Positions 1 to 64,000 of a stretch of DNA of 64,000 nucleotides are shown in pieces. Position 1 is the first letter of the stretch; each line of letters begins with the position of its first letter. A program made the translations under genes and the position numbers. Under the pieces are notes generated by a model. The model had not been told where the DNA came from, made no database searches, and saw only the letters and a program-made list of their open reading frames with translations. The DNA is from Geobacter sp. AOG2 (GTDB lineage: Bacteria; Desulfobacterota; Desulfuromonadia; Geobacterales; Pseudopelobacteraceae), in assembly GCF_019972295.1 (NCBI RefSeq), contig NZ_BLJA01000001.1, forward strand, positions 1,334,049 through 1,398,048, given 5' to 3'.

Positions 1-125
1 CGAATGATCCGGTGGCCGAAGTAATAGAAGTCCACATAGAGTTTTTTTGAATCCTTGCGCCGCTTGACGCTGCCGATCTCTTTTGCCGGTTCTTCCAGGG
101 CCAGCGTCCCTTTTTTGGCTTTCAT
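1..125 (-). CDS. Tyrosine recombinase/integrase, N-terminal fragment (cut by window edge)
   Basis: Only the first 41 codons are in the window; the gene continues leftward past base 1. The ATG lies at 123-125. The visible protein has a basic stretch (GSVKRRKDSKKLYVDFYYFG) typical of the N-terminal arm-DNA-binding domain of phage and island tyrosine integrases. It reads away from the element, with an excisionase-like gene just upstream and a tRNA-Gly 3' fragment at the far end of the element (4001-4026), which fits an integrase next to its tRNA target. The catalytic domain is not visible, so family assignment rests on the arm domain and context. Confidence 0.75.
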   Translation of the reverse strand, partial: MKAKKGTLALEEPAKEIGSVKRRKDSKKLYVDFYYFGHRII

Positions 126-203
126 TGTTTATCTCTCCATCCGTTACCCTCCCTTCAGTGTGCCAAAAGTTCACAGGGAGGATAACGGCATCACATAACA
201 TTA

Positions 204-506
204 TCAATAGTCAAGATTGACAGGGCGTTCCGAAGGGCTGTGTACCTGCCTTTTGTTCTTCGGCCTTTGGGGTTTCACCTGTTTCCGTTCTTTCCGAACC
301 TTTCCGCCCATGCCGATCTTAAGAAGAAGTGACTCATCCCAAATAAATCGAAGAATCCGGCCTACCTTGAAGTAATGTTTCCCTTGTTCCAGTGCACCGG
401 TTTTCAGCCATTCGAACAAAGTGGTGCGGGACATGGCAAGACGTTGCGCGAATTGCTCCGGGGTAAGGAGTTCTTGTGGCATTGGTGAAAGGCTTGCCCC
501 ATTCAT
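204..506 (-). CDS. Excisionase-like helix-turn-helix DNA-binding protein
   Basis: A 100-aa protein with a MerR/AlpA-like helix-turn-helix in its first half (LTPEQFAQRLAMSRTTLFEW) followed by a GKHYFKVGR strand, the usual layout of excisionases and element-encoded regulators. The C-terminal 40 residues are very basic (KVRKERKQVKPQRPKNKR), suited to DNA contact. The start at 506 has an AGGAGG seven bases upstream and overlaps the stop of the replication initiator gene by four bases, so the two are translationally coupled. It sits between the rep gene and the integrase and probably acts in excision or control of integration; this role is inferred from position and fold. Confidence 0.7.
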   Translation of the reverse strand: MNGASLSPMPQELLTPEQFAQRLAMSRTTLFEWLKTGALEQGKHYFKVGRILRFIWDESLLLKIGMGGKVRKERKQVKPQRPKNKRQVHSPSERPVNLDY

Positions 507-1762
507 GGCTGATCCTCCTGATCCAGCAACCGACGTGCAAGCTCTTCCGCATCTGTTCTGTCCAGGCCGCCGTCATACTCGATAATTGCCGCCCGTTCTT
601 CGAACTTTTCCTGACCCTCATCATAGTTGTCGGCTTTACCTTTGGAGGATACGCGCAATATCTGCTCATGTTTCATGCCCATGCGCTCTGAACCGTCTTT
701 GAGCAGCTCCCGAATGTAATAGCCAAATATCGTAGCTCCCAGGTGAGTTTTGATCATGGCGAGAGATGGTGCATACTGCCGCTTGACGTATTGCATGACT
801 TCATCGACTGTTTTGATTTCTTGAGCAGTGGTAAGTTTGATCTTTTCCACCGTTTGTAGCCAGGCCGACCACCAGGGCTGAATGCTGCACCGGGTGGTGT
901 TGCTGTCATCACGGCAGACAACGGAAAGATACTGATTGAGGATACCGATGAACAACTGACCAACGGGAACGCCTGATGAAAGATACTTGGCGGCTTCATG
1001 GGCGCGTTTATCTTTCAGTTCAAGTTCAGCCCGGTTCCAAACAAAGGGAAGTCCAAGCTGGGCTGCTTTGTCGTAGAAACGGAGAAAGACGCGAGAGCTT
1101 CGTTTACCGAAATATAGGGTATGACCATCCGTGGATTGTTCTATGTCTGGTGAGAGGTCGAAATTTTGCGTTTCACTGGCTTTCCTGAATCGTGACCTGA
1201 TTTCACGGTTGATAATTGCCTCTTTGAGCTTGGCAAGATCAAGTGCCCCGTCCACGTTGTCATGGGCTATGTCCAGACGGGTGAACTTTGCCTTGAAGGT
1301 GATTGCAGTGGCGAAGAGGGCAAACCAGGGGATTTTGGGGAACTGGGATTCATACTGGCGACAGCCCTGGCCGGACATGGTGACATGACAGCCCATATCG
1401 GGCCGACCCGCAAAATAAACGCAGATATTGCCGAAGCGCAGGGACTTTTGATAACCGTAGAGACCGCGATCAAGTTCTGAAAATAGCTCGGATTTCAAGC
1501 CGATGATTTGCAGTATTTCTTGAGGATCAATGATTTTAACGGTGAATGCTACCCAGTCAATCAGGAACTGATTCAAGAGGGGGGTTGTAATTAGTGCCCC
1601 CCTATTAGTTAAGGGGGGCTGTGCCTCGTTCGTTCCGCCTGTCGGCGGTTCCGGCTTCCCGCCGGGGTTACCGGCAGAGCCGGCAAGCCCCGCCGGGAAG
1701 CCGGGCTTTTTAAGGCTGGATTGGCCTGTTGCAACTAAGTCGCTATCATGGTACGTTTTCAA
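503..1762 (-). CDS. Rep_trans-type replication initiation protein
   Basis: A 419-aa protein resembling the replication initiation factor family of rolling-circle plasmids and filamentous phages (RstA/Rep_trans). Visible motifs are LIDWVAFTV near the N-terminus, FTRLDIAHDNVDG (the R-x-D-x3-D pattern), RVFLRFYDKAAQ carrying a candidate nicking tyrosine, and RAELELKDKRAHEAAKYL. I place the start at a TTG at 1762 because an AGGAGG lies six bases upstream of it; an ATG 31 codons earlier (1855) would overlap the upstream gene and has no comparable site. It overlaps the HTH gene downstream by four bases. It suggests the element can replicate after excision, like a phage satellite or integrative plasmid. 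The residues between about 20 and 60 are Gly/Pro-rich and probably disordered. Confidence 0.75.
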   Translation of the reverse strand: MKTYHDSDLVATGQSSLKKPGFPAGLAGSAGNPGGKPEPPTGGTNEAQPPLTNRGALITTPLLNQFLIDWVAFTVKIIDPQEILQIIGLKSELFSELDRGLYGYQKSLRFGNICVYFAGRPDMGCHVTMSGQGCRQYESQFPKIPWFALFATAITFKAKFTRLDIAHDNVDGALDLAKLKEAIINREIRSRFRKASETQNFDLSPDIEQSTDGHTLYFGKRSSRVFLRFYDKAAQLGLPFVWNRAELELKDKRAHEAAKYLSSGVPVGQLFIGILNQYLSVVCRDDSNTTRCSIQPWWSAWLQTVEKIKLTTAQEIKTVDEVMQYVKRQYAPSLAMIKTHLGATIFGYYIRELLKDGSERMGMKHEQILRVSSKGKADNYDEGQEKFEERAAIIEYDGGLDRTDAEELARRLLDQEDQP

Positions 1763-1839
1763 AAGAAGCCTCCTGTTTTTGCGAATGGGGTGGTTTTTAG
1801 AGAGGGGAGCCAGCCGCCAAGCAATGCTCCCCTTTCGCT

Positions 1840-2217
1840 TTATTTTCCCTGCCATTGTTCAAGTATCGCTTTTGCCCGATTTTCCTTCTCCTTCTTCTCT
1901 TTATCCATTTCCTCAAAGGTAGCACTCAGAAGATCATTCTGTGTTTCCAGGTATTCATTTTCCTTGATTACAAGGTCGTCCATTTCGTCAAGGGCTCCCT
2001 CAATGAGCATTCGAATCAGGAACGAGCGAGATATACGGGCTGCTTTTGCATAGGAGTCAAGACGTTCAGCGGTTAAAGGAGGAACACGCACGGTTATGGC
2101 AGTCTCTCCCTTTTCTTTTGTTTCAATGACTCTAAATGATTTGCGTGATATTAAGTGCAACAGCGACATGAATGGACCCTGGCTCTGTACTTCCTCTTTG
2201 AGAATTGTTTTTGCCAT
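1840..2217 (-). CDS. Ribbon-helix-helix type regulator with coiled-coil tail
   Basis: A 125-aa protein. Residues about 45-85 (ITVRVPPLTAERLDSYAKAA, then ISRSFLIRMLIEGALDEM) look like a ribbon-helix-helix DNA-binding domain: a short basic strand and two helices. The remaining 45 residues are highly charged and predicted to form a coiled coil. I chose the ATG at 2217 because GGAGG lies five bases upstream; an ATG four codons earlier would sit on that site. The gene heads the element's leftward operon. An imperfect palindrome overlapping its own promoter (2241-2258) suggests autoregulation. It could also be a copy-number or partition accessory protein. Confidence 0.6.
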   Translation of the reverse strand: MAKTILKEEVQSQGPFMSLLHLISRKSFRVIETKEKGETAITVRVPPLTAERLDSYAKAARISRSFLIRMLIEGALDEMDDLVIKENEYLETQNDLLSATFEEMDKEKKEKENRAKAILEQWQGK

Positions 2218-2240
2218 ATGAACCTCCAATGAATTTTATA

Positions 2241-2274
2241 TGAATCATTTATGACTCAAACGTGATTTTGTCAA
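2241..2274 (-). promoter_or_regulatory. Promoter and candidate operator for the element's leftward operon
   Basis: On the minus strand a TTGACA (2269-2274) is followed after 17 bases by TAAATG (2246-2251), a plausible sigma-70 promoter. The -10 lies inside an inverted repeat, TGAATCAT-TT-ATGACTCA (2241-2258, one mismatch between arms). An operator over the -10 just upstream of a ribbon-helix-helix gene fits autorepression. Read directly from sequence; function is inferred. Confidence 0.5.
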
Positions 2275-2300
2275 GATAATAATTGCAATGAAGTATACGG

Positions 2301-2400
2301 CAGGGCCAAAGGCCCCGCCTTGCACTTGCGCTCGCAAAACTCGCCGCACCCTCGGCCGAGTCGGCGCCGCCCCGCGCCTTTACGGCCTCCTGGGGCGTGC
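2301..2400. other. GC-rich palindromic intergenic tract, candidate replication origin of the element
   Basis: Between the divergent regulator and ATPase genes lies a GC-rich tract that stands out from the AT-rich flanks. It contains several short inverted repeats: GGGCC-aaa-GGCCC (2304-2316), TGCG-ct-CGCA (2327-2336), and the perfect palindrome CTCGGCCGAG (2351-2360). Such clustered hairpins are typical of rolling-circle double-strand origins and the element encodes a Rep_trans initiator, but I cannot identify a nick site. Confidence 0.3.
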
Positions 2401-2504
2401 TGTAAATTGGACTTTATAGGATGGAATTAATGTGATATTGGAGGGATGTATTTACAGGCCCCCGTGTTACCAAAGCGGACTAAGATGTATAAAGGAGAGA
2501 CAGA

Positions 2505-3791
2505 ATGAATATTTATACGGAGTGGGGGTTTACCCAGCCAGTTTTTGGGACAGCTTCTCTTCCCCCAAATGAAATTGGTGAGCTTCTTCTAGTTGGAAGA
2601 GACACAGAGTTAACGGCTCTGACACGTAGGATATTTAATCCACCTAAGATCGTTACGATTGAGGGGCTTAATGGCGTCGGAAAGACAAGCCTTGTAAACG
2701 TTGCCGCTTATAAGGCATCTAAAAGATATGATGGTAATGCGCCTTTATATGTCCCATGCACTCAGAACTTCCAGCTTCATCCTGATAAAAACGCATCTGC
2801 TTTTGTTGATGAAGTAGTTATGGCTGTAGCCCAGACCCTAATTTCTAATGTAAAAACTCTTCCTAAATTCAAAGGCTCGGATAAGCTTAAAGCCTTGGAT
2901 GCTTGGTTAAACGAAACTCATCTTAGGAGCTATAATGCAGGGATTCCGGTTTTTTCGTTGGGTGAATCTGCTGAGACGAACACATCTGCTGGTTTTGAGA
3001 GAAGTGGGCTAAAAAAGATGGTCTTTGACTGTCTTCAGGAAATTTTCCCAAGCATGGAGAGCGGTGGCGTTGTCTGTGTTATAGATAATCTTGAACTTTT
3101 AGAATCGTCGAAAAAAGCCCGTGCTATGCTAGAGGCCTTGAGAGATGAAATACTAACCATTCAGGGCTTAAGGTGGGTCTTATGCGGAGCATTGGGGATC
3201 GTTCTCGGCGTAGCGTCATCCCCTCGTCTTGAAGGCTGGTTACACACTCCGATCGAAGTAGAAAGCTTTTCCGATGACCTTGTCAAAAGGGTGCTTTCTT
3301 CAAGAATATCAGCATTCTCGTCAGGTGAAGGATTTTACCTGCCTTTACTTGAAGGCGATTTTGAAGACCTTTATGAGATTCTTAATCGTAATCTCCGAAG
3401 TGTTCTCAGCAAGGCTGATGATTATTGCCAATGGGCTGCAGATCGCCCTTTACCAACTACAACCTCGGACAAAAAAAGATATTTCCAGGAATGGTTAAAA
3501 GAGCAATCTGATCGAGCATATTTGGCATTCAAGAGTAAACTTCGCACTCGTGCTATTGAACTTTTCGACATAGCTGTGGAACGCGGAGGAGTATTTGCGC
3601 CAAGCGATTATGAGGAGTTCGGGTTTAATAGCGTCGAAGCGATTCGTCCTCATGTCAAGGATCTTGAAGAAGCAGGTGTCTTGGTAAGTACTCAAGATGA
3701 TGGCGACAAACGTCGAAAAACCATTCAGGTCACGCCGTTAGGCTGGCTTGTTCATTATTCTAGATCGAAGGACGTGGCAACTAGCAATTAA
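2505..3791 (+). CDS. P-loop ATPase with C-terminal winged-helix-like end, cargo of the integrative element
   Basis: A 428-aa AAA/STAND-like ATPase. Walker A is GLNGVGKTS (about residues 54-62) and Walker B is VVCVIDN (189-195). The C-terminal 80 residues read like a winged helix (RTRAIELFDIAVERGGVF, then a DLEEAGVLVS helix and a hairpin ending in TPLGWLVHY). No transmembrane segment or signal peptide is seen. An AAAGGAG lies six bases before the ATG. The gene is AT-richer than its surroundings, stands alone in its own orientation, and is the only gene between the element's rep module and its tRNA-Gly attachment copy, so it is probably accessory cargo. Element cargo of this kind is often anti-phage defence, but nothing in the protein proves it; a transcriptional ATPase regulator is the main alternative. 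Confidence 0.65.
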   Translation: MNIYTEWGFTQPVFGTASLPPNEIGELLLVGRDTELTALTRRIFNPPKIVTIEGLNGVGKTSLVNVAAYKASKRYDGNAPLYVPCTQNFQLHPDKNASAFVDEVVMAVAQTLISNVKTLPKFKGSDKLKALDAWLNETHLRSYNAGIPVFSLGESAETNTSAGFERSGLKKMVFDCLQEIFPSMESGGVVCVIDNLELLESSKKARAMLEALRDEILTIQGLRWVLCGALGIVLGVASSPRLEGWLHTPIEVESFSDDLVKRVLSSRISAFSSGEGFYLPLLEGDFEDLYEILNRNLRSVLSKADDYCQWAADRPLPTTTSDKKRYFQEWLKEQSDRAYLAFKSKLRTRAIELFDIAVERGGVFAPSDYEEFGFNSVEAIRPHVKDLEEAGVLVSTQDDGDKRRKTIQVTPLGWLVHYSRSKDVATSN

Positions 3792-4000
3792 TTCTGATGT
3801 CCTCGATCCAGTGCCCATTTTTTTCACACAGAGGAGCCAATAATCGCACGAAAAGCCGTACCTGAACCGTTCCTACGCCACTTGAATTAATACGAATTTG
3901 CATGAACTCAATTGAACTTTTGACACGCCGAAGAGATTGATAACTGTTCGATATTACGTTAGTATATGCCTAACAAATTTATAACCAACTAGTTTAATTT

Positions 4001-4026
4001 AGTTTCGAATCCCGTTTCCCGCTCCA
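4001..4026 (+). other. Attachment-site copy: 3' end of tRNA-Gly (att) marking the element's right boundary
   Basis: The 26 bases read as the T-arm and 3' acceptor end of a bacterial tRNA-Gly(GCC): TTCGAATC of the T-loop, then CGTTTCCCGC and TCCA. No D-arm or anticodon arm precedes it, so this is a fragment, not a tRNA gene. With the integrase at the other end, it fits an element inserted at the 3' end of tRNA-Gly, with the intact tRNA expected just left of the window. The tRNA identity is from my memory of the conserved acceptor sequence. Confidence 0.75.
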
Positions 4027-4034
4027 AACAAATC

Positions 4035-4058
4035 AAGGGGCTAGGTCGAATGACTTAG
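4035..4058 (+). terminator. Hairpin terminator, probably the displaced terminator of tRNA-Gly
   Basis: AGGGGCTAGGTC and GACTTAGCCCCT form a 12-bp stem with one G-T pair around a GAAT loop, followed by TTACTTTT. It starts a few bases after the tRNA-Gly 3' fragment, so it is most simply the original tRNA terminator pushed away by the insertion. Confidence 0.7.
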
Positions 4059-4078
4059 CCCCTTTACTTTTGTGTGTA

Positions 4079-4233
4079 ACCACTCAGTTGTGGCCCAACT
4101 AGGATGATTGTAGACTACTGGCCGGAAAACGCCTTTGCGTCCGCCAAGGCAGTGGAACCGTGGTACAGGCGCCAGTAATCTACTCAACTATTAACCGGAC
4201 AGAAGAGAGTCAAATCATTGCATCTCGCGTCAC
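4079..4233. other. Intergenic stretch with a 13-bp inverted repeat after the glucan synthase gene
   Basis: This gap lies between the element's end and the stop of the minus-strand glucan synthase gene. The arms GTAGACTACTGGC (4110-4122) and GCCAGTAATCTAC (4171-4183) are complementary with one mismatch and enclose about 48 bases. It may fold at the 3' end of the synthase transcript, but there is no clear U-tract. I see no gene here. Confidence 0.35.
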
Positions 4234-7200
4234 CTACCCAGGGATTCCCATCCGAACGACTACCCGATGCTTCACCAAGCCTAGCTCTAAAGGGATCACG
4301 CCATCAGCCACGCGCTGGCCGTCCATCTCTACCCAGACGACGCCGCGCTGGCAGCCGTCCGGATTCTCCACTTGGATCGCGTAAATCGTTTCGTGGTGCC
4401 GGTACGTGAGGCTGAAGCCGGGCCATGTTGCCGGGATAACTGGATTGACCCTCATTTGATCCCCCTGCACCTGAAAGCCCAGCACCTCCTCTACCCAGGC
4501 CCGATACATCCAGGCCGCCGAGCCGGTATACCAGGACCAGCCACCCTGTCCGACCCGGCCGGGCAGCCGGTACACGTCGGCCGCCACCACGTAGGGCTCG
4601 ACCCCGTAGCGCCAGACAGCTTCCGCATCCCGGGCATGTTCTATCGGGTTGAGCATGCGCAAGAGCTGTACCGCCCGCTCCCCATCCCCCTTGCGGGCCA
4701 TGGCCATGGCCATCCAGAGGGCTGCGTGGGTATACTGGCCGCCATTCTCCCGCACGCCGGGGGGGTACCCCTTGATGTAGCCGGGCGAAGGCATGGATAT
4801 ATCGAAGGGCGGTTCGAAGAGCAGCACCAGGCCTTCATCCTGTTGGACGAGATGGTCCCAGGCCGACTCCAGGGCCTGATCCGCGCGCGACGAATCGGCG
4901 GCGCCGGAAAGCCATGCCCACGATTGAGGCAGAGAATCGATTTGCGCCTCGCTGTTGGCCGAGGAGCCGAGCGGTGAGCCGTCGTCGAAGGTCCCCCGCA
5001 GATACCACTCCCCATCCCAGCCAGTCTGTTCGGTCCGCTGGATCAGGGCGTAGCGGTCCTCCCGATAGGCCAAGCCCTGTTCCGGCTGTTCCATGAGGTC
5101 CGACAGCTCGGCCATCCCCTGCAACAGATCACACAGGAACCAGGCGAGCCAGACGCTCTCCCCTCTCCCGGCCGCGCCAACCAGGTTCATGCCGTCGTTC
5201 CAGTCCCCCGTTCCTATCAAGGGGAGGCCGTGGGGACCGACCGTCAGGCCGTGGGTGACCGCGCGGCGGCAGTGCTCAAAGAGCGTGGCCCGGTCGAAGG
5301 TGACCTCAGGGGTAGAGAACAGCTCGTGCTGGTCGTCTGCCAGCAGGGGAGCGTTGAGGAAGGGGACCTCCGTCAGCAGGATCGCCGCATCGCCGGTGGC
5401 TTGGACGTAGCGGGCCACCACATAGGGGAGCCAGAGCAGGTCGTCGGAGATCCGCGAACGGATTCCGGCGCCGGTGGGTTCATGCCACCAATGCTGCACG
5501 TCCCCCTCCTTGAACTGCCGGCTTGCGGCCAGCAGGATCTGCTCCCGCGCCAGTTCCGGCCGGGCAACGAGGAACGCCAGGACATCTTGCAACTGGTCGC
5601 GAAAACCGAAGGCGCCGCCGGACTGGTAAAAGGCGGAACGCCCCCAGATGCGGCAGCTCAGGGACTGATACTGGAGCCAGCGGTTGATCAGCAGGTCGGC
5701 AGCAAGCTCGGGGGTCTGCACCTCGATGGTACCGAGCAGGCTATCCCACCAGGCCCTGGTTCGGTCGAAGGCGTCCTCGAAGGCTCGGTCCGCCCGGTAG
5801 GCCAGCACCAGGTCCTGGGCATGGGACGCGGAGTCGGTCTGGCCCAGCAGGCAGGTAATATCGCGCTGCTCGCCCGGAGCCAGTTCCAGGGTCGCCCGGA
5901 GCGCTCCACACGGGTCCAGCCCGGCACCGGTCCGGCGTGACAGCCGGGTCAGTTCCATGGCCAGCGGATCGGCCAGTGAGCGGTTACGACCAATGAAGGC
6001 GCTTCGGTCGCCGCCGTAGGAGTCGACCGGGGGAACCATGGCCATGAAGGCGACCCGCTCGCCGTACTCGGGGTGGTAGCGGTTGTGGGCCAGTAGGGCC
6101 TGAATTTCGCCATCCCAGGTCGTCGTTACGTGCATCTGGGAGGTCTCGCGGTTCTCGCCCAAGGTCCACTCCGCGTAATAGGTCACGGAGAGCCGGCGCT
6201 TCCGGGGAGAGGCGTTGGTGAGCCGCAGGCGCTGGAGCTTGACCGGCTCCCCGCCGTGCTCATCCACAGGCACGAAGACCGTCAATTCCTGCTCGATTCC
6301 GTTGCTGTTATGCTCGAAGACCGTGTAGCCGGCCCCGTGCCGGGCCCGATAGGCGGCTTCTTCGCGGACCGGCGCCGCGGTGGGCGTCCAGAAAATGCCG
6401 CTCTCCTCGTCGCGGATATAGAGCGCCTCCGATGCCGGGTCCAGCACCGGGTCGTTGGACCAGCCGGTCAGGCGGTTACGCTGGCTGTTGCCGAACCAGG
6501 TGAAACCGGATCCGGTCTCGCTGATCAGGGTGCCGAACGAGGGCCCTGCGATGACGTTCACCCAAGGTGCCGGGGTGTTGGTGTTCGGACCGAGGTAAAT
6601 CGCGTATTCGCGCCCGTCCGGGGTAAACCCGCCCAGGCTGTTGAAGTAGCTCAACTCCATGAAGGGAAGCGGGGTCGAGGGCTCACGGGGCGCGCGCTTC
6701 CGGGCCAGTCGTTGCAGCAGTTCAGGAACCTCCACCGGGACCCCCAACTGTTGCGGAAGTGTGCCCCGCGCCGCCACCAGCACGACGCTGGCTACGGTCT
6801 TGAGAAGCGTCAGGTCCGCCTCCTGGATCTGATCCGCGCCCTTCAGGAAGATCCCGCCCGCACGGTCGGTTGCCGGGGAGAGGGTATGGACCTGGATCAG
6901 TTGTTCCAGCCGTTCCTGGAGTGGCCGTTCATAGCCGCCCGCCTCTTCGTTGAGGATCACCAGGTCAGTCGCCAAGCCGTGTATCCGCCAGTAGGTATGG
7001 GCCTGGAGCATCTGGCGGACCAGGCCCATATCACGCGCCTCGCCGATGGTGACCAGGGTCAGGGGAAGGTCGCCCGAAATACCGTAGGGCCACAACCCCT
7101 CCTGTCCCTTGCGGTTTGCTTCCAGGCGTGCGACGGGTGCCCGCAGGAGGCGGTTGGGAAACAGCAGATGGCTTGCCAGTTGCTGGAAACGGCGCGCCTC

Positions 7201-10200
7201 GTCGGCCTGGATGTGCAACACCTGCAACTGCTGCTGGGTCGAATGCCAGGCGAAATCCATGGTCCGTTCGGCCGCATGGGGGTCGCTGTGTTTATCCATT
7301 AGCAACAGCACTTGGTCACGGCTTGACCCGGCAGCAAGCACCTGGCAGAATCGGACGCGCTGGCCCGGCTTCAGGATGATACTCCGCCGCAGGCCGAGCA
7401 TCGGATCAAGGACGAAACCCTGGCTGTTGCCGAGTTCCTGCATGGCTCCCATGGGGTTGGCGAGGGTCCGGCCGCGGCCGATGAATCGCCCCCGGTCGGT
7501 CTCGAACTGCCACGCCGTTTCCTGTTGGCCGTCGTCTCCGGTTTGTTCCAGGGTCAGACAATGGGCCACATACAACGGCGCTTCGTTTTCGCTGCGCGGC
7601 CGCCGGTAGGCGAGGAGGACTTGCTGCTCGGGGAGCGCTTCGGTCTGGATGAATAGCTTGTTGAAGGCCGGGTGCTGGCGGTCTGCGTTGTGGGGCGCCA
7701 GGGAGAGTTCCACGTAGCTGGTGAGGTTGAGGCGGCGGACGCGCGGGGAACGGTTTACCAGGGTGATACGGCGCACCTCCAGATCATCTTCCGGGGAGAC
7801 GACGATCTCCGTCTCCGTGTGGATGCCGTCATCGACGCGGCGGAACACGGCCCGGTCCAGGGCGAAATCGACCGAGTACCCTTCAGGCTTCCCGCCCACC
7901 GGGTGATAGGTGTTGGACCAGAGATGTCCCGGATCGGCCTCGTGGATATAACAGAAGGTCCCCATGGCATCACGGGTCTGATCCGACCGCCAGCGGGTAA
8001 GTTCCTGTGACCCCCACTGGCTGTAACCGCCGCCGCTGTTGGTGACCATTACACTATAGCGACCGTTGCTGAGCAACAGGCTCTTGGGCGTCGTGGTATG
8101 GGGCGTCGTAAAAGAGTTTCCCGCTGGCGCGACCAAGTCACGGGTCGTCGGCGCCGGCTCACTCTGCCGGGTCGAGATCAACTGCAAGGGCGGCAGGGTC
8201 GGTATGCGTTCCTGCAGCAGGGCCTCAAAGGCCCGCACCCGTGAGTCGCTGTGAAAACGGCGTGAGAACGGGTCGCCCTGGAGGAAGTTGGTCAACGCCA
8301 AAAACGCCATGCCCTGGTGATGGGCCATGTACGCCTCCACGATCAGTCCGCGTTTGAGCGACGGCTTCCCGGTCTCGCGCTGCGGCTGGCGGCTGAAATC
8401 CATGGCCTCATAATAGCCGTACTCGCCCAGAAGCCCGAGCTTGGCCAGTCGTTTCAGGTTCCGCACGGTCTCGGCCGGCGCCACGTTCAGCGCCAGCAGG
8501 GTGGCATAGGGAGCGACGACCATCTGTTCCTCCATTCTGCGCTTCAGGCCGAGGGCCGGTACGCCGAAGGCCTTGTACTGATATGTCTTGTTGCTGTCCA
8601 GATCGGCAAAGGCCGACTCGGAGATGCCCCACGGCACCCGATGCGCACGGCCATAGGCGACCTGGACCGCTACCGCATCCCGGGCCGCCTTGTCCAGGAG
8701 TGAATTGACGTAGGAACGCTGGAACAGGAGTGGCATCAGGTATTCGAACATGGTCCCGGTCCAGCTGAGCAGCACCCGCTGACGGCCGATTGCCCCGTAG
8801 GGACGGCCCAGGGAGAACCAATGTTCCAGCGGGACATCGCCCCGGGCAATGGCGACGAAACTGCCCAGCCGTGCCTCGCTGGCCAGGAGGTCGTAGCTGG
8901 AGACGTCCCGTTGATCCGAGGAAACGTTGTAGCCGATGGTGAACAACTTCCGCTTGGGGTCATAGAGAAATCCCAGGTTCATCCCGGCCGACAGCTCCCG
9001 GATATCGGCCAGCAAGCGCTCGACCATGCCCAGGGTCTCTCCGGCCAGCCATCGGCTCGTGGCGAATGCCCCCATAACCCGGTCGATCCATGGGTCAAGG
9101 GACGAACCAGTTTGGGAAGCGCCCGCGCGGATGGCGCGAAGGATCGTTATCGACGGAATCCGGTCGTGGGCCAGGTCGAAGAGCGTCGGCGCCCTCGACA
9201 GGTCCTGGCGGATGGCGAGCAGGGCCGCCGTTCCCAGTGGCGCCAGATCCTCCTCGCCCTTTTCCGCCAGGATCTCGATCCAGGCGAGGTAGCGGTTGCT
9301 GTTGCTAATCCCGGCAGAGACCTGCAGTTGAAGCTCGGTGCCCCACGATGCGACCCCGGCGGCAGCGACGACAGAGCTGACATTGACCTGCATCCTCCGT
9401 TGCAGGCGGAGCAGATCGACGATGTCGGACGGGGGCGCGTGCCACTCTCGTAAGAGCGCCTCAAGGATCTGACGACAAAAACCGGCGATCCCGGCCTGAG
9501 TCACCGCTTGTTTCAGGATCTCCCCGGTGTCGGCCAAACCGGTAAATGCCTTGCCATCCAGGAGCGGGACGTGCAGCAACTCATTAAGCCCTTGTTCCAG
9601 TGCCCACAGAGCGCCCAGCAGGTTGCCGCTGTCCACCGTGGAGACGTAGCGGGGTTCGAGCGGTCTCAGGGTCTGGATATCGTACCAGTTGAGGAGATGC
9701 CCCTCATGGCGTTCCAGCGTGTGGATGGTCGCCATGGTTGCGGCCAGCTTTTCCACGACCTGGTTGATGGTCAGGTAGCCGCAATCGTGGGCTCCCAGCA
9801 CGCTGGTCAGCCAGAGGCCGATGTTGGTCGGACTAGTCCGCATGGCCAGGCTGTTCTGATGGGATACCTGGTAGTTATCAGGCGGCAGCCAGGAGGTGTC
9901 GGCGCTGACGAATGCCGAGAAATAATGCCAGGTCCGCCGGGCGACCTGCCGGAGGAAACGACGGTCCGTTTCCGGCAGCGGCTGTGCCTGATGTCGCTCA
10001 ACGGGCCGCAGGTTCAGGAGCCAGCCGAGCAGTGGGGAGAAAAACCACAAAACAAGCCAGGGCGCGGCCTGGGACAGGCTGGCCGGCATTACGCGCCAGA
10101 TCGCCCACCCCACGGCGGCGCTGAAGAGGCTCCCCAGTGCGAGGCTTGCGACAAAGAGCGGTTGCCGGCGGGAGGCGCTCCAATGGGTCGCCTGGGCCGT

Positions 10201-13200
10201 CCATTCCAGCAGGTTGCGTCGGGAAACTGCTCGCCGGTACCAGACCCGAGCAATGGCGTCCAGGGTCACCGCTGCCTGGTGCGGCAGCAGCGCGGCGTCG
10301 GCGGCCGCCCGCAGCAGGTCGTGCAGCAGCTTGGCGGGGGAGAAGTACTTCAGCCCCCTGAGGGTGGTAGCCATGGTGAAGGGCTGGGCCAGGGGGTGGA
10401 AAAGGAGTTGCAGGCCGATTACCAGGCTGGCGATCCCGCCGATCCGGGGGGAGATGACCCAGGAGGTGATCAAAAGCCCCAGGCTGGCGGCGGGTAGCAG
10501 GCTGCGGCGGAGGTTGTCGAGGATCTTCCAGCGATTGAGCAGGGAAAGCGGGTTGGTCCCCCGGCCGCCCGGAGCGAGGGGCACGCTCGGAAAGATCCAT
10601 CCCGCGATCTGCCAGTCGCCGCGAACCCAGCGATGAGCCCGGCTGCTGTAGCTCTGATACCCCTGGGGGAATTCGTCGAAGAGCTCGATGTCGCTGGCCA
10701 GTCCCACCCGGACGTGCGACCCTTCGATCAGGTCGTGACTCAGGATCCGCGCCTCGGGGAACCGTCCCGACAGCACACGGCTGAAGGCGCGCACGTCGTA
10801 GATTCCCTTGCCGTGGTACGACCCTTCGCCGCTTAAGTCCTGGTAGACGTCGGAGACCGCCTGGGTATAGGGGTCAATGCCGACCGAATCGGCAAAGAGG
10901 CGACTGAAGACCGAGGCGCTCGTGCTCGGCAGGGTCGGGCTCACCCGCGGCTGGATAACGGTGTAGGAGCCGGCCATGATATTGCCGGCCCCGTCGAAGC
11001 GCGGCTGATTGAGGGGGTGGGCCAGGGTCTCCACCATCCTGCGGGCTGTGGCGTGGGGCAACTGGGTGTCGCTGTCCAGGGTGATGATGAAGCGGACGTC
11101 CGCAAGCCGCTCCGGGTCACCCACATAGACCATGGAAGGTGCGTTTTCCGGCCGCGTGCCGTCGATCAGGCGGTTCAACTCCTCCAACTTGCCCCGTTTG
11201 CGTTCCCAGCCGATGAATTTCTGCTCCGATTCGCTCCAGGCGCGCTCCCGGTGGAACAGGAAAAACCGCTCGCCGCCGTGACGCCGGTTGAGGTCCTCCA
11301 TACATTCCCGGGCGGTCCGGAGCAGCAGGCTGTCGTCTTCGCGAACGGGGGTGGCCGAATCGGTGTAATCCGTGAACAGGCTGAAGAGCAAGTTGGCTTC
11401 CTTGTTGGCCAGGTAGCGGATCTCCAGTTTTTCCACCTCGGCGCGGACCGTTTCCGCGTTCGACAGCATCATCGGTACGACCACCAGGGTGCGGAAGGCA
11501 TCGGGGATGCCCCCCTCTTCGAAATCCATCTTGGGAAGTGTCCGTGGTGGCAGAAAGCGCGTGACCAGGTAGTTGACCACCTCGATCGCCAGCTGGCTGA
11601 CCGGAATCAGCAGAAGCAAAACCAGTCCGAAGCGAAGGGGGAGGGATCGCCCGGCCGGGACGAACGCGGCGATCAGGGCAAACAACAGGACGGTGAAGGC
11701 GGTGATGCCCGTGGCATAGACAACGGTGTGGCGGCGATAGATCCATTGCAGGATGCGATAACGCCGCCTTTCGCGGCAGGCCAGCAGCCGGACCAACTCG
11801 GCCCTCCCCTCTCCGACGAGCCAGGCACCCACGTGGCTGGCTCGGTCGTCGGGTGTTGATCCGTGCCGTGCCTGGGCCGCCAACTCGATGACCCGCTCCG
11901 CCACCCGCACCTCACTCTGGTTGCAAGCCAGGGCGAGTTCTTCAATCACCCGACGGCAGCGGTCGCGGGTTGCAAAATCCATCTTGCTGTAAATCCCGGA
12001 GGGATCGCGGCGCAGCACGTGCTCCACCAGGCTGAGCTTCTCGAAAATCTCTCGCCAGTCCAGAAGGGCCAACTGGCGAAGGCTGGTAAAGGCGTTGCCG
12101 CAGGATATCTGCTCCCTGGTCTGCCGGTTCTGCTCATGCTGTTGCAGGTCGTGCAGGGGGGTCTTCAGGGTGCGCTCAAGCCAACCTTGGACCGCGGACA
12201 ACGCTGCCGCCTCGTCGTAGAGCAGGCCGACCAGTTGTGCACCGAAATAGGGACTGGGAGACGGCTCCGTCTTGGCAAGCTCCGCCAGGATCCCAAAGAG
12301 TTGGTTGGCATCGCGCCGATTGGCGGCGATCAGCCGGTTTGCCCAGAAATCGGCCAACTGGAGTTCGCGCAGGTCCGCCAGTGCGGTAACGGCCATGCTC
12401 TGGATACTCTCGATGAGCGCGATACGCAACATCTGGGGGATCGCCCAGAGTTCACCAATCGTCAGGAGGCGCACCGATTGGTGGGCCTCGATGAACGCCA
12501 GGATATTCTCCCGGTCCAGGCGCAGTTCCGTATGGGAGATGAGATCCTTGGCCAAGCCGTAGATGCACGGCGACCCTCGGTGGGGATCGGAGGCCAGGGT
12601 AGGCAACTGCCGGTAAAAGCGTTGAGGCAGGTTCAGCAGGACATCACGAACATTTCCCTCCAGAATATACTCGTTATCGAGGATCCAGTCGGCGGCCGGC
12701 GTGGCCTTCTGTTCCAGGCGGCTCGCTGCGGCGATGTCCGCGCAGACCTGGCGGACCCAGTGACGGGACCGCTTGAGACGCTTGAGCAGTTCGGCACTAT
12801 GCCGCGTTCTGGGGGCCACCTGCTGCTCGCCGGCGTGGCGCTGGGCATGTTCCTGAATCTGTGCCGGGGAGAGCTTTACCGCAATCCCCCGCGCCTCTGC
12901 CCGCCTCTCGCGCTTGGGATGCATGACGAACAGCGCCGGAGGGATATCGGTGTTCTCTCGCAGCATGGCCACCGGCCCCTGCAAGGATTCGATCGGCGCC
13001 TGGATGATCAGGACGGATTCCCCGGACACGAGCCAGCGGACATGATCGCGTATGACCTGGGGAGCAACGCCGCACCGGGAGCGTCCCAGCCAGAGGAGAG
13101 CTGCCAGGGCGCCGATTGCGGCGCCTGCCAGGGGAGCTAAGATGCTCCAGGCCGGAGGCGATTGCGTCCAGGGCAGGTGCAGGGCGACAGCTCTGCCGAT

Positions 13201-13395
13201 CACTCCGCACAGGCAGGCGGCCAGGGAGACCCCGATGGCGCGGCGCCGGAGAAAGGGGTCGGTAATATGTACCTCCCCGCCCATCCCCTTTTGTACCAGG
13301 GCAATGCGGCTGAAGCCCTGCCGTGCCAGTTTCCGGAGAGCTTTCCGGGCTTCATCGTGCTTTGCATAGTAACCAACGAGAATGCCAACGTTCAC
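4234..13395 (-). CDS. ndvB: Cyclic beta-1,2-glucan synthase (NdvB/ChvB-like, GT84-GH94)
   Basis: A 3053-aa inner-membrane enzyme that makes cyclic beta-1,2-glucan from UDP-glucose by initiation, elongation and cyclisation, then trims it by phosphorolysis. Order: an N-terminal cytoplasmic part with early membrane helices, a glycosyltransferase region with more membrane segments and DSDTQLPHATARRMVETLAH, two carbohydrate-binding-like beta-sandwich repeats, and a C-terminal GH94 domain with TGDWNDGMNLVG carrying the catalytic Asp. The start is a GTG at 13395 with AAGGA about eight bases upstream. Rhizobial relatives are about 2830 aa; this one is longer. GalU in the same window (38339) would supply UDP-glucose. 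The glucan probably serves osmoadaptation or envelope protection. No glucan export gene (NdvA) is seen nearby. The high-GC gene throws many long antisense open frames that are shadows. Confidence 0.93.
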   Translation of the reverse strand: MNVGILVGYYAKHDEARKALRKLARQGFSRIALVQKGMGGEVHITDPFLRRRAIGVSLAACLCGVIGRAVALHLPWTQSPPAWSILAPLAGAAIGALAALLWLGRSRCGVAPQVIRDHVRWLVSGESVLIIQAPIESLQGPVAMLRENTDIPPALFVMHPKRERRAEARGIAVKLSPAQIQEHAQRHAGEQQVAPRTRHSAELLKRLKRSRHWVRQVCADIAAASRLEQKATPAADWILDNEYILEGNVRDVLLNLPQRFYRQLPTLASDPHRGSPCIYGLAKDLISHTELRLDRENILAFIEAHQSVRLLTIGELWAIPQMLRIALIESIQSMAVTALADLRELQLADFWANRLIAANRRDANQLFGILAELAKTEPSPSPYFGAQLVGLLYDEAAALSAVQGWLERTLKTPLHDLQQHEQNRQTREQISCGNAFTSLRQLALLDWREIFEKLSLVEHVLRRDPSGIYSKMDFATRDRCRRVIEELALACNQSEVRVAERVIELAAQARHGSTPDDRASHVGAWLVGEGRAELVRLLACRERRRYRILQWIYRRHTVVYATGITAFTVLLFALIAAFVPAGRSLPLRFGLVLLLLIPVSQLAIEVVNYLVTRFLPPRTLPKMDFEEGGIPDAFRTLVVVPMMLSNAETVRAEVEKLEIRYLANKEANLLFSLFTDYTDSATPVREDDSLLLRTARECMEDLNRRHGGERFFLFHRERAWSESEQKFIGWERKRGKLEELNRLIDGTRPENAPSMVYVGDPERLADVRFIITLDSDTQLPHATARRMVETLAHPLNQPRFDGAGNIMAGSYTVIQPRVSPTLPSTSASVFSRLFADSVGIDPYTQAVSDVYQDLSGEGSYHGKGIYDVRAFSRVLSGRFPEARILSHDLIEGSHVRVGLASDIELFDEFPQGYQSYSSRAHRWVRGDWQIAGWIFPSVPLAPGGRGTNPLSLLNRWKILDNLRRSLLPAASLGLLITSWVISPRIGGIASLVIGLQLLFHPLAQPFTMATTLRGLKYFSPAKLLHDLLRAAADAALLPHQAAVTLDAIARVWYRRAVSRRNLLEWTAQATHWSASRRQPLFVASLALGSLFSAAVGWAIWRVMPASLSQAAPWLVLWFFSPLLGWLLNLRPVERHQAQPLPETDRRFLRQVARRTWHYFSAFVSADTSWLPPDNYQVSHQNSLAMRTSPTNIGLWLTSVLGAHDCGYLTINQVVEKLAATMATIHTLERHEGHLLNWYDIQTLRPLEPRYVSTVDSGNLLGALWALEQGLNELLHVPLLDGKAFTGLADTGEILKQAVTQAGIAGFCRQILEALLREWHAPPSDIVDLLRLQRRMQVNVSSVVAAAGVASWGTELQLQVSAGISNSNRYLAWIEILAEKGEEDLAPLGTAALLAIRQDLSRAPTLFDLAHDRIPSITILRAIRAGASQTGSSLDPWIDRVMGAFATSRWLAGETLGMVERLLADIRELSAGMNLGFLYDPKRKLFTIGYNVSSDQRDVSSYDLLASEARLGSFVAIARGDVPLEHWFSLGRPYGAIGRQRVLLSWTGTMFEYLMPLLFQRSYVNSLLDKAARDAVAVQVAYGRAHRVPWGISESAFADLDSNKTYQYKAFGVPALGLKRRMEEQMVVAPYATLLALNVAPAETVRNLKRLAKLGLLGEYGYYEAMDFSRQPQRETGKPSLKRGLIVEAYMAHHQGMAFLALTNFLQGDPFSRRFHSDSRVRAFEALLQERIPTLPPLQLISTRQSEPAPTTRDLVAPAGNSFTTPHTTTPKSLLLSNGRYSVMVTNSGGGYSQWGSQELTRWRSDQTRDAMGTFCYIHEADPGHLWSNTYHPVGGKPEGYSVDFALDRAVFRRVDDGIHTETEIVVSPEDDLEVRRITLVNRSPRVRRLNLTSYVELSLAPHNADRQHPAFNKLFIQTEALPEQQVLLAYRRPRSENEAPLYVAHCLTLEQTGDDGQQETAWQFETDRGRFIGRGRTLANPMGAMQELGNSQGFVLDPMLGLRRSIILKPGQRVRFCQVLAAGSSRDQVLLLMDKHSDPHAAERTMDFAWHSTQQQLQVLHIQADEARRFQQLASHLLFPNRLLRAPVARLEANRKGQEGLWPYGISGDLPLTLVTIGEARDMGLVRQMLQAHTYWRIHGLATDLVILNEEAGGYERPLQERLEQLIQVHTLSPATDRAGGIFLKGADQIQEADLTLLKTVASVVLVAARGTLPQQLGVPVEVPELLQRLARKRAPREPSTPLPFMELSYFNSLGGFTPDGREYAIYLGPNTNTPAPWVNVIAGPSFGTLISETGSGFTWFGNSQRNRLTGWSNDPVLDPASEALYIRDEESGIFWTPTAAPVREEAAYRARHGAGYTVFEHNSNGIEQELTVFVPVDEHGGEPVKLQRLRLTNASPRKRRLSVTYYAEWTLGENRETSQMHVTTTWDGEIQALLAHNRYHPEYGERVAFMAMVPPVDSYGGDRSAFIGRNRSLADPLAMELTRLSRRTGAGLDPCGALRATLELAPGEQRDITCLLGQTDSASHAQDLVLAYRADRAFEDAFDRTRAWWDSLLGTIEVQTPELAADLLINRWLQYQSLSCRIWGRSAFYQSGGAFGFRDQLQDVLAFLVARPELAREQILLAASRQFKEGDVQHWWHEPTGAGIRSRISDDLLWLPYVVARYVQATGDAAILLTEVPFLNAPLLADDQHELFSTPEVTFDRATLFEHCRRAVTHGLTVGPHGLPLIGTGDWNDGMNLVGAAGRGESVWLAWFLCDLLQGMAELSDLMEQPEQGLAYREDRYALIQRTEQTGWDGEWYLRGTFDDGSPLGSSANSEAQIDSLPQSWAWLSGAADSSRADQALESAWDHLVQQDEGLVLLFEPPFDISMPSPGYIKGYPPGVRENGGQYTHAALWMAMAMARKGDGERAVQLLRMLNPIEHARDAEAVWRYGVEPYVVAADVYRLPGRVGQGGWSWYTGSAAWMYRAWVEEVLGFQVQGDQMRVNPVIPATWPGFSLTYRHHETIYAIQVENPDGCQRGVVWVEMDGQRVADGVIPLELGLVKHRVVVRMGIPG

Positions 13396-13672
13396 TCTAT
13401 GTCCTTTGCTTGACTGCGTTTTCCGAACGTCCGGCCATGGTGAAGGATTTCACGTGACAGGATGTGCCGGAAAGGAACCGTACAATCCGTTCCAAGAGTG
13501 GGTACAGGGAGGTGGAGGGATATGACCGGAAAACAGAGGGGGTGAAATGCTTGTGAGAAATGATTTCGGGTGAAAGGTCAGTGGGCTAACTGTACGCTGT
13601 TATCCGGTTTATAGCCAGGTATATTACTGTCAAAGACCCGTTGTCGGTCAGGTGCACTCTCTGGTAAGGCGT
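13396..13672. other. Intergenic region upstream of the glucan synthase, weak promoter only
   Basis: No gene is seen. On the minus strand a TTGACA (13628-13633) and a TATAAA (13608-13613) are present but only 14 bases apart, too close for a standard sigma-70 promoter. No copy of the 34-bp palindrome found elsewhere in the window is present. Confidence 0.25.
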
Positions 13673-14602
13673 TCAGAACCTGGCGTGACAGGCTAGTTGA
13701 AAGTATGGCGCCGGATGGCTGTCCAGCTTCACGTGCTTGTCAAAAAAATCCCAGGTGCGGTAGATCATGTATCCTGCTTCGGCTTCGAGAGTCATGGTTG
13801 GGAGAACCTTCCACGCGATGCCTGGACCCAGGCGCACGTCGGTGTAATCAACCGTGGCATGGTTGAGTGCCGGAATGCCATGGGTATCCCCGAAATGTTC
13901 ACCGACCACAAACGTTCCGGCCTTGATGCCCGCACCCAGGTATGCCTGAAGATCGTCGTTAACGTCATATTCCAGTCGGGGCTTCGGCAATTGGAAATTC
14001 AATGTCCAGACATCGGTGAATTTCCAGCGGACGCCAAGCGCAGGGAACACGGGGTATTGGCTCCTGAGATCAACACGCAGGCCGAAGAACCATTGCAAAT
14101 CGGCATCTTTCAAAAAAACAGCCCCCATAAAGAGTGGTGCATCGACATTTCGCCAGCCTATTTGAGCCAAACTGCCGTAAACGCCCGGCTGAACTTCGGT
14201 GCGCATGAGCCATTGGTCGGCCAACTGGTAGTCAAAGCCCACGACCGCACTGACATGCTGTAAAATATCAGGCAATGCGCCGGTCTGAGAGGTGTCGAAG
14301 GCAAAACGTTCCCAATCGACTCCCAACCGCAATAACAGGTTATTCGTTATTTGCGGCGAGATGACATACTTGATGTCAGTGGCGAGTTCGTCGATGGAGC
14401 CGATATTTCGCCCATCCTGATACGTTAGCCCCCTGCCTGCATATCCCAGTTCAAGATCAAGTTCGTGAGCAACGGCCATCGATTCACCGGCCATGGATCT
14501 GGTTGGCGCGGATAGCATAACTGCCAGCAAGGTAATCAGTATGAATGCGTTGCTGGAGATACGTTTCATCGTCGCCCGTACATTACAGAATTTCTGTCTC
14601 AT
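13673..14602 (-). CDS. Outer-membrane beta-barrel protein (DUF6268-like)
   Basis: A 309-aa exported protein. A signal peptide ends near residue 38 (FILITLLAVMLSAPTRSMA). The rest alternates polar and hydrophobic residues in beta-strand fashion with many aromatic girdle residues and ends in phenylalanine (CHARF), the C-terminal signal recognised by the BAM machinery. The start at 14602 overlaps the stop of the upstream exported protein by four bases and has AAGGA seven bases upstream; an internal Met at residue 12 would give a shorter signal peptide but has a weaker site. Coupling to the upstream gene suggests the two work together at the outer membrane. Substrate unknown. Confidence 0.65.
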   Translation of the reverse strand: MRQKFCNVRATMKRISSNAFILITLLAVMLSAPTRSMAGESMAVAHELDLELGYAGRGLTYQDGRNIGSIDELATDIKYVISPQITNNLLLRLGVDWERFAFDTSQTGALPDILQHVSAVVGFDYQLADQWLMRTEVQPGVYGSLAQIGWRNVDAPLFMGAVFLKDADLQWFFGLRVDLRSQYPVFPALGVRWKFTDVWTLNFQLPKPRLEYDVNDDLQAYLGAGIKAGTFVVGEHFGDTHGIPALNHATVDYTDVRLGPGIAWKVLPTMTLEAEAGYMIYRTWDFFDKHVKLDSHPAPYFQLACHARF

Positions 14603-15639
14603 GGCTTGGTCCTTATATCATCCAGGAAGCAGTGGATCACCTTCTTGATCTCCTGGATCATGATGACGCCGTATGCGATCCGTTCGATACCTTTCGTATA
14701 TCTCAGCATGGGGGCGGCAAGAAAATCTCCACGCCAGACGAGGGAGCCGGTTTTTTTGCCATCGTGGATCGGCCAGATCTCATAGAGGGTCGCGGCTGCG
14801 TAATAGGTGCCGCTGGCATAGTAATCGATGTCCAGAAGTTGGTAATGATCTCCAATGGTCAATCGATACACCGCTTCGAGACTGAGGGTGGCATGGTGGT
14901 CGGCTTCGAAAAAACTCCAGTTGTACAAAGGCTGGAGGGAAGAACCCCCTGTGCTATTGCCCAACATTCCGGTTTGTTGCAAAAGCGGGGCAAATTCCTG
15001 GATGATTTTTCCCTGTTCCTGCAACATTGAACGGAGTTGTACCGTGGGAGACAAGATATCTCCCGCGGCCTCGTAAGGTAAGATGCCACTAAGTCCCCTG
15101 CGCTGGAAAGCGGTGGCACGCTCAAACAGCAACGTGGCCCAACAGGAGCTGATGGAATCGGGGGAGGAATCCTTGCTGACGCAGGCGGCGAGCTCGCGCG
15201 CTTCGGAACGGCTCAGGTTTAGCTCCAACTTGCCTGAAGCGGTCGTCAGGGTCTTTTCCAACAGCCACTTGATCGGATGGTCATTGGGATCGAGATGAAG
15301 TTTTTTGAATTCCTTCAGTTGGCAAGGAGTGCTCAGTCTGCTCGTCGCATATATCTTCATCGATGTACAGCGGGTCGGATCCCAGGTCTGTTGCCGCTTG
15401 AACACCTCCTCCGGAGATAGCGGCACATAAAAACATATCTGGGTCGAAATGCCGTTGGGAAAACTCATCAGGGGGCCGCGCTGGCTGAGTATTTCGCCTC
15501 CCATCAAGCGTTTCACATCAATCTCCTGAAAATTGCTGAACTTCTTCAAAGTCTCCAGCGGATCGGAGGCATGCGCCGGAGCCGGTGCGGCCACGGCACA
15601 GGATAACCACATAATCAGGAAGGTAGATAACCGTTTCAT
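14599..15639 (-). CDS. Exported protein of unknown function
   Basis: A 346-aa protein beginning with a signal peptide (LSTFLIMWLSCAVAAPAPAHA). The mature part has several cysteines (CFYVPLSPEEVF, RCTSMKIY, TPCQLKEF, AACVSKD, SSCWATLL), which may form periplasmic disulphides. The start at 15639 has AGGGG eight bases upstream; a TTG nine codons earlier has none. It overlaps the outer-membrane barrel gene by four bases, so it is probably a periplasmic or outer-membrane-associated partner. A similar pairing of an exported protein of about 300 aa with a barrel gene recurs at 58678-60837. I do not recognise the family. Confidence 0.6.
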   Translation of the reverse strand: MKRLSTFLIMWLSCAVAAPAPAHASDPLETLKKFSNFQEIDVKRLMGGEILSQRGPLMSFPNGISTQICFYVPLSPEEVFKRQQTWDPTRCTSMKIYATSRLSTPCQLKEFKKLHLDPNDHPIKWLLEKTLTTASGKLELNLSRSEARELAACVSKDSSPDSISSCWATLLFERATAFQRRGLSGILPYEAAGDILSPTVQLRSMLQEQGKIIQEFAPLLQQTGMLGNSTGGSSLQPLYNWSFFEADHHATLSLEAVYRLTIGDHYQLLDIDYYASGTYYAAATLYEIWPIHDGKKTGSLVWRGDFLAAPMLRYTKGIERIAYGVIMIQEIKKVIHCFLDDIRTKP

Positions 15640-15854
15640 ATCCGTATCCCCTAAGAACCTCGTCAAGATCAGCCCAATGGCGGTCCTTGCCTTTGCATTG
15701 GAATTTTACTCCAGAATGCCGGATCGGCAATCGGGCGCCCAAGACATCAATGCCAATTGCTGACGTTGCCGGGATGAAGTCAACGTTTTTGAACATATCT
15801 GTATTTTGCCGGAAAACACCTTTGTATCGTGAAAATCTGCCGCGCCCATGACCG

Positions 15855-17093
15855 TCATCCCTCGGCTTGGGCCATGTCCCGCACCACGAACCTGCCGCAG
15901 ATGAAACAAAAGAGGCCGGCCAGCGCCATTGCACCAGGGGTGATCAGGAGGGCGCTGCGCAAACCCCACTGGTCGGATAGCCAGCCGAGGGTTGAGGGAG
16001 AAACCGCGTCACCCAGGGCATGGATGAAGAAGATGTTGACCGCGAAGGCCATGGCGCGGACCGCCGGGTTGGTGACGTTGACGATGACGGTATTGAGCGG
16101 CCCGGTGTTGAGAAAGAGAAAAAACTCGGCAATGAAGATCGCAACAATGCAAGCGGTCAGGCCGGGGGCAAGGATGGCCCAGACGGCGAACGGGGTACCG
16201 ATGAGGAAGCCCCATCCGGATATGAGCAGATATCCCTTGCCACTCCTCTTTTGCCAGAAGTCGCCGAGCCAGCCGCCGGCCATGGTGCCCAGTATTCCGG
16301 TCACCACTGTGGTCGCGCCGAACATCGTGTTTCCCTTTGCCACGTCAAGGGAATGGGCGCGATACAGAAATGACGGCATCCACTGGGCGAGCCCCCCGAT
16401 GGCGAAGGTCATGGCCGCCATGGCGAGGGTGTTGCACACGAAGGAGCGGTTTCTGAACAAGGCGGCGTAGCCTCGGGAGACGTTTCCATGCTCGGCCTGC
16501 GGCGAGGCGTTGCCGCCGCGGGGTGGGGTGCGCAGCAGTGCGATGGGAACGGCCAACAGCAGGCCCGGAATACCGACCAGCAGAAATGCGGCATGCCAGC
16601 CGTACTTTTGTCCCAGCACTCCGCCCAGAAGATAGCCCAGCGCACTGCCGACCGGAATGGCGACATAGAACCAGGAAAGGACCCGTCCACGGCGTTCCTT
16701 TGGGAAGAAGTCGGCGATGAGCCCGGGCGATACCGTGCCGAAACTCGCCTCACCAACCCCGACAGTGGCGCGGGCGGCCAAGAGGGTCCGGTAGCCGGGG
16801 GCAAAACCGGCCAAGGCCGTGGCCATGCTCCAGACAACCAGGCCTCCGGCGGCAAGTCTGGTCCGGCTCCAGTGGTCGCCGAGCCAGCCGAAGAGTGGGG
16901 CGAAGAGCAGATAGCTGAGCATGAAGGCGCTTCCGAGAAACCCCAGTGCCGTATCGGAGAGACTGAGATCGATCTTGATCAGGGGGAATACCGCGAACAA
17001 CACCTGCCGGTCAATGTAGTTGAGCAGGTTCACCGCCAAAAGAAGTCCCAGGGCGTAGCGGCGGTAGGTGAGTGATATGGGGCCGGCGTTCAT
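15855..17093 (-). CDS. MFS transporter, Spinster-like
   Basis: A 412-aa inner-membrane protein with 12 predicted membrane helices. The first loop carries GWLGDHWSRTR, a major-facilitator motif A variant, and NYIDRQVLFAVFPLIK at helix 1 matches the Spinster/hexuronate-like branch. The ATG at 17093 has GGAGG nine bases upstream; the upstream in-frame extension lacks signals. It lies 37 bases after the proton ATPase gene and in the same direction, so they may share a transcript. The substrate cannot be told from sequence; relatives export lipids, sugars or organic acids. Confidence 0.8.
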   Translation of the reverse strand: MNAGPISLTYRRYALGLLLAVNLLNYIDRQVLFAVFPLIKIDLSLSDTALGFLGSAFMLSYLLFAPLFGWLGDHWSRTRLAAGGLVVWSMATALAGFAPGYRTLLAARATVGVGEASFGTVSPGLIADFFPKERRGRVLSWFYVAIPVGSALGYLLGGVLGQKYGWHAAFLLVGIPGLLLAVPIALLRTPPRGGNASPQAEHGNVSRGYAALFRNRSFVCNTLAMAAMTFAIGGLAQWMPSFLYRAHSLDVAKGNTMFGATTVVTGILGTMAGGWLGDFWQKRSGKGYLLISGWGFLIGTPFAVWAILAPGLTACIVAIFIAEFFLFLNTGPLNTVIVNVTNPAVRAMAFAVNIFFIHALGDAVSPSTLGWLSDQWGLRSALLITPGAMALAGLFCFICGRFVVRDMAQAEG

Positions 17094-17130
17094 ACGATGT
17101 ATCCTCCACCTCTTCAACGTAAATCCGCCT

Positions 17131-19647
17131 TCACGACTCTTTCGTTTCTTCGACAGATATCCTGGCCACGAGTGGCGCGACAGTTGGGTCGAATACCCGA
17201 TATGCAAGCAATTTTATACGATCATTCACAAGGAACCACACCAGTGCATATCCCCAAACCAACCCAGCCCAGCCCCAGCCCAAGGGGGTCATAAACAGGC
17301 CGTATACCGCTATCAGGGTTGCCACAATCTGTGTGCCGAGCACGGCCATCCATAAAATTCGTGCCGGACGGATCGACCAGAACGGGCCGCGTGTGCGTGT
17401 CAGGAAAATCGTCAGGTGTCCTGCCACGGAAAGTTTCAAATACATCAGTGTCTGGATGTGCGCTCGGTCGAGATGAAAGACGCGCTCACCGAGATAAAAC
17501 AGGCCGAATGCGGAGACGACGCCAATGACGCCCAGTACCGTGGAAACCCCTAGCACCATGTGCATATTCCATGCTTCGGGCTGCTTCTTGTAGTGAACGT
17601 TGTCATAGGCAATGGACAGGATCGCCCCATCGTTGAGCAACGCCAGCATTACGATCATCACGGCGGTCACCGGATAGAAGTTGAATACCAGGATCGAAAA
17701 GGTCATGAACAGAAGCACGCGTAGAGTCTCGGTGATGCGGTATATGGCATAGCTGTTCATCCGCTGGAAGATACGGCGACTCTCCTTGATCGCATCGATA
17801 ATAACAGACAGGCCGGGTGTCATCAGTACGATGGATGCCGCCGCACGCGCCGCGTCCGTTGCATCCGAAACGGCGATGCCGCAGTCAGCCTTCTTCAACG
17901 CCGGCGCGTCATTCACTCCGTCGCCCGTCATGCCCACGATGTGGCCGAGTTTCTGCAGAACATCCACAATATGGAACTTGTGCTCAGGGAATACCTGGGC
18001 AAAGCCGTCGGCTTTCTCTATGGACGCGGCCACCTCTGTGGTTTCATCATGCTTTGAGTCGCCCAGGCTTCCGGCATCGAGAATGTTCGAGCCCATGTCC
18101 AACTTCTTGGCGGTTTCCTTGGCGATGGCCAGTGCGTCGCCCGTAACCATCTTAACGGTCACCCCCATCGCACGTGCGGTCGCAATGGTAGTCTTGGCAT
18201 CTTCCCGTGGCGGATCGAACAGTGGCAACACTCCAAGAAACTGCCAGGGACCATCTCCATCGGCCCGCGCCACTCCCAACGCACGAAAACCGCGCGCTGC
18301 GAATTCGTTGACCGCCTTCTCGACGACGGTCTTTACCTGCCCTGAAGTGGCCGCCAACTCTAGGATCACCTGCGGAGCACCCTTGGTCACCCTGAACTGT
18401 CTTCCATCCTTGCCCTGGACGGTGGCCTCGGTACGTTTATGCACCGGGTCGAAAGGTTGGAAATGGACCACGTGATAGTCTTTCAGGTCCTGATCGCTTT
18501 TCATGCCGCCCAGCACGGCCAGGTCAATAGTGTCGTTATTTTCCGCTCGTGAGGCCAGCGCGCCGTTGAGAATGATTTGATCGGCGGTGACATCGTTCAC
18601 GCTGAACGGATCGCCCAGCGTCAGTCTGTTCCGGGTTAGGGTGCCGGTCTTGTCGGCGCAGAGTACATCGACACCCGCCAATTCCTCGATTGCCACCAAC
18701 CGGCTTATAATCGCCTGCTTGCCGGCGAGCAAGCGCGCTCCGACCGCCATGGTCACCGACAACACCGTTGGCATTGCGACGGGGATCGCGGCCACGGTCA
18801 GCACCAGGGCGAACTGCAACGTGGTAAGGATAGGGTCGCCGCGAAAGACCGCAACGGCAATAATCACCGCCACGAGAGCAACCGCCAGGATTATCAGGTA
18901 GTTCCCGATTCTCAACACCGCACGTTGAAAGTGGCTGACGATGTTCACTCCCTGAACCAGTTGTGCCGTCTTGCCGAAGTAGGTGTTTGCACCCGTGGCA
19001 TAGACCAAGGCGTCGATTTCTCCCTGGCGGATAATCGAACCGGAAAACACCGCCTCGCCCGACTTGCGGCTGGCTGGCAACGATTCTCCGGTCAATGCGG
19101 ACTGGTCCACTTCCACCGGATCGCCGGACAGCAGTCGCGCGTCCGCCGGTACGATGTCTCCCAGGCGCAGACGGATGACATCGCCCGGCACCAGCTCGGC
19201 CGCCGACGAGGTGATCCACTTCCCATCGCGTTTCACCCGGGCCTCGACCGCCAGCTTGGCCTTGAGGGCAGCGATGGCGTTGCCCGCCTCGCGCTCTTCC
19301 CAGAATCCAACCACAGCGTTGGCCAGAAGGAGAAGAAGGATTATCCCGAAGTCCGGCCAATGCCGGGCCACGGCCGAAAGGATCACGGCCGCTTCGATCA
19401 TCCACGGGATGGGGCCCCAAAAATAGCTGAGGAATTTCAGAAGGAGATTGGTTTTCTTTTCTACAATCTCGTTCGGCCCGTAATGGGTCAGCCGTTTCTG
19501 CGCCTCGGCCTGACTAAGACCGTCTGGCGTCGCCCCCAGTTTTGCCTGTAGTTCCGGCATGGGCAGGGACTTTAGCTCGTCCTTCGCTTCGGGTCTCGAT
19601 TTCGGCTTCACTCCCGGAGCTTTGGGTTGGTCTGCCTCGAGTCTCAT
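17131..19647 (-). CDS. Plasma-membrane proton-efflux P-type ATPase (P3A, PMA1-like)
   Basis: An 838-aa P-type ATPase. The TGES dephosphorylation motif is near residue 187, the phosphorylation motif DKTGT near 332, and GDGVNDAPALKKADCG in the hinge. The N-terminus is short, with no metal-binding domain, and the early part reads like plant and fungal H+-ATPases (LTHYGPNEIVEKK). The ATG at 19647 follows an AGGAG by ten bases. The family pumps protons out of the cytoplasm. In bacteria such pumps are thought to help pH homeostasis or run in reverse. It is followed by an MFS transporter gene, possibly co-transcribed and proton-coupled. No autoinhibitory C-terminus is obvious. Confidence 0.9.
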   Translation of the reverse strand: MRLEADQPKAPGVKPKSRPEAKDELKSLPMPELQAKLGATPDGLSQAEAQKRLTHYGPNEIVEKKTNLLLKFLSYFWGPIPWMIEAAVILSAVARHWPDFGIILLLLLANAVVGFWEEREAGNAIAALKAKLAVEARVKRDGKWITSSAAELVPGDVIRLRLGDIVPADARLLSGDPVEVDQSALTGESLPASRKSGEAVFSGSIIRQGEIDALVYATGANTYFGKTAQLVQGVNIVSHFQRAVLRIGNYLIILAVALVAVIIAVAVFRGDPILTTLQFALVLTVAAIPVAMPTVLSVTMAVGARLLAGKQAIISRLVAIEELAGVDVLCADKTGTLTRNRLTLGDPFSVNDVTADQIILNGALASRAENNDTIDLAVLGGMKSDQDLKDYHVVHFQPFDPVHKRTEATVQGKDGRQFRVTKGAPQVILELAATSGQVKTVVEKAVNEFAARGFRALGVARADGDGPWQFLGVLPLFDPPREDAKTTIATARAMGVTVKMVTGDALAIAKETAKKLDMGSNILDAGSLGDSKHDETTEVAASIEKADGFAQVFPEHKFHIVDVLQKLGHIVGMTGDGVNDAPALKKADCGIAVSDATDAARAAASIVLMTPGLSVIIDAIKESRRIFQRMNSYAIYRITETLRVLLFMTFSILVFNFYPVTAVMIVMLALLNDGAILSIAYDNVHYKKQPEAWNMHMVLGVSTVLGVIGVVSAFGLFYLGERVFHLDRAHIQTLMYLKLSVAGHLTIFLTRTRGPFWSIRPARILWMAVLGTQIVATLIAVYGLFMTPLGWGWAGLVWGYALVWFLVNDRIKLLAYRVFDPTVAPLVARISVEETKES

Positions 19648-19825
19648 ATCGGGCGTTCTCCTGTTTTTGCAAAGCATCGGTGTTCATGAGATGTGGGAGA
19701 CAAGTTGCTTACCTCCACGGCGTTTTGAATCTTACGGGTTACATTTCCTCTTTTGATAGAGCCTTTACCTTGCTTCCGGTCTGCGGCAGGTGGTCAAAAG
19801 TGTTGGCGCGAGCACTGAAAACAGG

Positions 19826-20296
19826 CTACCAGTTCACCGGGCCGGGCTCACTCTTTACCAGCAGGATCGAACAGGGCATCCTGCGGATTATGGCATCTTT
19901 CTCCCTGCCAAAGAGCGCATGTTCAAGGCGCCCCTCCTCATGGGCAAGCATGACGATCAGATCTATCGCGCCTTCCTCGACCACCCTCACGATCTCATTC
20001 ACCGGATCATGATCGCTGATCAGTTCCTTTATGGGGAAGCCATCTTTAATTTCTTGCTTGATGACTTTATCCAACTCCTCTTTCGCTTCCCTTTGAATGT
20101 TCGGGTAATTCTTGTAATCCTCCTCGGGGAACAACCCCGGTGCATTTACCGCCTTCATGGCCGTAGGATTGGAGACAAGATGCAGGACTTGGAGCTCCGC
20201 ATCGTATTTACGGGCGAGGGAGACGCCGCTGTGGATGGCTTTCCGGCAGTACTGGGTCATCCTGCTGATAACGAGAATGCGTCTGATGTTTTCCAT
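19826..20296 (-). CDS. Universal stress protein (UspA family)
   Basis: A 156-aa single-domain Usp protein: IRRILVISRM at the first strand, GVSLARKYDAELQVLHLV for the second, and IDLIVMLAHEEGRLEHALFG then CSILLVK at the end. The ATP-binding pattern G-2x-G-9x-G is not intact, so nucleotide binding is uncertain. The ATG at 20296 has GGAGG six bases upstream. It follows a SpoIIAA-like gene by 28 bases and precedes the proton pump gene, in a cluster of stress and ion-homeostasis genes. Confidence 0.85.
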   Translation of the reverse strand: MENIRRILVISRMTQYCRKAIHSGVSLARKYDAELQVLHLVSNPTAMKAVNAPGLFPEEDYKNYPNIQREAKEELDKVIKQEIKDGFPIKELISDHDPVNEIVRVVEEGAIDLIVMLAHEEGRLEHALFGREKDAIIRRMPCSILLVKSEPGPVNW

Positions 20297-20324
20297 GATG
20301 TACCTCCGTTCATAAATTCCGTAC

Positions 20325-20687
20325 TCATTCACTCATCCATTTCAGGGCCTCTGTAAGCTCGTTGTTGCTATAAACCTTGACATGGCCGGCCAAGACAAAT
20401 CCGAATACCTTCATTGACGTACGGATCCACTCCACATCGGTAACGACAGCAACCTTCTCCCAGGAGGTGAGATGTTGCAAACCCACCTTGGCGTCATTCC
20501 AAAGGGCTTCCGCATCAAACCCCGTGAACTCGTCTCCGAAGTGATAAAGAAAGCGGATGCTCTTTCTATCCGCAAGCATCTTTTCCACGGCAGGTATAAG
20601 CACAGATTCATAGTCAGTTCCGGTTACCTCTCCCCTGGCTGTGAAGCCGAGTACATTCTCCGGTAATCCCTGTATGCGTTCTAACAT
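20325..20687 (-). CDS. SpoIIAA-like (STAS-related) protein
   Basis: A 120-aa cytoplasmic protein matching the SpoIIAA-like family: an LGFTARGEVTGTDYESVLIP strand-helix start, an IRFLYHFG strand, a middle KVAVVTDVEWIR and a final EALKWMSE helix. Members have a STAS-like fold and are often lipid- or carbohydrate-responsive stress proteins of unclear role. It lies 28 bases before the Usp gene and likely forms a transcript with it. Confidence 0.75.
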   Translation of the reverse strand: MLERIQGLPENVLGFTARGEVTGTDYESVLIPAVEKMLADRKSIRFLYHFGDEFTGFDAEALWNDAKVGLQHLTSWEKVAVVTDVEWIRTSMKVFGFVLAGHVKVYSNNELTEALKWMSE

Positions 20688-20776
20688 TTAGCGCCTCACT
20701 TTCAATTACTACGTTTATTCAACTTTCCTCTTTCACGCCTGATATAAAAGTAGTTACCTGCATAGTTACTTGCAGC

Positions 20777-23095
20777 TTATAATTTCACCCGCTTGAGTCT
20801 GAGCGAATTTGTGATCACGGAAACTGAGCTGAAGCTCATTGCTGCTGCAGCGATCATCGGTGACAACAGTATGCCGAAGAAAGGAAACAGCACACCCGCG
20901 GCAATCGGCACCCCGGCCGCGTTATAAAAGAATGCGAAGAAGAGGTTTTGCCTGATGTTACGCATGGTGGCGCGGCTTAATCGCCTGGCCCTGGCAATGC
21001 CACGCAAATCGCCCTTGACCAGCGTAACACCGGCGCTCTCTATCGCTACATCGGTGCCGGTGCCCATGGCAATGCCGACGTGGGCTTGTGCCAGTGCTGG
21101 GGCATCGTTGATGCCGTCACCCGCCATGGCAACGATGTGACCTTCTGCCTGAAGCTTTTTGATCAGTTCGGCTTTCTGCTCAGGCAATACCCCGGCATGC
21201 ACCTGGTCGATTTCCAGCTTGCCGGCAACGGCATTGGCGGTGATCTGATTGTCACCGGTTATCATCACTATTTTGATACCTCCGGCATGCAAATCACGAA
21301 TGGCATCGGCGGTTGACTCCTTGATCGGGTCTGCTACGCCGATCAAACCCGCTGCCGTGCCATCAATGGCGATCAGCATGACCGTCTGCCCTTCGGCGCG
21401 TTGCTTGTCCGCCTGTTGCGACAGGTTTCCCGCGTCGATACCAAGACTTTCCAGCAGAGCAGCGTTGCCGGCCGCGACCGTATGCCCATCAACTTCTCCG
21501 GTAACGCCTTTCCCGGTGATAGACTGGAAGTTTTCGGCCTTGGCCAGCTCAATCCCCTTTTCTTCAGCTCCACGCACGATGGCTTCCGCCAAGGGGTGTT
21601 CGCTGGACCGTTCGAGGCTGCCGGCCAGACATACCAGTTCATCCTCGGTAAAACCCGCTTCCGCCTGCACAGCGGTCAGCTTCGGCTTGCCCTCGGTCAG
21701 CGTACCGGTCTTGTCTACCACCAGGGTATCGACCTTTTCCATGATCTCCAGCGCTTCGGCATTCTTGATCAGGACACCGGCCATGGCACCGCGACCCGTT
21801 CCCACCATGATGGCAATTGGCGTCGCTAGTCCCAGTGCACAGGGGCAGGCAATGATCAATACCGCAACGGCATTGATAACGGCATGTGCCAGGTACGGTT
21901 CCGGGCCCCACACCCACCAGGCGATAAAGGTCAGCACGGCACAGACGACCACGGTGGGGACAAAATAACCGGCCACGACATCGGTCAGTTTTTGAATCGG
22001 AGCTCGTGTGCGTTGTGCATTGGCCACCATGGTAACGATTTGTGCCAGCAGGGTATCGGAGCCGACCTTTTCTGCCCGCATCAACAGACTGCCGGTTCCA
22101 TTGACCGTTGCGCCGATGAGTTTCTCGCCGGTTGTCTTTGCCACCGGGATGGATTCACCGGTGACCATGGATTCATCGATGTTACTTTCACCTTCAATGA
22201 CTGTACCATCCACCGGCACCTTATCGCCGGGACGCACCCGCAGGGTATCACCGGGTTGTACCTGGTCCAGCGGGATGTCTTCTTCCGTACCATTCTCCCG
22301 CACAATGCGGGCCGTGTTCGGTGCCAGGCCGAGCAGCATCTGGATGGCCGCATTGGTACGTGAACGGGCTCGCAATTCAAGCACCTGCCCGAGCAGAACC
22401 AGCGTGGTAATCATTGCCGCGGCCTCGAAATAGACCCCCACCAGTCCGCCCTGCATCTGCATGACGGGCGGGAAGAGTCCCGGAAAGAAAAGGGCCACCA
22501 TGCTGTAGCTCCAGGCGACCGAGACACCGAGCGCTATCAGGGTGAACATGTTGAGGTTCCAGGTCCGGATGGATAGCCAGCCGCGAACAAAAAACGGCCA
22601 GCCACCCCATACCACGACCGGTGATGCCAACGCACATTCAATCCATTGAACCGTTTGCATGGATAGCCAAGCCGGCAGCCAGGCCGGCATCATGTCGGCA
22701 ATCATGGTCAGGAAAAACACCGGCAAGGCTAGCGCGGTGCAGACCCAGAAGCGACGGTTCATGTCGACCAGTTCTTCATTTTTTTCTTCACCGCTCGATG
22801 TAACCGGTTCCAATGCCATGCCACACTTGGGGCAACTACCGGGATGATCCTGAATCACTTCCGGATGCATGGGGCAGGTGTAGGCGCCTGCTTCATCACT
22901 TTCTACAAGGGGTGGGGCGGATCTTTTATTGAGGTACTGTTCTGGGCATTCCTTGAATTTGTGCAGGCAATGCCCACTGCAGAAAAAAAACTGGATACCG
23001 GCATATTCGTAAGAGTGTTCGGAATCGGTTGATACCAGCATGTCACAGACAGGATCTTTCCGCCGATTATTTTCTGTATTCGTATTTGTTCCCAT
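20777..23095 (-). CDS. copA: Copper-translocating P1B-type ATPase with YHS domain
   Basis: A 772-aa heavy-metal pump. Residues about 12-56 form a YHS domain (KDPVCDMLV, then [12 protein letters not shown]), and 71-97 form a heavy-metal-binding segment ([17 protein letters not shown]). The membrane metal site CPC is in [12 protein letters not shown], followed by [11 protein letters not shown] and [16 protein letters not shown]. This is the CopA-type signature for Cu+ or Ag+ export from the cytoplasm. I start at the ATG at 23095 with AGGTG five bases upstream; a GTG two codons earlier is possible. It lies 16 bases after an MscS gene in the same direction. Silver cannot be excluded as substrate. 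Confidence 0.92.
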
Positions 23096-23111
23096 GTGCA
23101 CACCTGCGCAT

Positions 23112-24029
23112 CTATTTATCCGCAGTCATCCTCACATTAAATACGGGAGCATCCACCAGTTGGAATGTGGAGGAAGCGAGGGACACCCTACCTTCGGTGG
23201 CATCGAACTCCTCCATAATCCGGGTGAACAACACATCTTTGGTAGAGCGGCGCTGTTTGAAATCGGTCACATAGCGGACGGTAAACTCCATCCAATTGTC
23301 ATTGGCGATCAACGTGACCGTAGGCTCGATCCTGGCATTTTCGATCCGGTACTTGTTTACCATCTCATGCCAGGTCTTCCGTGTCTCGGGCACGAATCCA
23401 CCAAGTGCATCATCGGCAACCTTTTGAAGAATTTTGCGAGCAAGTTTGCCGTCACTTCCATACTTGACCGGAACGGTTATTTCATCCCAAAGAAAGGGGA
23501 AATCCCCGGAGTAATTAAACACAGGCTCCTTAAAGACAAAGCTATTGGCAACCCTCACAATGCGCCCATTATACAGGTCAGCATTGACCCACTGCCCTGT
23601 TTCCATAAGTGTGGTGCGCAGTACTCCGATATCAATCACATCGCCAGTGATGCCCCCCAGTTGGACCCTGTCGCCAACTGAATAGAAATTGCCGAACGAA
23701 AGTGCGACCCACCCGGCAATACTGGCAATAACCTCCTGCAGAGCAAAGGCGATGCCGGCACCAGCTACGCCAAACGCCACGGTCAGACTGCCCAGCTTAT
23801 TGCTGAATACAATAGTGAGGAGGATAATTGCAGCAAGTGAACCGGTGAAATTGGCTAATTTTCTAAATCGATACCGGGTATCATTACTTGCGATGCGACT
23901 CAACAGCCCTTTTTGCACGGCAAGGGTAAGAATACGGATGATAATAAAACCTATGATAACTGTCAGTATCTTCCCGACAGTTGGATCTAAAACCCAGTTT
24001 ATTACCTCGGTCCATAGCTTGTTGTCCAT
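23112..24029 (-). CDS. Small-conductance mechanosensitive channel (MscS family)
   Basis: A 305-aa inner-membrane channel with about three membrane helices and the MscS pore and beta domain: [21 protein letters not shown] (pore-lining Gly/Ala-rich helix) then [21 protein letters not shown]. It opens when membrane tension rises on hypo-osmotic shock. The start at 24029 has GAGGTGAAG upstream. It sits between a LapA-like gene and the copper ATPase gene in the same direction. A second, different MscS paralog is at 26109-27236. Confidence 0.88.
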
Positions 24030-24093
24030 GACTTCACCTCAAACCCGACTGGCTTGAATATCTATCGGGCGGGGTCAGCAAAATCGGATGCAC

Positions 24094-24411
24094 TCAACTC
24101 TGCTGCCGATAATTTGTCTCCTTTTCAGACAGGTCATCAACCCGTTTATTTTCACACGCCTCCAGTTTTGACGAATATTCGATTACTCGGGATTTAAGTT
24201 TTGAAATTTCCATCGACTTGCGCACCGAGCCGGGCAACATGGCAAGGAACGTCGCGAGCACACCGGCCCCAAACGACATGAGAAGTATGATCACCAGGGA
24301 GCCATTGAAATACCAGCCCAGAAATGTCACTTGTGCGGTTTGAGCGTTTTGTATGGCAAAAAACGCCATCACTACCGAAAGAGCTATTGCCGCTACCAGC
24401 GCAAATTTCAT
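24094..24411 (-). CDS. LapA-domain (DUF1049) small membrane protein
   Basis: A 105-aa protein with two membrane helices (FALVAAIALSVVMAFFAIQN and SLVIILLMSFGAGVLATFLA) joined by TAQVTFLGWYFNGS, the lipopolysaccharide-assembly-protein-A pattern, then a coiled-coil tail. I start at the second ATG (24411), six bases after AGGAGG; the first ATG abuts that site. It lies in the minus-strand run of small stress genes that starts at the HPF gene. Confidence 0.75.
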   Translation of the reverse strand: MKFALVAAIALSVVMAFFAIQNAQTAQVTFLGWYFNGSLVIILLMSFGAGVLATFLAMLPGSVRKSMEISKLKSRVIEYSSKLEACENKRVDDLSEKETNYRQQS

Positions 24412-24538
24412 GATCATCCTCCTTGGTGCGCCTCCGCAGTGGGGGTACTAGTTGTCAGCCGGATTGACGGCCCGGCATCCAAGCCCTTGCCTAGTTCATC
24501 ATGGCGACTCTCTTCTCTGTTCATTTTGAACCGATCGG

Positions 24539-24943
24539 CTATCCACCAAAATGTTGTCGGACCTTTGCAGCAATCTGAGGGTCCGTCATATTGTCAGCCG
24601 TTTCAACACTCGATACGCGGTCACCGAGCTTGTTTTCTTCGATACGCACTCTCAACTCATCCTTTGCCACACCGGGGCCCATAATCAGAATGGATTCTGC
24701 GTCACGGATGCTGTCAATAACCTCATCATAAAATGCGTTGAGTTGAGCGGTAAAGACTCTCTGCCGGCTGTCATCGGATGGTACCTTCTGTGCCTCAAAA
24801 TTACCCTGAAGAGGTGTGTTGCCGGTACGCCTCAGTTGTTTTTCGGCATGTGAAGGTATCTGTTTGATCTCTTCACCCGTGGCCGTAACAAACACCACAA
24901 TTGCCTGCCGATGATCGATCCATAAGCCCGCTTTGGTTTTCAT
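24539..24943 (-). CDS. Small cytoplasmic protein, possibly related to bacterial eRF1-like (baeRF) proteins
   Basis: A 134-aa soluble protein. It opens with KAGLWIDHRQAIVVFVTATG, a strand-turn-strand pattern like the central domain of release-factor-like baeRF proteins, and has ESILIMGPGVAKDELRVRIE later, like their third domain. It lacks an obvious catalytic GGQ-like motif. A GAGGAG lies before the ATG. It lies 19 bases after a DUF302 gene within the HPF-led run, so a link to ribosome stress is possible but inferred. Family assignment is tentative. Confidence 0.6.
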   Translation of the reverse strand: MKTKAGLWIDHRQAIVVFVTATGEEIKQIPSHAEKQLRRTGNTPLQGNFEAQKVPSDDSRQRVFTAQLNAFYDEVIDSIRDAESILIMGPGVAKDELRVRIEENKLGDRVSSVETADNMTDPQIAAKVRQHFGG

Positions 24944-24962
24944 ATCCGTCTCCTCTGTGAGT

Positions 24963-25349
24963 TTACAATTGCTCGATTACTTTTTTGAGTTTCAACCGTA
25001 TCTCTTCGGCAATTACCTGAAGCTTGGTGTTTTGTATTGCCAGCATTGAGGAAAGAGGATCAACGGCAGACACCTCAACTTTCCCGTCATCCAGTTCCTG
25101 GACGATGACATTGCAAGGGAGCATGGTGCCAATCCGGGGTTCCGCCAGTAATGCCTTGTAGGCAAAGGGCGGGTTACAGGCGCCAAGAATTCTGTAGTTT
25201 CGGAAATCGACATTCAGGTTCTTTTTCAGGGTGGCAGTGACGTCAATTTCAGTAAGAATCCCGAAACCTTCTTTCTTCAATTCTTCCGTGGCACTCGCAA
25301 TGGCTTCATTAAAACCCTTGTCTATCGTTTTGCTGAAACAGAACGGCAT
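24963..25349 (-). CDS. DUF302 family protein
   Basis: A 128-aa protein with the DUF302 layout: TEELKKEGFGILTEIDVTA, then LKKNLNVDFRNYRILGACNP and a middle MLPCNVIVQELDDGKVEVSA. Members are small, often dimeric, and of unknown function; in many bacteria they are found with stress or sulfur and metal genes. TGGAGG precedes the ATG. It lies 67 bases after the HPF gene and 19 before the next gene, within the same transcript. Confidence 0.85.
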   Translation of the reverse strand: MPFCFSKTIDKGFNEAIASATEELKKEGFGILTEIDVTATLKKNLNVDFRNYRILGACNPPFAYKALLAEPRIGTMLPCNVIVQELDDGKVEVSAVDPLSSMLAIQNTKLQVIAEEIRLKLKKVIEQL

Positions 25350-25416
25350 GGTGAACCTCCAGTTTGAGATTCCGGACTAAATACTAAATCGCTTTTTTTG
25401 ATGCGCGGATTCGTCA

Positions 25417-25785
25417 TCACTCCTCCGACTCCTCCAGTTCGGCCAGAGTCGGCTCAGTTCTGAGACTTCGCTGATTGTTTATCCTTCCAGTGGTGTTTTC
25501 GATCAATCTGGATAACTTGTCTGCTGCGCCCTTGACGGCCCGATCCAGGGTTAAGGCCTGATGAGTGGCCGCAATGGGCTGACGGCCTTCCGGCCTGGCT
25601 TCCATAACGCACCGCTGCCCGTCTTTGCCCCTTTCTTTGTCGCTGTTCTCATTGCTCAGATGGACCTCGACCCGAGTGATGTGGTCGCTGAACCGGCTCA
25701 GGGCCTGTTCGGTTTCTTGTCTGATATAGTTAGCCAGAGCTTCGTTGCTTTCAATGTTGCGGTCGGTATTGATTTGGATCTGCAT
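25417..25785 (-). CDS. Ribosome hibernation/HPF-RaiA family protein
   Basis: A 122-aa protein of the sigma-54 modulation/HPF family: MQIQINTDRNIESNEALANY at the start, ALSRFSDHITRVEVHLSNEN in the middle and AADKLSRLIENTTGR near the end. The family binds the 30S decoding region and inactivates ribosomes in stress or starvation. This is the short form, without the C-terminal dimerisation domain. AAAGGGGAG precedes the ATG. It is the first full gene after a sigma-54 promoter with a 34-bp palindrome upstream (25919-26061), so hibernation is likely switched on by that regulon. Confidence 0.8.
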   Translation of the reverse strand: MQIQINTDRNIESNEALANYIRQETEQALSRFSDHITRVEVHLSNENSDKERGKDGQRCVMEARPEGRQPIAATHQALTLDRAVKGAADKLSRLIENTTGRINNQRSLRTEPTLAELEESEE

Positions 25786-25845
25786 GGTGCTCTCCCCTTT
25801 GGTTTCTTGTAGGAAATCGTACTCGACTGATGCAATATAGTTTCA

Positions 25846-25881
25846 TCAAAACTTGTCGTGATCTCCCGTTTTTCTCCTCAT
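25846..25881 (-). CDS. 11-residue mini-ORF in the leader of the HPF transcript
   Basis: An ATG at 25881 is preceded by AAGGAG with six-base spacing and encodes MRRKTGDHDKF before a stop. It lies between the sigma-54 promoter (25919-25934) and the HPF start (25785). It may be a leader peptide or translation enhancer. The strong ribosome site is the only evidence. Confidence 0.35.
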   Translation of the reverse strand: MRRKTGDHDKF

Positions 25882-25918
25882 AAATATCTCCTTGATGATG
25901 TTCTCTGCAGAAGATACG

Positions 25919-26061
25919 AGCAATTAGCGCGCCATGGCATACCGATAAACCCTGGTTTACAACTATTTGATTGTGGGCTGGAAAGTAAAAAATGGAAGAG
26001 CCGGCGAGAGTATGTCGGCTACGAAAACCGTCATATTTAACATAACTGCCAAATAATACGG
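25919..26061 (-). promoter_or_regulatory. Sigma-54 promoter with IHF-like site and 34-bp palindromic enhancer, upstream of HPF
   Basis: On the minus strand, the -24/-12 element is TGGCGCG-CTAA-TTGCT (25919-25934). An IHF-like site AATCAAATAGTTG (25960-25972) is a perfect match to WATCAA-N4-TTR. The palindrome (26028-26061) has right arm TGTTAAATATGACGG. The gap from palindrome to -24 is 93 nt. Transcription would run into the HPF-DUF302 gene run. The order is the classic one for sigma-54 enhancers. Confidence 0.8.
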
Positions 26062-26108
26062 GCCATATTGAGGTGACCAATCGTACTACTACATATCTTT
26101 CCTTGGGT

Positions 26109-27236
26109 TCATTCAGAATGGGAACATCCATCCAATAAACTTCTTTCAGGCGTTCGAGGGACTCCGTTCGGAAGCCCTTCCACCTCGGCCCGTACCCGTG
26201 GCAGGCAGTCCGGATACTCGCGCTGCAGAAATTCGACCAGCTTTTCCCGCACATGGCAGCGCAGGTCCCAGGCCTCCCCTGAATTTTTTGCACTGACCAG
26301 CGCCCGCAGCACCACCGTCCTGTCGGTTGCGTCAAGGACAACCAGGCCGGATGCCTTCCCATCCCAAAGGTCAGTGCCCGCAAGAATGCTCTCCAGTTCG
26401 GAGCGAACCACTGCCACCGGCACCCGATAGTCGCAGTGCAGGGTCACCGTATCGAGCAGGTCGGCAGAGACCCGGGTCCAGTTCTGGAAGGGTTTCTCCA
26501 GGAAGTAGGTAATCGGCAGCACCAGACGTCGTAAATCCCAGATGCAGACCACCACGTAGGTCAGTGTAATTTCCTCGATATGGCCCCATTCGCCTTCTAC
26601 GATTACCACGTCGTCGAGTCGAATCGGTTGGGTGATGGCGATCTGGATGCCGGCGATGAAGGTGGCAAGGCTGCGCTGGGCGGCGAAACCGATGATGACC
26701 CCGGCAATCCCTGCCGAGGCCAGCAGACTCATACCCACCTGCCGCACCCTGTCGAAGGTCATCAGCATGGCCGCCCCGGCAATAATGAGAATCAGTACCA
26801 TGACGATCTTGACCAGTATGTTGACCTGGGTGGAAACCTCTCGCGCCTTGAGGTTGTCACTGGCGGTGACGTCGTAGCGCAGCAGGACTATCTCCTGCAA
26901 GCCCAGGATTGTGGCGGCCAGCAGCCAGGCAATGGCGAGGATCAGGGCAAGGCTGCACAGATGCTGCAACAACGATGCTAACCCATCGGAAAACTGAAGC
27001 GTGGGCAATGTCAGGAGTATAGCCAGGAGCGGCAACAGTAGTTTGGCAGGATGCCGCCAGCGACGCACCAACGCCTGGTGTAATGCGGTGTCCGGACGGG
27101 CGGCGAAGCGTAACAGCACCTTGAACAGGATCACGTACCCGAGCAAGCCGAACAGGACCACAGCGGCCAAAGCCACTGCAGAGGCAGCAGTAGCCGACCA
27201 TTCGCCGAGCCCACCGAGATGTAGAATTTGCTCCAT
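26109..27236 (-). CDS. MscS-family mechanosensitive channel, longer paralog
   Basis: A 375-aa membrane protein with about four or five helices, then the MscS pore helix (MSLLASAGIAGVIIGFAAQRS) and beta domain (TQPIRLDDVVIVEGEWGHIEEI), a variant common in the YbdG/YnaI-like branch. The extra N-terminal helices separate it from the paralog at 23112. The ATG at 27236 follows GGGGTAACGG. It lies about 80 bases after the acyl ligase fusion gene in the same direction. The role is presumably osmotic protection. Confidence 0.85.
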   Translation of the reverse strand: MEQILHLGGLGEWSATAASAVALAAVVLFGLLGYVILFKVLLRFAARPDTALHQALVRRWRHPAKLLLPLLAILLTLPTLQFSDGLASLLQHLCSLALILAIAWLLAATILGLQEIVLLRYDVTASDNLKAREVSTQVNILVKIVMVLILIIAGAAMLMTFDRVRQVGMSLLASAGIAGVIIGFAAQRSLATFIAGIQIAITQPIRLDDVVIVEGEWGHIEEITLTYVVVCIWDLRRLVLPITYFLEKPFQNWTRVSADLLDTVTLHCDYRVPVAVVRSELESILAGTDLWDGKASGLVVLDATDRTVVLRALVSAKNSGEAWDLRCHVREKLVEFLQREYPDCLPRVRAEVEGLPNGVPRTPERSLLDGCSHSE

Positions 27237-27315
27237 CCGTTACCCCATCATGATCGGCATCAATTTCAAAGTATATGCAGCGGCCCCGGCTGGGTCAGTG
27301 CGCCCCCACGGCGGT

Positions 27316-29796
27316 TCAAAGCTTTTCCACCGCCTGGCGCGCCTTTTCCGCGATCTCGGCCGGTTCCTCGTAGCGGAACCGCAGCGGCTCTCCGAAGGTT
27401 ACCGTCACTGTGCCCCGTTTGGGGAGACGCGCCTCATGGGGGAGGACCTGATCGGTTCCGGTGATCTTGACCGGCACGACCGGAATCCTCACCTCCTTGA
27501 CCATGATACCCAACCCCATCTGGAAGTCATGCAGTTTGCCGTCCCTGGAATGCCCCCCTTCGGGGAAGATCAGGATGTTGATGCCGGCATCGGCGAGCTT
27601 CCCCATGTATGCGAGGGAACCGCTGAACCCCTGGGACTGTGGCAAGGGGAAGAGGTTGAACAGCACGGTGCCGTACTCGTAGCTCAAGCGCCTGAGGATT
27701 CGATCAAACCCATGGTAGTCGCCGAAAAAGAACTCCGCCCAGGCAGCGGTGGCGCATCTGGAGCGGATCTTCGGGGGCAGCGCGATCATGACGGCAGGCT
27801 GGTCCAAGTAGCTTAAATGGTTGGCCACGAAAAACACCGGCCCTTCCAGGCTTTCCAGTTTCTCCCGCCCCCGCACCTCAAGGGTGACGAAGCTTCGGAA
27901 CAAGGGCTGGTGGAACAGGGCGTCCCAGACCCTCCGCACCCCCCGGAAGAAGGGGGCATTGGTCCAGAAGCGGAAGTGGTTGCGTCGGGTCGTTTTCTCC
28001 CGTTTTGCGATGATACGGCGCAGATCAGAGACGCGCGTCTGCAAGCCGATCTGGGAGTCCTCGATATCGAGGCGGTATTCCTGTTCCAGAAAGCTGACCA
28101 GTTCCAGCCGGTCGATGGAGGTAAGCCCCAGGTCGGCCACGAGCAGGGATTCCTCGCGGATCTGTGAAACGCCGGTGCCGGTTACCTTGGCGAGCAGGTT
28201 GAGCAGGCTGTCCCGGCTGACGGTTGCATCCCCTTCCTCCGGTCCCTTCTCAAGCGTCTCTTTTACCGCGAACTTCTTGATCTTGAGCGTCGTGGTCTTG
28301 GGGAATTCCGGCTCGCTCCAGAGGGTGTAGCCGGTAATCCGGTGCAGCGCGTCCAGGTTATTGTTCGCCTGGGCGATGATATCTTCAGGGGCTTTACCAC
28401 TTCCGTCCAGGAGCAGCACGGCATGCACCTCTTCCCCGCCGCCCCTTTCGACGCCGATGACGCACGACTCCTTCACCCCGGGGACCCTGTTCAGCACCGC
28501 TTCCAGTTCGTCGGGATAGACATTGACCCCTGAACCGGTGACAATCAACTCCTTCTCCCTCCCCTTGATGACCAGCCAACCGTCCGGGCCGATCTCCCCC
28601 AGGTCGCCGGTACGAAACCAGCCATCGCTCGTGAAGGCGTCGCGGCTTGCCTGCTCGTTTTCGTAGTAGCCGGGGAAAACGTTGTCCCCGCGCGCCAGGA
28701 CCTCCTTCCCCTCGATCTTCACCTCAACCCCCGGCAGAGGCGGCCCGACCGCACCGGCCACCTGGCGCTCCATGGTGTTGACGCAGAGCACGGGCGAGGT
28801 CTCGGTGAGTCCATACCCCTCCAGGACCGTGAATCCCATGCTGCTCCAAAACGCGAAGACCTCCGGGTCCAGGGGGGCGCCTCCCGATACGAATACGGTG
28901 AAATTGCGGCCGAACCTCTTCTGCACCGGTAAAAAGAGTAACCGGCGGACCCTGTTCGGAAACGTGGTGGCGAGTTGCGTCATGAACCGGAACGCTCCCG
29001 CGAGGTGTTTTTCCTCCAGTTCCCGCTCAATGGTCGTTTTGAGCAGTTGCATGAGTCGAGGAACGGACATGATGACATAGATGTCCTCCCCGCTCAGGGC
29101 ATCCATGATCGCGGAGGGCTTGAGGGTGCGCAGATACACGATGGCCGCGCCGCGGTAGAGCGGGGTGAAAAGCCCCCCCATCTGTTCGAACATGTGGGAT
29201 AAGGGGAGCAGGGAGAGGAAGGTGAACTCGGGGGTGATGATCGGCACCTGCCGGTTGATCTGGGTCAGGTTGGCGATCAGGTTCTTGTGGGTGAGGATGA
29301 CTCCTTTCGGATTCCCGGTAGTACCGGACGTATAAATGAGTTGAGCCGTATCCTCCGGCGCGACGGAAGCGATCCCCTCGATTGGGCTGATGTCTTCGAG
29401 CAGGTACTGGAGATCTTCCAGAAGCAATGATTTCGATGTGGCAGCGGTCAGCCGTTCGGCCTTGAACCGGCTCTGCAGGACGACCTTGGCGTTCGTGAGG
29501 CTGCGGATGGAGTCCGCACGCGCCGGATCGGACATGAAGTCCACCGGGACGGCAATTGCGCCGCGTACGATGATTCCCCAGTAGGCTACCGCCCACCAGG
29601 AGGAGTTGGGCCCCCAGATGAGCACTCGATCCCCCGGTTCCACGCCCTTTTGGGCCAGGAGGTTAGCCATCCTCAGGGCCAGATTGTGAAATTCCCGGTA
29701 GGAGACCACGAGCCGCCGCACGCCGGTGCGGTTCACAAAGGCGGTTTTATCACCCAGTGCCTCGAATGTCCCGAAAAGATCGATCAACGTCTGCAT
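27316..29796 (-). CDS. Acyl-ACP ligase - acyl carrier protein - PlsC acyltransferase fusion
   Basis: An 826-aa three-part enzyme. Residues about 1-500 are an AMP-forming acyl ligase (LIYTSGTTGNPKGVILTHKN, then GYGLTETSPVLCVN and GWFRTGDLGEIGPDGWLVIKG). A carrier-protein domain follows near 560-640 with the phosphopantetheine serine in DLGLTSIDRLELV. The C-terminal 200 residues are a PlsC-type acyltransferase (FFVANHLSYLDQP, FPEGGHSRDGKL). It probably activates fatty acids, loads them onto its own carrier and acylates lysophospholipid, like Aas but with a built-in carrier. The ATG at 29796 has AAGGGG upstream. It lies 99 bases after mlaA in the same direction. Confidence 0.88.
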   Translation of the reverse strand: MQTLIDLFGTFEALGDKTAFVNRTGVRRLVVSYREFHNLALRMANLLAQKGVEPGDRVLIWGPNSSWWAVAYWGIIVRGAIAVPVDFMSDPARADSIRSLTNAKVVLQSRFKAERLTAATSKSLLLEDLQYLLEDISPIEGIASVAPEDTAQLIYTSGTTGNPKGVILTHKNLIANLTQINRQVPIITPEFTFLSLLPLSHMFEQMGGLFTPLYRGAAIVYLRTLKPSAIMDALSGEDIYVIMSVPRLMQLLKTTIERELEEKHLAGAFRFMTQLATTFPNRVRRLLFLPVQKRFGRNFTVFVSGGAPLDPEVFAFWSSMGFTVLEGYGLTETSPVLCVNTMERQVAGAVGPPLPGVEVKIEGKEVLARGDNVFPGYYENEQASRDAFTSDGWFRTGDLGEIGPDGWLVIKGREKELIVTGSGVNVYPDELEAVLNRVPGVKESCVIGVERGGGEEVHAVLLLDGSGKAPEDIIAQANNNLDALHRITGYTLWSEPEFPKTTTLKIKKFAVKETLEKGPEEGDATVSRDSLLNLLAKVTGTGVSQIREESLLVADLGLTSIDRLELVSFLEQEYRLDIEDSQIGLQTRVSDLRRIIAKREKTTRRNHFRFWTNAPFFRGVRRVWDALFHQPLFRSFVTLEVRGREKLESLEGPVFFVANHLSYLDQPAVMIALPPKIRSRCATAAWAEFFFGDYHGFDRILRRLSYEYGTVLFNLFPLPQSQGFSGSLAYMGKLADAGINILIFPEGGHSRDGKLHDFQMGLGIMVKEVRIPVVPVKITGTDQVLPHEARLPKRGTVTVTFGEPLRFRYEEPAEIAEKARQAVEKL

Positions 29797-29895
29797 AAAT
29801 GCCCCTTCGATCCGTGGCGCGCCACCGGTATCTAATCCGACCCAAGGATATGACAAAATCCGGCCGCTCGCCCGTGAGCCGACTGCCGAACTCCG

Positions 29896-30681
29896 TCACT
29901 CTGCTGGGAGCGGCTTGCCGGTCTCGATTTCGCGCTTCTCATGGTAGAAGAAGCGGACCATGTAGTACTCGAAGGGATAGCCGCTCTCGTAGTAGCGGAA
30001 ACTCTGCTGATGGCGCGCATCGATCTCGTCCAGGGCCGTTATCCCGTAATCGTAGAGGTAGCCGTAGTTGACGCTGCCGAACGGGTCGATCCCCGTATAT
30101 ATTCCGTACGTGATGCCGGTGTCCACGGCAAGCCCCCCCGCGTCCCGCACGGACGAGGGGCCGAAGATCGGCAGCACCAGATAGGGGCCGGAGTCTGCCC
30201 CCCAGTAGCCGAGGGTCTTGCCGAAGTCCTCGTCGTGCCGTTCCAGGCCGAACGTGGTGGCCGGATCGAACAGGCCGCCAAGCCCCACGGTGCTGTTGGT
30301 CAGGAACCGGCCAAACGTTGTCGCGGACTCGACCCCCTTGAGCTGGAACAGGCTGTTGGTGAGATTTTTGACCTCCCCGATGTTGTTGTAGAAGCTGGAT
30401 ACCCGTTTCTGGAGGAAGGTGGGGGTGATGAATTCGTAACTGTTCACGATGGGGAGGAAAAAGTATTTGTCAAAGTAGAAGTTGAACCGGTACATGTTCC
30501 GGTTGAACCCTTCCCAGGGGTCCGCCACATCGGCGAAGCGCTGATCCCTTACCTCATCGATCGTATGCATCGGGGGCACCTCGGCCCGGATGTTCGCCCC
30601 GGTTGCGGCACACCCCGCTAAAACTATCGACAGACTCAGGGCGAGGATTGTCCGGCAGGTCCGGTATCGGATAACAGTCAT
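29896..30681 (-). CDS. mlaA: MlaA (VacJ) outer-membrane lipoprotein
   Basis: A 261-aa lipoprotein with lipobox LAGC near residue 24. The mature part matches MlaA: DPWEGFNRNMYRFNFYFDKY, a middle FLTNSTVGLGGLFDPATTFG and GPYLVLPIFGPSSVRDAGGL. MlaA sits in the outer membrane and removes misplaced phospholipids from the outer leaflet, passing them to the Mla system. None of mlaBCDEF is seen here. AAGGAGG lies eight bases before the ATG at 30681. It lies 19 bases after the alpha/beta hydrolase gene, and both lie under the sigma-54 promoter at 32095-32239. Confidence 0.9.
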   Translation of the reverse strand: MTVIRYRTCRTILALSLSIVLAGCAATGANIRAEVPPMHTIDEVRDQRFADVADPWEGFNRNMYRFNFYFDKYFFLPIVNSYEFITPTFLQKRVSSFYNNIGEVKNLTNSLFQLKGVESATTFGRFLTNSTVGLGGLFDPATTFGLERHDEDFGKTLGYWGADSGPYLVLPIFGPSSVRDAGGLAVDTGITYGIYTGIDPFGSVNYGYLYDYGITALDEIDARHQQSFRYYESGYPFEYYMVRFFYHEKREIETGKPLPAE

Positions 30682-30700
30682 CAAAGCACCCTCCTTTTTA

Positions 30701-31972
30701 TCATTTGAAGAATGCGACCATGTAGGCCAGGTTATCTTTGTACTCCAGGTTGCCCAGATGGCCGCCGCGCGGGTAGATTTTGGCCCGCTCGCCGAAGAGT
30801 TGCCGCAGGTAATCGAGCTCCGCCTTGGTCAGAATGAAGTCGTTTTCGTTGGTCATCACGCCGAACTTGGCGGACGACTTCAGGTACCCCTCGATGCTCC
30901 TGAGGCCCAGGGAAGCGACGTACTCCTGCTTGGTGAGCCCCGGTCGCCGCTTCTGGAAAAAGGGGAACAAATACTCGTTGAAATAGTCGAAGAAGCTCAG
31001 GTGGCTGGAGACCAGGAAATAGTCGAACAGGGAGTCGGTGGGGCTCAGCACCCGGTTCTTCGGCACGACGTAGCCGCTGTTGGTCACCACGTCTGACGAG
31101 AAGATCATGCCGGCCAGGCCAATGCGGTAGGAAAGCCCGATCAATCCGGCGGTTTCCTCGCGGGAGAACAGTTTCTCCGCATAGATCGCGTAGATAAAGT
31201 TCTCGTTAATGGCGACGAAATTGCCATAGCGATAGAACTGGCTGAACTTGGCCAACATCCTGTTGAAAAAGACGCCCTGTTTCTTGGACCCTCCGGGGAT
31301 CTGCTTCAGCATATCCTCGATCCGTGTCACCGAATTGTACAGGCTTACCGATGGGTTGATCATGAGTACCTTGCGAAAGTTGAAGACCCGGCGCTCCTCG
31401 TCCAACTTGGCCACGAAGGCGGCCTGGGTAGCTCCCAGGCTGTAGCCGCCCAAATAGAATGAAGAAACCTCGATATCGCCTTCTACCTGCTTCCAGGCGG
31501 CCTCCATGGCGCGGTACAAGTCAGCCGCGTCCTCGGTCAGGTCGCCGGGGACGCCGTTTTGTGAAGCGGTGACGATAAAATTGGAGGTGGACGGCGACGG
31601 CAGGGTGATGACATGGAAGCCGGCCTGGTAGAAGGCCTTCATCATGGTCAACAGCTTGGAAGTCCGGTCGTTGGCGCCGGCTCCGCCTATCAGAAAGACC
31701 AGCGGCGCCTTTTGCTTCTGGTAGGCAAAGGTGCAGTGCAGCCCATCTTCGTAAAAGAAGATCGGCGCCCTCTGCCGGTCCGGGAAGATATGGAGCACGA
31801 GCTGGCGGGTGCGTGCAGGTTCGGGGAATTCGGGGATGAGGTTCGCCGGTGTCCCGATGATGGAGGCTTCATATGCTCCCGTGATCGGGTAGCCGTAGTT
31901 GTCATCCGCCGCAAGGACTGGCAAAGGCAACAGGACGATGCAGGCGATGAACAACAGTCTCAGATGCTTCAT
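30701..31972 (-). CDS. Exported alpha/beta hydrolase-fold protein
   Basis: A 423-aa protein with a signal peptide (LLFIACIVLLPLPVLA). The mature part has an alpha/beta hydrolase core: APLVFLIGGAGANDR near residue 90, then a nucleophile elbow GGYSLGATQAAF, and a late H in GGHLGNLEYKD as the candidate catalytic histidine. It is probably a periplasmic serine hydrolase. Its tight linkage to mlaA (19 bases) suggests a role in lipid turnover, perhaps on lipids retrieved from the outer membrane. The ATG at 31972 overlaps a 21-codon mini-ORF by four bases. Substrate unknown. Confidence 0.7.
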   Translation of the reverse strand: MKHLRLLFIACIVLLPLPVLAADDNYGYPITGAYEASIIGTPANLIPEFPEPARTRQLVLHIFPDRQRAPIFFYEDGLHCTFAYQKQKAPLVFLIGGAGANDRTSKLLTMMKAFYQAGFHVITLPSPSTSNFIVTASQNGVPGDLTEDAADLYRAMEAAWKQVEGDIEVSSFYLGGYSLGATQAAFVAKLDEERRVFNFRKVLMINPSVSLYNSVTRIEDMLKQIPGGSKKQGVFFNRMLAKFSQFYRYGNFVAINENFIYAIYAEKLFSREETAGLIGLSYRIGLAGMIFSSDVVTNSGYVVPKNRVLSPTDSLFDYFLVSSHLSFFDYFNEYLFPFFQKRRPGLTKQEYVASLGLRSIEGYLKSSAKFGVMTNENDFILTKAELDYLRQLFGERAKIYPRGGHLGNLEYKDNLAYMVAFFK

Positions 31973-32034
31973 GCGGAGGCCTCCTGTGCCTTTTGCGGGG
32001 AACCTACGATCACCACTACCTTGATGACGTTCAT
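31969..32034 (-). CDS. 21-residue mini-ORF coupled to the alpha/beta hydrolase gene
   Basis: GGAGG five bases before the ATG at 32034 and a four-base ATGA overlap with the hydrolase start suggest it is translated and couples translation. The peptide (MNVIKVVVIVGSPQKAQEAS plus one Ala) is weakly hydrophobic in its first half and matches no family I know. It lies 60 bases after a sigma-54 promoter. It may be a leader peptide rather than a functional protein. Confidence 0.45.
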   Translation of the reverse strand: MNVIKVVVIVGSPQKAQEASA

Positions 32035-32094
32035 TTTGTCCTCCATGGTGATTGCCTCACTGTTATACGAGAGGACAATGATCGGTAATATAAA

Positions 32095-32239
32095 GGCAAA
32101 TAGCCTGCCAAGAACCGAAAGAATCAGGAGTCTGGAGTTGCTCTTTAATAACAGGCCATTAGGTTGCCGGGAAGGGATCGGGGAAGTAGGAAACGATTCG
32201 GTTAGCCTCAATATTTGGTGGAACCGCAATATATGGAGG
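32095..32239 (-). promoter_or_regulatory. Sigma-54 promoter with diverged 34-bp palindrome, upstream of hydrolase-mlaA
   Basis: On the minus strand the element TGGCAGG-CTAT-TTGCC occupies 32095-32110. The palindrome at 32206-32239 is the most diverged copy (left arm CCTCCATATATTGCG), but its 95-nt distance to the -24 matches the others. No convincing IHF site is seen at the expected place. It faces the mini-ORF, hydrolase and mlaA genes. Confidence 0.6.
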
Positions 32240-32356
32240 GATGTAGTGCAGGGACACGGTCTAACTTCCACAGGGACAATCCCGTCAGGCCTCAATTCCG
32301 CTGCCCTGCATTCCTTGTTAGTGCAATTAAAGAAAATGCTGATATACTAAAACGCT

Positions 32357-35014
32357 ATGAAAAATGAACCTAACTCGTCGATAAACGATAAGAAACCTGC
32401 CGCTACCTCCCCAATGGCCACCTCACCCCGGAAGGAGCGGCCACCCTTTCCCATCGTCGGCATCGGCGCCTCGGCCGGCGGGCTGGAGGCGCTGGAGCAG
32501 TTCCTGGGGCATGTGCCCGCAAACAGCGGCATGGCCTATGTCATCGTCCAACACCTGGACCCGACCCACAAGGGAATCCTCCCCGAATTACTCCAACGCA
32601 TGACCGGAATGGAGGTATTCCAGGTCAGGGACCGGATGCGGGTCAAGCCGGATAGCGTCTATGTGATCCCCCCCAACAGGGACATGTCCATTCTGCACGG
32701 TGTGCTGCACCTGTTCGATCCGACGGCGCCCCGCGGTCTGCGGCTCCCCATCGATTTTTTCCTCCGTTCCCTGGCCGAGGACCGGCAGGAGCAGAGTATC
32801 GGCGTGATCCTCTCCGGCATGGGTTCCGACGGCACCATGGGGCTGAGGGCCATCAAGGAAAAAGCGGGGCTGGTGCTGGTGCAGGAGCCGGTCTCCGCCA
32901 AATTCGACAGCATGCCCAGGAGCGCCATCGATGCCGGGCTGGCCGATCTGGTGGCCCCGGCCGAGGAGTTGCCGGCCAAAATCGGCGACTATCTCCGGCA
33001 CGCCCTGATCATATCCAAGGCCGAGCACCCGCTGGAGGAGAAGGACCAAAGCGCCCTGGAGAAGGTCCTGATACTATTGCGGGCCAGGACTGGCCAGGAC
33101 TTCTCCATGTACAAAAGGAGCACCGTCTATCGCCGGATCGAGCGGCGCATGGGCATTCACCAGATCGACCGGATCGCAGCTTACGTCCGTTATCTTCAGG
33201 AGAACCCCCAGGAGGTGGATCTGCTCTTCAAGGAGCTTCTGATCGGCGTGACCAGTTTTTTTCGCGACCCGGCGGCCTGGGAACATCTGCTGGGAGAGGC
33301 CATCCCGGCGCTCCTGGCGTCCCGCCCGGCCGGAGGGACGCTACGGGCTTGGTCAACCGGCTGTTCGACCGGCGAGGAAGCCTATTCCCTGGCCATTGCG
33401 TTCAAGGAAGCGCTGGAGCTGGTTAAGCCCACGGGGAACTTCAAACTGCAGATCTTTGCCACCGACCTGGATGCGGACGCCATCGACAAAGCCCGCCAGG
33501 GCTTCTATCCGGACAACATTGCCGCCGATGTCTCCGCCGGGCGGCTCGAACGGTTTTTCATCAAGGAAGCGAACGGCTACCGGGTCGGCAAGGAGATCCG
33601 GGAGATGGTCACCTTCGCCACCCAGAACCTCATCATGGACCCGCCCTTTACCAAACTGGACATCCTCATCTGCCGCAATCTTCTGATCTACCTGACGCCG
33701 GAGCTTCAAAAAAAAGTCATGCCGCTCTTTCACTACAGCCTGAATCCGGACGGGGTCTTGTTCCTGGGGAGCGCGGAAACCGTCAGCACCTTCACCGACC
33801 TCTTTGGGCCGCTGAACATCAAATCGAGACTCTTCCGGCGGCGCGAAGCCGTCCTGCGTGCCGAACCGCTCGCGTTTCCCGCCACATTCACGCACCTGGA
33901 AGCGGGAGCGCACAAGGAACTAATGATGCCGAAGCCAGCCGCCAATCTCCAATCACTCGCCGACCAACTGCTGCTGCAGTATTTTTCCCCGCCGGCCGTA
34001 CTGACCAACGACAAGGGCGATATCCTCTACATCAGCGGCCGGACCGGCAAATATCTTGAGCCGGCGGCCGGCAAGGCCAACTGGAACATCTTCGCCATGG
34101 CCCGCGAAGGGCTCCGGTTCGATCTGGGCACCGCCTTTCAGAAGGCGCTCCGCCAAAAAGAGGCGATCCTTGTCACGGGGCTCAAGGTCGAGGGAGGGAG
34201 CGGTCCCCAGAGCGTCGATATCACGGTCAAGATGGTTGAAGAACCCGAGGCCATGCGGGGTATGGTGATGATCGTCTTCAACGACGTGGCGACGCCCCTG
34301 GAAAAGAAAGTGTCGGGCCGCTCCAGGTCTGCGACTGCCGGTTCCGCCAGGGTTGTTGAGTTGGAGCAGGAACTCCAGAAATTACGCGAAGCGCTCCAGA
34401 CGACCCGCGAGGAGATGCAATCCTCCCAGGAAGAGCTGAAATCCACCAACGAGGAGTTGCAGTCCACCAACGAGGAGTTGCAGTCAACCAACGAGGAGTT
34501 GACCACCTCGCGGGAAGAGATGCAGTCCCTGAACGAAGAGCTGCAGACGGTGAATGCCGAGCAGCAATCCAAAATGGACGACCTTGCGCGGGTGAACGAT
34601 GACATGAGGAACCTGCTCAACAGCACGGAGATCGTCACCGTGTTCCTGGACGGCAAACTCCATGTCCGGCGGTTCACCAGCGGGGCGGACAAGCTCTTCA
34701 AGCTGATTCCGGGGGATGTGGGGCGGCCGCTCAGCGACATTGCCAGTGACCTGAATTATCCCGAGATGATGGAAGAGGCGCGGGAGGTGCTGCGGACGCT
34801 GATCTTTTCCGAGAAGCAGATCGCCGCCACCGACGGGCGTTGGTTCTCGGTGCGCATCATGCCCTACCGCACCATGGAGGACGTGATCGGCGGCGTGGTA
34901 ATGACCTTTGCGGACATAACCGCTTTCAAACGTGCTGAAGCCGAACTGCGCGCGGAGAATGAACGGCTCAAGGGCCTGCTTGAGGCGGGGGGGGGTAGCC
35001 ATGGGAACCATTAA
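32357..35014 (+). CDS. CheB-CheR-PAS chemotaxis-type signalling fusion
   Basis: An 885-aa cytoplasmic protein. CheB methylesterase domain (about 30-210) with a full catalytic set: Ser39 in GASAGG, His66 in VIVQHLDP and Asp158 in GMGSDGTMG. CheR methyltransferase domain (about 225-490) with [15 protein letters not shown] and ICRNLLIYL. Then a PAS-like region, a long coiled coil with repeated STNEELQ units (about 700-740) and a C-terminal PAS (about 755-875). The CheB part lacks a receiver. Such fusions are not part of classical chemotaxis arrays and act in stress signalling. It overlaps the sigma-54 activator gene by 14 bases, so they probably form a signal-transduction pair. No strong ribosome site is seen. 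Confidence 0.88.
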
Positions 35015-36725
35015 AGATAAGAGCCCATCAGCCGATGCCGCCGAACTGCGCCGCCATGCGGAGGACCGTTTGCAGGCGAAAAGGGATGGATTGCAGCCGA
35101 ACCGCATCAAAACCGAGATGCAGAGGTGCGGCCATGAGTTGGAGGTCCACCAGATCGAGCTGGAGATGCAGAATGCAGAGTTGCGCGACGCCCAGAATGA
35201 GCTTGAGCTGTCCCGGGACAAGTATGCCGAACTCTATGACTATGCTCCTGTCGGCTATTTCACCTTTGATACCCACGGGACCATCCTGGAGGTAAATCTC
35301 ACCGGTGCTCAATTATTGGGGGTCGAGAGGCAACAACTGACCAACATGCCTTTTACCGGTTTTATTTCCGATGTGAATGAGAGAGAGATCTTTTCCAATC
35401 ACCTTGCCTTGGTTATGCGACGGCAGGTCATACGGCGATGTGAGATCAAACTCACGGGAAAAGACGGCACGGTGATCCACGGCCAGCTTCAGAGCGTCGT
35501 GGTCGCCATCGATGACAAGGCCAGCTACATCCTTACCTCCATCGTTGACGGCACAGTCCGCAAACAATTGGAAGAGAAACTGAAAAAGGCGCATGACAAC
35601 CTGGAGCTGATTGTCGCAGAACGGACAGAAGATCTGGTCAAGGCGAATGAGCACCTCACGAAGGAGATAGAAGAACGCAAGAGGTCGGAAGCGGCGCTCC
35701 AGGACGCCTATGCGGAAATAAAGCAGTTGAAAGACCGGCTCCAGGCCGAGAACAGCTATCTGCAACAGGAGGCCGCCCGGGTGTACAACTTCGGCGAGAT
35801 CGTCGGCCAGAGCAGCGCCATCTCGTATGTATTTTTCCGGGTCGAGCAGGTGGCGTCCATGGACGCGACCGTCCTGCTCCTGGGCGAAACCGGCACCGGC
35901 AAGGGGGTCATCGCCCGCACCATCCACAGTCACAGTGCCCGCAAGGATCGGCCGATGATAACGGTCAACTGCACGTCGCTGCCGGCAAACCTCATCGAAA
36001 GCGAACTCTTCGGGCGTGAGAAGGGGGCCTTCACCGGGGCCCATGCGCGACAGATGGGACGCTTCGAACTGGCAGACGGCGGCACCATCTTCCTCGACGA
36101 AATCGGCGAAATGCCCCTGGAATTGCAAAGCAAGCTGCTTCGGGTCATTCAGGACGGCGAGTTCGAGCGGTTGGGCAGCCCCCGCACCACCAAGGTAGAT
36201 GTCCGGATCATCGCCGCCAGCAACCGGAACCTGGAGGAAGAGATCAAGAAGGGCAAGTTCCGGGAAGACCTGTTCTACCGGCTCAACGTGTTCCCCATCA
36301 CCATCCCGCCGCTCCGGCAGCGCACGGAAGACATCCCGCTGCTCGTCAATCACTTCATTGGCAAATTCAACAAAAAGATGGGTAAGAGGATAGAGGCCGT
36401 ATCAAAAGAAACCATGACCGCCCTTGAGGAGTATCACTGGCCCGGCAACGTTCGGGAGTTGGAAAATGTCATCGAACGGGCGGTAATCACCAGCCAGGGG
36501 AGCGCACTCCAGGTTGTGGACCGGTTCGAAACCTTCAAGAAGGCGGGGGAGTCGCCAGGGCAGGAGGTCAAAGCCCTTGCCGAGTTGGAACAGGACCACA
36601 TCCTCCAGGTACTCCAGAAAACCGGTTGGCGCATCGAAGGGAAAAACGGGGCGGCGACACTCCTCGGCCTCAACGCCAGCACCCTTCGCGCCCGGATGCG
36701 CAAGTACGGCATCGCCCGGCAATGA
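35001..36725 (+). CDS. PAS-domain sigma-54 enhancer-binding protein
   Basis: A 574-aa activator. A coiled helical start (residues 12-75), a PAS domain (about 75-185), a coiled coil (185-262), an AAA+ sigma-54 domain (265-500) and a C-terminal Fis-type HTH (526-572). The AAA+ domain has Walker A GETGTGKG (295-302), the sigma-54-contacting loop GAFTGA (342-347) and Walker [10 protein letters not shown]. It has no receiver, so the PAS signal is probably sensed directly. The ATG at 35001 follows a G-rich site and overlaps the CheB-CheR gene. The helical start and PAS closely resemble those of the histidine kinase at 53016. Ten palindromic sigma-54 modules flank it, making it the best candidate for their activator. 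Confidence 0.92.
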
Positions 36726-36800
36726 TGGAATATACCTTGCGTCAGTTTGCCCCAATGCGCCGGATACATAAAAATCAGAATCAAATCCAAGGACCCTGCC

Positions 36801-37073
36801 ATGAAATTCATGCACCTGCCAATGCTCTCCACCGCCCTTTTCTTCCTCTGCTCGTGTACCCTTTTCTACAACAAACAACCCGACCCGGCATCGGGAGTGC
36901 AGTCCCCCAAACCTCTGGCCGTGCCGGTCGGCAAAAACTGGCAGGTAATCGAGAAGGCTCCTGAACTGACCAACGAAGGCGAGCGCCTTCCTTTTCAGAC
37001 CGAGCAGTCCTTACAGCCGGAGGGGGCAACGACCGCACCACCAGCAGACAAACGCAAGATCGTGCCGCGCTGA
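36801..37073 (+). CDS. Small lipoprotein
   Basis: A 90-aa protein with a signal peptide ending at a lipobox (LFFLCSC, Cys19 region), then a short Pro-rich mature part with no recognisable domain. AAGGA lies seven bases before the ATG at 36801. It lies 75 bases after the sigma-54 activator gene in the same direction. Unknown function. Confidence 0.55.
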   Translation: MKFMHLPMLSTALFFLCSCTLFYNKQPDPASGVQSPKPLAVPVGKNWQVIEKAPELTNEGERLPFQTEQSLQPEGATTAPPADKRKIVPR

Positions 37074-37141
37074 CCGGCAATTGTGCATTTTTGTTGAAAG
37101 CTAAAGGGACATTCATCCCAAAAAGTCTGCCTCAACGTGGC

Positions 37142-37287
37142 TCGTCATATTTGGTAGTTATGTCGGATATGATGGATGCCGTTAACGGTTTTCATTTAAC
37201 TCCTCTCGTTATAATTTCTATTTTAACCACATAATCAAACCGTTGCATTCGCAGTGTCCGCAAGCGCTCTCTGGCGCGTTAGTTGCT
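37142..37287 (+). promoter_or_regulatory. Sigma-54 promoter with IHF-like site and 34-bp palindrome, upstream of 37413 gene
   Basis: Palindrome at 37142-37175 (left arm TCGTCATATTTGGTA), IHF-like AATCAAACCGTTG (37233-37245, perfect to WATCAA-N4-TTR), and -24/-12 element TGGCGCG-TTAG-TTGCT (37272-37287). The palindrome to -24 gap is 96 nt. The gap 37074-37412 holds nothing else that I can recognise. Confidence 0.82.
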
Positions 37288-37412
37288 GTTTACCTTCTTG
37301 GCAGAAGAGCATCCATTGTCATGCCTTTTTGTGAAAGTTGGATGGATAGCCCTACGCGATGAAAATCAGGAGCTGAAGGGTAATTAATTCCTTCGAAGAG
37401 AGGAGGCGTCGG

Positions 37413-37640
37413 ATGATAGTCCCGGCAATATTTTCAAATGCTTCGCCAAGCTACGTCGACAGTGACGAACTTGATGAATTATTACATAAGAATGCTTTAT
37501 TGGCATTTCGCCGTTCGGATGGCTGGGTAAGGGTTGGTTTTGATGAGATGCGCGATCCGGAAGGCAGGAGAGGAGCGAGTTGGAAGGACCGGAAAACAGG
37601 AAGCAATCAAAGGTCTCTGGTGCGGATTTCGAATAATTAG
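37413..37640 (+). CDS. Small protein of unknown function under sigma-54 control
   Basis: A 75-aa cytoplasmic protein. It has an acidic helix (DSDELDELLHKNALLAF) and a central FRRSDGWVRVG followed by a polar tail with WKDRK. GGAGG lies six bases before the ATG. It is the first gene after the sigma-54 promoter at 37272-37287. I recall similar small proteins with this FRRSDGWV core in Geobacter relatives but no function. Confidence 0.6.
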   Translation: MIVPAIFSNASPSYVDSDELDELLHKNALLAFRRSDGWVRVGFDEMRDPEGRRGASWKDRKTGSNQRSLVRISNN

Positions 37641-37716
37641 GCAGGCCTGGGCAGATCTTTGAAAATATCTGATTTTCTTGTTCGTTTGGCAGTTTATTGG
37701 GAGACATGGGTGCACA

Positions 37717-38268
37717 GTGAAAACGGCCATCATCATTTACCTATCGGCTCTTCTCGCCTCAGTTGCATCTGCGGAAATATACCGGTGGGAGGACGAAAAC
37801 AGCATAAACTTCACGGACGATCTTGCATCCGTGCCCGAAAAGTATCGCGAAAAGGTGCCCTCCGAGGCCATGGGGCAGATCAAGAACCCTCCTCTTCAGG
37901 CCAGGGTTGAGGCAACGCGGCGAAAGCTACCGGTTGTCATCCAGGAAAGCCGGATCGCAGCCAATCAGGAATATCCTGATCTACAAAGACAGCCGGCGGC
38001 GTCGATTCGACAGATGCAGGCGAAGGCCACCGCTGTCGGCGCCAGGAACGTCAGGGATGGCTTTCCCTCATTGGCAACCGCAGTCGTTGTCTGCATACTG
38101 TCGGCGCTATTTCTTGCAATCGCCTGGATAGCCACTATTTTCGATATACGTAAGAGCGAATTCATAACGCCATCCATCAAAACGGCATGGATGTTCGTGG
38201 TGATCCTCATGCCCGGTATTGGCATGGTATGCTATTATATCCTGGGGCTTGGTCAGAAAAGCAATTGA
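37717..38268 (+). CDS. DUF4124 exported protein with C-terminal membrane hairpin
   Basis: A 183-aa protein from a GTG at 37717. A signal-like helix (TAIIIYLSALLASVASA) leads to a DUF4124 motif (IYRWEDENSINFTDDLASVP). Two membrane helices end the protein (ATAVVVCILSALFLAIAWIA and AWMFVVILMPGIGMVCYYIL), the second like the phospholipase-D-nuclease N-terminal family. I prefer the GTG because it gives a clean signal sequence; a TTG 13 codons earlier is possible. It is 76 bases after the FRRSDGWV gene and likely in the same transcript. Unknown function. Confidence 0.65.
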   Translation: MKTAIIIYLSALLASVASAEIYRWEDENSINFTDDLASVPEKYREKVPSEAMGQIKNPPLQARVEATRRKLPVVIQESRIAANQEYPDLQRQPAASIRQMQAKATAVGARNVRDGFPSLATAVVVCILSALFLAIAWIATIFDIRKSEFITPSIKTAWMFVVILMPGIGMVCYYILGLGQKSN

Positions 38269-38338
38269 ACCATCCGAGACGAGAGCGGTTGTTTGCGTCG
38301 GGTTTTTCGATAGACAGGAGGGGGATGGAGGCATGGTC

Positions 38339-39208
38339 ATGCAGGTCAAAAAAGCGGTTTTCCCGGTTGCGGGGCTCGGCACGAGATTTCTGCCGGCCAC
38401 GAAATCATCGCCCAAGGAGATGCTGCCCCTCATCGACAAGCCCCTGGTCCAGTACGTTGTGGAAGAGGCGGTCGCCTCCGGCATCGATCATATCCTCTTT
38501 GTAACCGGCCGGGGCAAGCGTGCCATCGAGGATCATTTCGACATCTCCTTCGAGTTGGAGGCCATCCTTCACGACAAGGGCAAGACAGAGGAACTCCGCC
38601 AGGTGCGGAACATTGCCGACATGGCCAATATCTTCTACGTCCGCCAGAGACAGGCCTTGGGACTCGGACATGCCATCCTCTGCGCACGGGAATTCGTCGG
38701 CAACGAACCGTTTGCGGTTCTTCTGGGCGACGACATCATTGATGCGGAACAACGGCCCTGCCTGGCTCAGCTTATTGATGTTTACCGGGAATACCGCGGG
38801 CCGGTGCTGGCCCTTGAAAAGGTCCCCATGGAAAACATATCAGCCTATGGCTGCGTCAAGGCAGCCATGATCTCCGAGCAGACCTACAGAGTACTCGATA
38901 TGGTCGAAAAACCGAAGCAGGAGGAAGCCCCTTCGGACTTGGCGATTATCGGCAGGTATATTCTGACCCCCGACATCTTTCCGATCCTGGAAAAGCAGGA
39001 ACCGGGCAAGGGGGAAGAGATCCAGCTCACCGATGCGCTCTGCAAGCTCCTGGCTCATGAACCGGTCTATGGCTGCCGATTCGAGGGCATCCGTCATGAT
39101 TGCGGCGACAAACTGGGTTTTTTGAAGGCTACCGTTGACATGGCGCTGAAACGGGATGAGTTCAACGCCAAATTCAGATCGTATCTCAAACAGCGCCTGG
39201 AAGAATGA
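38339..39208 (+). CDS. galU: UTP-glucose-1-phosphate uridylyltransferase
   Basis: A 289-aa enzyme making UDP-glucose from UTP and glucose-1-phosphate. It has the nucleotidyltransferase start AVFPVAGLGTRFLPATKSSP, the active-site region PKEMLPLIDKPLVQYVVEEA, AFAVLLGDD-like (PFAVLLGDDIID) and EKPKQEEAPS. Full-length for bacterial GalU. I chose the ATG at 38339 with GGAGG seven bases upstream; an ATG two codons earlier is close behind. UDP-glucose would feed the cyclic glucan synthase at 4234-13395 and other envelope sugars. A weak hairpin (39211-39227) follows. Confidence 0.93.
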   Translation: MQVKKAVFPVAGLGTRFLPATKSSPKEMLPLIDKPLVQYVVEEAVASGIDHILFVTGRGKRAIEDHFDISFELEAILHDKGKTEELRQVRNIADMANIFYVRQRQALGLGHAILCAREFVGNEPFAVLLGDDIIDAEQRPCLAQLIDVYREYRGPVLALEKVPMENISAYGCVKAAMISEQTYRVLDMVEKPKQEEAPSDLAIIGRYILTPDIFPILEKQEPGKGEEIQLTDALCKLLAHEPVYGCRFEGIRHDCGDKLGFLKATVDMALKRDEFNAKFRSYLKQRLEE

Positions 39209-39210
39209 GA

Positions 39211-39234
39211 GGCCGGTACGAACGGCCCTGTTTT
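39211..39234 (+). terminator. Weak terminator hairpin after galU
   Basis: GGCCG (39211-39215) pairs with CGGCC (39223-39227), followed by CTGTTTT. Short stem, so low confidence. Confidence 0.35.
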
Positions 39235-39293
39235 GGGGACACGCCGGCAAGCAGGAAAAAACAGGGGTCAGGGACCCTTTTCCGCCTCTGGTC

Positions 39294-39935
39294 CTATTTC
39301 ATCGGCGCAGGTTGCTCCATGCCAGCCGGCATCTCTTTCGGCTGATCCCCCAGATGTATCGGCTTGGGCTGCTCCATGCCCGCGGGCATCGATTTCGGCT
39401 GATCCCCCAGCGGTATCGGTTTCGGCTGTTCCATTCCCGCCGGCGTTTTTTTGGGCTGATCGCCCAGTGGCAGAGGCGGAGGCTGTTTCATGCTCGGCGG
39501 CGTGGGGTCGGCTTGATCGCCCCCGAGATGGCCCTTGGTTTCCTGCTGCCTCCTCGGTGTCACTGGTAGCGACTTATTCACGTTCTGTGGCGTAGGGTCC
39601 ACCTGATCGCCCCCCAGATGCCCCTTGATTTCCTGCTGTCTTCCCGGTATCGCCGGCGTGGCCTGCTCGCTGCCGGCTGTCGTGACGCTCCGTGACGCTG
39701 TGGATGTATCCTGGCGCGGCTTATCCACCTCTTCCCTCAACTCCTGTAGAACCTTGGGATCGCGGCTGGTGACATCCTGTACCTTACCCGCTTTCCTGCG
39801 GTACCGGGAAGGTATCTGTGAGGGATCGTCGGTGAAACTGACCACTCCCCGGTCGTCGGTCCATTTGTAGGTCCCGCCATCGGCCGTTGCCGCGCTACAA
39901 ATTATCAGCAGCAGGAGTATCATAGCTCTTTTCAT
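39294..39935 (-). CDS. DUF4124 exported protein with repeated Pro-rich tail
   Basis: A 213-aa protein with a signal peptide (MILLLLIICSAATA), a DUF4124 domain (YKWTDDRGVVSFTDDPSQIP), then a long low-complexity tail. The tail has two copies of a unit with RQQE-KGHLGGDQ and three of GDQPK followed by PAGMEQPKPI. The ATG at 39935 (MKRAM) is the best start. It follows a small lipoprotein gene in the same direction. It probably projects from or spans the periplasm; function unknown. Confidence 0.7.
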   Translation of the reverse strand: MKRAMILLLLIICSAATADGGTYKWTDDRGVVSFTDDPSQIPSRYRRKAGKVQDVTSRDPKVLQELREEVDKPRQDTSTASRSVTTAGSEQATPAIPGRQQEIKGHLGGDQVDPTPQNVNKSLPVTPRRQQETKGHLGGDQADPTPPSMKQPPPLPLGDQPKKTPAGMEQPKPIPLGDQPKSMPAGMEQPKPIHLGDQPKEMPAGMEQPAPMK

Positions 39936-39994
39936 CGTATGTCTCCGCTCGTTTGTCAGTTTCCATCCGGAAGCGCTGTTACGTGGCAACACGA

Positions 39995-40177
39995 TCAACG
40001 ACGACCGCCTTCGTCGCCGCCGTGATGTTCTTCATAATGCCCGCCTTCTCTTTCTCTGCCACTGTCGCGTCCGCGTCCACGTCCGCCGCCGTCATCATAC
40101 GGCACCCAAATACAACCGGACAGCGCCGAAACCGTAACAATCAGGATTGCCAATCTGGCCCAGATATGTTTTTTCAT
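39995..40177 (-). CDS. Small Gly/Arg/His-rich lipoprotein
   Basis: A 60-aa protein. Signal peptide with lipobox LSGC, then a mature part rich in Gly, Arg, Glu and His (IWVPYDDGGGRGRGRDSGRE), perhaps metal-binding or disordered. AGGTGG precedes the ATG at 40177. A TATAAT sits on the minus strand near 40225-40230, a possible -10, but I see no good -35. It lies 60 bases before the DUF4124 gene. Confidence 0.6.
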   Translation of the reverse strand: MKKHIWARLAILIVTVSALSGCIWVPYDDGGGRGRGRDSGREREGGHYEEHHGGDEGGRR

Positions 40178-40246
40178 CTGCCACCTCTCATCTCCATCCA
40201 ACCGATATCTTTCCCTAGTTAATTATATCCCATTTTTAAGTAAGAA

Positions 40247-40272
40247 GGCCCCCAGCATAGATGTTGGGGGCC
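40247..40272 (-). terminator. Terminator of the 40300-40452 small gene
   Basis: GGCCCCCAGC and GTTGGGGGCC form a 10-bp stem around ATAGAT. On the minus strand the stem is followed by TTCTTACTT. It sits just downstream of the small minus-strand gene. Confidence 0.65.
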
Positions 40273-40299
40273 GCCTCGTTTCACATCCCCGTGGTCCTG

Positions 40300-40452
40300 T
40301 TATTTTTGGTGCTCTTTGACCGGGGTGTGCTGTTTGTGCTGGTCTGTGCAGCAAGGAGACTTTTCTTTGCCGGTCCCTTTGCCGGGTTCTTTATCCGCAA
40401 TGTTCTCTTTGCCGGAGGCGTTCACCTTGTGTTGGTCTTTTGCGTGGTCCAT
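40300..40452 (-). CDS. Small Lys/His/Gln-rich protein under sigma-54 control
   Basis: A 50-aa hydrophilic peptide (starts MDHAKDQHKVNASGKENIAD) with a CC pair and many Lys, His and Gln. AGGGAG precedes the ATG at 40452. It is the only gene between the sigma-54 promoter (40505-40520) and a strong terminator (40247-40272), so it is a single-gene transcript dedicated to this peptide. Unknown function; it could bind metal or nucleic acid. Confidence 0.6.
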   Translation of the reverse strand: MDHAKDQHKVNASGKENIADKEPGKGTGKEKSPCCTDQHKQHTPVKEHQK

Positions 40453-40504
40453 GTGTTTGTTCTCCCTGTACGTTAAATTTAATCTTTTCATCTGATAATC
40501 ATAT

Positions 40505-40650
40505 AGCAACGAACGAGCCAGATGAAGTCTGCGGAGGCCACGAGCGCAACAGGCTGATCCTGCTGTGCATATTCGTTTGGAATGAGCCCGCGGCCAGGAA
40601 AAGCCGCCATGGAAATCCGTCACGTTTAACATAAGCGCCAGATATGACGG
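40505..40650 (-). promoter_or_regulatory. Sigma-54 promoter with IHF-like site and 34-bp palindrome, for the 50-aa gene
   Basis: On the minus strand the element TGGCTCG-TTCG-TTGCT is at 40505-40520, the IHF-like GATCAGCCTGTTG at 40547-40559, and the palindrome (left arm CCGTCATATCTGGCG) at 40617-40650. The palindrome to -24 gap is 96 nt. Confidence 0.8.
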
Positions 40651-40678
40651 ATTATGGTGGGGACGTATCATTGGGCCG

Positions 40679-42202
40679 TTATCGCTGTTCCAGGTACCTG
40701 TTGTCGTTGAACATGCCGACCCAACTGATTTTTTCGGTAATCTTCCTGAAATGGTATCCATAGATGGCAAAGGTGATGGCCAGGCTGAACAGGCGGGGCT
40801 GCCTGACAATCGACCAGAAAAAGAGCTTCCAGAAGTAGAACCGCTCCTTGCCGATGACCCCAAGGAACAGCATTGATTTGAAGAACGCGCCGATATATCC
40901 GGACTTGAGGCGGAACGGCCTTTGATGTTGCGAACGGTACACTTTGAGAAATTTGATCACCCGTTGGTAATACTGGCGAGGGGCATAAATGGTGGTGAGA
41001 ATGGTGCGGTAGCCACTGATAAGTTCCTCGGGGCTCATACTTGGAATGAAGTTGAGGGATACGGCGGTGTTGTTGCCCGAGGTTTCCCCAAGCAACCTGC
41101 CTTCCTGGAGCAGCCGCTGGTGGAGCTTGGTGCCGCTCAGGGCGGTGAGCATCCCGACCATGGCGGTAACGATGCCGCTCTCCTGGATGAAGGAGATTTG
41201 CCGCTCGAATATTGACGGAGGATCGCTGTCAAAGCCGACAATGAAACCGGCCTGCACCTGCAAGCCCGCCAGTTGGATCTTCCTGACGCTGGCCAAAAGG
41301 TCACGGTTTTTATTTTGTACCTTGCCGCTTTCGCTAAGCCCTTCGTCATGTGGGGTTTCAATGCCGATAAAGACCTCCTCAAAGCCGCTCTTGACCATCA
41401 GGGCCATCAGTACACCATCATCAGCCAGGTCGATGGACGCTTCGGTGTAAAAATCGTAGGGGTGGTTATGTCTGTCCGCCCAGTCGATAATCGCCGGCAG
41501 TGTGTCGGTCTTCAGTTTGCGTTTGTCTCCGATGAAATTGTCGTCTACGAAAAACACTCCTCCCCGCCACCCCCATTGGTGGAGGGCGTCCAACTCCCGG
41601 ACAAGCTGTTCACTGCTTTTTGTCCGGGGTTTTCGGCCGAACAATTGGGTAATATCGCAGAATTCACAGTCGAACGGGCATCCACGGGAATATTGGATAT
41701 TCATGGCGCCGTATTTTCGGGAATCAATTAATCGCCAGAGCGGAACCGGAGTTTCTTTCATAGCCGGAAATCCGTCGGCGCGGTAAACGTGGCCGGCACA
41801 ACCCTTCTCCACGTCCTCCAGAAAGGGACCGAGAGTGATCTCCGCCTCGCCGAGAACCAGGTGATCGACAGCGTCAAAGTCTGCCGGAGCAGTGGTAAAA
41901 AGCGGCCCGCCAGCAACCGTCCTGACGCCCAGGCCCCGGCACCGCTCCAGGATGTCGTTCACGGATTGCCGCTGGATGCTCATGGCGCTGATGAAGACAT
42001 AGTCCGCCCATGAAATATCCTTGTCGGCAAGCTTCTGCACGTTCATGTCTATGAGCCTTTTTTCCCACGCCTTGGGAAGCATCGCGGCCACTGTCAGAAG
42101 ACCCAACGGAGGGAACGGCGCCTTTTTGCCTACGAATTTCAGGGCATGGCGGAACCCCCAGAAGGTGTCAGGGTACTCGGGATAAACAAACAAAATTTTC
42201 AT
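40679..42202 (-). CDS. B12-binding radical SAM protein (DUF4070 type)
   Basis: A 507-aa enzyme. The N-terminal part is a cobalamin-binding-like fold (LFVYPEYPDTFWGF, APFPPLGLLTVAAMLP). The radical SAM core has the cluster motif GCPFDCEFC (Cx3Cx2C, about residues 172-180) and DDNFIGDK. The C-terminal 120 residues match DUF4070, with amphipathic segments. The family includes HpnP-type hopanoid methylases, but no hopanoid genes are seen here, so the substrate is open. It is served by a sigma-54 promoter with palindrome (42384-42529), unusual for such an enzyme. Confidence 0.82.
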   Translation of the reverse strand: MKILFVYPEYPDTFWGFRHALKFVGKKAPFPPLGLLTVAAMLPKAWEKRLIDMNVQKLADKDISWADYVFISAMSIQRQSVNDILERCRGLGVRTVAGGPLFTTAPADFDAVDHLVLGEAEITLGPFLEDVEKGCAGHVYRADGFPAMKETPVPLWRLIDSRKYGAMNIQYSRGCPFDCEFCDITQLFGRKPRTKSSEQLVRELDALHQWGWRGGVFFVDDNFIGDKRKLKTDTLPAIIDWADRHNHPYDFYTEASIDLADDGVLMALMVKSGFEEVFIGIETPHDEGLSESGKVQNKNRDLLASVRKIQLAGLQVQAGFIVGFDSDPPSIFERQISFIQESGIVTAMVGMLTALSGTKLHQRLLQEGRLLGETSGNNTAVSLNFIPSMSPEELISGYRTILTTIYAPRQYYQRVIKFLKVYRSQHQRPFRLKSGYIGAFFKSMLFLGVIGKERFYFWKLFFWSIVRQPRLFSLAITFAIYGYHFRKITEKISWVGMFNDNRYLEQR

Positions 42203-42383
42203 ATATTCTTTCGCCTCGCTATTAATGATTTTCTCTCACCGGTTTTCATGGTCATCACGTACTTCATTTGCATAATCATGCCGCAAAAGCCCCTGTCGCG
42301 AATTTCGTAGGGTTTACTTTCCAAATATCAGCAGAACCTTGACTCAAAGCACGATACAGCTCGTGTTCTATGATGGAGCAAAT

Positions 42384-42529
42384 CGCAACTAACGTGCCAG
42401 AGAAGCCCTGGGAACACGGGGATTAAAAGGGGTTGATTGTATGCAGAAAAATGAAGATGAGCAGTGCCGGAAAAGGGGCAAGCCGCCAACGGAATCCGTC
42501 AGATTTAACATGGCTGCCATATATGACGG
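42384..42529 (-). promoter_or_regulatory. Sigma-54 promoter with IHF-like site and 34-bp palindrome, for the radical SAM gene
   Basis: The minus-strand element TGGCACG-TTAG-TTGCG (42384-42399) is the closest to the sigma-54 consensus of all ten. The IHF-like AATCAACCCCTTT lies at 42426-42438 and the palindrome (left arm CCGTCATATATGGCA) at 42496-42529. The palindrome to -24 gap is 96 nt. Confidence 0.83.
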
Positions 42530-42776
42530 ATTATGATGGGCGGATTGATGAGAAGGTGCTGCGCACCGGCGCGGCTTTGGCAGTCTGACGATCTGACTAC
42601 GTGGGAAGGTTATACGCATTTCATGAGACCGGTAGGAGAGCGAGTGGAAAATGAGTCGGAGGCGCTCACAGGCTTCTCCTCAGGCGTTCTTCGCATTTGA
42701 ATGAGGAAGTACGGCATTATCAGGTAATCAAATGGAATACTATGCAAAGCGGACAAACAGTTTGCCACAACATGGA

Positions 42777-42922
42777 CCGCCATATATGGCAGTTATGCCA
42801 AATATGATGGAAATTATGGATGTATTTCCCTCCACACCAGATGCTTTTTACCTTGTTTTGCCAGTACAATCAGGCCGTTGCATTCGCAGTATCCAGTAGT
42901 ATTCTCTGGCGCGTTAGTTGCT
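42777..42922 (+). promoter_or_regulatory. Sigma-54 promoter with IHF-like site and 34-bp palindrome, for the BON gene
   Basis: Palindrome at 42777-42810 (left arm CCGCCATATATGGCA), IHF-like AATCAGGCCGTTG at 42868-42880, and element TGGCGCG-TTAG-TTGCT at 42907-42922. The gap is 96 nt. Confidence 0.83.
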
Positions 42923-43094
42923 TTGTATCTATTCAAGCAGCAATGCCATTGAACACACCTGAACCTTCAGGCGGGAACGGGAGGCGATTAAAGCGGCACG
43001 AGCGTGATGAAAAACGGCTCAGGCGGCTTGCGGGGCGAGCTGGAAAGGCCTCCGTACGACAACAACGATCCACAAACAAAAAGGAGAAAACATC

Positions 43095-43421
43095 ATGGTA
43101 ACATCGCATCGCATTTTGAAATTACTGGTCTGCTCCATGCTGACGGCCGCGCCTCTTACCGCATTCACGGGGTATGCAGCAACGGAAAAACACGAAAGCA
43201 CCGGCCAGTATGTGGATGACTCCGTCATCACCACCAAGGTAAAAGCCGCGATCTTCGGGGAAAAAACGCTGAAAACGCTGCAGATTAACGTCAAGACGTT
43301 CCAAGGAGTGGTTCAGTTGAGCGGTTTTGTCGATTCGCCCCAAAGCGTGACGAAAGCAGGAGAGGTTGCCGGCAGCGTCGAGGGGGTTAAAGAGGTGAAA
43401 AACGACCTGCTGGTGAAATAG
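43095..43421 (+). CDS. BON-domain periplasmic protein (OsmY-like)
   Basis: A 108-aa exported protein: signal peptide (LLVCSMLTAAPLTAFTGYA), then one BON domain (DDSVITTKVKAAIFGEKTL, VVQLSGFVDSPQSVTKAGEV, VKNDLLVK). BON domains bind phospholipid or other envelope surfaces in osmotic stress. Its paralog at 52420 is about 70% similar by eye but is a lipoprotein; here the lipobox cysteine is a tyrosine (FTGYAATEKH against LMGCAATQKH). AAGGAG precedes the ATG. It lies 173 bases after a sigma-54 promoter. Confidence 0.82.
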   Translation: MVTSHRILKLLVCSMLTAAPLTAFTGYAATEKHESTGQYVDDSVITTKVKAAIFGEKTLKTLQINVKTFQGVVQLSGFVDSPQSVTKAGEVAGSVEGVKEVKNDLLVK

Positions 43422-43436
43422 TTTGGGAGTTGTTTA

Positions 43437-43808
43437 ATGGGCAAACAGATCGAGATCAAATGGTTGCCGATACCCGAGGAAAAGAACTACCCGGCGGCAG
43501 AATCGTACTTAAGCCTCATCTATGACGAGAAGACCACCGAGGCGGTCGTGAGCAAGCTGAAGACAGCTCCCGTATCCACCTTCAAGGCCAAGGACATATT
43601 CAGGGCGTCGGGGTTGTCGTTGTTGGGTATCAGCAATTCCCAGGTGGAGAAGGACCGCGGAAAAATTGAAGACGGGAAACCGCTGTCGCCGATTCTGCTG
43701 GTTAGAGAAAGCAGCAATGGTAAAGTCATCGTCGCGGACGGTTACCACAGGATGTGCGCAGTCTATTCGCTCAGCGAGGACGAACTTATCCCGTGCAAGA
43801 TCGTCTGA
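43437..43808 (+). CDS. ParB/Srx-like small protein
   Basis: A 123-aa protein with a C-terminal ADGYHRMCAVYSLSEDELIPC similar to the ParB N-terminal-domain fold core (GxxR-like, here GYHRM). No helix-turn-helix is seen, so it is not a segregation protein. Its start overlaps no other gene and lies 16 bases after the BON stop, so they are cotranscribed. Function unknown. Confidence 0.65.
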   Translation: MGKQIEIKWLPIPEEKNYPAAESYLSLIYDEKTTEAVVSKLKTAPVSTFKAKDIFRASGLSLLGISNSQVEKDRGKIEDGKPLSPILLVRESSNGKVIVADGYHRMCAVYSLSEDELIPCKIV

Positions 43809-44445
43809 ATCGAGGCAGGCGTGTTGAAGAAATACCAAGCGAACAAAGGCCCAACGGTATTGGCCCGGTGCCATGAGACCTGGGTACGGGATGCCATCGG
43901 GCAGAGTTACCCGGAGAACGACGTAAAAAACAGTTTTTGGCTGCCATCCCCCTTTGGAATGAGGTATGTCGTCACGCCGGTAAGGCGAAGGTAAGTGCTG
44001 TGCGCTTGGCCGAGATACTACCTTGAGTTTAGTAGTATTCACCCCGAAAAGCCGCCGGCATCGCCCGCCATATATGGTAATTATGTCAACAATGACGGGT
44101 TTGTTGGCGGTTTTTTCTTTCTCCTGCGTACCATTCTTCCGTTTATCCCAATGTATTCAAAGTGTTGCTCACATGATATTGGCAGGTGCCACTCTGGCGC
44201 ACTTGTTGCGATGTTCCTGGGAGGCGAGACTTTATGCGCTGCCATATTCTGTGAGGATTCAGCGGTTATGAGCAATGCCTGATGCCTGCAACGTAATGAT
44301 TGAGAACACTCTGCATTAAAAACCTGTGCAGTAAAAAGAGAGGGGGTGAATACATTGTTAATCAGGTTGGTGAGCTGTTTGTAGCAATTGGAGCAATAGC
44401 GCTCAGATTCGTGTGAGGAATTGCAGTTAAAAGGGGAATAAGATT
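43809..44445. other. Intergenic region holding the PEP-CTERM gene's regulatory module
   Basis: About 640 bases. The sigma-54 module (44065-44210) lies in the middle. Between its promoter and the PEP-CTERM start (44446) are 235 bases of leader with only very short open frames. The 256 bases before the palindrome show no gene. Confidence 0.5.
44065..44210 (+). promoter_or_regulatory. Sigma-54 promoter with IHF-like site and 34-bp palindrome, for the PEP-CTERM gene
   Basis: Palindrome at 44065-44098 (left arm CCGCCATATATGGTA), IHF-like ATTCAAAGTGTTG at 44155-44167 (one mismatch), and element TGGCGCA-CTTG-TTGCG at 44195-44210. The gap is 96 nt. Confidence 0.8.
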
Positions 44446-45162
44446 ATGAAAAAAATGATGGTACTACTGGCAGGGGCGGTTTTGCTACTAACGCAAAACA
44501 CAGCGGTAAATGCATATACTATCGATTACTCGCATGCCACAACTGGTTCTGAATTTACATCTAACTATTCCAGTACGTTGAATGACTTTAAGTTGCTAAC
44601 GTTTGATGGTACGACCCCTGGGAATGTCAATTCGTCAAGTACCAAAAGCGATCTCCCTTGGACCTGGACCGGAACGGCTACGGTTGTAAATGGCTCTGCT
44701 ACCGGGCTGTATGCTGCGCCATTTGGGGCGGGAACAGCCGATACATCCAATTTCCTGGCGGTTCCGAATCCAACTGCAAATGGCAGCGTACGCGTTCAGT
44801 TGGGGGCGCTGTACAATTACTTTGGCCTGTGGTGGGGCTCTGTGGATAGTTACAACACCCTTTCCTTTTATAATGGAGATATGTTGGTTGCATCCTTTAC
44901 CGGAGCGGATGCGATCAGTGCAAGCGTGGCGAACGGAAACCAGACGGCTTCCTCAACAAATCTCTATGTGAACTTTCTTGATCTCCCGTTGTTCGACAGG
45001 TTCGTTATGGGAAGTACCAATTTTGCCTTCGAGGCTGACAATATTGCGATAGGAAACTCAGCGCTTCCCGTACCCGAGCCTGGCACCATGGTTTTGCTCG
45101 GCATAGGCCTGTTTGCCGTTGCCACCTGCTGTAAGCGCCGCATGAACCATCTGGAAGCCTGA
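44446..45162 (+). CDS. PEP-CTERM sorting-domain protein
   Basis: A 238-aa exported protein. Signal peptide (MMVLLAGAVLLLTQ...NAYT), a beta-rich Ser/Thr/Asn-rich middle and a C-terminal PEP-CTERM signal (VPEPGTMVLLGIGLFAVATC then KRR). The signal is cut by an exosortase, so the mature protein is surface-exposed or released into extracellular polymer. No exosortase gene is in this window. It lies downstream of a sigma-54 module and seems to be a single-gene transcript. Confidence 0.85.
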   Translation: MKKMMVLLAGAVLLLTQNTAVNAYTIDYSHATTGSEFTSNYSSTLNDFKLLTFDGTTPGNVNSSSTKSDLPWTWTGTATVVNGSATGLYAAPFGAGTADTSNFLAVPNPTANGSVRVQLGALYNYFGLWWGSVDSYNTLSFYNGDMLVASFTGADAISASVANGNQTASSTNLYVNFLDLPLFDRFVMGSTNFAFEADNIAIGNSALPVPEPGTMVLLGIGLFAVATCCKRRMNHLEA

Positions 45163-45557
45163 TCCATGCCTGGTACGGATTGGCATAAAGGCGCTGATAT
45201 CATCGCTCCATCGTCTCGCAGGATTCACCCGTAATGGTCACCAGCGTGGTCCGTCATATATGGCAATTATGCCAAATATGATGGATTGCGCTGGAGGCTT
45301 TATCCCCGGTTCCCTTACCGTATTAGTAGGTTTATCCTTTAAAATAAGCTATTTGAGCTTTTAGTGCCTGCAGGTGTCTTCTGGCATATTTGTTGCGATT
45401 TATCTTTCGGACAGAGCAGAAATACGGTCATGTCTTCGGCAAAATGTGTAGTGAGGATGAATAGTCGCGTTCCAATAGATGCAGACGCAACGTTCACATG
45501 GGCAAGGCCGCGTAATCTGTTCGCTGGTCAGCGATTAGCTCATATAGGAGAAATGCT
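45163..45557. other. Intergenic region holding the DUF3309 gene's regulatory module
   Basis: About 395 bases between the PEP-CTERM stop and the DUF3309 start. The sigma-54 module occupies 45251-45397. I see no gene. Confidence 0.45.
45251..45397 (+). promoter_or_regulatory. Sigma-54 promoter with IHF-like site and 34-bp palindrome, for the DUF3309 gene
   Basis: Palindrome at 45251-45284 (left arm CCGTCATATATGGCA, the cleanest copy), IHF-like AATAAGCTATTTG at 45343-45355 (two mismatches), and element TGGCATA-TTTG-TTGCG at 45382-45397. The gap is 97 nt. Confidence 0.8.
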
Positions 45558-45713
45558 ATGTTGGGAACCATTTTGATCGTTGTCGTAATCTTGATGTTGT
45601 TAGGCACGCTACCCACCTGGCCTCATAGCCGGCAGTGGGGTTATTTTCCGAGCGGCGGGCTTGGTTTGATCCTTTTGATTCTTATAATTCTGTTGGTGCT
45701 GGGCCGGATTTAG
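45558..45713 (+). CDS. DUF3309 small membrane protein
   Basis: A 51-aa peptide: MLGTILIVVVILMLLGTLPT, then WPHSRQWGYFPSGGLGLILL and a second hydrophobic stretch. The two-helix layout with W-H-SxxWGY-PSGGLG is the DUF3309 signature. It is a small inner-membrane protein of unknown role, found widely and often stress-induced. GGAG precedes the ATG. It is the first gene after the sigma-54 promoter at 45382-45397. Confidence 0.82.
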   Translation: MLGTILIVVVILMLLGTLPTWPHSRQWGYFPSGGLGLILLILIILLVLGRI

Positions 45714-45811
45714 GTACTCGAAATGTGCGGAAGATGGTTCAAGCGGTTTTGAGAGTGGAGTGGTTAGCATGAACCCGTGATTCTGCCAACCCAAAAGACA
45801 GGAGGAGCGAA

Positions 45812-46375
45812 ATGAAGAAGTTTATTATTTTGGCTATGGCAATGGTTTTGGGGTCGGCTTTGATTTTGGGCTGCGCCACGATGCACACATGGCCCGATTC
45901 TGAAAGAAGCGCCGAGAACAAGATGGTCGTAATCCAGGAGAAGATCGGGGATGGCCTGAAGACCGGGGCGCTTTCCCTTGATCAGTCCCAGATGTTTCTG
46001 AAGACGCTGAAGGTTATTCGAACTGATTATGCGGAACTGAGAGACAAAAAGGTATCCGAGGAAGAATGGAACAAGCTTCATGTGCGGCTTGATGCGCTTG
46101 GAGAAGAAATAAACAGAGCCCTTTCCCGTCCTGTGAAGATTGAAGGGCCGATGAATGGGGACAGGATTGTCACACTTCAAAGAAGAATTGATGACGGAAG
46201 AACCAGCGGTCGCTTACCTCCAACGGAGGGGAGAGAGTATCAGGACAGACTGGACTCCATTCGGAGAGAATATCTGCGGATGACGGAAGACGGCAGATCC
46301 TCTACGTCAGAAGAGAGAACAGATATTTCCAACCGGCTTGATTCTCTGGAAAAGGATATAAACAGATTCAAGTAG
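45812..46375 (+). CDS. Lipoprotein with an internal tandem repeat
   Basis: A 187-aa lipoprotein. The lipobox LILGC gives Cys21. The mature part holds two related ~67-residue charged helical units: the first with IQEKIGDGLKTGALS and VIRTDYAELRDKKVS, ending LDALGEEINRAL; the second with LQRRIDDGRTSGRLP and SIRREYLRMTEDGRS, ending LDSLEKDINRF. This looks like an internal duplication. GGAG precedes the ATG. It follows the DUF3309 gene by 98 bases, possibly on the same transcript. Function unknown. Confidence 0.7.
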   Translation: MKKFIILAMAMVLGSALILGCATMHTWPDSERSAENKMVVIQEKIGDGLKTGALSLDQSQMFLKTLKVIRTDYAELRDKKVSEEEWNKLHVRLDALGEEINRALSRPVKIEGPMNGDRIVTLQRRIDDGRTSGRLPPTEGREYQDRLDSIRREYLRMTEDGRSSTSEERTDISNRLDSLEKDINRFK

Positions 46376-46483
46376 TTTTTGCATGACAAACGGCCACCGA
46401 AGGGGAAAATTTTTTCGCTCCGGTACCGCTCCTGTTAGTTATGGCACACCATTCTTCTTAAGGTATAACTCAAGGATATGCTC

Positions 46484-46807
46484 ATGATCGACACCTCTAT
46501 TACCATAACCGTGCCACCCGAAAAACGTAAAGAGGTCCTTCTGACTTTTAAAGCAATACTCGGCCCAATTCGCTGCGAACATGGGTGCATAAGCTGCAAC
46601 TGCTACGTGGATGTCGAGAGCGAAAACACGATTTTTTTCAAGGAAGAGTGGGAAAATAGGGACGCCTTGGGCACCCACTTGAGGTCCGCCCATTTCAGCG
46701 TGCTGATCGGAGCAATGAAGCTGCTCGACATGGAGCCGGAGATAAGGTTCCATACGATCGCCTCCACGGCGGGAGCGGAGGCGATAAAAACGGCGCGAAC
46801 GTGGTGA
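46484..46807 (+). CDS. Antibiotic biosynthesis monooxygenase (ABM)-like small protein
   Basis: A 107-aa protein of the ABM dimeric alpha-beta barrel fold: ITITVPPEKRKEVLLTFKAI, CEHGCISCNCYVDVESENTI and FFKEEWENRDALGTHLRSAHF. Members are quinol oxygenases, heme-degrading enzymes or of unknown role. I start at the second ATG (46484) with AAGGA seven bases upstream. It lies 108 bases after the repeat lipoprotein and just before a Crp/Fnr regulator gene. Confidence 0.75.
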   Translation: MIDTSITITVPPEKRKEVLLTFKAILGPIRCEHGCISCNCYVDVESENTIFFKEEWENRDALGTHLRSAHFSVLIGAMKLLDMEPEIRFHTIASTAGAEAIKTARTW

Positions 46808-46894
46808 CAGCCTGGCATGCCGCCGGAGATGTACACTGCGCAGCAGGGAAAGGGTTATACAAAAAAGATGCATGTTGAGAGGGAACGTATACCA

Positions 46895-47632
46895 ATGATT
46901 CACAATTTTTTTGATCCTGAACTTGCGAAAAAAGTTGTGAAGGGGGTTCCGCTGTTTGCTGAATTTACCGAACAGGAACTATCCCTATTGCTTGATAGAA
47001 CCAACGTCTACAATTACCGCAAGGATGAAATTATTATTCAGGCAGATGAACACAATAACCAGATGTACATCGTTCTCAAGGGGCGGGTCAAGGTTGTGGA
47101 CATAACTGTCGACGGCGAAGAGCGGGTGATGGCTTTTCGCCGCCGCGGCGACTACTTCGGTGATATGGGTCTCCTTGACGGCAAAACCGATTCCGCCACG
47201 GTAATCGCCATGGAACCCTGCAAGGTTCTTTTGGTTTCAAAGAGGGTGTTTGACGAGTTTTTTTTTGAGAATAATAAGGCATTGGTTCAGGTCATAGCGG
47301 TACTGTGCGGGCGCCTGCGTGAAAGTTGGATATTTCACGACCTCATTGGGACAAACGATGCGGAATCAAAGGTCAGGGCAACCCTGGCGCATTATAGCAA
47401 GTCATTGGGGAGTCAAAACTGCAATGGCATCATCATCAACTCCATATTCTCACAGCAAAATATCGCCGACCGCGTTCAAGTTAAACGCGAGACGGTATCC
47501 AGAGTGCTGAAAAAAATGAAGGATCAACATGAGATAGAGATGGTGGGACGGCACTTTAAGCTACTTACCACTTTTTTTGAAAAATTCGAGAAATCCAAGT
47601 TTTCCCGATCCCTGACATTGAATGAACATTAG
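46895..47632 (+). CDS. Crp/Fnr-family transcriptional regulator
   Basis: A regulator of about 245 aa. The N-terminal cyclic-nucleotide-binding domain (GVPLFAEFTEQELSLLLDRT, VLKGRVKVVDI, GDYFGDMGLLDGK) is followed by a long dimer helix and a C-terminal winged helix-turn-helix (SQQNIADRVQVKRETVSRVL). The FeS cysteines of Fnr are absent from the N-terminus. The start is uncertain: Met codons at 46817, 46868 and 46895 are in frame; I chose 46895 because GAGAGGG lies 11 bases upstream. It may regulate the adjacent stress genes. Confidence 0.82.
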   Translation: MIHNFFDPELAKKVVKGVPLFAEFTEQELSLLLDRTNVYNYRKDEIIIQADEHNNQMYIVLKGRVKVVDITVDGEERVMAFRRRGDYFGDMGLLDGKTDSATVIAMEPCKVLLVSKRVFDEFFFENNKALVQVIAVLCGRLRESWIFHDLIGTNDAESKVRATLAHYSKSLGSQNCNGIIINSIFSQQNIADRVQVKRETVSRVLKKMKDQHEIEMVGRHFKLLTTFFEKFEKSKFSRSLTLNEH

Positions 47633-48014
47633 CCGCTTTTGCAAGAAGTAGTGGCAACCTTTTTCGGACTGACCTATGTCTTGCATCGGGTTCGCCTCTG
47701 GGGGAGGCCGCCATATTTGGCGGTTATGTTAAATGTGATGGATGACACTGACGGCTTTCCTCTCACCGCAAATCCACTCTTTCCATTTACTACAGTACAA
47801 TCCGCTAGTTGAACCTTCACCTCGTTCTAATTTTCTCTGGCATGTTCGTTGCGATGTACCTTCTTTGTAGAGCATGAAGACTATCGTACTTCAATATGCA
47901 AATTTAGTTGTTGTTATCCTAAGGAGGTAGGTTATGGAAAAGCAGCATAGAGAACTCCACGAATGGGAGCTATTTGGCGGCAGAGAAACATGTCATCACA
48001 TCAAGGAGGAATTA
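47633..48014. other. Intergenic region with the regulatory module of the OmpW-OmpA operon
   Basis: The gap holds the sigma-54 module (47708-47853) and a leader of about 160 bases with a second in-frame start for the OmpW gene (47934). No other gene is seen. Confidence 0.5.
47708..47853 (+). promoter_or_regulatory. Sigma-54 promoter with IHF-like site and 34-bp palindrome, for the OmpW-to-OmpA operon
   Basis: Palindrome at 47708-47741 (left arm CCGCCATATTTGGCG), IHF-like AATCCGCTAGTTG at 47799-47811, and element TGGCATG-TTCG-TTGCG at 47838-47853. The gap is 96 nt. Six same-direction genes follow before the terminator at 52317. Confidence 0.82.
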
Positions 48015-48626
48015 ATGAAAACGAACAATATTCTGTTCCTGGCTCTCGCCGTTTTGTTGATCTGTATCGCGTCCCCGGCGGCCGCAGAGGATAAACCGGC
48101 AAACTACGTGGCGTTCAAAGGTGGGATCTATTCGCCCAGTTTGTCTCACGACGTTAATAACTTCAACGGCGGCAGCACGACCCATCTGGACAGCAAAACC
48201 GGATTCGCCGGCGAGGTCGCACTCGGTCATTACTTCCTTCCCATGTTGGCCCTGGAACTTGGAGCCGGCTACTTTCAGAGCAAGGGCTCCCCGGCGGCAG
48301 AACCGGGTGACACGATGTTGAAAGTCGTACCGCTGGTTGCAACCGGCAAGGTGCTGCTTCCGCTCGGTATCTTCGAGCCATACGGTTTGTTCGGGATCGG
48401 TGCCTATGTCACGGATTTGGACGTGTCAGGCAATACCGGCAACTTTCATGGTTCCACGAAAATTACCTATGGATTGCACGCCGGGGGCGGCTTCAACATC
48501 AATTTTTCGAACAGCATGTTTGTGGGGGTTGAAGGAAAATACCTCTGGGCCGAGCCTTCATTCGGCGGTCAGCATATCAGGCTGGACGGGTTTACCACGA
48601 CAGCCGATCTCGGATTCAGGTTCTAA
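48015..48626 (+). CDS. OmpW-like outer-membrane beta-barrel protein
   Basis: A 203-aa protein with a signal peptide (NNILFLALAVLLICIASPAAA) and a barrel of about eight strands (YVAFKGGIYSPS, FAGEVALGHYF, YGLFGIGAYVTD, ending ADLGFRF with the C-terminal Phe). OmpW-like barrels let small hydrophobic compounds through the outer membrane and are often stress-responsive. AAGGAGG lies five bases before the ATG at 48015. An upstream in-frame ATG at 47934 also has AAGGAGG six bases away and would add 27 residues before the signal peptide. It leads an operon of envelope-stress genes. Confidence 0.78.
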   Translation: MKTNNILFLALAVLLICIASPAAAEDKPANYVAFKGGIYSPSLSHDVNNFNGGSTTHLDSKTGFAGEVALGHYFLPMLALELGAGYFQSKGSPAAEPGDTMLKVVPLVATGKVLLPLGIFEPYGLFGIGAYVTDLDVSGNTGNFHGSTKITYGLHAGGGFNINFSNSMFVGVEGKYLWAEPSFGGQHIRLDGFTTTADLGFRF

Positions 48627-48663
48627 GCCTCGCCGAGAGGCAGGTTAAAAAAGGAGAATATCC

Positions 48664-49335
48664 ATGAAGTTCAGATTCCAATCAGCCGTATTTTTCACCA
48701 CCGTACTCCTTGGAGCGTTTACCAGCCTGACCGGCTGCGCGACCACCGGCATGGATCGGGCCACCAAAACCACCAACTCGATGCAGATGGTGGAAGGGGA
48801 TTACAAGCACGCCTCTGTCCAGATAGATGCCACCAGGGCATCATTGGAGGAGCTTGTCAAACCAAACCAGGCCGATATGAAGAAGGCCTTCGACGCCTAC
48901 ACCGATAATGTTCAGAAGATGGAAAAGTCAGGCAAACAACTGGACACGCACACCGAAAAGATGAGGGTGCGGGGCAATGAATACTTTACGGAGTGGGAAA
49001 GTTCATACACAAATCCCGAAATCCGGGAACTCAGTGAACGGCGGCGCATCGATATACGTGAGGGTTACGTAAAAATTTCCGAGGCCAGCATCGGAGTCAA
49101 AGGCGCTCTCAAATCCTATCTGACGGATATCAGGGAAATTCAGAAGTACCTTGCCAACGACCTTACGCCCCAGGGGGTCGACTCCATCAGGCCGATTGCA
49201 CAAAGGGCCTTGACGGATGGCGACAACCTTAAGGAAACGGTCAAACCCGTGCTGGCCGCTATTGACTTGGTCAAGGTCGATATGGTCCAGGGCGGAATGA
49301 ATAAGGAGCCTGCAACCGGTGGCAACCGGAAGTGA
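48664..49335 (+). CDS. DUF2959-like lipoprotein
   Basis: A 223-aa lipoprotein with lipobox LTGC. The mature part is helical and charged (QMVEGDYKHASVQIDATRAS, later RVRGNEYFTEWESSYTNPEI), matching the DUF2959 family of outer-membrane-associated coiled-coil proteins. It lies 38 bases after the OmpW gene and 75 before the CsbD gene. Function unknown. Confidence 0.72.
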   Translation: MKFRFQSAVFFTTVLLGAFTSLTGCATTGMDRATKTTNSMQMVEGDYKHASVQIDATRASLEELVKPNQADMKKAFDAYTDNVQKMEKSGKQLDTHTEKMRVRGNEYFTEWESSYTNPEIRELSERRRIDIREGYVKISEASIGVKGALKSYLTDIREIQKYLANDLTPQGVDSIRPIAQRALTDGDNLKETVKPVLAAIDLVKVDMVQGGMNKEPATGGNRK

Positions 49336-49409
49336 TGGCACATGCAGACGAAAAAACAGTACTGCGGCTAACAAACCAACAGTCCAATTTAAGATTAAGG
49401 AGGAATATC

Positions 49410-49589
49410 ATGAAATCCAGCACAAAGGACCAAGCGCAAGGCGTGTTTCACCAACTGGAGGGCAAAGCCAAGGAAATCGCCGGGAAACTGAGCGATAATC
49501 CAAAATTGGAAGCTCAAGGCACCGGTGAAAGGATAGCCGGCAAGGTTCAGGAAAAGATCGGACAAGTCAAGAAGGTTGTGGGGAAGTAG
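49410..49589 (+). CDS. CsbD-like stress protein
   Basis: A 59-aa soluble, highly charged protein: GVFHQLEGKAKEIAGKLSDN and AGKVQEKIGQVKKVVGK are the CsbD pattern. CsbD proteins are small general-stress proteins of unknown mechanism. AAGGAGG lies seven bases before the ATG at 49410. Its stop is followed by a hairpin (49638-49665). Confidence 0.85.
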   Translation: MKSSTKDQAQGVFHQLEGKAKEIAGKLSDNPKLEAQGTGERIAGKVQEKIGQVKKVVGK

Positions 49590-49637
49590 TGAACGCTGCG
49601 TGCCCTCGTGTCCCGTGTTTGCGTGATACGCCATAAA

Positions 49638-49665
49638 ACTCCGAAGGTTGCAAGGCCTTTGGAGT
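49638..49665 (+). terminator. Hairpin between the CsbD and Spy-like genes, possible attenuator
   Basis: ACTCCGAAGG (49638-49647) and CCTTTGGAGT (49656-49665) form a 10-bp stem with one G-U pair and an eight-base loop. It lacks a U-tract, so it may be a processing or partial-termination hairpin inside the operon. Confidence 0.4.
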
Positions 49666-49708
49666 AAAGAGTTTAGAAACAGCTTAAAAATGAGAAAGGA
49701 AACATACC

Positions 49709-50221
49709 ATGAAAGCACTCTATTCGATGTCTCTGGCGACGGTGGTTGCAACCCTACTGACACTCAGCGCTCCGGCGCCCGGCTTTTCACAAATGATGGA
49801 CATGTCCGCAAACGCACATAAAGGCCAGGCGATGGAAATGGGCACAATGGACAAGATGGGCGACATGGCGAACATGTGCGCCGAGCATGCAGACAAGATG
49901 GGGCTTTCCGAAGACCAAACCAGGAAGATGAAACCTATCCATTGGGAAATGCAAAAGAAACAGGCTCGATTTAAAGCCGACGTGAAGATTGCAGAGATCG
50001 AGCTTATGGAAATCATGGACGTGAAGGACTTTGACCTGGAGAAGGCCGGTATGGCTGTTAAAAAAATTGCCGACATCAAAACCGCCCATCATTTGGAAAT
50101 GCTGAAGGACATGAAAGAAATGAGGGCTATCCTGACAGACGAACAGTTCAAAAAAATGAAAACGATGGTGCCCATGAAGATGGATAACAAAAAATCATCA
50201 AAGAAGAGGATGAAGAAGTAG
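49709..50221 (+). CDS. Spy/CpxP-like periplasmic protein
   Basis: A 170-aa exported protein with a signal peptide (ATVVATLLTLSAPAPGFS). The mature part is Met- and His-rich at the start (MSANAHKGQAMEMGTMDKMG) and then helical with an LTxxQ-like repeat region (LSEDQTRKMKPIHWEMQKKQ and LTDEQFKKMKTM). This is the Spy/CpxP pattern: an ATP-independent periplasmic chaperone or stress sensor. The Met/His start could bind copper. GAAAGGAAA precedes the ATG. Confidence 0.72.
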   Translation: MKALYSMSLATVVATLLTLSAPAPGFSQMMDMSANAHKGQAMEMGTMDKMGDMANMCAEHADKMGLSEDQTRKMKPIHWEMQKKQARFKADVKIAEIELMEIMDVKDFDLEKAGMAVKKIADIKTAHHLEMLKDMKEMRAILTDEQFKKMKTMVPMKMDNKKSSKKRMKK

Positions 50222-50248
50222 TTACAAGCAATCAAAGGAGAGCCTGCA

Positions 50249-50281
50249 ATGAATTCACTTATTGCTATGTTATTCTGGTGA
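50249..50281 (+). CDS. 10-residue mini-ORF before the YXWGXW gene
   Basis: AAAGGAG lies seven bases before the ATG at 50249. It encodes MNSLIAMLFW and stops nine bases before the next start. It may be a leader peptide or a means to load ribosomes on the next gene. Only the ribosome site supports it. Confidence 0.35.
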   Translation: MNSLIAMLFW

Positions 50282-50290
50282 GGTGACACA

Positions 50291-51133
50291 ATGAAAAAAT
50301 TATTTTTAGGAACGCTTATTTTTACGTTGGTTCAGGTAACACCTCCTCTTGCGATGGCCGGGGTAGATATAGGCATCAGCATTTCTCTGCCCCCGCCCAT
50401 AGTCTTTTCCGCACCACCAGAGGTGATCGTGCTGCCAGAGACCTATGTCTATGCCGTCCCTGACATAGATGCGGACATGTATTTCTACAACGGCTGGTGG
50501 TGGCGTCTGTGGGACGGGCGTTGGTATCGGTCACGATTCTATGCCTCGGGTTGGTCCTATTATCAAAGGGTTCCATCCTTCTATACCGGGATACCGTCAG
50601 GTTGGAGGAATGACTACCGGGAACATCGTTGGGAAGGCCACCAGTGGAACTACCGGCGCATACCACAGCAACAGGTTCAACGGAATTGGCGTAGCTGGGA
50701 AAAGAACAAACATTGGGAGAAGCAACAGACGTGGGGCGTCCAAGGCCTGAAACCCCGAGCGCGGTCACAGCAGCCGTCTCAGGCGGTCCAACCGAAACCT
50801 CGAGAGGCTGTAAAACCTCATCAACAGGGGCAACAACCCCGAGATGTCAAACCGCAGCAACCGCGGTCGCAATCTCAATCGGCGAAGCCGAAATCCAGAG
50901 AGGCCGCTAAACCGCAACAACAACGGCCGCAACCTCGTGAGGTCCAACCACAGCGGGCAAGGCCACAATCTCAATCGGTGAAGCCGCAACAACAGCCGCA
51001 ACGACAACGACCGCAACCCTGGGAAGGCCAACCACAGCACGTACAGCCGCAGCACCAAGAGGCGCCACGGCAATCAAAACCTCAACAGGGAAGGCCTGAG
51101 AGAGGTGCAGAGGACAAGCAGGAGAGAAGGTAG
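50291..51133 (+). CDS. YXWGXW-type exported protein with Gln/Pro/Arg-rich tail
   Basis: A 280-aa exported protein: signal peptide (LFLGTLIFTLVQVTPPLAMA), a Pro/aromatic domain with YNGWWWRLWDGRWYRS and SGWSYYQRVPSFY, and a 130-residue disordered tail of Gln, Pro, Arg and Lys with repeats such as QPREVQPQRA. The family is envelope-associated and of unknown function; the tail could bind peptidoglycan or nucleic acid. It follows the mini-ORF by nine bases. Confidence 0.7.
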   Translation: MKKLFLGTLIFTLVQVTPPLAMAGVDIGISISLPPPIVFSAPPEVIVLPETYVYAVPDIDADMYFYNGWWWRLWDGRWYRSRFYASGWSYYQRVPSFYTGIPSGWRNDYREHRWEGHQWNYRRIPQQQVQRNWRSWEKNKHWEKQQTWGVQGLKPRARSQQPSQAVQPKPREAVKPHQQGQQPRDVKPQQPRSQSQSAKPKSREAAKPQQQRPQPREVQPQRARPQSQSVKPQQQPQRQRPQPWEGQPQHVQPQHQEAPRQSKPQQGRPERGAEDKQERR

Positions 51134-51164
51134 GGCAACAACACCCTATGTAAAGGAGATAAAA

Positions 51165-52301
51165 ATGGACATGACAAAAGCATTGAGAAGTTCTTCTTTT
51201 TTGATCGCGGCAACCTCCACAGCCATGCTCTTCGGGTGTGCTCATTACGAGGTGAATACAGGGCGCGGCGACATTCCGGGATATTATATCCGCGCCGAGA
51301 TGCAGGAGTCGGATCGTGCGGTGGAATCGGCGCGGCAGGCCGGGAAGGATAAGACCTGTCCTGCCGAATTCAAGGCCGCAGAGGATGCCAAGAACCATGC
51401 CTATGATGTCTTCAGGGCATGCCACACCGAGGAAGGTGCCGCGCTGGCAAAACAGGCCACGGCAATGGCCAACGCCCTCTGCCCTCCGCAAACTGCCATG
51501 AAAGAGGAAGCCGCGCCGGCGGTAGCCCCGCTTGTAGCGATTCCGGCCGCTGAGCCGACTCCGGAGCGGATGAAATATTGCGTTTCCCTGGACATTGAGT
51601 ACGACATCAACAAGGCCGACATTCGCCCGCAGTATCACGATGAGGTGGCGAAAGTCGGCGACTTCATGAAAAAATATCCGACAACCACCGCCGTCATCGA
51701 AGGATATGCCGACGAAGTCGGCAGTGATGATTACAACATGCAGCTCTCACAGCAACGTGCCGAGAGTGTGGTGAAATCCCTCGAGAAAGATTTTGGTATC
51801 GACCCCTCCCGCCTTTCCGCCAAGGGGTACGGCAAGGCGCGGCCGATTGCCGACAACGCAACAGACGCTGGAAAACAGAGAAACCGGCGCATCGACGCCA
51901 TCATAGACTGTGCCCTTGACGTCAAGGAACTCGTTCCACCCCCCGAGAGGCTCTGCATGACCTTGAAGATGGAATTCGCTACGGATAGCGCAGAGATCAA
52001 ACCTAGCTATTACGGCGAGATCGACCAGGTTGGCGAATACATGAAAAAGTACCCGACGACCACCGCCGTGATTGAGGGGCACACTGACGACGTCGGCGGC
52101 CTTGAGCACAATATGAAGCTCTCCCGGCAGCGTGCGGAAAATGTGGTGAACTATCTGGAGGAAAAATATGGGATCGAACGCTCCCGCCTTTCTGCCAAAG
52201 GATACGGTCCCACCCGGCGTATCGCCTATAACAACACACCCGAGGGGAGGCAGAAAAACCGAAGAATCAATGCCATCATCGACTGTGTGATCGTGAAGTA
52301 A
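51165..52301 (+). CDS. Lipoprotein with two tandem OmpA peptidoglycan-binding domains
   Basis: A 378-aa lipoprotein (lipobox LFGC). After a linker, two OmpA C-terminal domains follow (about 140-260 and 265-378). Each has the MKKYPTTTAVIEG strand, a G-x-AD/TDxVG motif and NRRI-A-IIDC. The domains bind diaminopimelate peptidoglycan, anchoring the outer membrane. Tandem duplication of the domain is unusual. AAAGGAG precedes the ATG at 51165. It ends the OmpW operon and is followed by a strong hairpin. Confidence 0.88.
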   Translation: MDMTKALRSSSFLIAATSTAMLFGCAHYEVNTGRGDIPGYYIRAEMQESDRAVESARQAGKDKTCPAEFKAAEDAKNHAYDVFRACHTEEGAALAKQATAMANALCPPQTAMKEEAAPAVAPLVAIPAAEPTPERMKYCVSLDIEYDINKADIRPQYHDEVAKVGDFMKKYPTTTAVIEGYADEVGSDDYNMQLSQQRAESVVKSLEKDFGIDPSRLSAKGYGKARPIADNATDAGKQRNRRIDAIIDCALDVKELVPPPERLCMTLKMEFATDSAEIKPSYYGEIDQVGEYMKKYPTTTAVIEGHTDDVGGLEHNMKLSRQRAENVVNYLEEKYGIERSRLSAKGYGPTRRIAYNNTPEGRQKNRRINAIIDCVIVK

Positions 52302-52316
52302 TGGGAAGAATCGCAC

Positions 52317-52347
52317 GTAAGAGGGCGTGCCCGGTACGCCCTCTTAC
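52317..52347 (+). terminator. Terminator of the OmpW-to-OmpA operon
   Basis: GTAAGAGGGCGT and ACGCCCTCTTAC form a perfect 12-bp stem with a seven-base loop, followed by GCTCTTTAC. It closes the six-gene operon. Confidence 0.7.
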
Positions 52348-52419
52348 GCTCTTTACCTCGGAGCGGAGAGCATACCGTTCGCTTTCTAAGGTTTTCGGAA
52401 CACGGAAAGGAGAAGCATC

Positions 52420-52734
52420 ATGTTAAAGCTGCATCACATTATGAAAACCATGGCCGGCTTTGCGCTGATAACCGCACTCATGGGGTGCGCAGCCACGCAA
52501 AAACACGAAAGCACCGGCCAGTATATCGATGATTCCGCCATCACAACTAAGGTAAAAGCCGCAATCTTTGACGAGGCAACATTGAAAATGTTGCAGATCA
52601 ATGTCAAAACCTATAAAGGGGTCGTTCAGTTAAGCGGCTTTGTCGATTCAGCTCAGCGCGTAAAAAAGGCGGGTGAGGTCGCCGGCACCGTCAATGGTGT
52701 CGTATCGGTGAAAAACGACTTGGTTGTAAAATAG
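52420..52734 (+). CDS. BON-domain lipoprotein
   Basis: A 104-aa lipoprotein: signal with lipobox LMGC (Cys23), then one BON domain (DDSAITTKVKAAIFDEATL, VVQLSGFVDSAQRVKKAGEV, VKNDLVVK). It is a close paralog of the BON protein at 43095, which lacks the lipobox Cys. AAAGGAG precedes the ATG. A terminator follows at 52751, so it is a single gene. No palindrome module is upstream. Confidence 0.82.
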   Translation: MLKLHHIMKTMAGFALITALMGCAATQKHESTGQYIDDSAITTKVKAAIFDEATLKMLQINVKTYKGVVQLSGFVDSAQRVKKAGEVAGTVNGVVSVKNDLVVK

Positions 52735-52750
52735 CGGCATAATCTCACGA

Positions 52751-52770
52751 CCCGCTCAGGCGGGTTTTTT
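52751..52770 (+). terminator. Terminator of the BON lipoprotein gene
   Basis: CCCGC-TCAG-GCGGG followed by TTTTTT. A textbook Rho-independent terminator. Confidence 0.8.
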
Positions 52771-52831
52771 CGACACTGCCGAGTGATTGCCGGGTGGCGG
52801 CGGACGACCGCCAATAAATGGGGAGGATATC

Positions 52832-52981
52832 ATGCTGTGGACAATCTGTGTGATTCTGATAGCACTGTGGCTGCTGGGTATGGTTACGTCATATACCATG
52901 GGCGGCCTGATCCATATTCTGCTCGTAATTGCTATAATAGTGGTGCTGGTACGCGTCATTCAGGGGCGGAAGGTCCTGTAG
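52832..52981 (+). CDS. Small two-helix membrane protein (lmo0937/DUF5670-like)
   Basis: A 49-aa protein with two hydrophobic helices (LWTICVILIALWLLGMVTSY, and IHILLVIAIIVVLVRVIQGR) separated by TMGG. The pattern matches small membrane proteins of the lmo0937 family found beside stress genes. GGAGG lies six bases before the ATG at 52832. It lies 34 bases before a histidine kinase gene in the same direction. Confidence 0.75.
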   Translation: MLWTICVILIALWLLGMVTSYTMGGLIHILLVIAIIVVLVRVIQGRKVL

Positions 52982-53015
52982 GCCGCGAAATGCCAGGGAC
53001 CGGAGAGCGCTACCA

Positions 53016-54356
53016 ATGGGAATCGATAACGACAAGGATTTGTCAGCAGTCGCCGAACTGCGCCGCCATGCGGAAGAACGGCTGCGTGCGAAAACGGCTG
53101 AATTGACGTCCCCTCGCACCGGGGATGAAATGCAGCGGCTTGTCCATGAGTTGGAGGTGCACCGGATCGAGCTGGAGGTGCAAAATGGAGAGTTGCGCCA
53201 AGCCAGGGATGAGATGGAGAAGGCTCTGGAAAGGTACGCCGACCTCTACGATTTCGCCCCGGTCGGTTATTTTACCCTTGATCGCCATGGGACCATCAGC
53301 GCCCTGAACCTGAACGGCGCCACACTGCTTGGGATCGAGCGTTCCCTGCTCATCGGCAGGCGCTTCGGGCAATTCGTCGCTGACGGAGCCCGCCTGCATT
53401 TCACCGCTTTTCTCGATCAGGTATTTGCTGGACAAGGCAAGGAGTCCTGCGAGATAACGCTCGTGCCAGGGGAAAATCGGCTCTTCGTGCAGATTGAGGC
53501 CGTTGCCTTCGCGTCAGGGCGAGAGTGCCGCGTCGCGGTCATCGACATCACCGGGCGCAGACGTGCCGAGGCGGCGCTCGCCGAAAAACGTCGGAAGCTT
53601 GAAGAACTCAACCGTTCCCTGGAGGCGCGGATTGCCCAAGCCGTGGACGATGCACGTCAGAAGGATCAGATACTGGTCCTGCAGGACCGCCGGGCCGTTC
53701 TGGGCGAGATGATCAACAATATCACCCACCAATGGCGGCAGCCGCTGAACATCCTTGCCCTCTACATACAGGATCTGACACTTTCCCATGATGCGGTCGA
53801 CTCCTGTAGGGAACTTCTGGAGGAGCATACCGTAAGGTGCATGGAGGTGATTCAGCATATGTCCCGGACCATCGACGACTTCAGGAACTTCTTCAGCTCC
53901 GACAAGGAAATGACTACGTTCGGCATCAACCAGGTGATCGCGCGCACACTCTCCCTCATCGAAAAAAGCTTCCAGGACCAGCACATAACCATAGATCACC
54001 AGACGGAAGGCGACCCAATAGTCAGCGGCTACCCCAACGAATACGCCCAAGTGCTCTTGAATATCCTGACAAACGCCAGGGATGCATTGATCGGGGACCA
54101 TGTCAGTGACGCCCGGATTGTGATCCGCTCCTTCACTGAAGGAGGCGCTTCGGTGGTGACTATCTCCGATAATGCCGGCGGCATCGCCGACGAGATTGTT
54201 GACAACCTGTTTGATCCCTACGTTACCACCAAGGGGCCGGATAAGGGAACCGGGATTGGCCTCTTCATGTCCAGAACCATCATCGAGAAGAACATGGGGG
54301 GACGGCTGACAGCGCGCAATACTGGGAGTGGAGCGGAGTTCAGGTTAGAGGTCTGA
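53016..54356 (+). CDS. PAS-domain histidine kinase
   Basis: A 446-aa soluble sensor kinase. A helical start (residues 10-75), a PAS domain (75-180), a coiled coil, a dimerisation region with the phospho-His H238 in NITHQWRQPLN, and a HATPase domain with DNAGGIAD and GTGIGLFMSRTI. The first 110 residues are strikingly like those of the sigma-54 activator at 35001 ([38 protein letters not shown]), so both may sense the same signal. No partner response regulator follows directly; a hybrid kinase gene does. Confidence 0.87.
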   Translation: MGIDNDKDLSAVAELRRHAEERLRAKTAELTSPRTGDEMQRLVHELEVHRIELEVQNGELRQARDEMEKALERYADLYDFAPVGYFTLDRHGTISALNLNGATLLGIERSLLIGRRFGQFVADGARLHFTAFLDQVFAGQGKESCEITLVPGENRLFVQIEAVAFASGRECRVAVIDITGRRRAEAALAEKRRKLEELNRSLEARIAQAVDDARQKDQILVLQDRRAVLGEMINNITHQWRQPLNILALYIQDLTLSHDAVDSCRELLEEHTVRCMEVIQHMSRTIDDFRNFFSSDKEMTTFGINQVIARTLSLIEKSFQDQHITIDHQTEGDPIVSGYPNEYAQVLLNILTNARDALIGDHVSDARIVIRSFTEGGASVVTISDNAGGIADEIVDNLFDPYVTTKGPDKGTGIGLFMSRTIIEKNMGGRLTARNTGSGAEFRLEV

Positions 54357-54379
54357 CACGAATTTACGAGGCTGTTGCT

Positions 54380-56389
54380 ATGCCAGAAAAAGTGGGCGAA
54401 AACCAACTTCTCCTCGCCAACGACGAACTGAATAGGCGAACTGCGCTGCTGGAAGAAGCATTACGGGAAAAGGAACAGACCCTGGCGGCACTGCAAGATT
54501 CCGAGAGGCGCTACCGGAGGCTCTTTGAATCGGCCAAGGACGGTATCCTGATCCTCGATGCCGATTCGGGCAAGGTGGTCGATGCCAACCCTTTCCTGAT
54601 GAAGTTGCTCGGTTACTCGTACGAGGAAATTTGTGGAAAATATCTTTGGGAGGTCGGCAAGTTCAAGGATATCGCCGCGTCCAGGGAAGCTTTCAAGGTC
54701 CTGCAGGACAATGAGTATATCCGTTACGAGGATCTGCCGTTGGAAGCCTCTGATGGGAAGCTCATTTCCGTGGAGTTTGTCAGCAATGTGTATCTGGTGG
54801 ACGGCGGCAAGGTGATCCAGTGCAACATCCGCGACATTACCGCGCGCAAGCGGACCGAGAAGGCCTTGGCGGAGAGCGAGGCCAAGACGCGCAGCATCCT
54901 GGATAATATCGGCATCGGCGTAGCCCTCATCAGTCCCAGGATGGAGATCCTCGAATTGAACCGCCAGATGCGCGAATGGTTCCCAACCATCGAGCAGAGG
55001 CAGCTCAGCATCTGTTACCAAACGTTCAACGAACCGCCCCGCGATGCCGTGTGCGACAACTGTCCGACCCAAAAGACACTGCTGGACGGACTGGTTCACG
55101 AAGACACGACGCAAACGCACTCCACGCAAAGAGCCGGCGTGCGTAACTACCGCATCGTTTCGTCCCCGATCTTCAACTCGTCCGGCGAGGTTGAGGCGGC
55201 GATCGAACTGGTCGAGGACATCACCGAGAAACTTTCCCTGGAGTCCCAGTTCCTCCAGTCCCAGAAGATGGAAGCGGTCGGCCTGCTGGCGGGCGGCGTG
55301 GCCCACGATTACAACAATATGCTTAGCGTGATCCTCGGCCAGACGGAACTGGCCATGAACAAGGTGGACCCGGACCAACCGTTGCATGCCAACCTTGAGG
55401 AGATTTTCAAGGCGGCACAACGCTCCGCTGAGATCACCCGGCAATTGTTGGCGTTCGGCCGCAAGCAGACCATTATGCCCGTGGTGTTTGATCTGAACCG
55501 GAACGTGGAGAGCATGCTCTCTATGCTCCGTCGGCTCATGGGTGAGGACATTGATCTGGCTTGGCTGCCCGAGAATGGGCTCTGCCCGGTCATGATGGAC
55601 CCTGTGCAAGTCAACCAGATCCTGGCTAATCTTTGCGTTAATGCACGGGATGCTATTGCCGATATCGGCAAGGTCACTATCGAAACAGGATATGCCTATT
55701 TTGACGAGGCCTACTGCGCCCGGCATACCGGATTCCTCGAGGGAAACTACGTTCTGCTGGGCGTTAGCGACGATGGCCACGGTATGGATAAAGAAACACT
55801 CGGCCAAATCTTCGAACCGTTTTTTACGAGCAAGCCACCAGGTAGGGGGACCGGTCTGGGCTTATCGACGGTGTATGGAATCGTCAAGCAGAATAACGGC
55901 TTCGTCAACGTCTACAGCGAACCGGGCAAGGGAACGACCTTTAGAATCTACCTGCCCCGCCACGCCGACCAAGCCGTCGTTTCCCTGCGTGAGAAGAAGG
56001 CGGAAATCCCTCGGGGCCATGGCGAGACGGTGCTGGTGGTGGAGGACGAACCGGCGATTCAGACAGTGGGAAAAATAATGCTGGAAGAGTTGGGGTACCG
56101 GGTATTGGTTGCAAGTTCACCGGGCGAGGCCATTGCACTGGTGGAGGAACACGCCAGCGAGATAAATCTTATCATCACCGACGTCGTCATGCCGGATATG
56201 AATGGCCGGGATTTGGCGAAACGGTTGCTGTCCCTGTGTCCCGACATGAAAATCCTGTTCATGTCGGGCTATACGGCCGACGTGATCGCCCATCGAGGAG
56301 TTCTGGACGAAGGGGTGAACTTCATCCAGAAGCCTTTCTCCATGACGGTTCTAGCTAACAAGGTGCAAGAGGCTCTGCTGGGTCGGTGA
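54380..56389 (+). CDS. Hybrid PAS-PAS histidine kinase with receiver
   Basis: A 669-aa soluble kinase. First PAS about 45-155, second PAS about 165-285, dimerisation region with phospho-His309 in AGGVAHDYNNML, HATPase (DDGHGMDKET, GTGLGLSTVYGI) and a C-terminal receiver (about 545-665) with its phospho-acceptor in LIITDVVMPDMNG. The second PAS contains three cysteines (212, 225 and 228, in ICYQTFN and VCDNCP), a possible metal or redox site. It has no output DNA-binding domain. It follows the PAS kinase gene by 23 bases, so the two are likely one signalling unit. Confidence 0.87.
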   Translation: MPEKVGENQLLLANDELNRRTALLEEALREKEQTLAALQDSERRYRRLFESAKDGILILDADSGKVVDANPFLMKLLGYSYEEICGKYLWEVGKFKDIAASREAFKVLQDNEYIRYEDLPLEASDGKLISVEFVSNVYLVDGGKVIQCNIRDITARKRTEKALAESEAKTRSILDNIGIGVALISPRMEILELNRQMREWFPTIEQRQLSICYQTFNEPPRDAVCDNCPTQKTLLDGLVHEDTTQTHSTQRAGVRNYRIVSSPIFNSSGEVEAAIELVEDITEKLSLESQFLQSQKMEAVGLLAGGVAHDYNNMLSVILGQTELAMNKVDPDQPLHANLEEIFKAAQRSAEITRQLLAFGRKQTIMPVVFDLNRNVESMLSMLRRLMGEDIDLAWLPENGLCPVMMDPVQVNQILANLCVNARDAIADIGKVTIETGYAYFDEAYCARHTGFLEGNYVLLGVSDDGHGMDKETLGQIFEPFFTSKPPGRGTGLGLSTVYGIVKQNNGFVNVYSEPGKGTTFRIYLPRHADQAVVSLREKKAEIPRGHGETVLVVEDEPAIQTVGKIMLEELGYRVLVASSPGEAIALVEEHASEINLIITDVVMPDMNGRDLAKRLLSLCPDMKILFMSGYTADVIAHRGVLDEGVNFIQKPFSMTVLANKVQEALLGR

Positions 56390-56490
56390 GGGGAATATGC
56401 CGCTATTGGCGGCTAGAAGCGCTGTGCACGGGATCGAGACCTGACGTGGTGTCATCCCGCACCGGTTGCTGTGATGGATCGTACCCAATC

Positions 56491-57378
56491 ATGAGCAGAC
56501 GACAAGATATCAAACGGGCGATGAGTCGCCTCTTCGGCTTCCTGCAACGGGTGGTACGGGGATTCAACCATAATCAGGGCCTTTTGCTGTCCGGTGCTAT
56601 CGCCTACTATACCCTGCTGTCGATCATCCCCCTATCAATCCTTGCCCTAACCGTCCTGACCCCTTTTATAGAAGAACGGCAGTTGATCCACACCCTGTCG
56701 ACGTATCTGGAAATGGTGATCCCCGACTATGCAACGACGTTGACCGAACAGGTGCGGGCATTTCTTGGACACCGAAAGGTGATCGGTGCCATCGGTTTTG
56801 TCGGAATGCTGTTTTTCGGTTCCACAGCCTTTTCCATGCTCGAAAACGCTATGAAGGTGATCTTTTCTCAGCGGGCCAAGGTCCACCGCCGTAATTTTCT
56901 TGTCTCTGCGATCATACCCTATGCGTACATCTTTTTGATCGGTCTGGGAATTTTGCTGGTGTCATTTGTCGTTGGGGCGTTAGGGGCACTTAAAAACAGG
57001 CAGTTGGTAATGCATGGTTGGAGTCTGGACCTTGGCGGCGCTACCGGGGTAGCACTGTATATCCTGGGGATAACCGGCGAGGTGCTGATGTTTGCATCCA
57101 TCTACTCGGTGATGCCCGTGGTGCGGGTCAGATTTCGTCATGCGCTCACGGGCGGGATCACCGCTACAATCTTATGGGAGATCACCCGCCGGGTGCTGAT
57201 CTGGTATTACGCTGCAGTGTCCATGGTTAACGTCATTTATGGAACCATTGCCATAACAGTGGTGGCCCTTCTCAGTATACAGGTCGTAGCAGTAATACTG
57301 TTGTTTGGAGCCCAGGTCATCGCAGAACTGGAGCGTCGGCCCGGAAGGTCGGCCAATGAGGACCAATCTGAATCTTAG
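56491..57378 (+). CDS. YihY/BrkB family membrane protein
   Basis: A 295-aa inner-membrane protein with about six helices. The start SGAIAYYTLLSIIPLSILAL, the central FGSTAFSMLENAMKVIF and the late LIWYYAAVSMVNVIYGTIAI are the YihY/BrkB (formerly RNase BN) signature. Function is unknown in bacteria. The ATG at 56491 gives the usual length; a GTG at 56386 in frame overlaps the upstream kinase stop by four bases and would add 35 unconserved-looking residues. Confidence 0.78.
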   Translation: MSRRQDIKRAMSRLFGFLQRVVRGFNHNQGLLLSGAIAYYTLLSIIPLSILALTVLTPFIEERQLIHTLSTYLEMVIPDYATTLTEQVRAFLGHRKVIGAIGFVGMLFFGSTAFSMLENAMKVIFSQRAKVHRRNFLVSAIIPYAYIFLIGLGILLVSFVVGALGALKNRQLVMHGWSLDLGGATGVALYILGITGEVLMFASIYSVMPVVRVRFRHALTGGITATILWEITRRVLIWYYAAVSMVNVIYGTIAITVVALLSIQVVAVILLFGAQVIAELERRPGRSANEDQSES

Positions 57379-57484
57379 GCAGGTATTTCCATGAAACACG
57401 AAGTCCAAGGGGAGGGGGCTCCCATGAGAGGGAAGTCGGATTCCGCGTGCTGATCTTTCCATAATTGTGTAACGGAGGGGTTTT

Positions 57485-57937
57485 ATGAAGATATGGGCTT
57501 GGACACTATTCACGGCAATCCTGCTGGCGGCGGCAAACGTTTTTGGTGCTGGGCAGGGCGACATTCTTGGCCTCTGGAAGACTGCTGGTGGCGATTCGCA
57601 ACTGGAATTTTTCAAGTGTGGGGATAAAATCTGCGGAAAAATCATCTGGCTAAAGGTGCCTAACTACATCGACAGGAAGGATGGGCCCGTCGGTAAAACA
57701 AAGACCGACAGGAAAAATCCCAATCCGGCGCTGAGGAGCCGACCTATTCTCGGCCTTCCGATAATGAAAGGGCTTACCGCCAAGGGTAGCAATCGGTGGG
57801 AACACGGGGTCTGTTACGATCCTGAAACCGGCAAGAGCTACAAGTGCAAAATGTACCTGAAGTCGCCGAAACGACTGGAGTTGCGCGGCTATATCGGGAT
57901 TTCTCTCTTTGGCCGCAACTTCGTCCTTACCCGTTAG
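57485..57937 (+). CDS. DUF2147 exported protein
   Basis: A 150-aa exported protein with a signal peptide (WTLFTAILLAAANVFG). The mature part begins DILGLWKTAGGDSQLEFFKC and has GKIIWLKVPN and YKCKMYLKSPKRLELRGYIG, the DUF2147 pattern: a small lipocalin-like beta-barrel in the periplasm. Function unknown. GGAGG precedes the ATG. It lies 106 bases after the BrkB gene. Confidence 0.82.
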   Translation: MKIWAWTLFTAILLAAANVFGAGQGDILGLWKTAGGDSQLEFFKCGDKICGKIIWLKVPNYIDRKDGPVGKTKTDRKNPNPALRSRPILGLPIMKGLTAKGSNRWEHGVCYDPETGKSYKCKMYLKSPKRLELRGYIGISLFGRNFVLTR

Positions 57938-58013
57938 GAAATAGCCGCCCATTGCATCAACCGTTATGTGCGAGAAGTTCTCTGCACCATTTTCACATAC
58001 GGAGGTGACAACA

Positions 58014-58091
58014 ATGGACGACGGGACATACTTACATCAGGGCGCTCTTGCCGCAGTAGTGACTGTCTGGACGACCGGTCTGCTCATGTGA
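58014..58091 (+). CDS. 25-residue small ORF
   Basis: GGAGG lies eight bases before the ATG at 58014. The peptide starts MDDGTYLHQGALAAVVTVWT and has a short hydrophobic second half. Its end overlaps the convergent gene at 58084 by eight bases. It could be a small membrane peptide; only the ribosome site supports it. Confidence 0.35.
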   Translation: MDDGTYLHQGALAAVVTVWTTGLLM

Positions 58092-58371
58092 TTTTCATGA
58101 TAGTGTCGTGTAAGATCGTCCTGACCTCACCCCAGACATGCTCCGTCCCTGTTCTGAGGTCTTCCCATTCATCGTCGCTGGCGACCGATATCCCTTGCAG
58201 TTTTACTGCAGCCTCATCCCGCTTGAGTTGCAACGCTGCGATTGCCTTGGAATAATCGGTCTTCGACTCGGGGGGGGCGCTCTCTGCCTTGTCTCTGAGT
58301 TGGTCGATTTGCATATCCCATTCGACCAGCTGAGCAGAAAGCTTTTCGACGTACTCTGTTTTATTGTCCAT
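58084..58371 (-). CDS. Small coiled-coil protein
   Basis: A 95-aa soluble, highly charged protein predicted all-helical: YVEKLSAQLVEWDMQIDQLR, then KAIAALQLKRDEAAVKLQGI and a last helix with EWEDLRTGTEHVWGEVRTIL. Similar small coiled-coil proteins accompany stress genes in Geobacter relatives. A TATAAT on the minus strand near 58418 could be its -10. GAGG precedes the ATG. Confidence 0.7.
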   Translation of the reverse strand: MDNKTEYVEKLSAQLVEWDMQIDQLRDKAESAPPESKTDYSKAIAALQLKRDEAAVKLQGISVASDDEWEDLRTGTEHVWGEVRTILHDTIMKIT

Positions 58372-58677
58372 GATGTCAACCTCAGTTCTGTGCTACACAC
58401 TCTACTATCTAATTATACCGCTTTTAGATAATTATGTACGCATATTTATTGATAAACCCAATTTAAAACTTGATACATATTTAATTATAACTATCAGTTG
58501 CTAATATATTAAAATAAAGTTAGTACCCATGTGCGAAATAAGTGGAGACTAATGGCTAATACGCTTTTTATTGGTACAATATTGCCATGAAAGCGATTAA
58601 TTTTTTTGTTATTATGTCCATAGACATATTTGGCCTCGACTCTGGGTATTCGAACATTGTGGTAACACAGAAATCAG
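58372..58677. other. AT-rich intergenic region
   Basis: About 306 bases, distinctly AT-rich (long runs such as TTTAATTATAA). It holds the probable promoter of the minus-strand coiled-coil gene. For the plus-strand gene at 58678 I see no clear promoter or palindrome. Confidence 0.4.
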
Positions 58678-59604
58678 ATGCATAAGATGATATACCTTTC
58701 GAAAATATTCTTGTTCATGGTGGCCACCGCAATTTTTTTCTTTACCGGTTCGGCTTCAGCGGTCGAAGTGTCTCGGCAGGGCAAAGATCTCCTGCTCGAC
58801 ATCTATCACGAAAACAAGGCAAGACTTGAGGCAAACAGCTTTGGTTTTCCTCTTTTTCTGGAGTCTTTTGAGCTTGACGACAGGATACGCGTGGATGTTT
58901 ATGGAATCTTAGATTTCCCCTTCAGAAGCGTTGCCAACGTGCTCAATGTTCCCGCAAACTGGTGCGATATCGTATCGCTCCATCCTAATGTCAAGGCATG
59001 TACCTACCAGAAACAGTTGGATGGCAGTCTCCTGACTTTTTACATCGGCAGCAAAACCTACCAGCCTCTTGAAGACACGCACCAAGTCATTTCCCATTAC
59101 CGGAGCATTGATCAAGCGGGATATCTGGATGTCACCCTAAATGCTGATACCGGCCCCTTCGGCTCGAAGGATATCAGGATGAGGTTCGAGGCACTGCCGC
59201 TTGACGGGGGAAAGACTTTTGTCCATGTCAGGTATGCATACAGCGACAGTGTTGTGCTTCGCCTCGTGTCAAAGATATATTTCGCTACACTTGGCCGGGG
59301 CAAAGTTGGGTTCACGGTGACTGGAACGGACGGAAACGACGGCCCCGTCTATATCGGCGGACCGCGCGGCGCGATCGAGCGCAGTGCGGTCCGGTACTAT
59401 TTCGCGATCCAGTCCTTTATGAATACCTTACACTACCCAGAAAAAAGCCGTTTCAGTATGAGAACCAATGAGTGGTACGATCTCACAACCCGCTACAGAA
59501 AACAGCTCTTCGATCTGGACAAGAAGGACTATCTTACCTTCAAGGTAAAAGAGCATGAGAACCAGATGACGCTCCAGCGGCGGATCGGGGCAGGTAATCA
59601 GTGA
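58678..59604 (+). CDS. Exported protein of unknown function
   Basis: A 308-aa protein with a signal peptide (IFLFMVATAIFFFTGSASA). The mature part is mixed alpha-beta with RQGKDLLLDIYHENKARLEA at the start, a WCDIVSLHPNVKACTYQKQL segment with two cysteines and YYFAIQSFMNTLHYPEKSRF later. I do not recognise the family. It precedes an outer-membrane barrel gene (59881), like the pair at 13673-15639, but is separated from it by a sigma-54 module. The ATG at 58678 lacks a strong ribosome site. Confidence 0.6.
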   Translation: MHKMIYLSKIFLFMVATAIFFFTGSASAVEVSRQGKDLLLDIYHENKARLEANSFGFPLFLESFELDDRIRVDVYGILDFPFRSVANVLNVPANWCDIVSLHPNVKACTYQKQLDGSLLTFYIGSKTYQPLEDTHQVISHYRSIDQAGYLDVTLNADTGPFGSKDIRMRFEALPLDGGKTFVHVRYAYSDSVVLRLVSKIYFATLGRGKVGFTVTGTDGNDGPVYIGGPRGAIERSAVRYYFAIQSFMNTLHYPEKSRFSMRTNEWYDLTTRYRKQLFDLDKKDYLTFKVKEHENQMTLQRRIGAGNQ

Positions 59605-59668
59605 GTGCCCGGACACAGCGCCCCAATCATGTAACACACAAAGTAAGTTACGTCGAAGTCGATCCGGT

Positions 59669-59814
59669 CCGCCATATATGGTGGTTATGTTAAATATGAC
59701 GGATGTCGTTAACGAATTTTCCTCCACTCGTACCTTCCCTTCACGCTTTGCCCAGTACAATTAGCCCCTTACAACCACAGTCCTCGTGGGTGCTCTTTGG
59801 CGCGTTTGTTGCGC
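59669..59814 (+). promoter_or_regulatory. Sigma-54 promoter with IHF-like site and 34-bp palindrome, for the 59881 barrel gene
   Basis: Palindrome at 59669-59702 (left arm CCGCCATATATGGTG), IHF-like AATTAGCCCCTTA at 59759-59771 (two mismatches), and element TGGCGCG-TTTG-TTGCG at 59799-59814. The gap is 96 nt. Confidence 0.82.
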
Positions 59815-59880
59815 TGAACCCTTTTACAGAGCATAAGTTCGATCATGCTTTCTGCAAAATTAAGTCAGGAGGGATTATCC

Positions 59881-60837
59881 ATGCGGCTTATTGTCTTTGT
59901 TGTTATGTTCGGTCTTCTTTCGTGCCAAGCTTTTGCAGGGGAACTCAGCTTACTCAGCGGTTATGGGGCGACAGATAACCCTGTCGAGAAAACCTTTGCC
60001 TGGCAATTGCAGTACATGGAGGGGCTTGGCGATCATTTCGCCTACTCCTTGTCGTACCTGAACCAGGGACACTTTATCGCGCACCACCGTGACGGCAATG
60101 CCGCCAATCTCTGGGTACGAACCAACCTGCTCGACCGGCAGCTTTCCCTGGGAGCCGGCGTCGGGGGGGTTTTCTATTACGACACCAAACTATCCGCCAC
60201 CGCCCCGCCCCGGGACTTGCACGGCTGGGGGACCATGGTCCAAGTGGCGGCAACCTGGTATACCAAGAGCCGTGTGTTTTTTCAGGTGCAAGGCTACTGG
60301 ATCAAGGGCGACAAGAGCTTTGATTCCCTGTCGGCGCTCGCCGGCATCGGTTACCAACTCGATGCCCCGCCTTTAAAGGGACCTGACGTAAAAGGAACTC
60401 ATCAGGCCGGAAGAACCACCGACAACGAACTGACGGTTTTTGGCGGCGAAACGGTCGTGAACATTCCCGGTAACGGTCATTCAGGCGCCGTTGCCCTGGA
60501 ATATCGGCGCGGGCTCTGGCGTTACCTGGAATGGACCGCGGGTGCCCTTTACGAGGGACGAAGTTCTTTGATCGACCGATACGGTGCGACCACCCAGCTC
60601 TGGCTGGCAAAAGCTTTTTTGCATGACCGTCTCGCCCTGGGTGTTGGCGGTGGTCCCTATTTTGCCATTGATCGCCGTGTCGACGCCAAGCATGTGCGAA
60701 TCCCGATAATCTTCTCGACGACGGGGAGCTTTCGAATCAGTCAGGACTGGCTCATGCGGGCAACCTGGGACCGGATCATTACTAGGTACGACCGCGACAC
60801 GGACATATTCCTCGGCGGCATCGGTTATCGGTTTTGA
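59881..60837 (+). CDS. Outer-membrane beta-barrel protein under sigma-54 control
   Basis: A 318-aa protein with a signal peptide (LIVFVVMFGLLSCQAFA). The mature part is made of alternating amphipathic strands (TFAWQLQYMEGLGDHFAYSL, LSLGAGVGGVFYYDT, RVFFQVQGYWIKG) and ends GGIGYRF, with the C-terminal Phe of BAM substrates. It may be an acyl-modification (PagP/PagL-like) barrel or a porin; the sequence does not decide. AGGAGG lies eight bases before the ATG at 59881. It is the only gene between its sigma-54 module and a strong terminator. Confidence 0.7.
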   Translation: MRLIVFVVMFGLLSCQAFAGELSLLSGYGATDNPVEKTFAWQLQYMEGLGDHFAYSLSYLNQGHFIAHHRDGNAANLWVRTNLLDRQLSLGAGVGGVFYYDTKLSATAPPRDLHGWGTMVQVAATWYTKSRVFFQVQGYWIKGDKSFDSLSALAGIGYQLDAPPLKGPDVKGTHQAGRTTDNELTVFGGETVVNIPGNGHSGAVALEYRRGLWRYLEWTAGALYEGRSSLIDRYGATTQLWLAKAFLHDRLALGVGGGPYFAIDRRVDAKHVRIPIIFSTTGSFRISQDWLMRATWDRIITRYDRDTDIFLGGIGYRF

Positions 60838-60864
60838 AGTTGACCGCTTCGGTATATAAACTTT

Positions 60865-60908
60865 GGCCGGGGGATACTTCGCCTCCTTCACCCCCCGGTC
60901 CTTTTTTT
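60865..60908 (+). terminator. Terminator of the 59881 barrel gene
   Basis: GGCCGGGGG (60865-60873) pairs with CCCCCCGGTC (60891-60900) around a loop of about 17 bases, followed by CTTTTTTT. It lies 28 bases after the stop. Confidence 0.7.
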
Positions 60909-61484
60909 CGTTTGGGAGGCTTTTCTCCAGTGACACTGCCGGTGTTTTTTCTGGCCTGCTCAGGTTTGTCTTGGCGTTTGGCTCCTCCGGTGTTAATCGG
61001 CTTATATAATTGACCCACTTTACAATCATAATAGATAGTTATTACTATTGGGGGATCTGAATCGGCATCGACCACGGGTCGAAGCAAAGAGCCGATTCAC
61101 AATCACCCCTCCCTCATTGCATCAAAATGTTGCATTTTTTGGATGGACTGCATCGATATATATCAAATGATATAACGAAATGGTTTTTTAAAATAATTGT
61201 TACGTTATTACAACAAGATATAAAAACGGAATTTTGGCATGCATTGTGTATTTATTTAATAATGGAATATTTAAGTGTCTTCAAAGGCGCAGAATTCACA
61301 TTGAACCGTGCGGCTCGTTATATATACACATACATATCGAGGTATGGAGCGCAGACGTATAAAACATAAGAGATGTCCGGTAAAGGTGGGGCTCTTCACA
61401 AAGGTGTGGTCAAACGATTCTTATTTACCCCAAGCAAATGAGGTGAATAAACACCGCAAGCGGTTTCCATTGAGGAGGTGCCGC
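60909..61484. other. Long intergenic region with a structured element and AT-rich DNA
   Basis: About 576 bases without a supported gene. It contains a foldable element at 61050-61108, then an AT-rich stretch (61140-61340). The only coding frames here are short and without ribosome sites. Confidence 0.45.
61050..61108 (+). ncRNA. Structured RNA-like element, three nested stems
   Basis: Nested pairing: an outer GGGG-GAT with ATC-A-CCCC, a perfect 9-bp TGAATCGGC (61058-61066) with GCCGATTCA (61091-61099), and an inner TCGACC-acg-GGTCGA hairpin (61068-61082). An unpaired AGCAAAGA lies on one side. No U-tract follows, so it is not a terminator. It could be a riboswitch or small RNA domain, but I match it to no class. 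It lies about 375 bases before the gene at 61485. Confidence 0.35.
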
Positions 61485-61742
61485 ATGGAACTGGAACAGA
61501 CTGGGATGGTCTGGAAAACTGAAATTACGTTAATGGACACTGTGTTAGGCATTGAGGTGTTTTCGCGGGCAAACGGAAAATGCTTTGCACTCACCCGCTA
61601 CAGCCCGGAGGATGTTTTTGTAACTGACGGTCAGAATGAAGAAGATGCACTTATGCAGCATAGCGTCGTGCTTCCTTTAGCCGTCAGTTGCAGGAAAAGA
61701 AGAGAGATGACTATGACTGCGGGCCACGAAGTACAAAGTTAA
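61485..61742 (+). CDS. Small protein of unknown function
   Basis: An 85-aa protein: GMVWKTEITLMDTVLGIEVF, then RANGKCFALTRYSPEDVFVT and a C-terminal LPLAVSCRKRREMTM. GGAGG lies six bases before the ATG at 61485. The beta-strand-rich core with a short basic end looks like a real conserved small protein, but I know no function. It stands alone between two long non-coding stretches. Confidence 0.55.
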   Translation: MELEQTGMVWKTEITLMDTVLGIEVFSRANGKCFALTRYSPEDVFVTDGQNEEDALMQHSVVLPLAVSCRKRREMTMTAGHEVQS

Positions 61743-62641
61743 ACTTCATGTCCATAGGCAGTCCAGGTTCGGGGCCAAGGCGGTTGCCGGCACAAAAACG
61801 GTGATGAAGTCGCCGACGCCGCATAACGACGTGCGGTATTCGCCTGTCGGCACAGGGAAATGCCGTGTGGACGAGAAACATTTTGTCCCTTGGACTTCAT
61901 TAGCGGAGCAAGAGTATGAGACAGGGAGTTATCTAGGGCAAGGGCGGCATCGGTAATGGGGGACCCTCGTGTGTAGAAACAACAGAATAGACGGAACGAC
62001 CACGGCAGGTTGTCATGGAAAATGCGCCGAGTCTGCGCAGATAAGTATTCCCGTAGTCGGACTTTAGAAACAGCATGAAGAATGTCACAGAGTTGAAGCC
62101 GCCTCTTTTGAACCAGGCCAGGCCGCGCCCTCAACTATAACGAACTGCGTACCGCGCAAACAGACTAAAAGATGCTCATGAAAGCTGCATTTGTCGTTGT
62201 TATTTATCTATCCTCTTCAGGTATTATCAAAATGATCTATCTATTATCAAAACGGTAAAGCATGCTTTTATTTACAGGCTCCTATCTGTTCAGGCGATAG
62301 GGCTGAGGCTAAACAGGGTCAGTAGCTGATATATGTTGTTGTATAAATAATGTAATAACGTTGAGCGGTTGTAAAATAAATAATGTTTATTTACAGGTAT
62401 TTGTATTCTAGCGTTAATTTGGCATGCGTTATGAATATATATTTATATCGATGCTAGACTCGCTGGTTATTCTGTTTGGCAACACGAAATTTCAGTATTA
62501 CACGAGCTCATTTGTGAGCCTCCTTTTCATGTGGTGGGGGAACAGTCCCCCCCTTTTTTAGACGCACTCAAGCACCAGTCGAAATATAAATACATATATA
62601 TCGACTGGTGCGATAACCCCACTCGGGAAAAAGGACAAGGG
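61743..62641. other. Long non-coding, AT-rich stretch before the ExbB operon
   Basis: About 900 bases. The first 400 have a plus-strand frame without a start site and a minus-strand frame (61739-62134) whose product looks non-protein-like; I accept neither. From 62160 on the DNA is AT-rich. A hairpin CCTATC-GATAGG (about 62280-62300) and a block with TTGGCATGCGTTATGAATAT (62412-62431) that partly repeats a block at 61239-61258 are the only visible structures. Confidence 0.4.
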
Positions 62642-63056
62642 ATGGACTGGCTGAAAGTGGCAATCGATTACGGAGTCATCGGGCTTTTGATTATCTTGAG
62701 CGTGGCTGCGGTGGGTATCGCCATTGAGCGAGGATTGTACTTCAAAAGGGTATGTATCGGTGACTTTACCTGTAAACGGGAACTGGAACTGGCCTTGACG
62801 AGAAAACTGCATCTGATCGCCACGATCGGCAGTAATGCCCCCTATATCGGGCTCTTGGGCACGGTGCTCGGCATCATGCTGACCTTCGCCACCATGGGGC
62901 AGGAGGGCATGATGGACAGCAGCCGGATCATGACCGGACTGGCCCTGGCCTTGAAGGCCACCGCTGTGGGACTCCTGGTGGCCATCCCATCGGTGACGCT
63001 TTACAACCTGTTGCTGCGCAACGCCAAGGAACTCCTTATGAAATGGGATATTCGTC

Positions 63057-63076
<20 letters not shown>
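62642..63076 (+). CDS. exbB: ExbB/TolQ/MotA-family proton channel protein
   Basis: A 144-aa inner-membrane protein with three helices: VAIDYGVIGLLIILSVAAVG, IATIGSNAPYIGLLGTVLGI (the conserved TolQ-type pore helix region) and GLALALKATAVGLLVAIPSV. With ExbD it uses the proton gradient to energise TonB-dependent outer-membrane uptake or a related machine. It is shorter than E. coli ExbB, as is common in this group. The ATG at 62642 has AAGGAC upstream. It overlaps the ExbD gene by 20 bases. Confidence 0.85.
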
Positions 63077-63448
<372 letters not shown>

Positions 63449-63452
<4 letters not shown>

Positions 63453-64000
63453 CCCAATGCCATTATTGCGAATGGCGGTGTCGTCTCGATGAAACGGCCA
63501 GTGGCCGTTGCCGGATGTACCTGGCGACTGACGGTGGCATCCGGGAGCGGTTCCCCGGCAGGTGGAGCGGCTATATGGTGGCGCGAATCGAGACCATACC
63601 GTTTTATCATGCTTGGCCCGGAAGTCGTTGCCTGACCATCGGGACCGTGGGGTGCAATTTTTCCTGCACCTACTGTTCCAACGCCTTCGTCGCCAAAAAG
63701 GACCCGCTTGATGTGCTTCCAACGCTCTATACCTTCACGCCGCATGAAATTGTGAACATGGCCGCCAAGCTGGGTTGTCACGCCATTGTTTTCAATGTCA
63801 ACGAACCCGCGGTTTCGTTGCCGACCCTCGAACAGGTCGCCGACGAGGCCCGGCGATCGGGGATTCACATGGGATGCCTCACCAACGGCTACACCACTGA
63901 AGAATCAACCGAGCTATTGGCCAAGATTTTTTCGTTTATCAACGTCAGCCTGAAAGGGCTGGCACCGGAATTCAACAGGGCCTGCATCGGCATCCCTTCT
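63449..64000 (+). CDS. Radical SAM protein (AmmeMemoRadiSam/PflA-like), N-terminal part
   Basis: The first 184 codons are visible; the gene runs off the window. It begins with a Cys-rich motif (TQCHYCEWRCRLDETASGRC) followed by the radical SAM cluster GTVGCNFSCTYCSN (Cx3Cx2C). This matches pyruvate-formate-lyase-activase-like proteins of the AmmeMemoRadiSam group. GGAGG lies upstream and the ATG overlaps the ExbD stop by four bases. Coupling a radical SAM enzyme to an ExbBD motor suggests a dedicated system, but the target is unknown. Confidence 0.82.

Follow-up and report, generated by a model that had tools for sequence, protein, structure and literature searches.

We analysed a stretch of 64,000 nucleotides from Geobacter sp. 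AOG2 (the window) that carries nine copies of a regulatory module, each with a 34-bp palindrome, an IHF-like block and a sigma-54 promoter in one order, orientation and spacing. We consider it highly probable that these modules are enhancer-dependent sigma-54 control units, in which an IHF bend lies between a palindrome bound by an enhancer-binding protein (EBP) and the promoter. The same elements are conserved across the order, and the best reading appears to be an order-wide sigma-54 regulon with a predicted IHF bend, common to Geobacter-like bacteria.

A position-fixed IHF-like block in the window

In the nine window modules a sigma-54 -24/-12 promoter lies 93-97 nt beyond the palindrome (Table 1). 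The palindrome consensus, CNGYCATATNTGGNNNTTATGNNANAYNTGAYGG, finds nine matches in the window at up to three mismatches, where shuffled sequences give an expectation of zero. Between palindrome and promoter, an earlier note on this DNA had reported a block of the form WATCAA-N4-TTR at nine coordinates; all nine were correct when the window was re-checked, with the end of the block lying 25-27 nt ahead of the -24 element (the T of TGG) in every one of these modules. The accepted IHF consensus is WATCAR-N4-TTR (PMC8421141). The note called two blocks perfect (25960 and 37233), which holds for the WATCAA form; under the accepted consensus the block at 42868 is perfect as well, and the other six have one mismatch each, so that 9/9 match at ≤1 mismatch. 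By the stricter WATCAA form four of the nine (40547, 45343, 47799 and 59759) have two mismatches, which the note had left unstated.

By itself the pattern occurs often in the window (46 matches at ≤1 mismatch versus 36 ± 6 in shuffles), so the case rests on its fixed position. At ≤1 mismatch, seven of the nine window modules hold the block at offset -39 from the -24 element and the remaining two are 1 nt off, whereas in shuffled spacers at most two of nine modules agree on any single offset. A block profile trained solely on modules outside the window scores the window's nine blocks at 15-29 bits; its 99.99th percentile in the background of both window strands is 10.7 bits. These results confirm the observation of a position-fixed IHF-like block in the window modules.

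The count of nine blocks among ten modules was also right: the tenth module exists, though in degenerate form, and has no consensus IHF block at -39. It is kept in two genomes of the same genus, where CTAATnnYCnGTTATTA is conserved ~51 nt before the -24 element; this sequence may represent a weak IHF-like site that has shifted position. Elsewhere in the same genome (four loci, contig positions ~556122-578462) we noticed a second sigma-54 module family, whose upstream motif is instead TTCAWATTGAGAnnTacYTTRTCAAAA. At three promoters of this family an IHF-like core begins 28-30 nt before the -24 element; compared with the -39 offset seen in the palindrome modules, this is closer to the promoter by about one helical turn.

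Table 1. Modules and EBP gene of the window (window coordinates; block match given against WATCAR-N4-TTR)
Feature	Strand	Palindrome	IHF-like block	Block sequence	Block match	Promoter	Gene
Module 1	-	26028-26061	25960-25972	AATCAAATAGTTG	perfect	25919-25934	precedes 25417-25785, S30AE-family (ribosome hibernation type)
Module 2	+	37142-37175 (putative EBP enhancer)	37233-37245	AATCAAACCGTTG	perfect	37272-37287, TGGCGCGTTAGTTGCT	
Module 3	-	40617-40650	40547-40559	GATCAGCCTGTTG	1 mismatch	40505-40520	
Module 4	-	42496-42529	42426-42438	AATCAACCCCTTT	1 mismatch	42384-42399	precedes 40679-42202, radical SAM
Module 5	+	42777-42810	42868-42880	AATCAGGCCGTTG	perfect	42907-42922	precedes 43095-43421, BON domain
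Module 6	+	44065-44098	44155-44167	ATTCAAAGTGTTG	1 mismatch	44195-44210	precedes 44446-45162, PEP-CTERM
Module 7	+	45251-45284	45343-45355	AATAAGCTATTTG	1 mismatch	45382-45397	precedes 45812-46375, lipoprotein-like
Module 8	+	47708-47741	47799-47811	AATCCGCTAGTTG	1 mismatch	47838-47853	precedes 47934-48626, outer-membrane beta-barrel
Module 9	+	59669-59702	59759-59771	AATTAGCCCCTTA	1 mismatch	59798-59813	
Tenth module, degenerate (32095-32239; spacing 95)	-	32206-32239				32095-32110	precedes 30701-31972
EBP gene	+						34932-36725; PAS, sigma-54 activator AAA+, Fis-type HTH

Conservation of the block outside the window

The earlier note had named absence of the block from orthologous modules as one result that would speak against it; we ran this comparison, and the block is conserved. 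We assembled 112 extra modules from other loci of the same genome and from relatives. The criteria were a palindrome and a promoter, with the IHF block playing no part in the selection; a palindrome whose promoter could not be recognised was excluded, and genome-wide counts are pattern searches. Of 117 relatives, 51 contain the palindrome and hardly any contains its reversed control. In another collection, named palindrome matches come from Geobacter, Geomesophilobacter, Oryzomonas and other Desulfuromonadales/Deltaproteobacteria, with many MAGs.

At offset -39 ± 1, the 112 outside modules include 45 perfect blocks, 81 at ≤1 mismatch and 103 at ≤2. The corresponding averages at other offsets are 0.02, 0.08 and 0.6 modules, and the largest value over 200 shuffles was 3 at ≤1 mismatch and 7 at ≤2. 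Kinship among the genomes means that the 112 modules cannot count as independent events, which the p-values take them to be. When a single module is taken per genome, 20 of 30 have the block at ≤1 mismatch, in seven of eight sampled genera. The block has one orientation (87 forward matches versus 7 scattered reverse matches). In the whole 3.9-Mb genome, a core followed by a -24/-12 element at 20-36 nt is found at six places, five of which are palindrome modules with one geometry. About 7% of the outside modules have no good block at the position, and some of these (four loci) keep palindrome and promoter; the block is thus not absolutely required.

The TT bore out the expectation that the block would be as conserved as the -24/-12 element, and the ATCA letters did so approximately; the block as a whole did not. 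Across five orthologous or closely related module pairs, palindrome and promoter share 91% identity and the block, with its free N included, 76%, compared with 66% for the spacer and 58% for the gap from block to promoter. These figures bear on whether the block is merely functionless similarity left over from recent duplication of whole modules, as might be suspected from their recurrence within one 34-kb region with some flanking letters in common. The block has outlasted the spacer and gap around it, and over 104 aligned modules the information content is uneven, with its peaks on the IHF letters. We therefore reject descent alone as the explanation of the block, and leftover duplication is disfavoured as very improbable.

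Shape of the block

Among block-bearing modules the TT of TTR is kept in 99%, the C in 90% and the T in 88%, within a variable spacer. When aligned on the core, the modules show an A/T run at 14-10 nt before the core, about 9 nt upstream of it, then ATCA, then TT, then R; WWW at 12 to 10 nt before the core is found in 93% of block-bearing modules, versus 1-10% a few nucleotides further downstream. Strong IHF sites have two parts, a consensus half and an upstream A-tract half (PMC8421141), and the block together with its A/T run is, judged by its letters, this two-part structure.

Parts of the same stretch could be taken for an overlapping sigma-70 promoter or UP element, given that TTGCAC is like a -35 hexamer and that the A/T run is UP-element-like. 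There is, however, no -10-like hexamer ~17 nt downstream, where the sequence is C/T rich, and an UP element would not conserve the C of ATCA or the TT at the frequencies just given; we reject this explanation as very improbable. We also considered, and do not claim, a hairpin in the 5' UTR, 3' of the promoter. Some modules fold well there (e.g. ..GAGCACTGTCGTGC..), but the mean folding z is -0.35 versus +0.21 for control spacer, and no columns beyond +20 are conserved in the module alignment.

Some conserved letters fall outside the IHF consensus, namely CC 6-7 nt before the core and CAC after TTR, and because of them a contribution from another protein, or from residual common descent, is possible. 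The block might even be the site of a different sequence-specific protein that resembles the IHF consensus, either a distinct HU/IHF paralogue (eight PF00216 matches are present in the genome, of which at least three are alpha-type IHF) or an unrelated regulator. We regard this as improbable: the block has all the consensus letters plus the A/T run in a single orientation, it is non-palindromic and bears no resemblance to the EBP palindrome, and it sits where IHF does in other sigma-54 promoters (PMC3897727, PMC7962754).

Geometry and the proposed role of an IHF bend

In 115 of 121 modules, 93-98 nt separate palindrome and promoter; elsewhere within 300 nt of the palindrome, strong promoter matches appear only as single cases at 85, 87 and 104. 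The distance from block to promoter has an SD of 0.54 nt and that from block to palindrome 1.61, and modules with spacings of 87, 103 and 104 still hold the block at -38/-39. The spacing outliers (85, 87, 103, 104, 106 and 106) lie near one helical turn on either side of 96; as these are only six cases, we do not claim helical phasing from them. In the first aligned set of 47 modules, which had previously been scored for the promoter, the -24 GG is present in all and the -12 GC in 45. Two promoters were seen in which TTGTA replaces TTGC at -12, with palindrome and block otherwise intact.

A mechanism that would fit this geometry is as follows. An EBP, most likely of the family encoded at 34932-36725, would bind the 34-bp palindrome, centred ~114 bp upstream of the -24 GG, while sigma-54 RNA polymerase is held closed on the -24/-12 element. 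IHF would bind the A/T run and the WATCAR-N4-TTR block, with the core centred ~34 bp upstream of -24, and its sharp bend would bring the activator onto the polymerase, where ATP hydrolysis would open the promoter.

A possible objection to this mechanism is that IHF mainly restricts promiscuous activation by other EBPs, or helps to recruit sigma-54 polymerase, rather than delivering the activator. Both roles of IHF are known at other sigma-54 promoters. The genome has 32 sigma-54-activator loci (PF00158 matches), and the block varies less in its distance to the promoter than in its distance to the palindrome; both observations favour such a role. The spacing from palindrome to promoter is nonetheless also tight, which is what one would predict if the bend determined how the activator makes contact, and the restricting or recruiting roles are compatible with activator delivery rather than exclusive of it. 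We think it unlikely, although a fair minority prospect, that restriction or recruitment is the main role, and we retain activator delivery across an IHF bend as the preferred reading.

Protein factors and the probable activator

The genome encodes RpoN (PF04552, 219 bits). It also encodes an IhfA-type protein (NF001401, 130.3 bits against a cut-off of 111), with two further alpha loci for three in total, and one IhfB-type protein (NF001222, 116.2 bits against a cut-off of 115); the IHF-type proteins narrowly miss the older TIGR00987/TIGR00988 cut-offs. With block sequence, orientation and position conserved, an A/T run present, and ihfA, ihfB and rpoN encoded, the earlier interpretation of the block as an IHF site is supported. 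Because this arrangement is found repeatedly among related bacteria, we regard the predicted IHF site as almost certainly genuine.

The EBP encoded at 34932-36725 is the likely reader of the palindrome. Among 117 genomes, 44 have both an EBP of this type and the palindrome, 7 the palindrome only, 9 the EBP only and 57 neither (Fisher p = 6e-16, with kinship ignored), and in roughly a dozen genomes a palindrome follows the EBP gene at 49-420 nt in the same direction. Several genomes have at least two such EBPs, which match the window EBP only from about residue 213 onward, at 70-80% identity; this restriction of the match suggests differing sensor domains on one DNA-binding half. In two genomes a module was observed directly before an EBP-like gene, which suggests autoregulation of the EBP. 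In the window a small lipoprotein gene (36801-37073) sits between the EBP gene and module 2, and at one outside locus its homologue lies directly behind a module.

More tentatively, the modules may be a rigid, order-wide cassette of palindrome, IHF bend and sigma-54 promoter, helically phased, that serves as a common socket for several EBPs; we see this as a possibility with the odds somewhat against it. If it were true, EBPs with the same DNA-binding half and different sensor domains would let many signals drive one stress/envelope regulon.

Target genes

The window targets comprise an S30AE-family protein, BON, PEP-CTERM, beta-barrel outer-membrane and radical SAM proteins and small lipoproteins, and the targets in relatives include CsbD, DUF3309, YflT and a CBM48 enzyme. 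A stress/envelope theme for the regulon is plausible from these annotations. We also observed, 3' of the module at eight loci, a recurrent gene of up to ~195 aa whose product starts M.IPDTxLEILTLGRFSLSVxGK..W; it adjoins an EBP gene in several genomes, and the first 70 residues of its product have no Pfam match.

As one window module precedes a PEP-CTERM gene, we considered the PEP-CTERM box, a 17-nt motif ending in TTTACA with a loose spacer of 62.8 ± 10.6 nt, whose regulator PrsR has a receiver domain (PMC1569441). That system, with PrsK/PrsR, likewise places a recurrent upstream motif and then a sigma-54 promoter before many genes of a genome. We rejected membership in the PEP-CTERM box/PrsR regulon: the window EBP scores 328.9 bits to TIGR02915 against a cut-off of 502.6, and it has a PAS domain and no receiver.

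Comparison with known systems

Placing IHF between an enhancer and a sigma-54 promoter is textbook biology, and in kind the system is therefore known; nif and Pu type promoters are sigma-54 promoters that have an upstream activating sequence and are assisted by IHF. The regulon, the palindrome and the rigid geometry are apparently undescribed in the open literature searched, and the palindrome letters gave no match in those papers; palindromic multicopy sequences of Geobacter are mentioned in the supplements of PMC2700814. The analysis thus puts forward, from DNA letters, a sigma-54 regulon and its probable activator common to Geobacter-like bacteria. More than 100 natural variants at near-constant geometry make an unusually clean set for relating IHF placement and helical phase to contact between activator and polymerase.

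A close known system is the IHF of Geobacter sulfurreducens (IHF alpha-1/beta-2), a related bacterium with duplicated ihf genes, for which the same E. coli consensus was used; the authors of that study anticipated that IHF would act at many RpoN promoters (PMC7962754). The modules suggest a role for this group's duplicated ihf genes. The IHF sites tested there belong to other genes and other positions, and the passages drawn on here describe no palindrome module or fixed placement.

The orp1/orp2 promoters of Desulfovibrio vulgaris share with the modules the order of EBP site, IHF site and -24/-12 element, the IHF core WATCAR-N4-TTR and an EBP site ~90-130 bp upstream (PMC3897727). The IHF sites of orp vary in position (-42, -79 and -43) and belong to single promoters (PMC3897727), whereas the modules described here repeat one site at one offset in more than 100 promoters of many genomes, together with a 34-bp palindrome.
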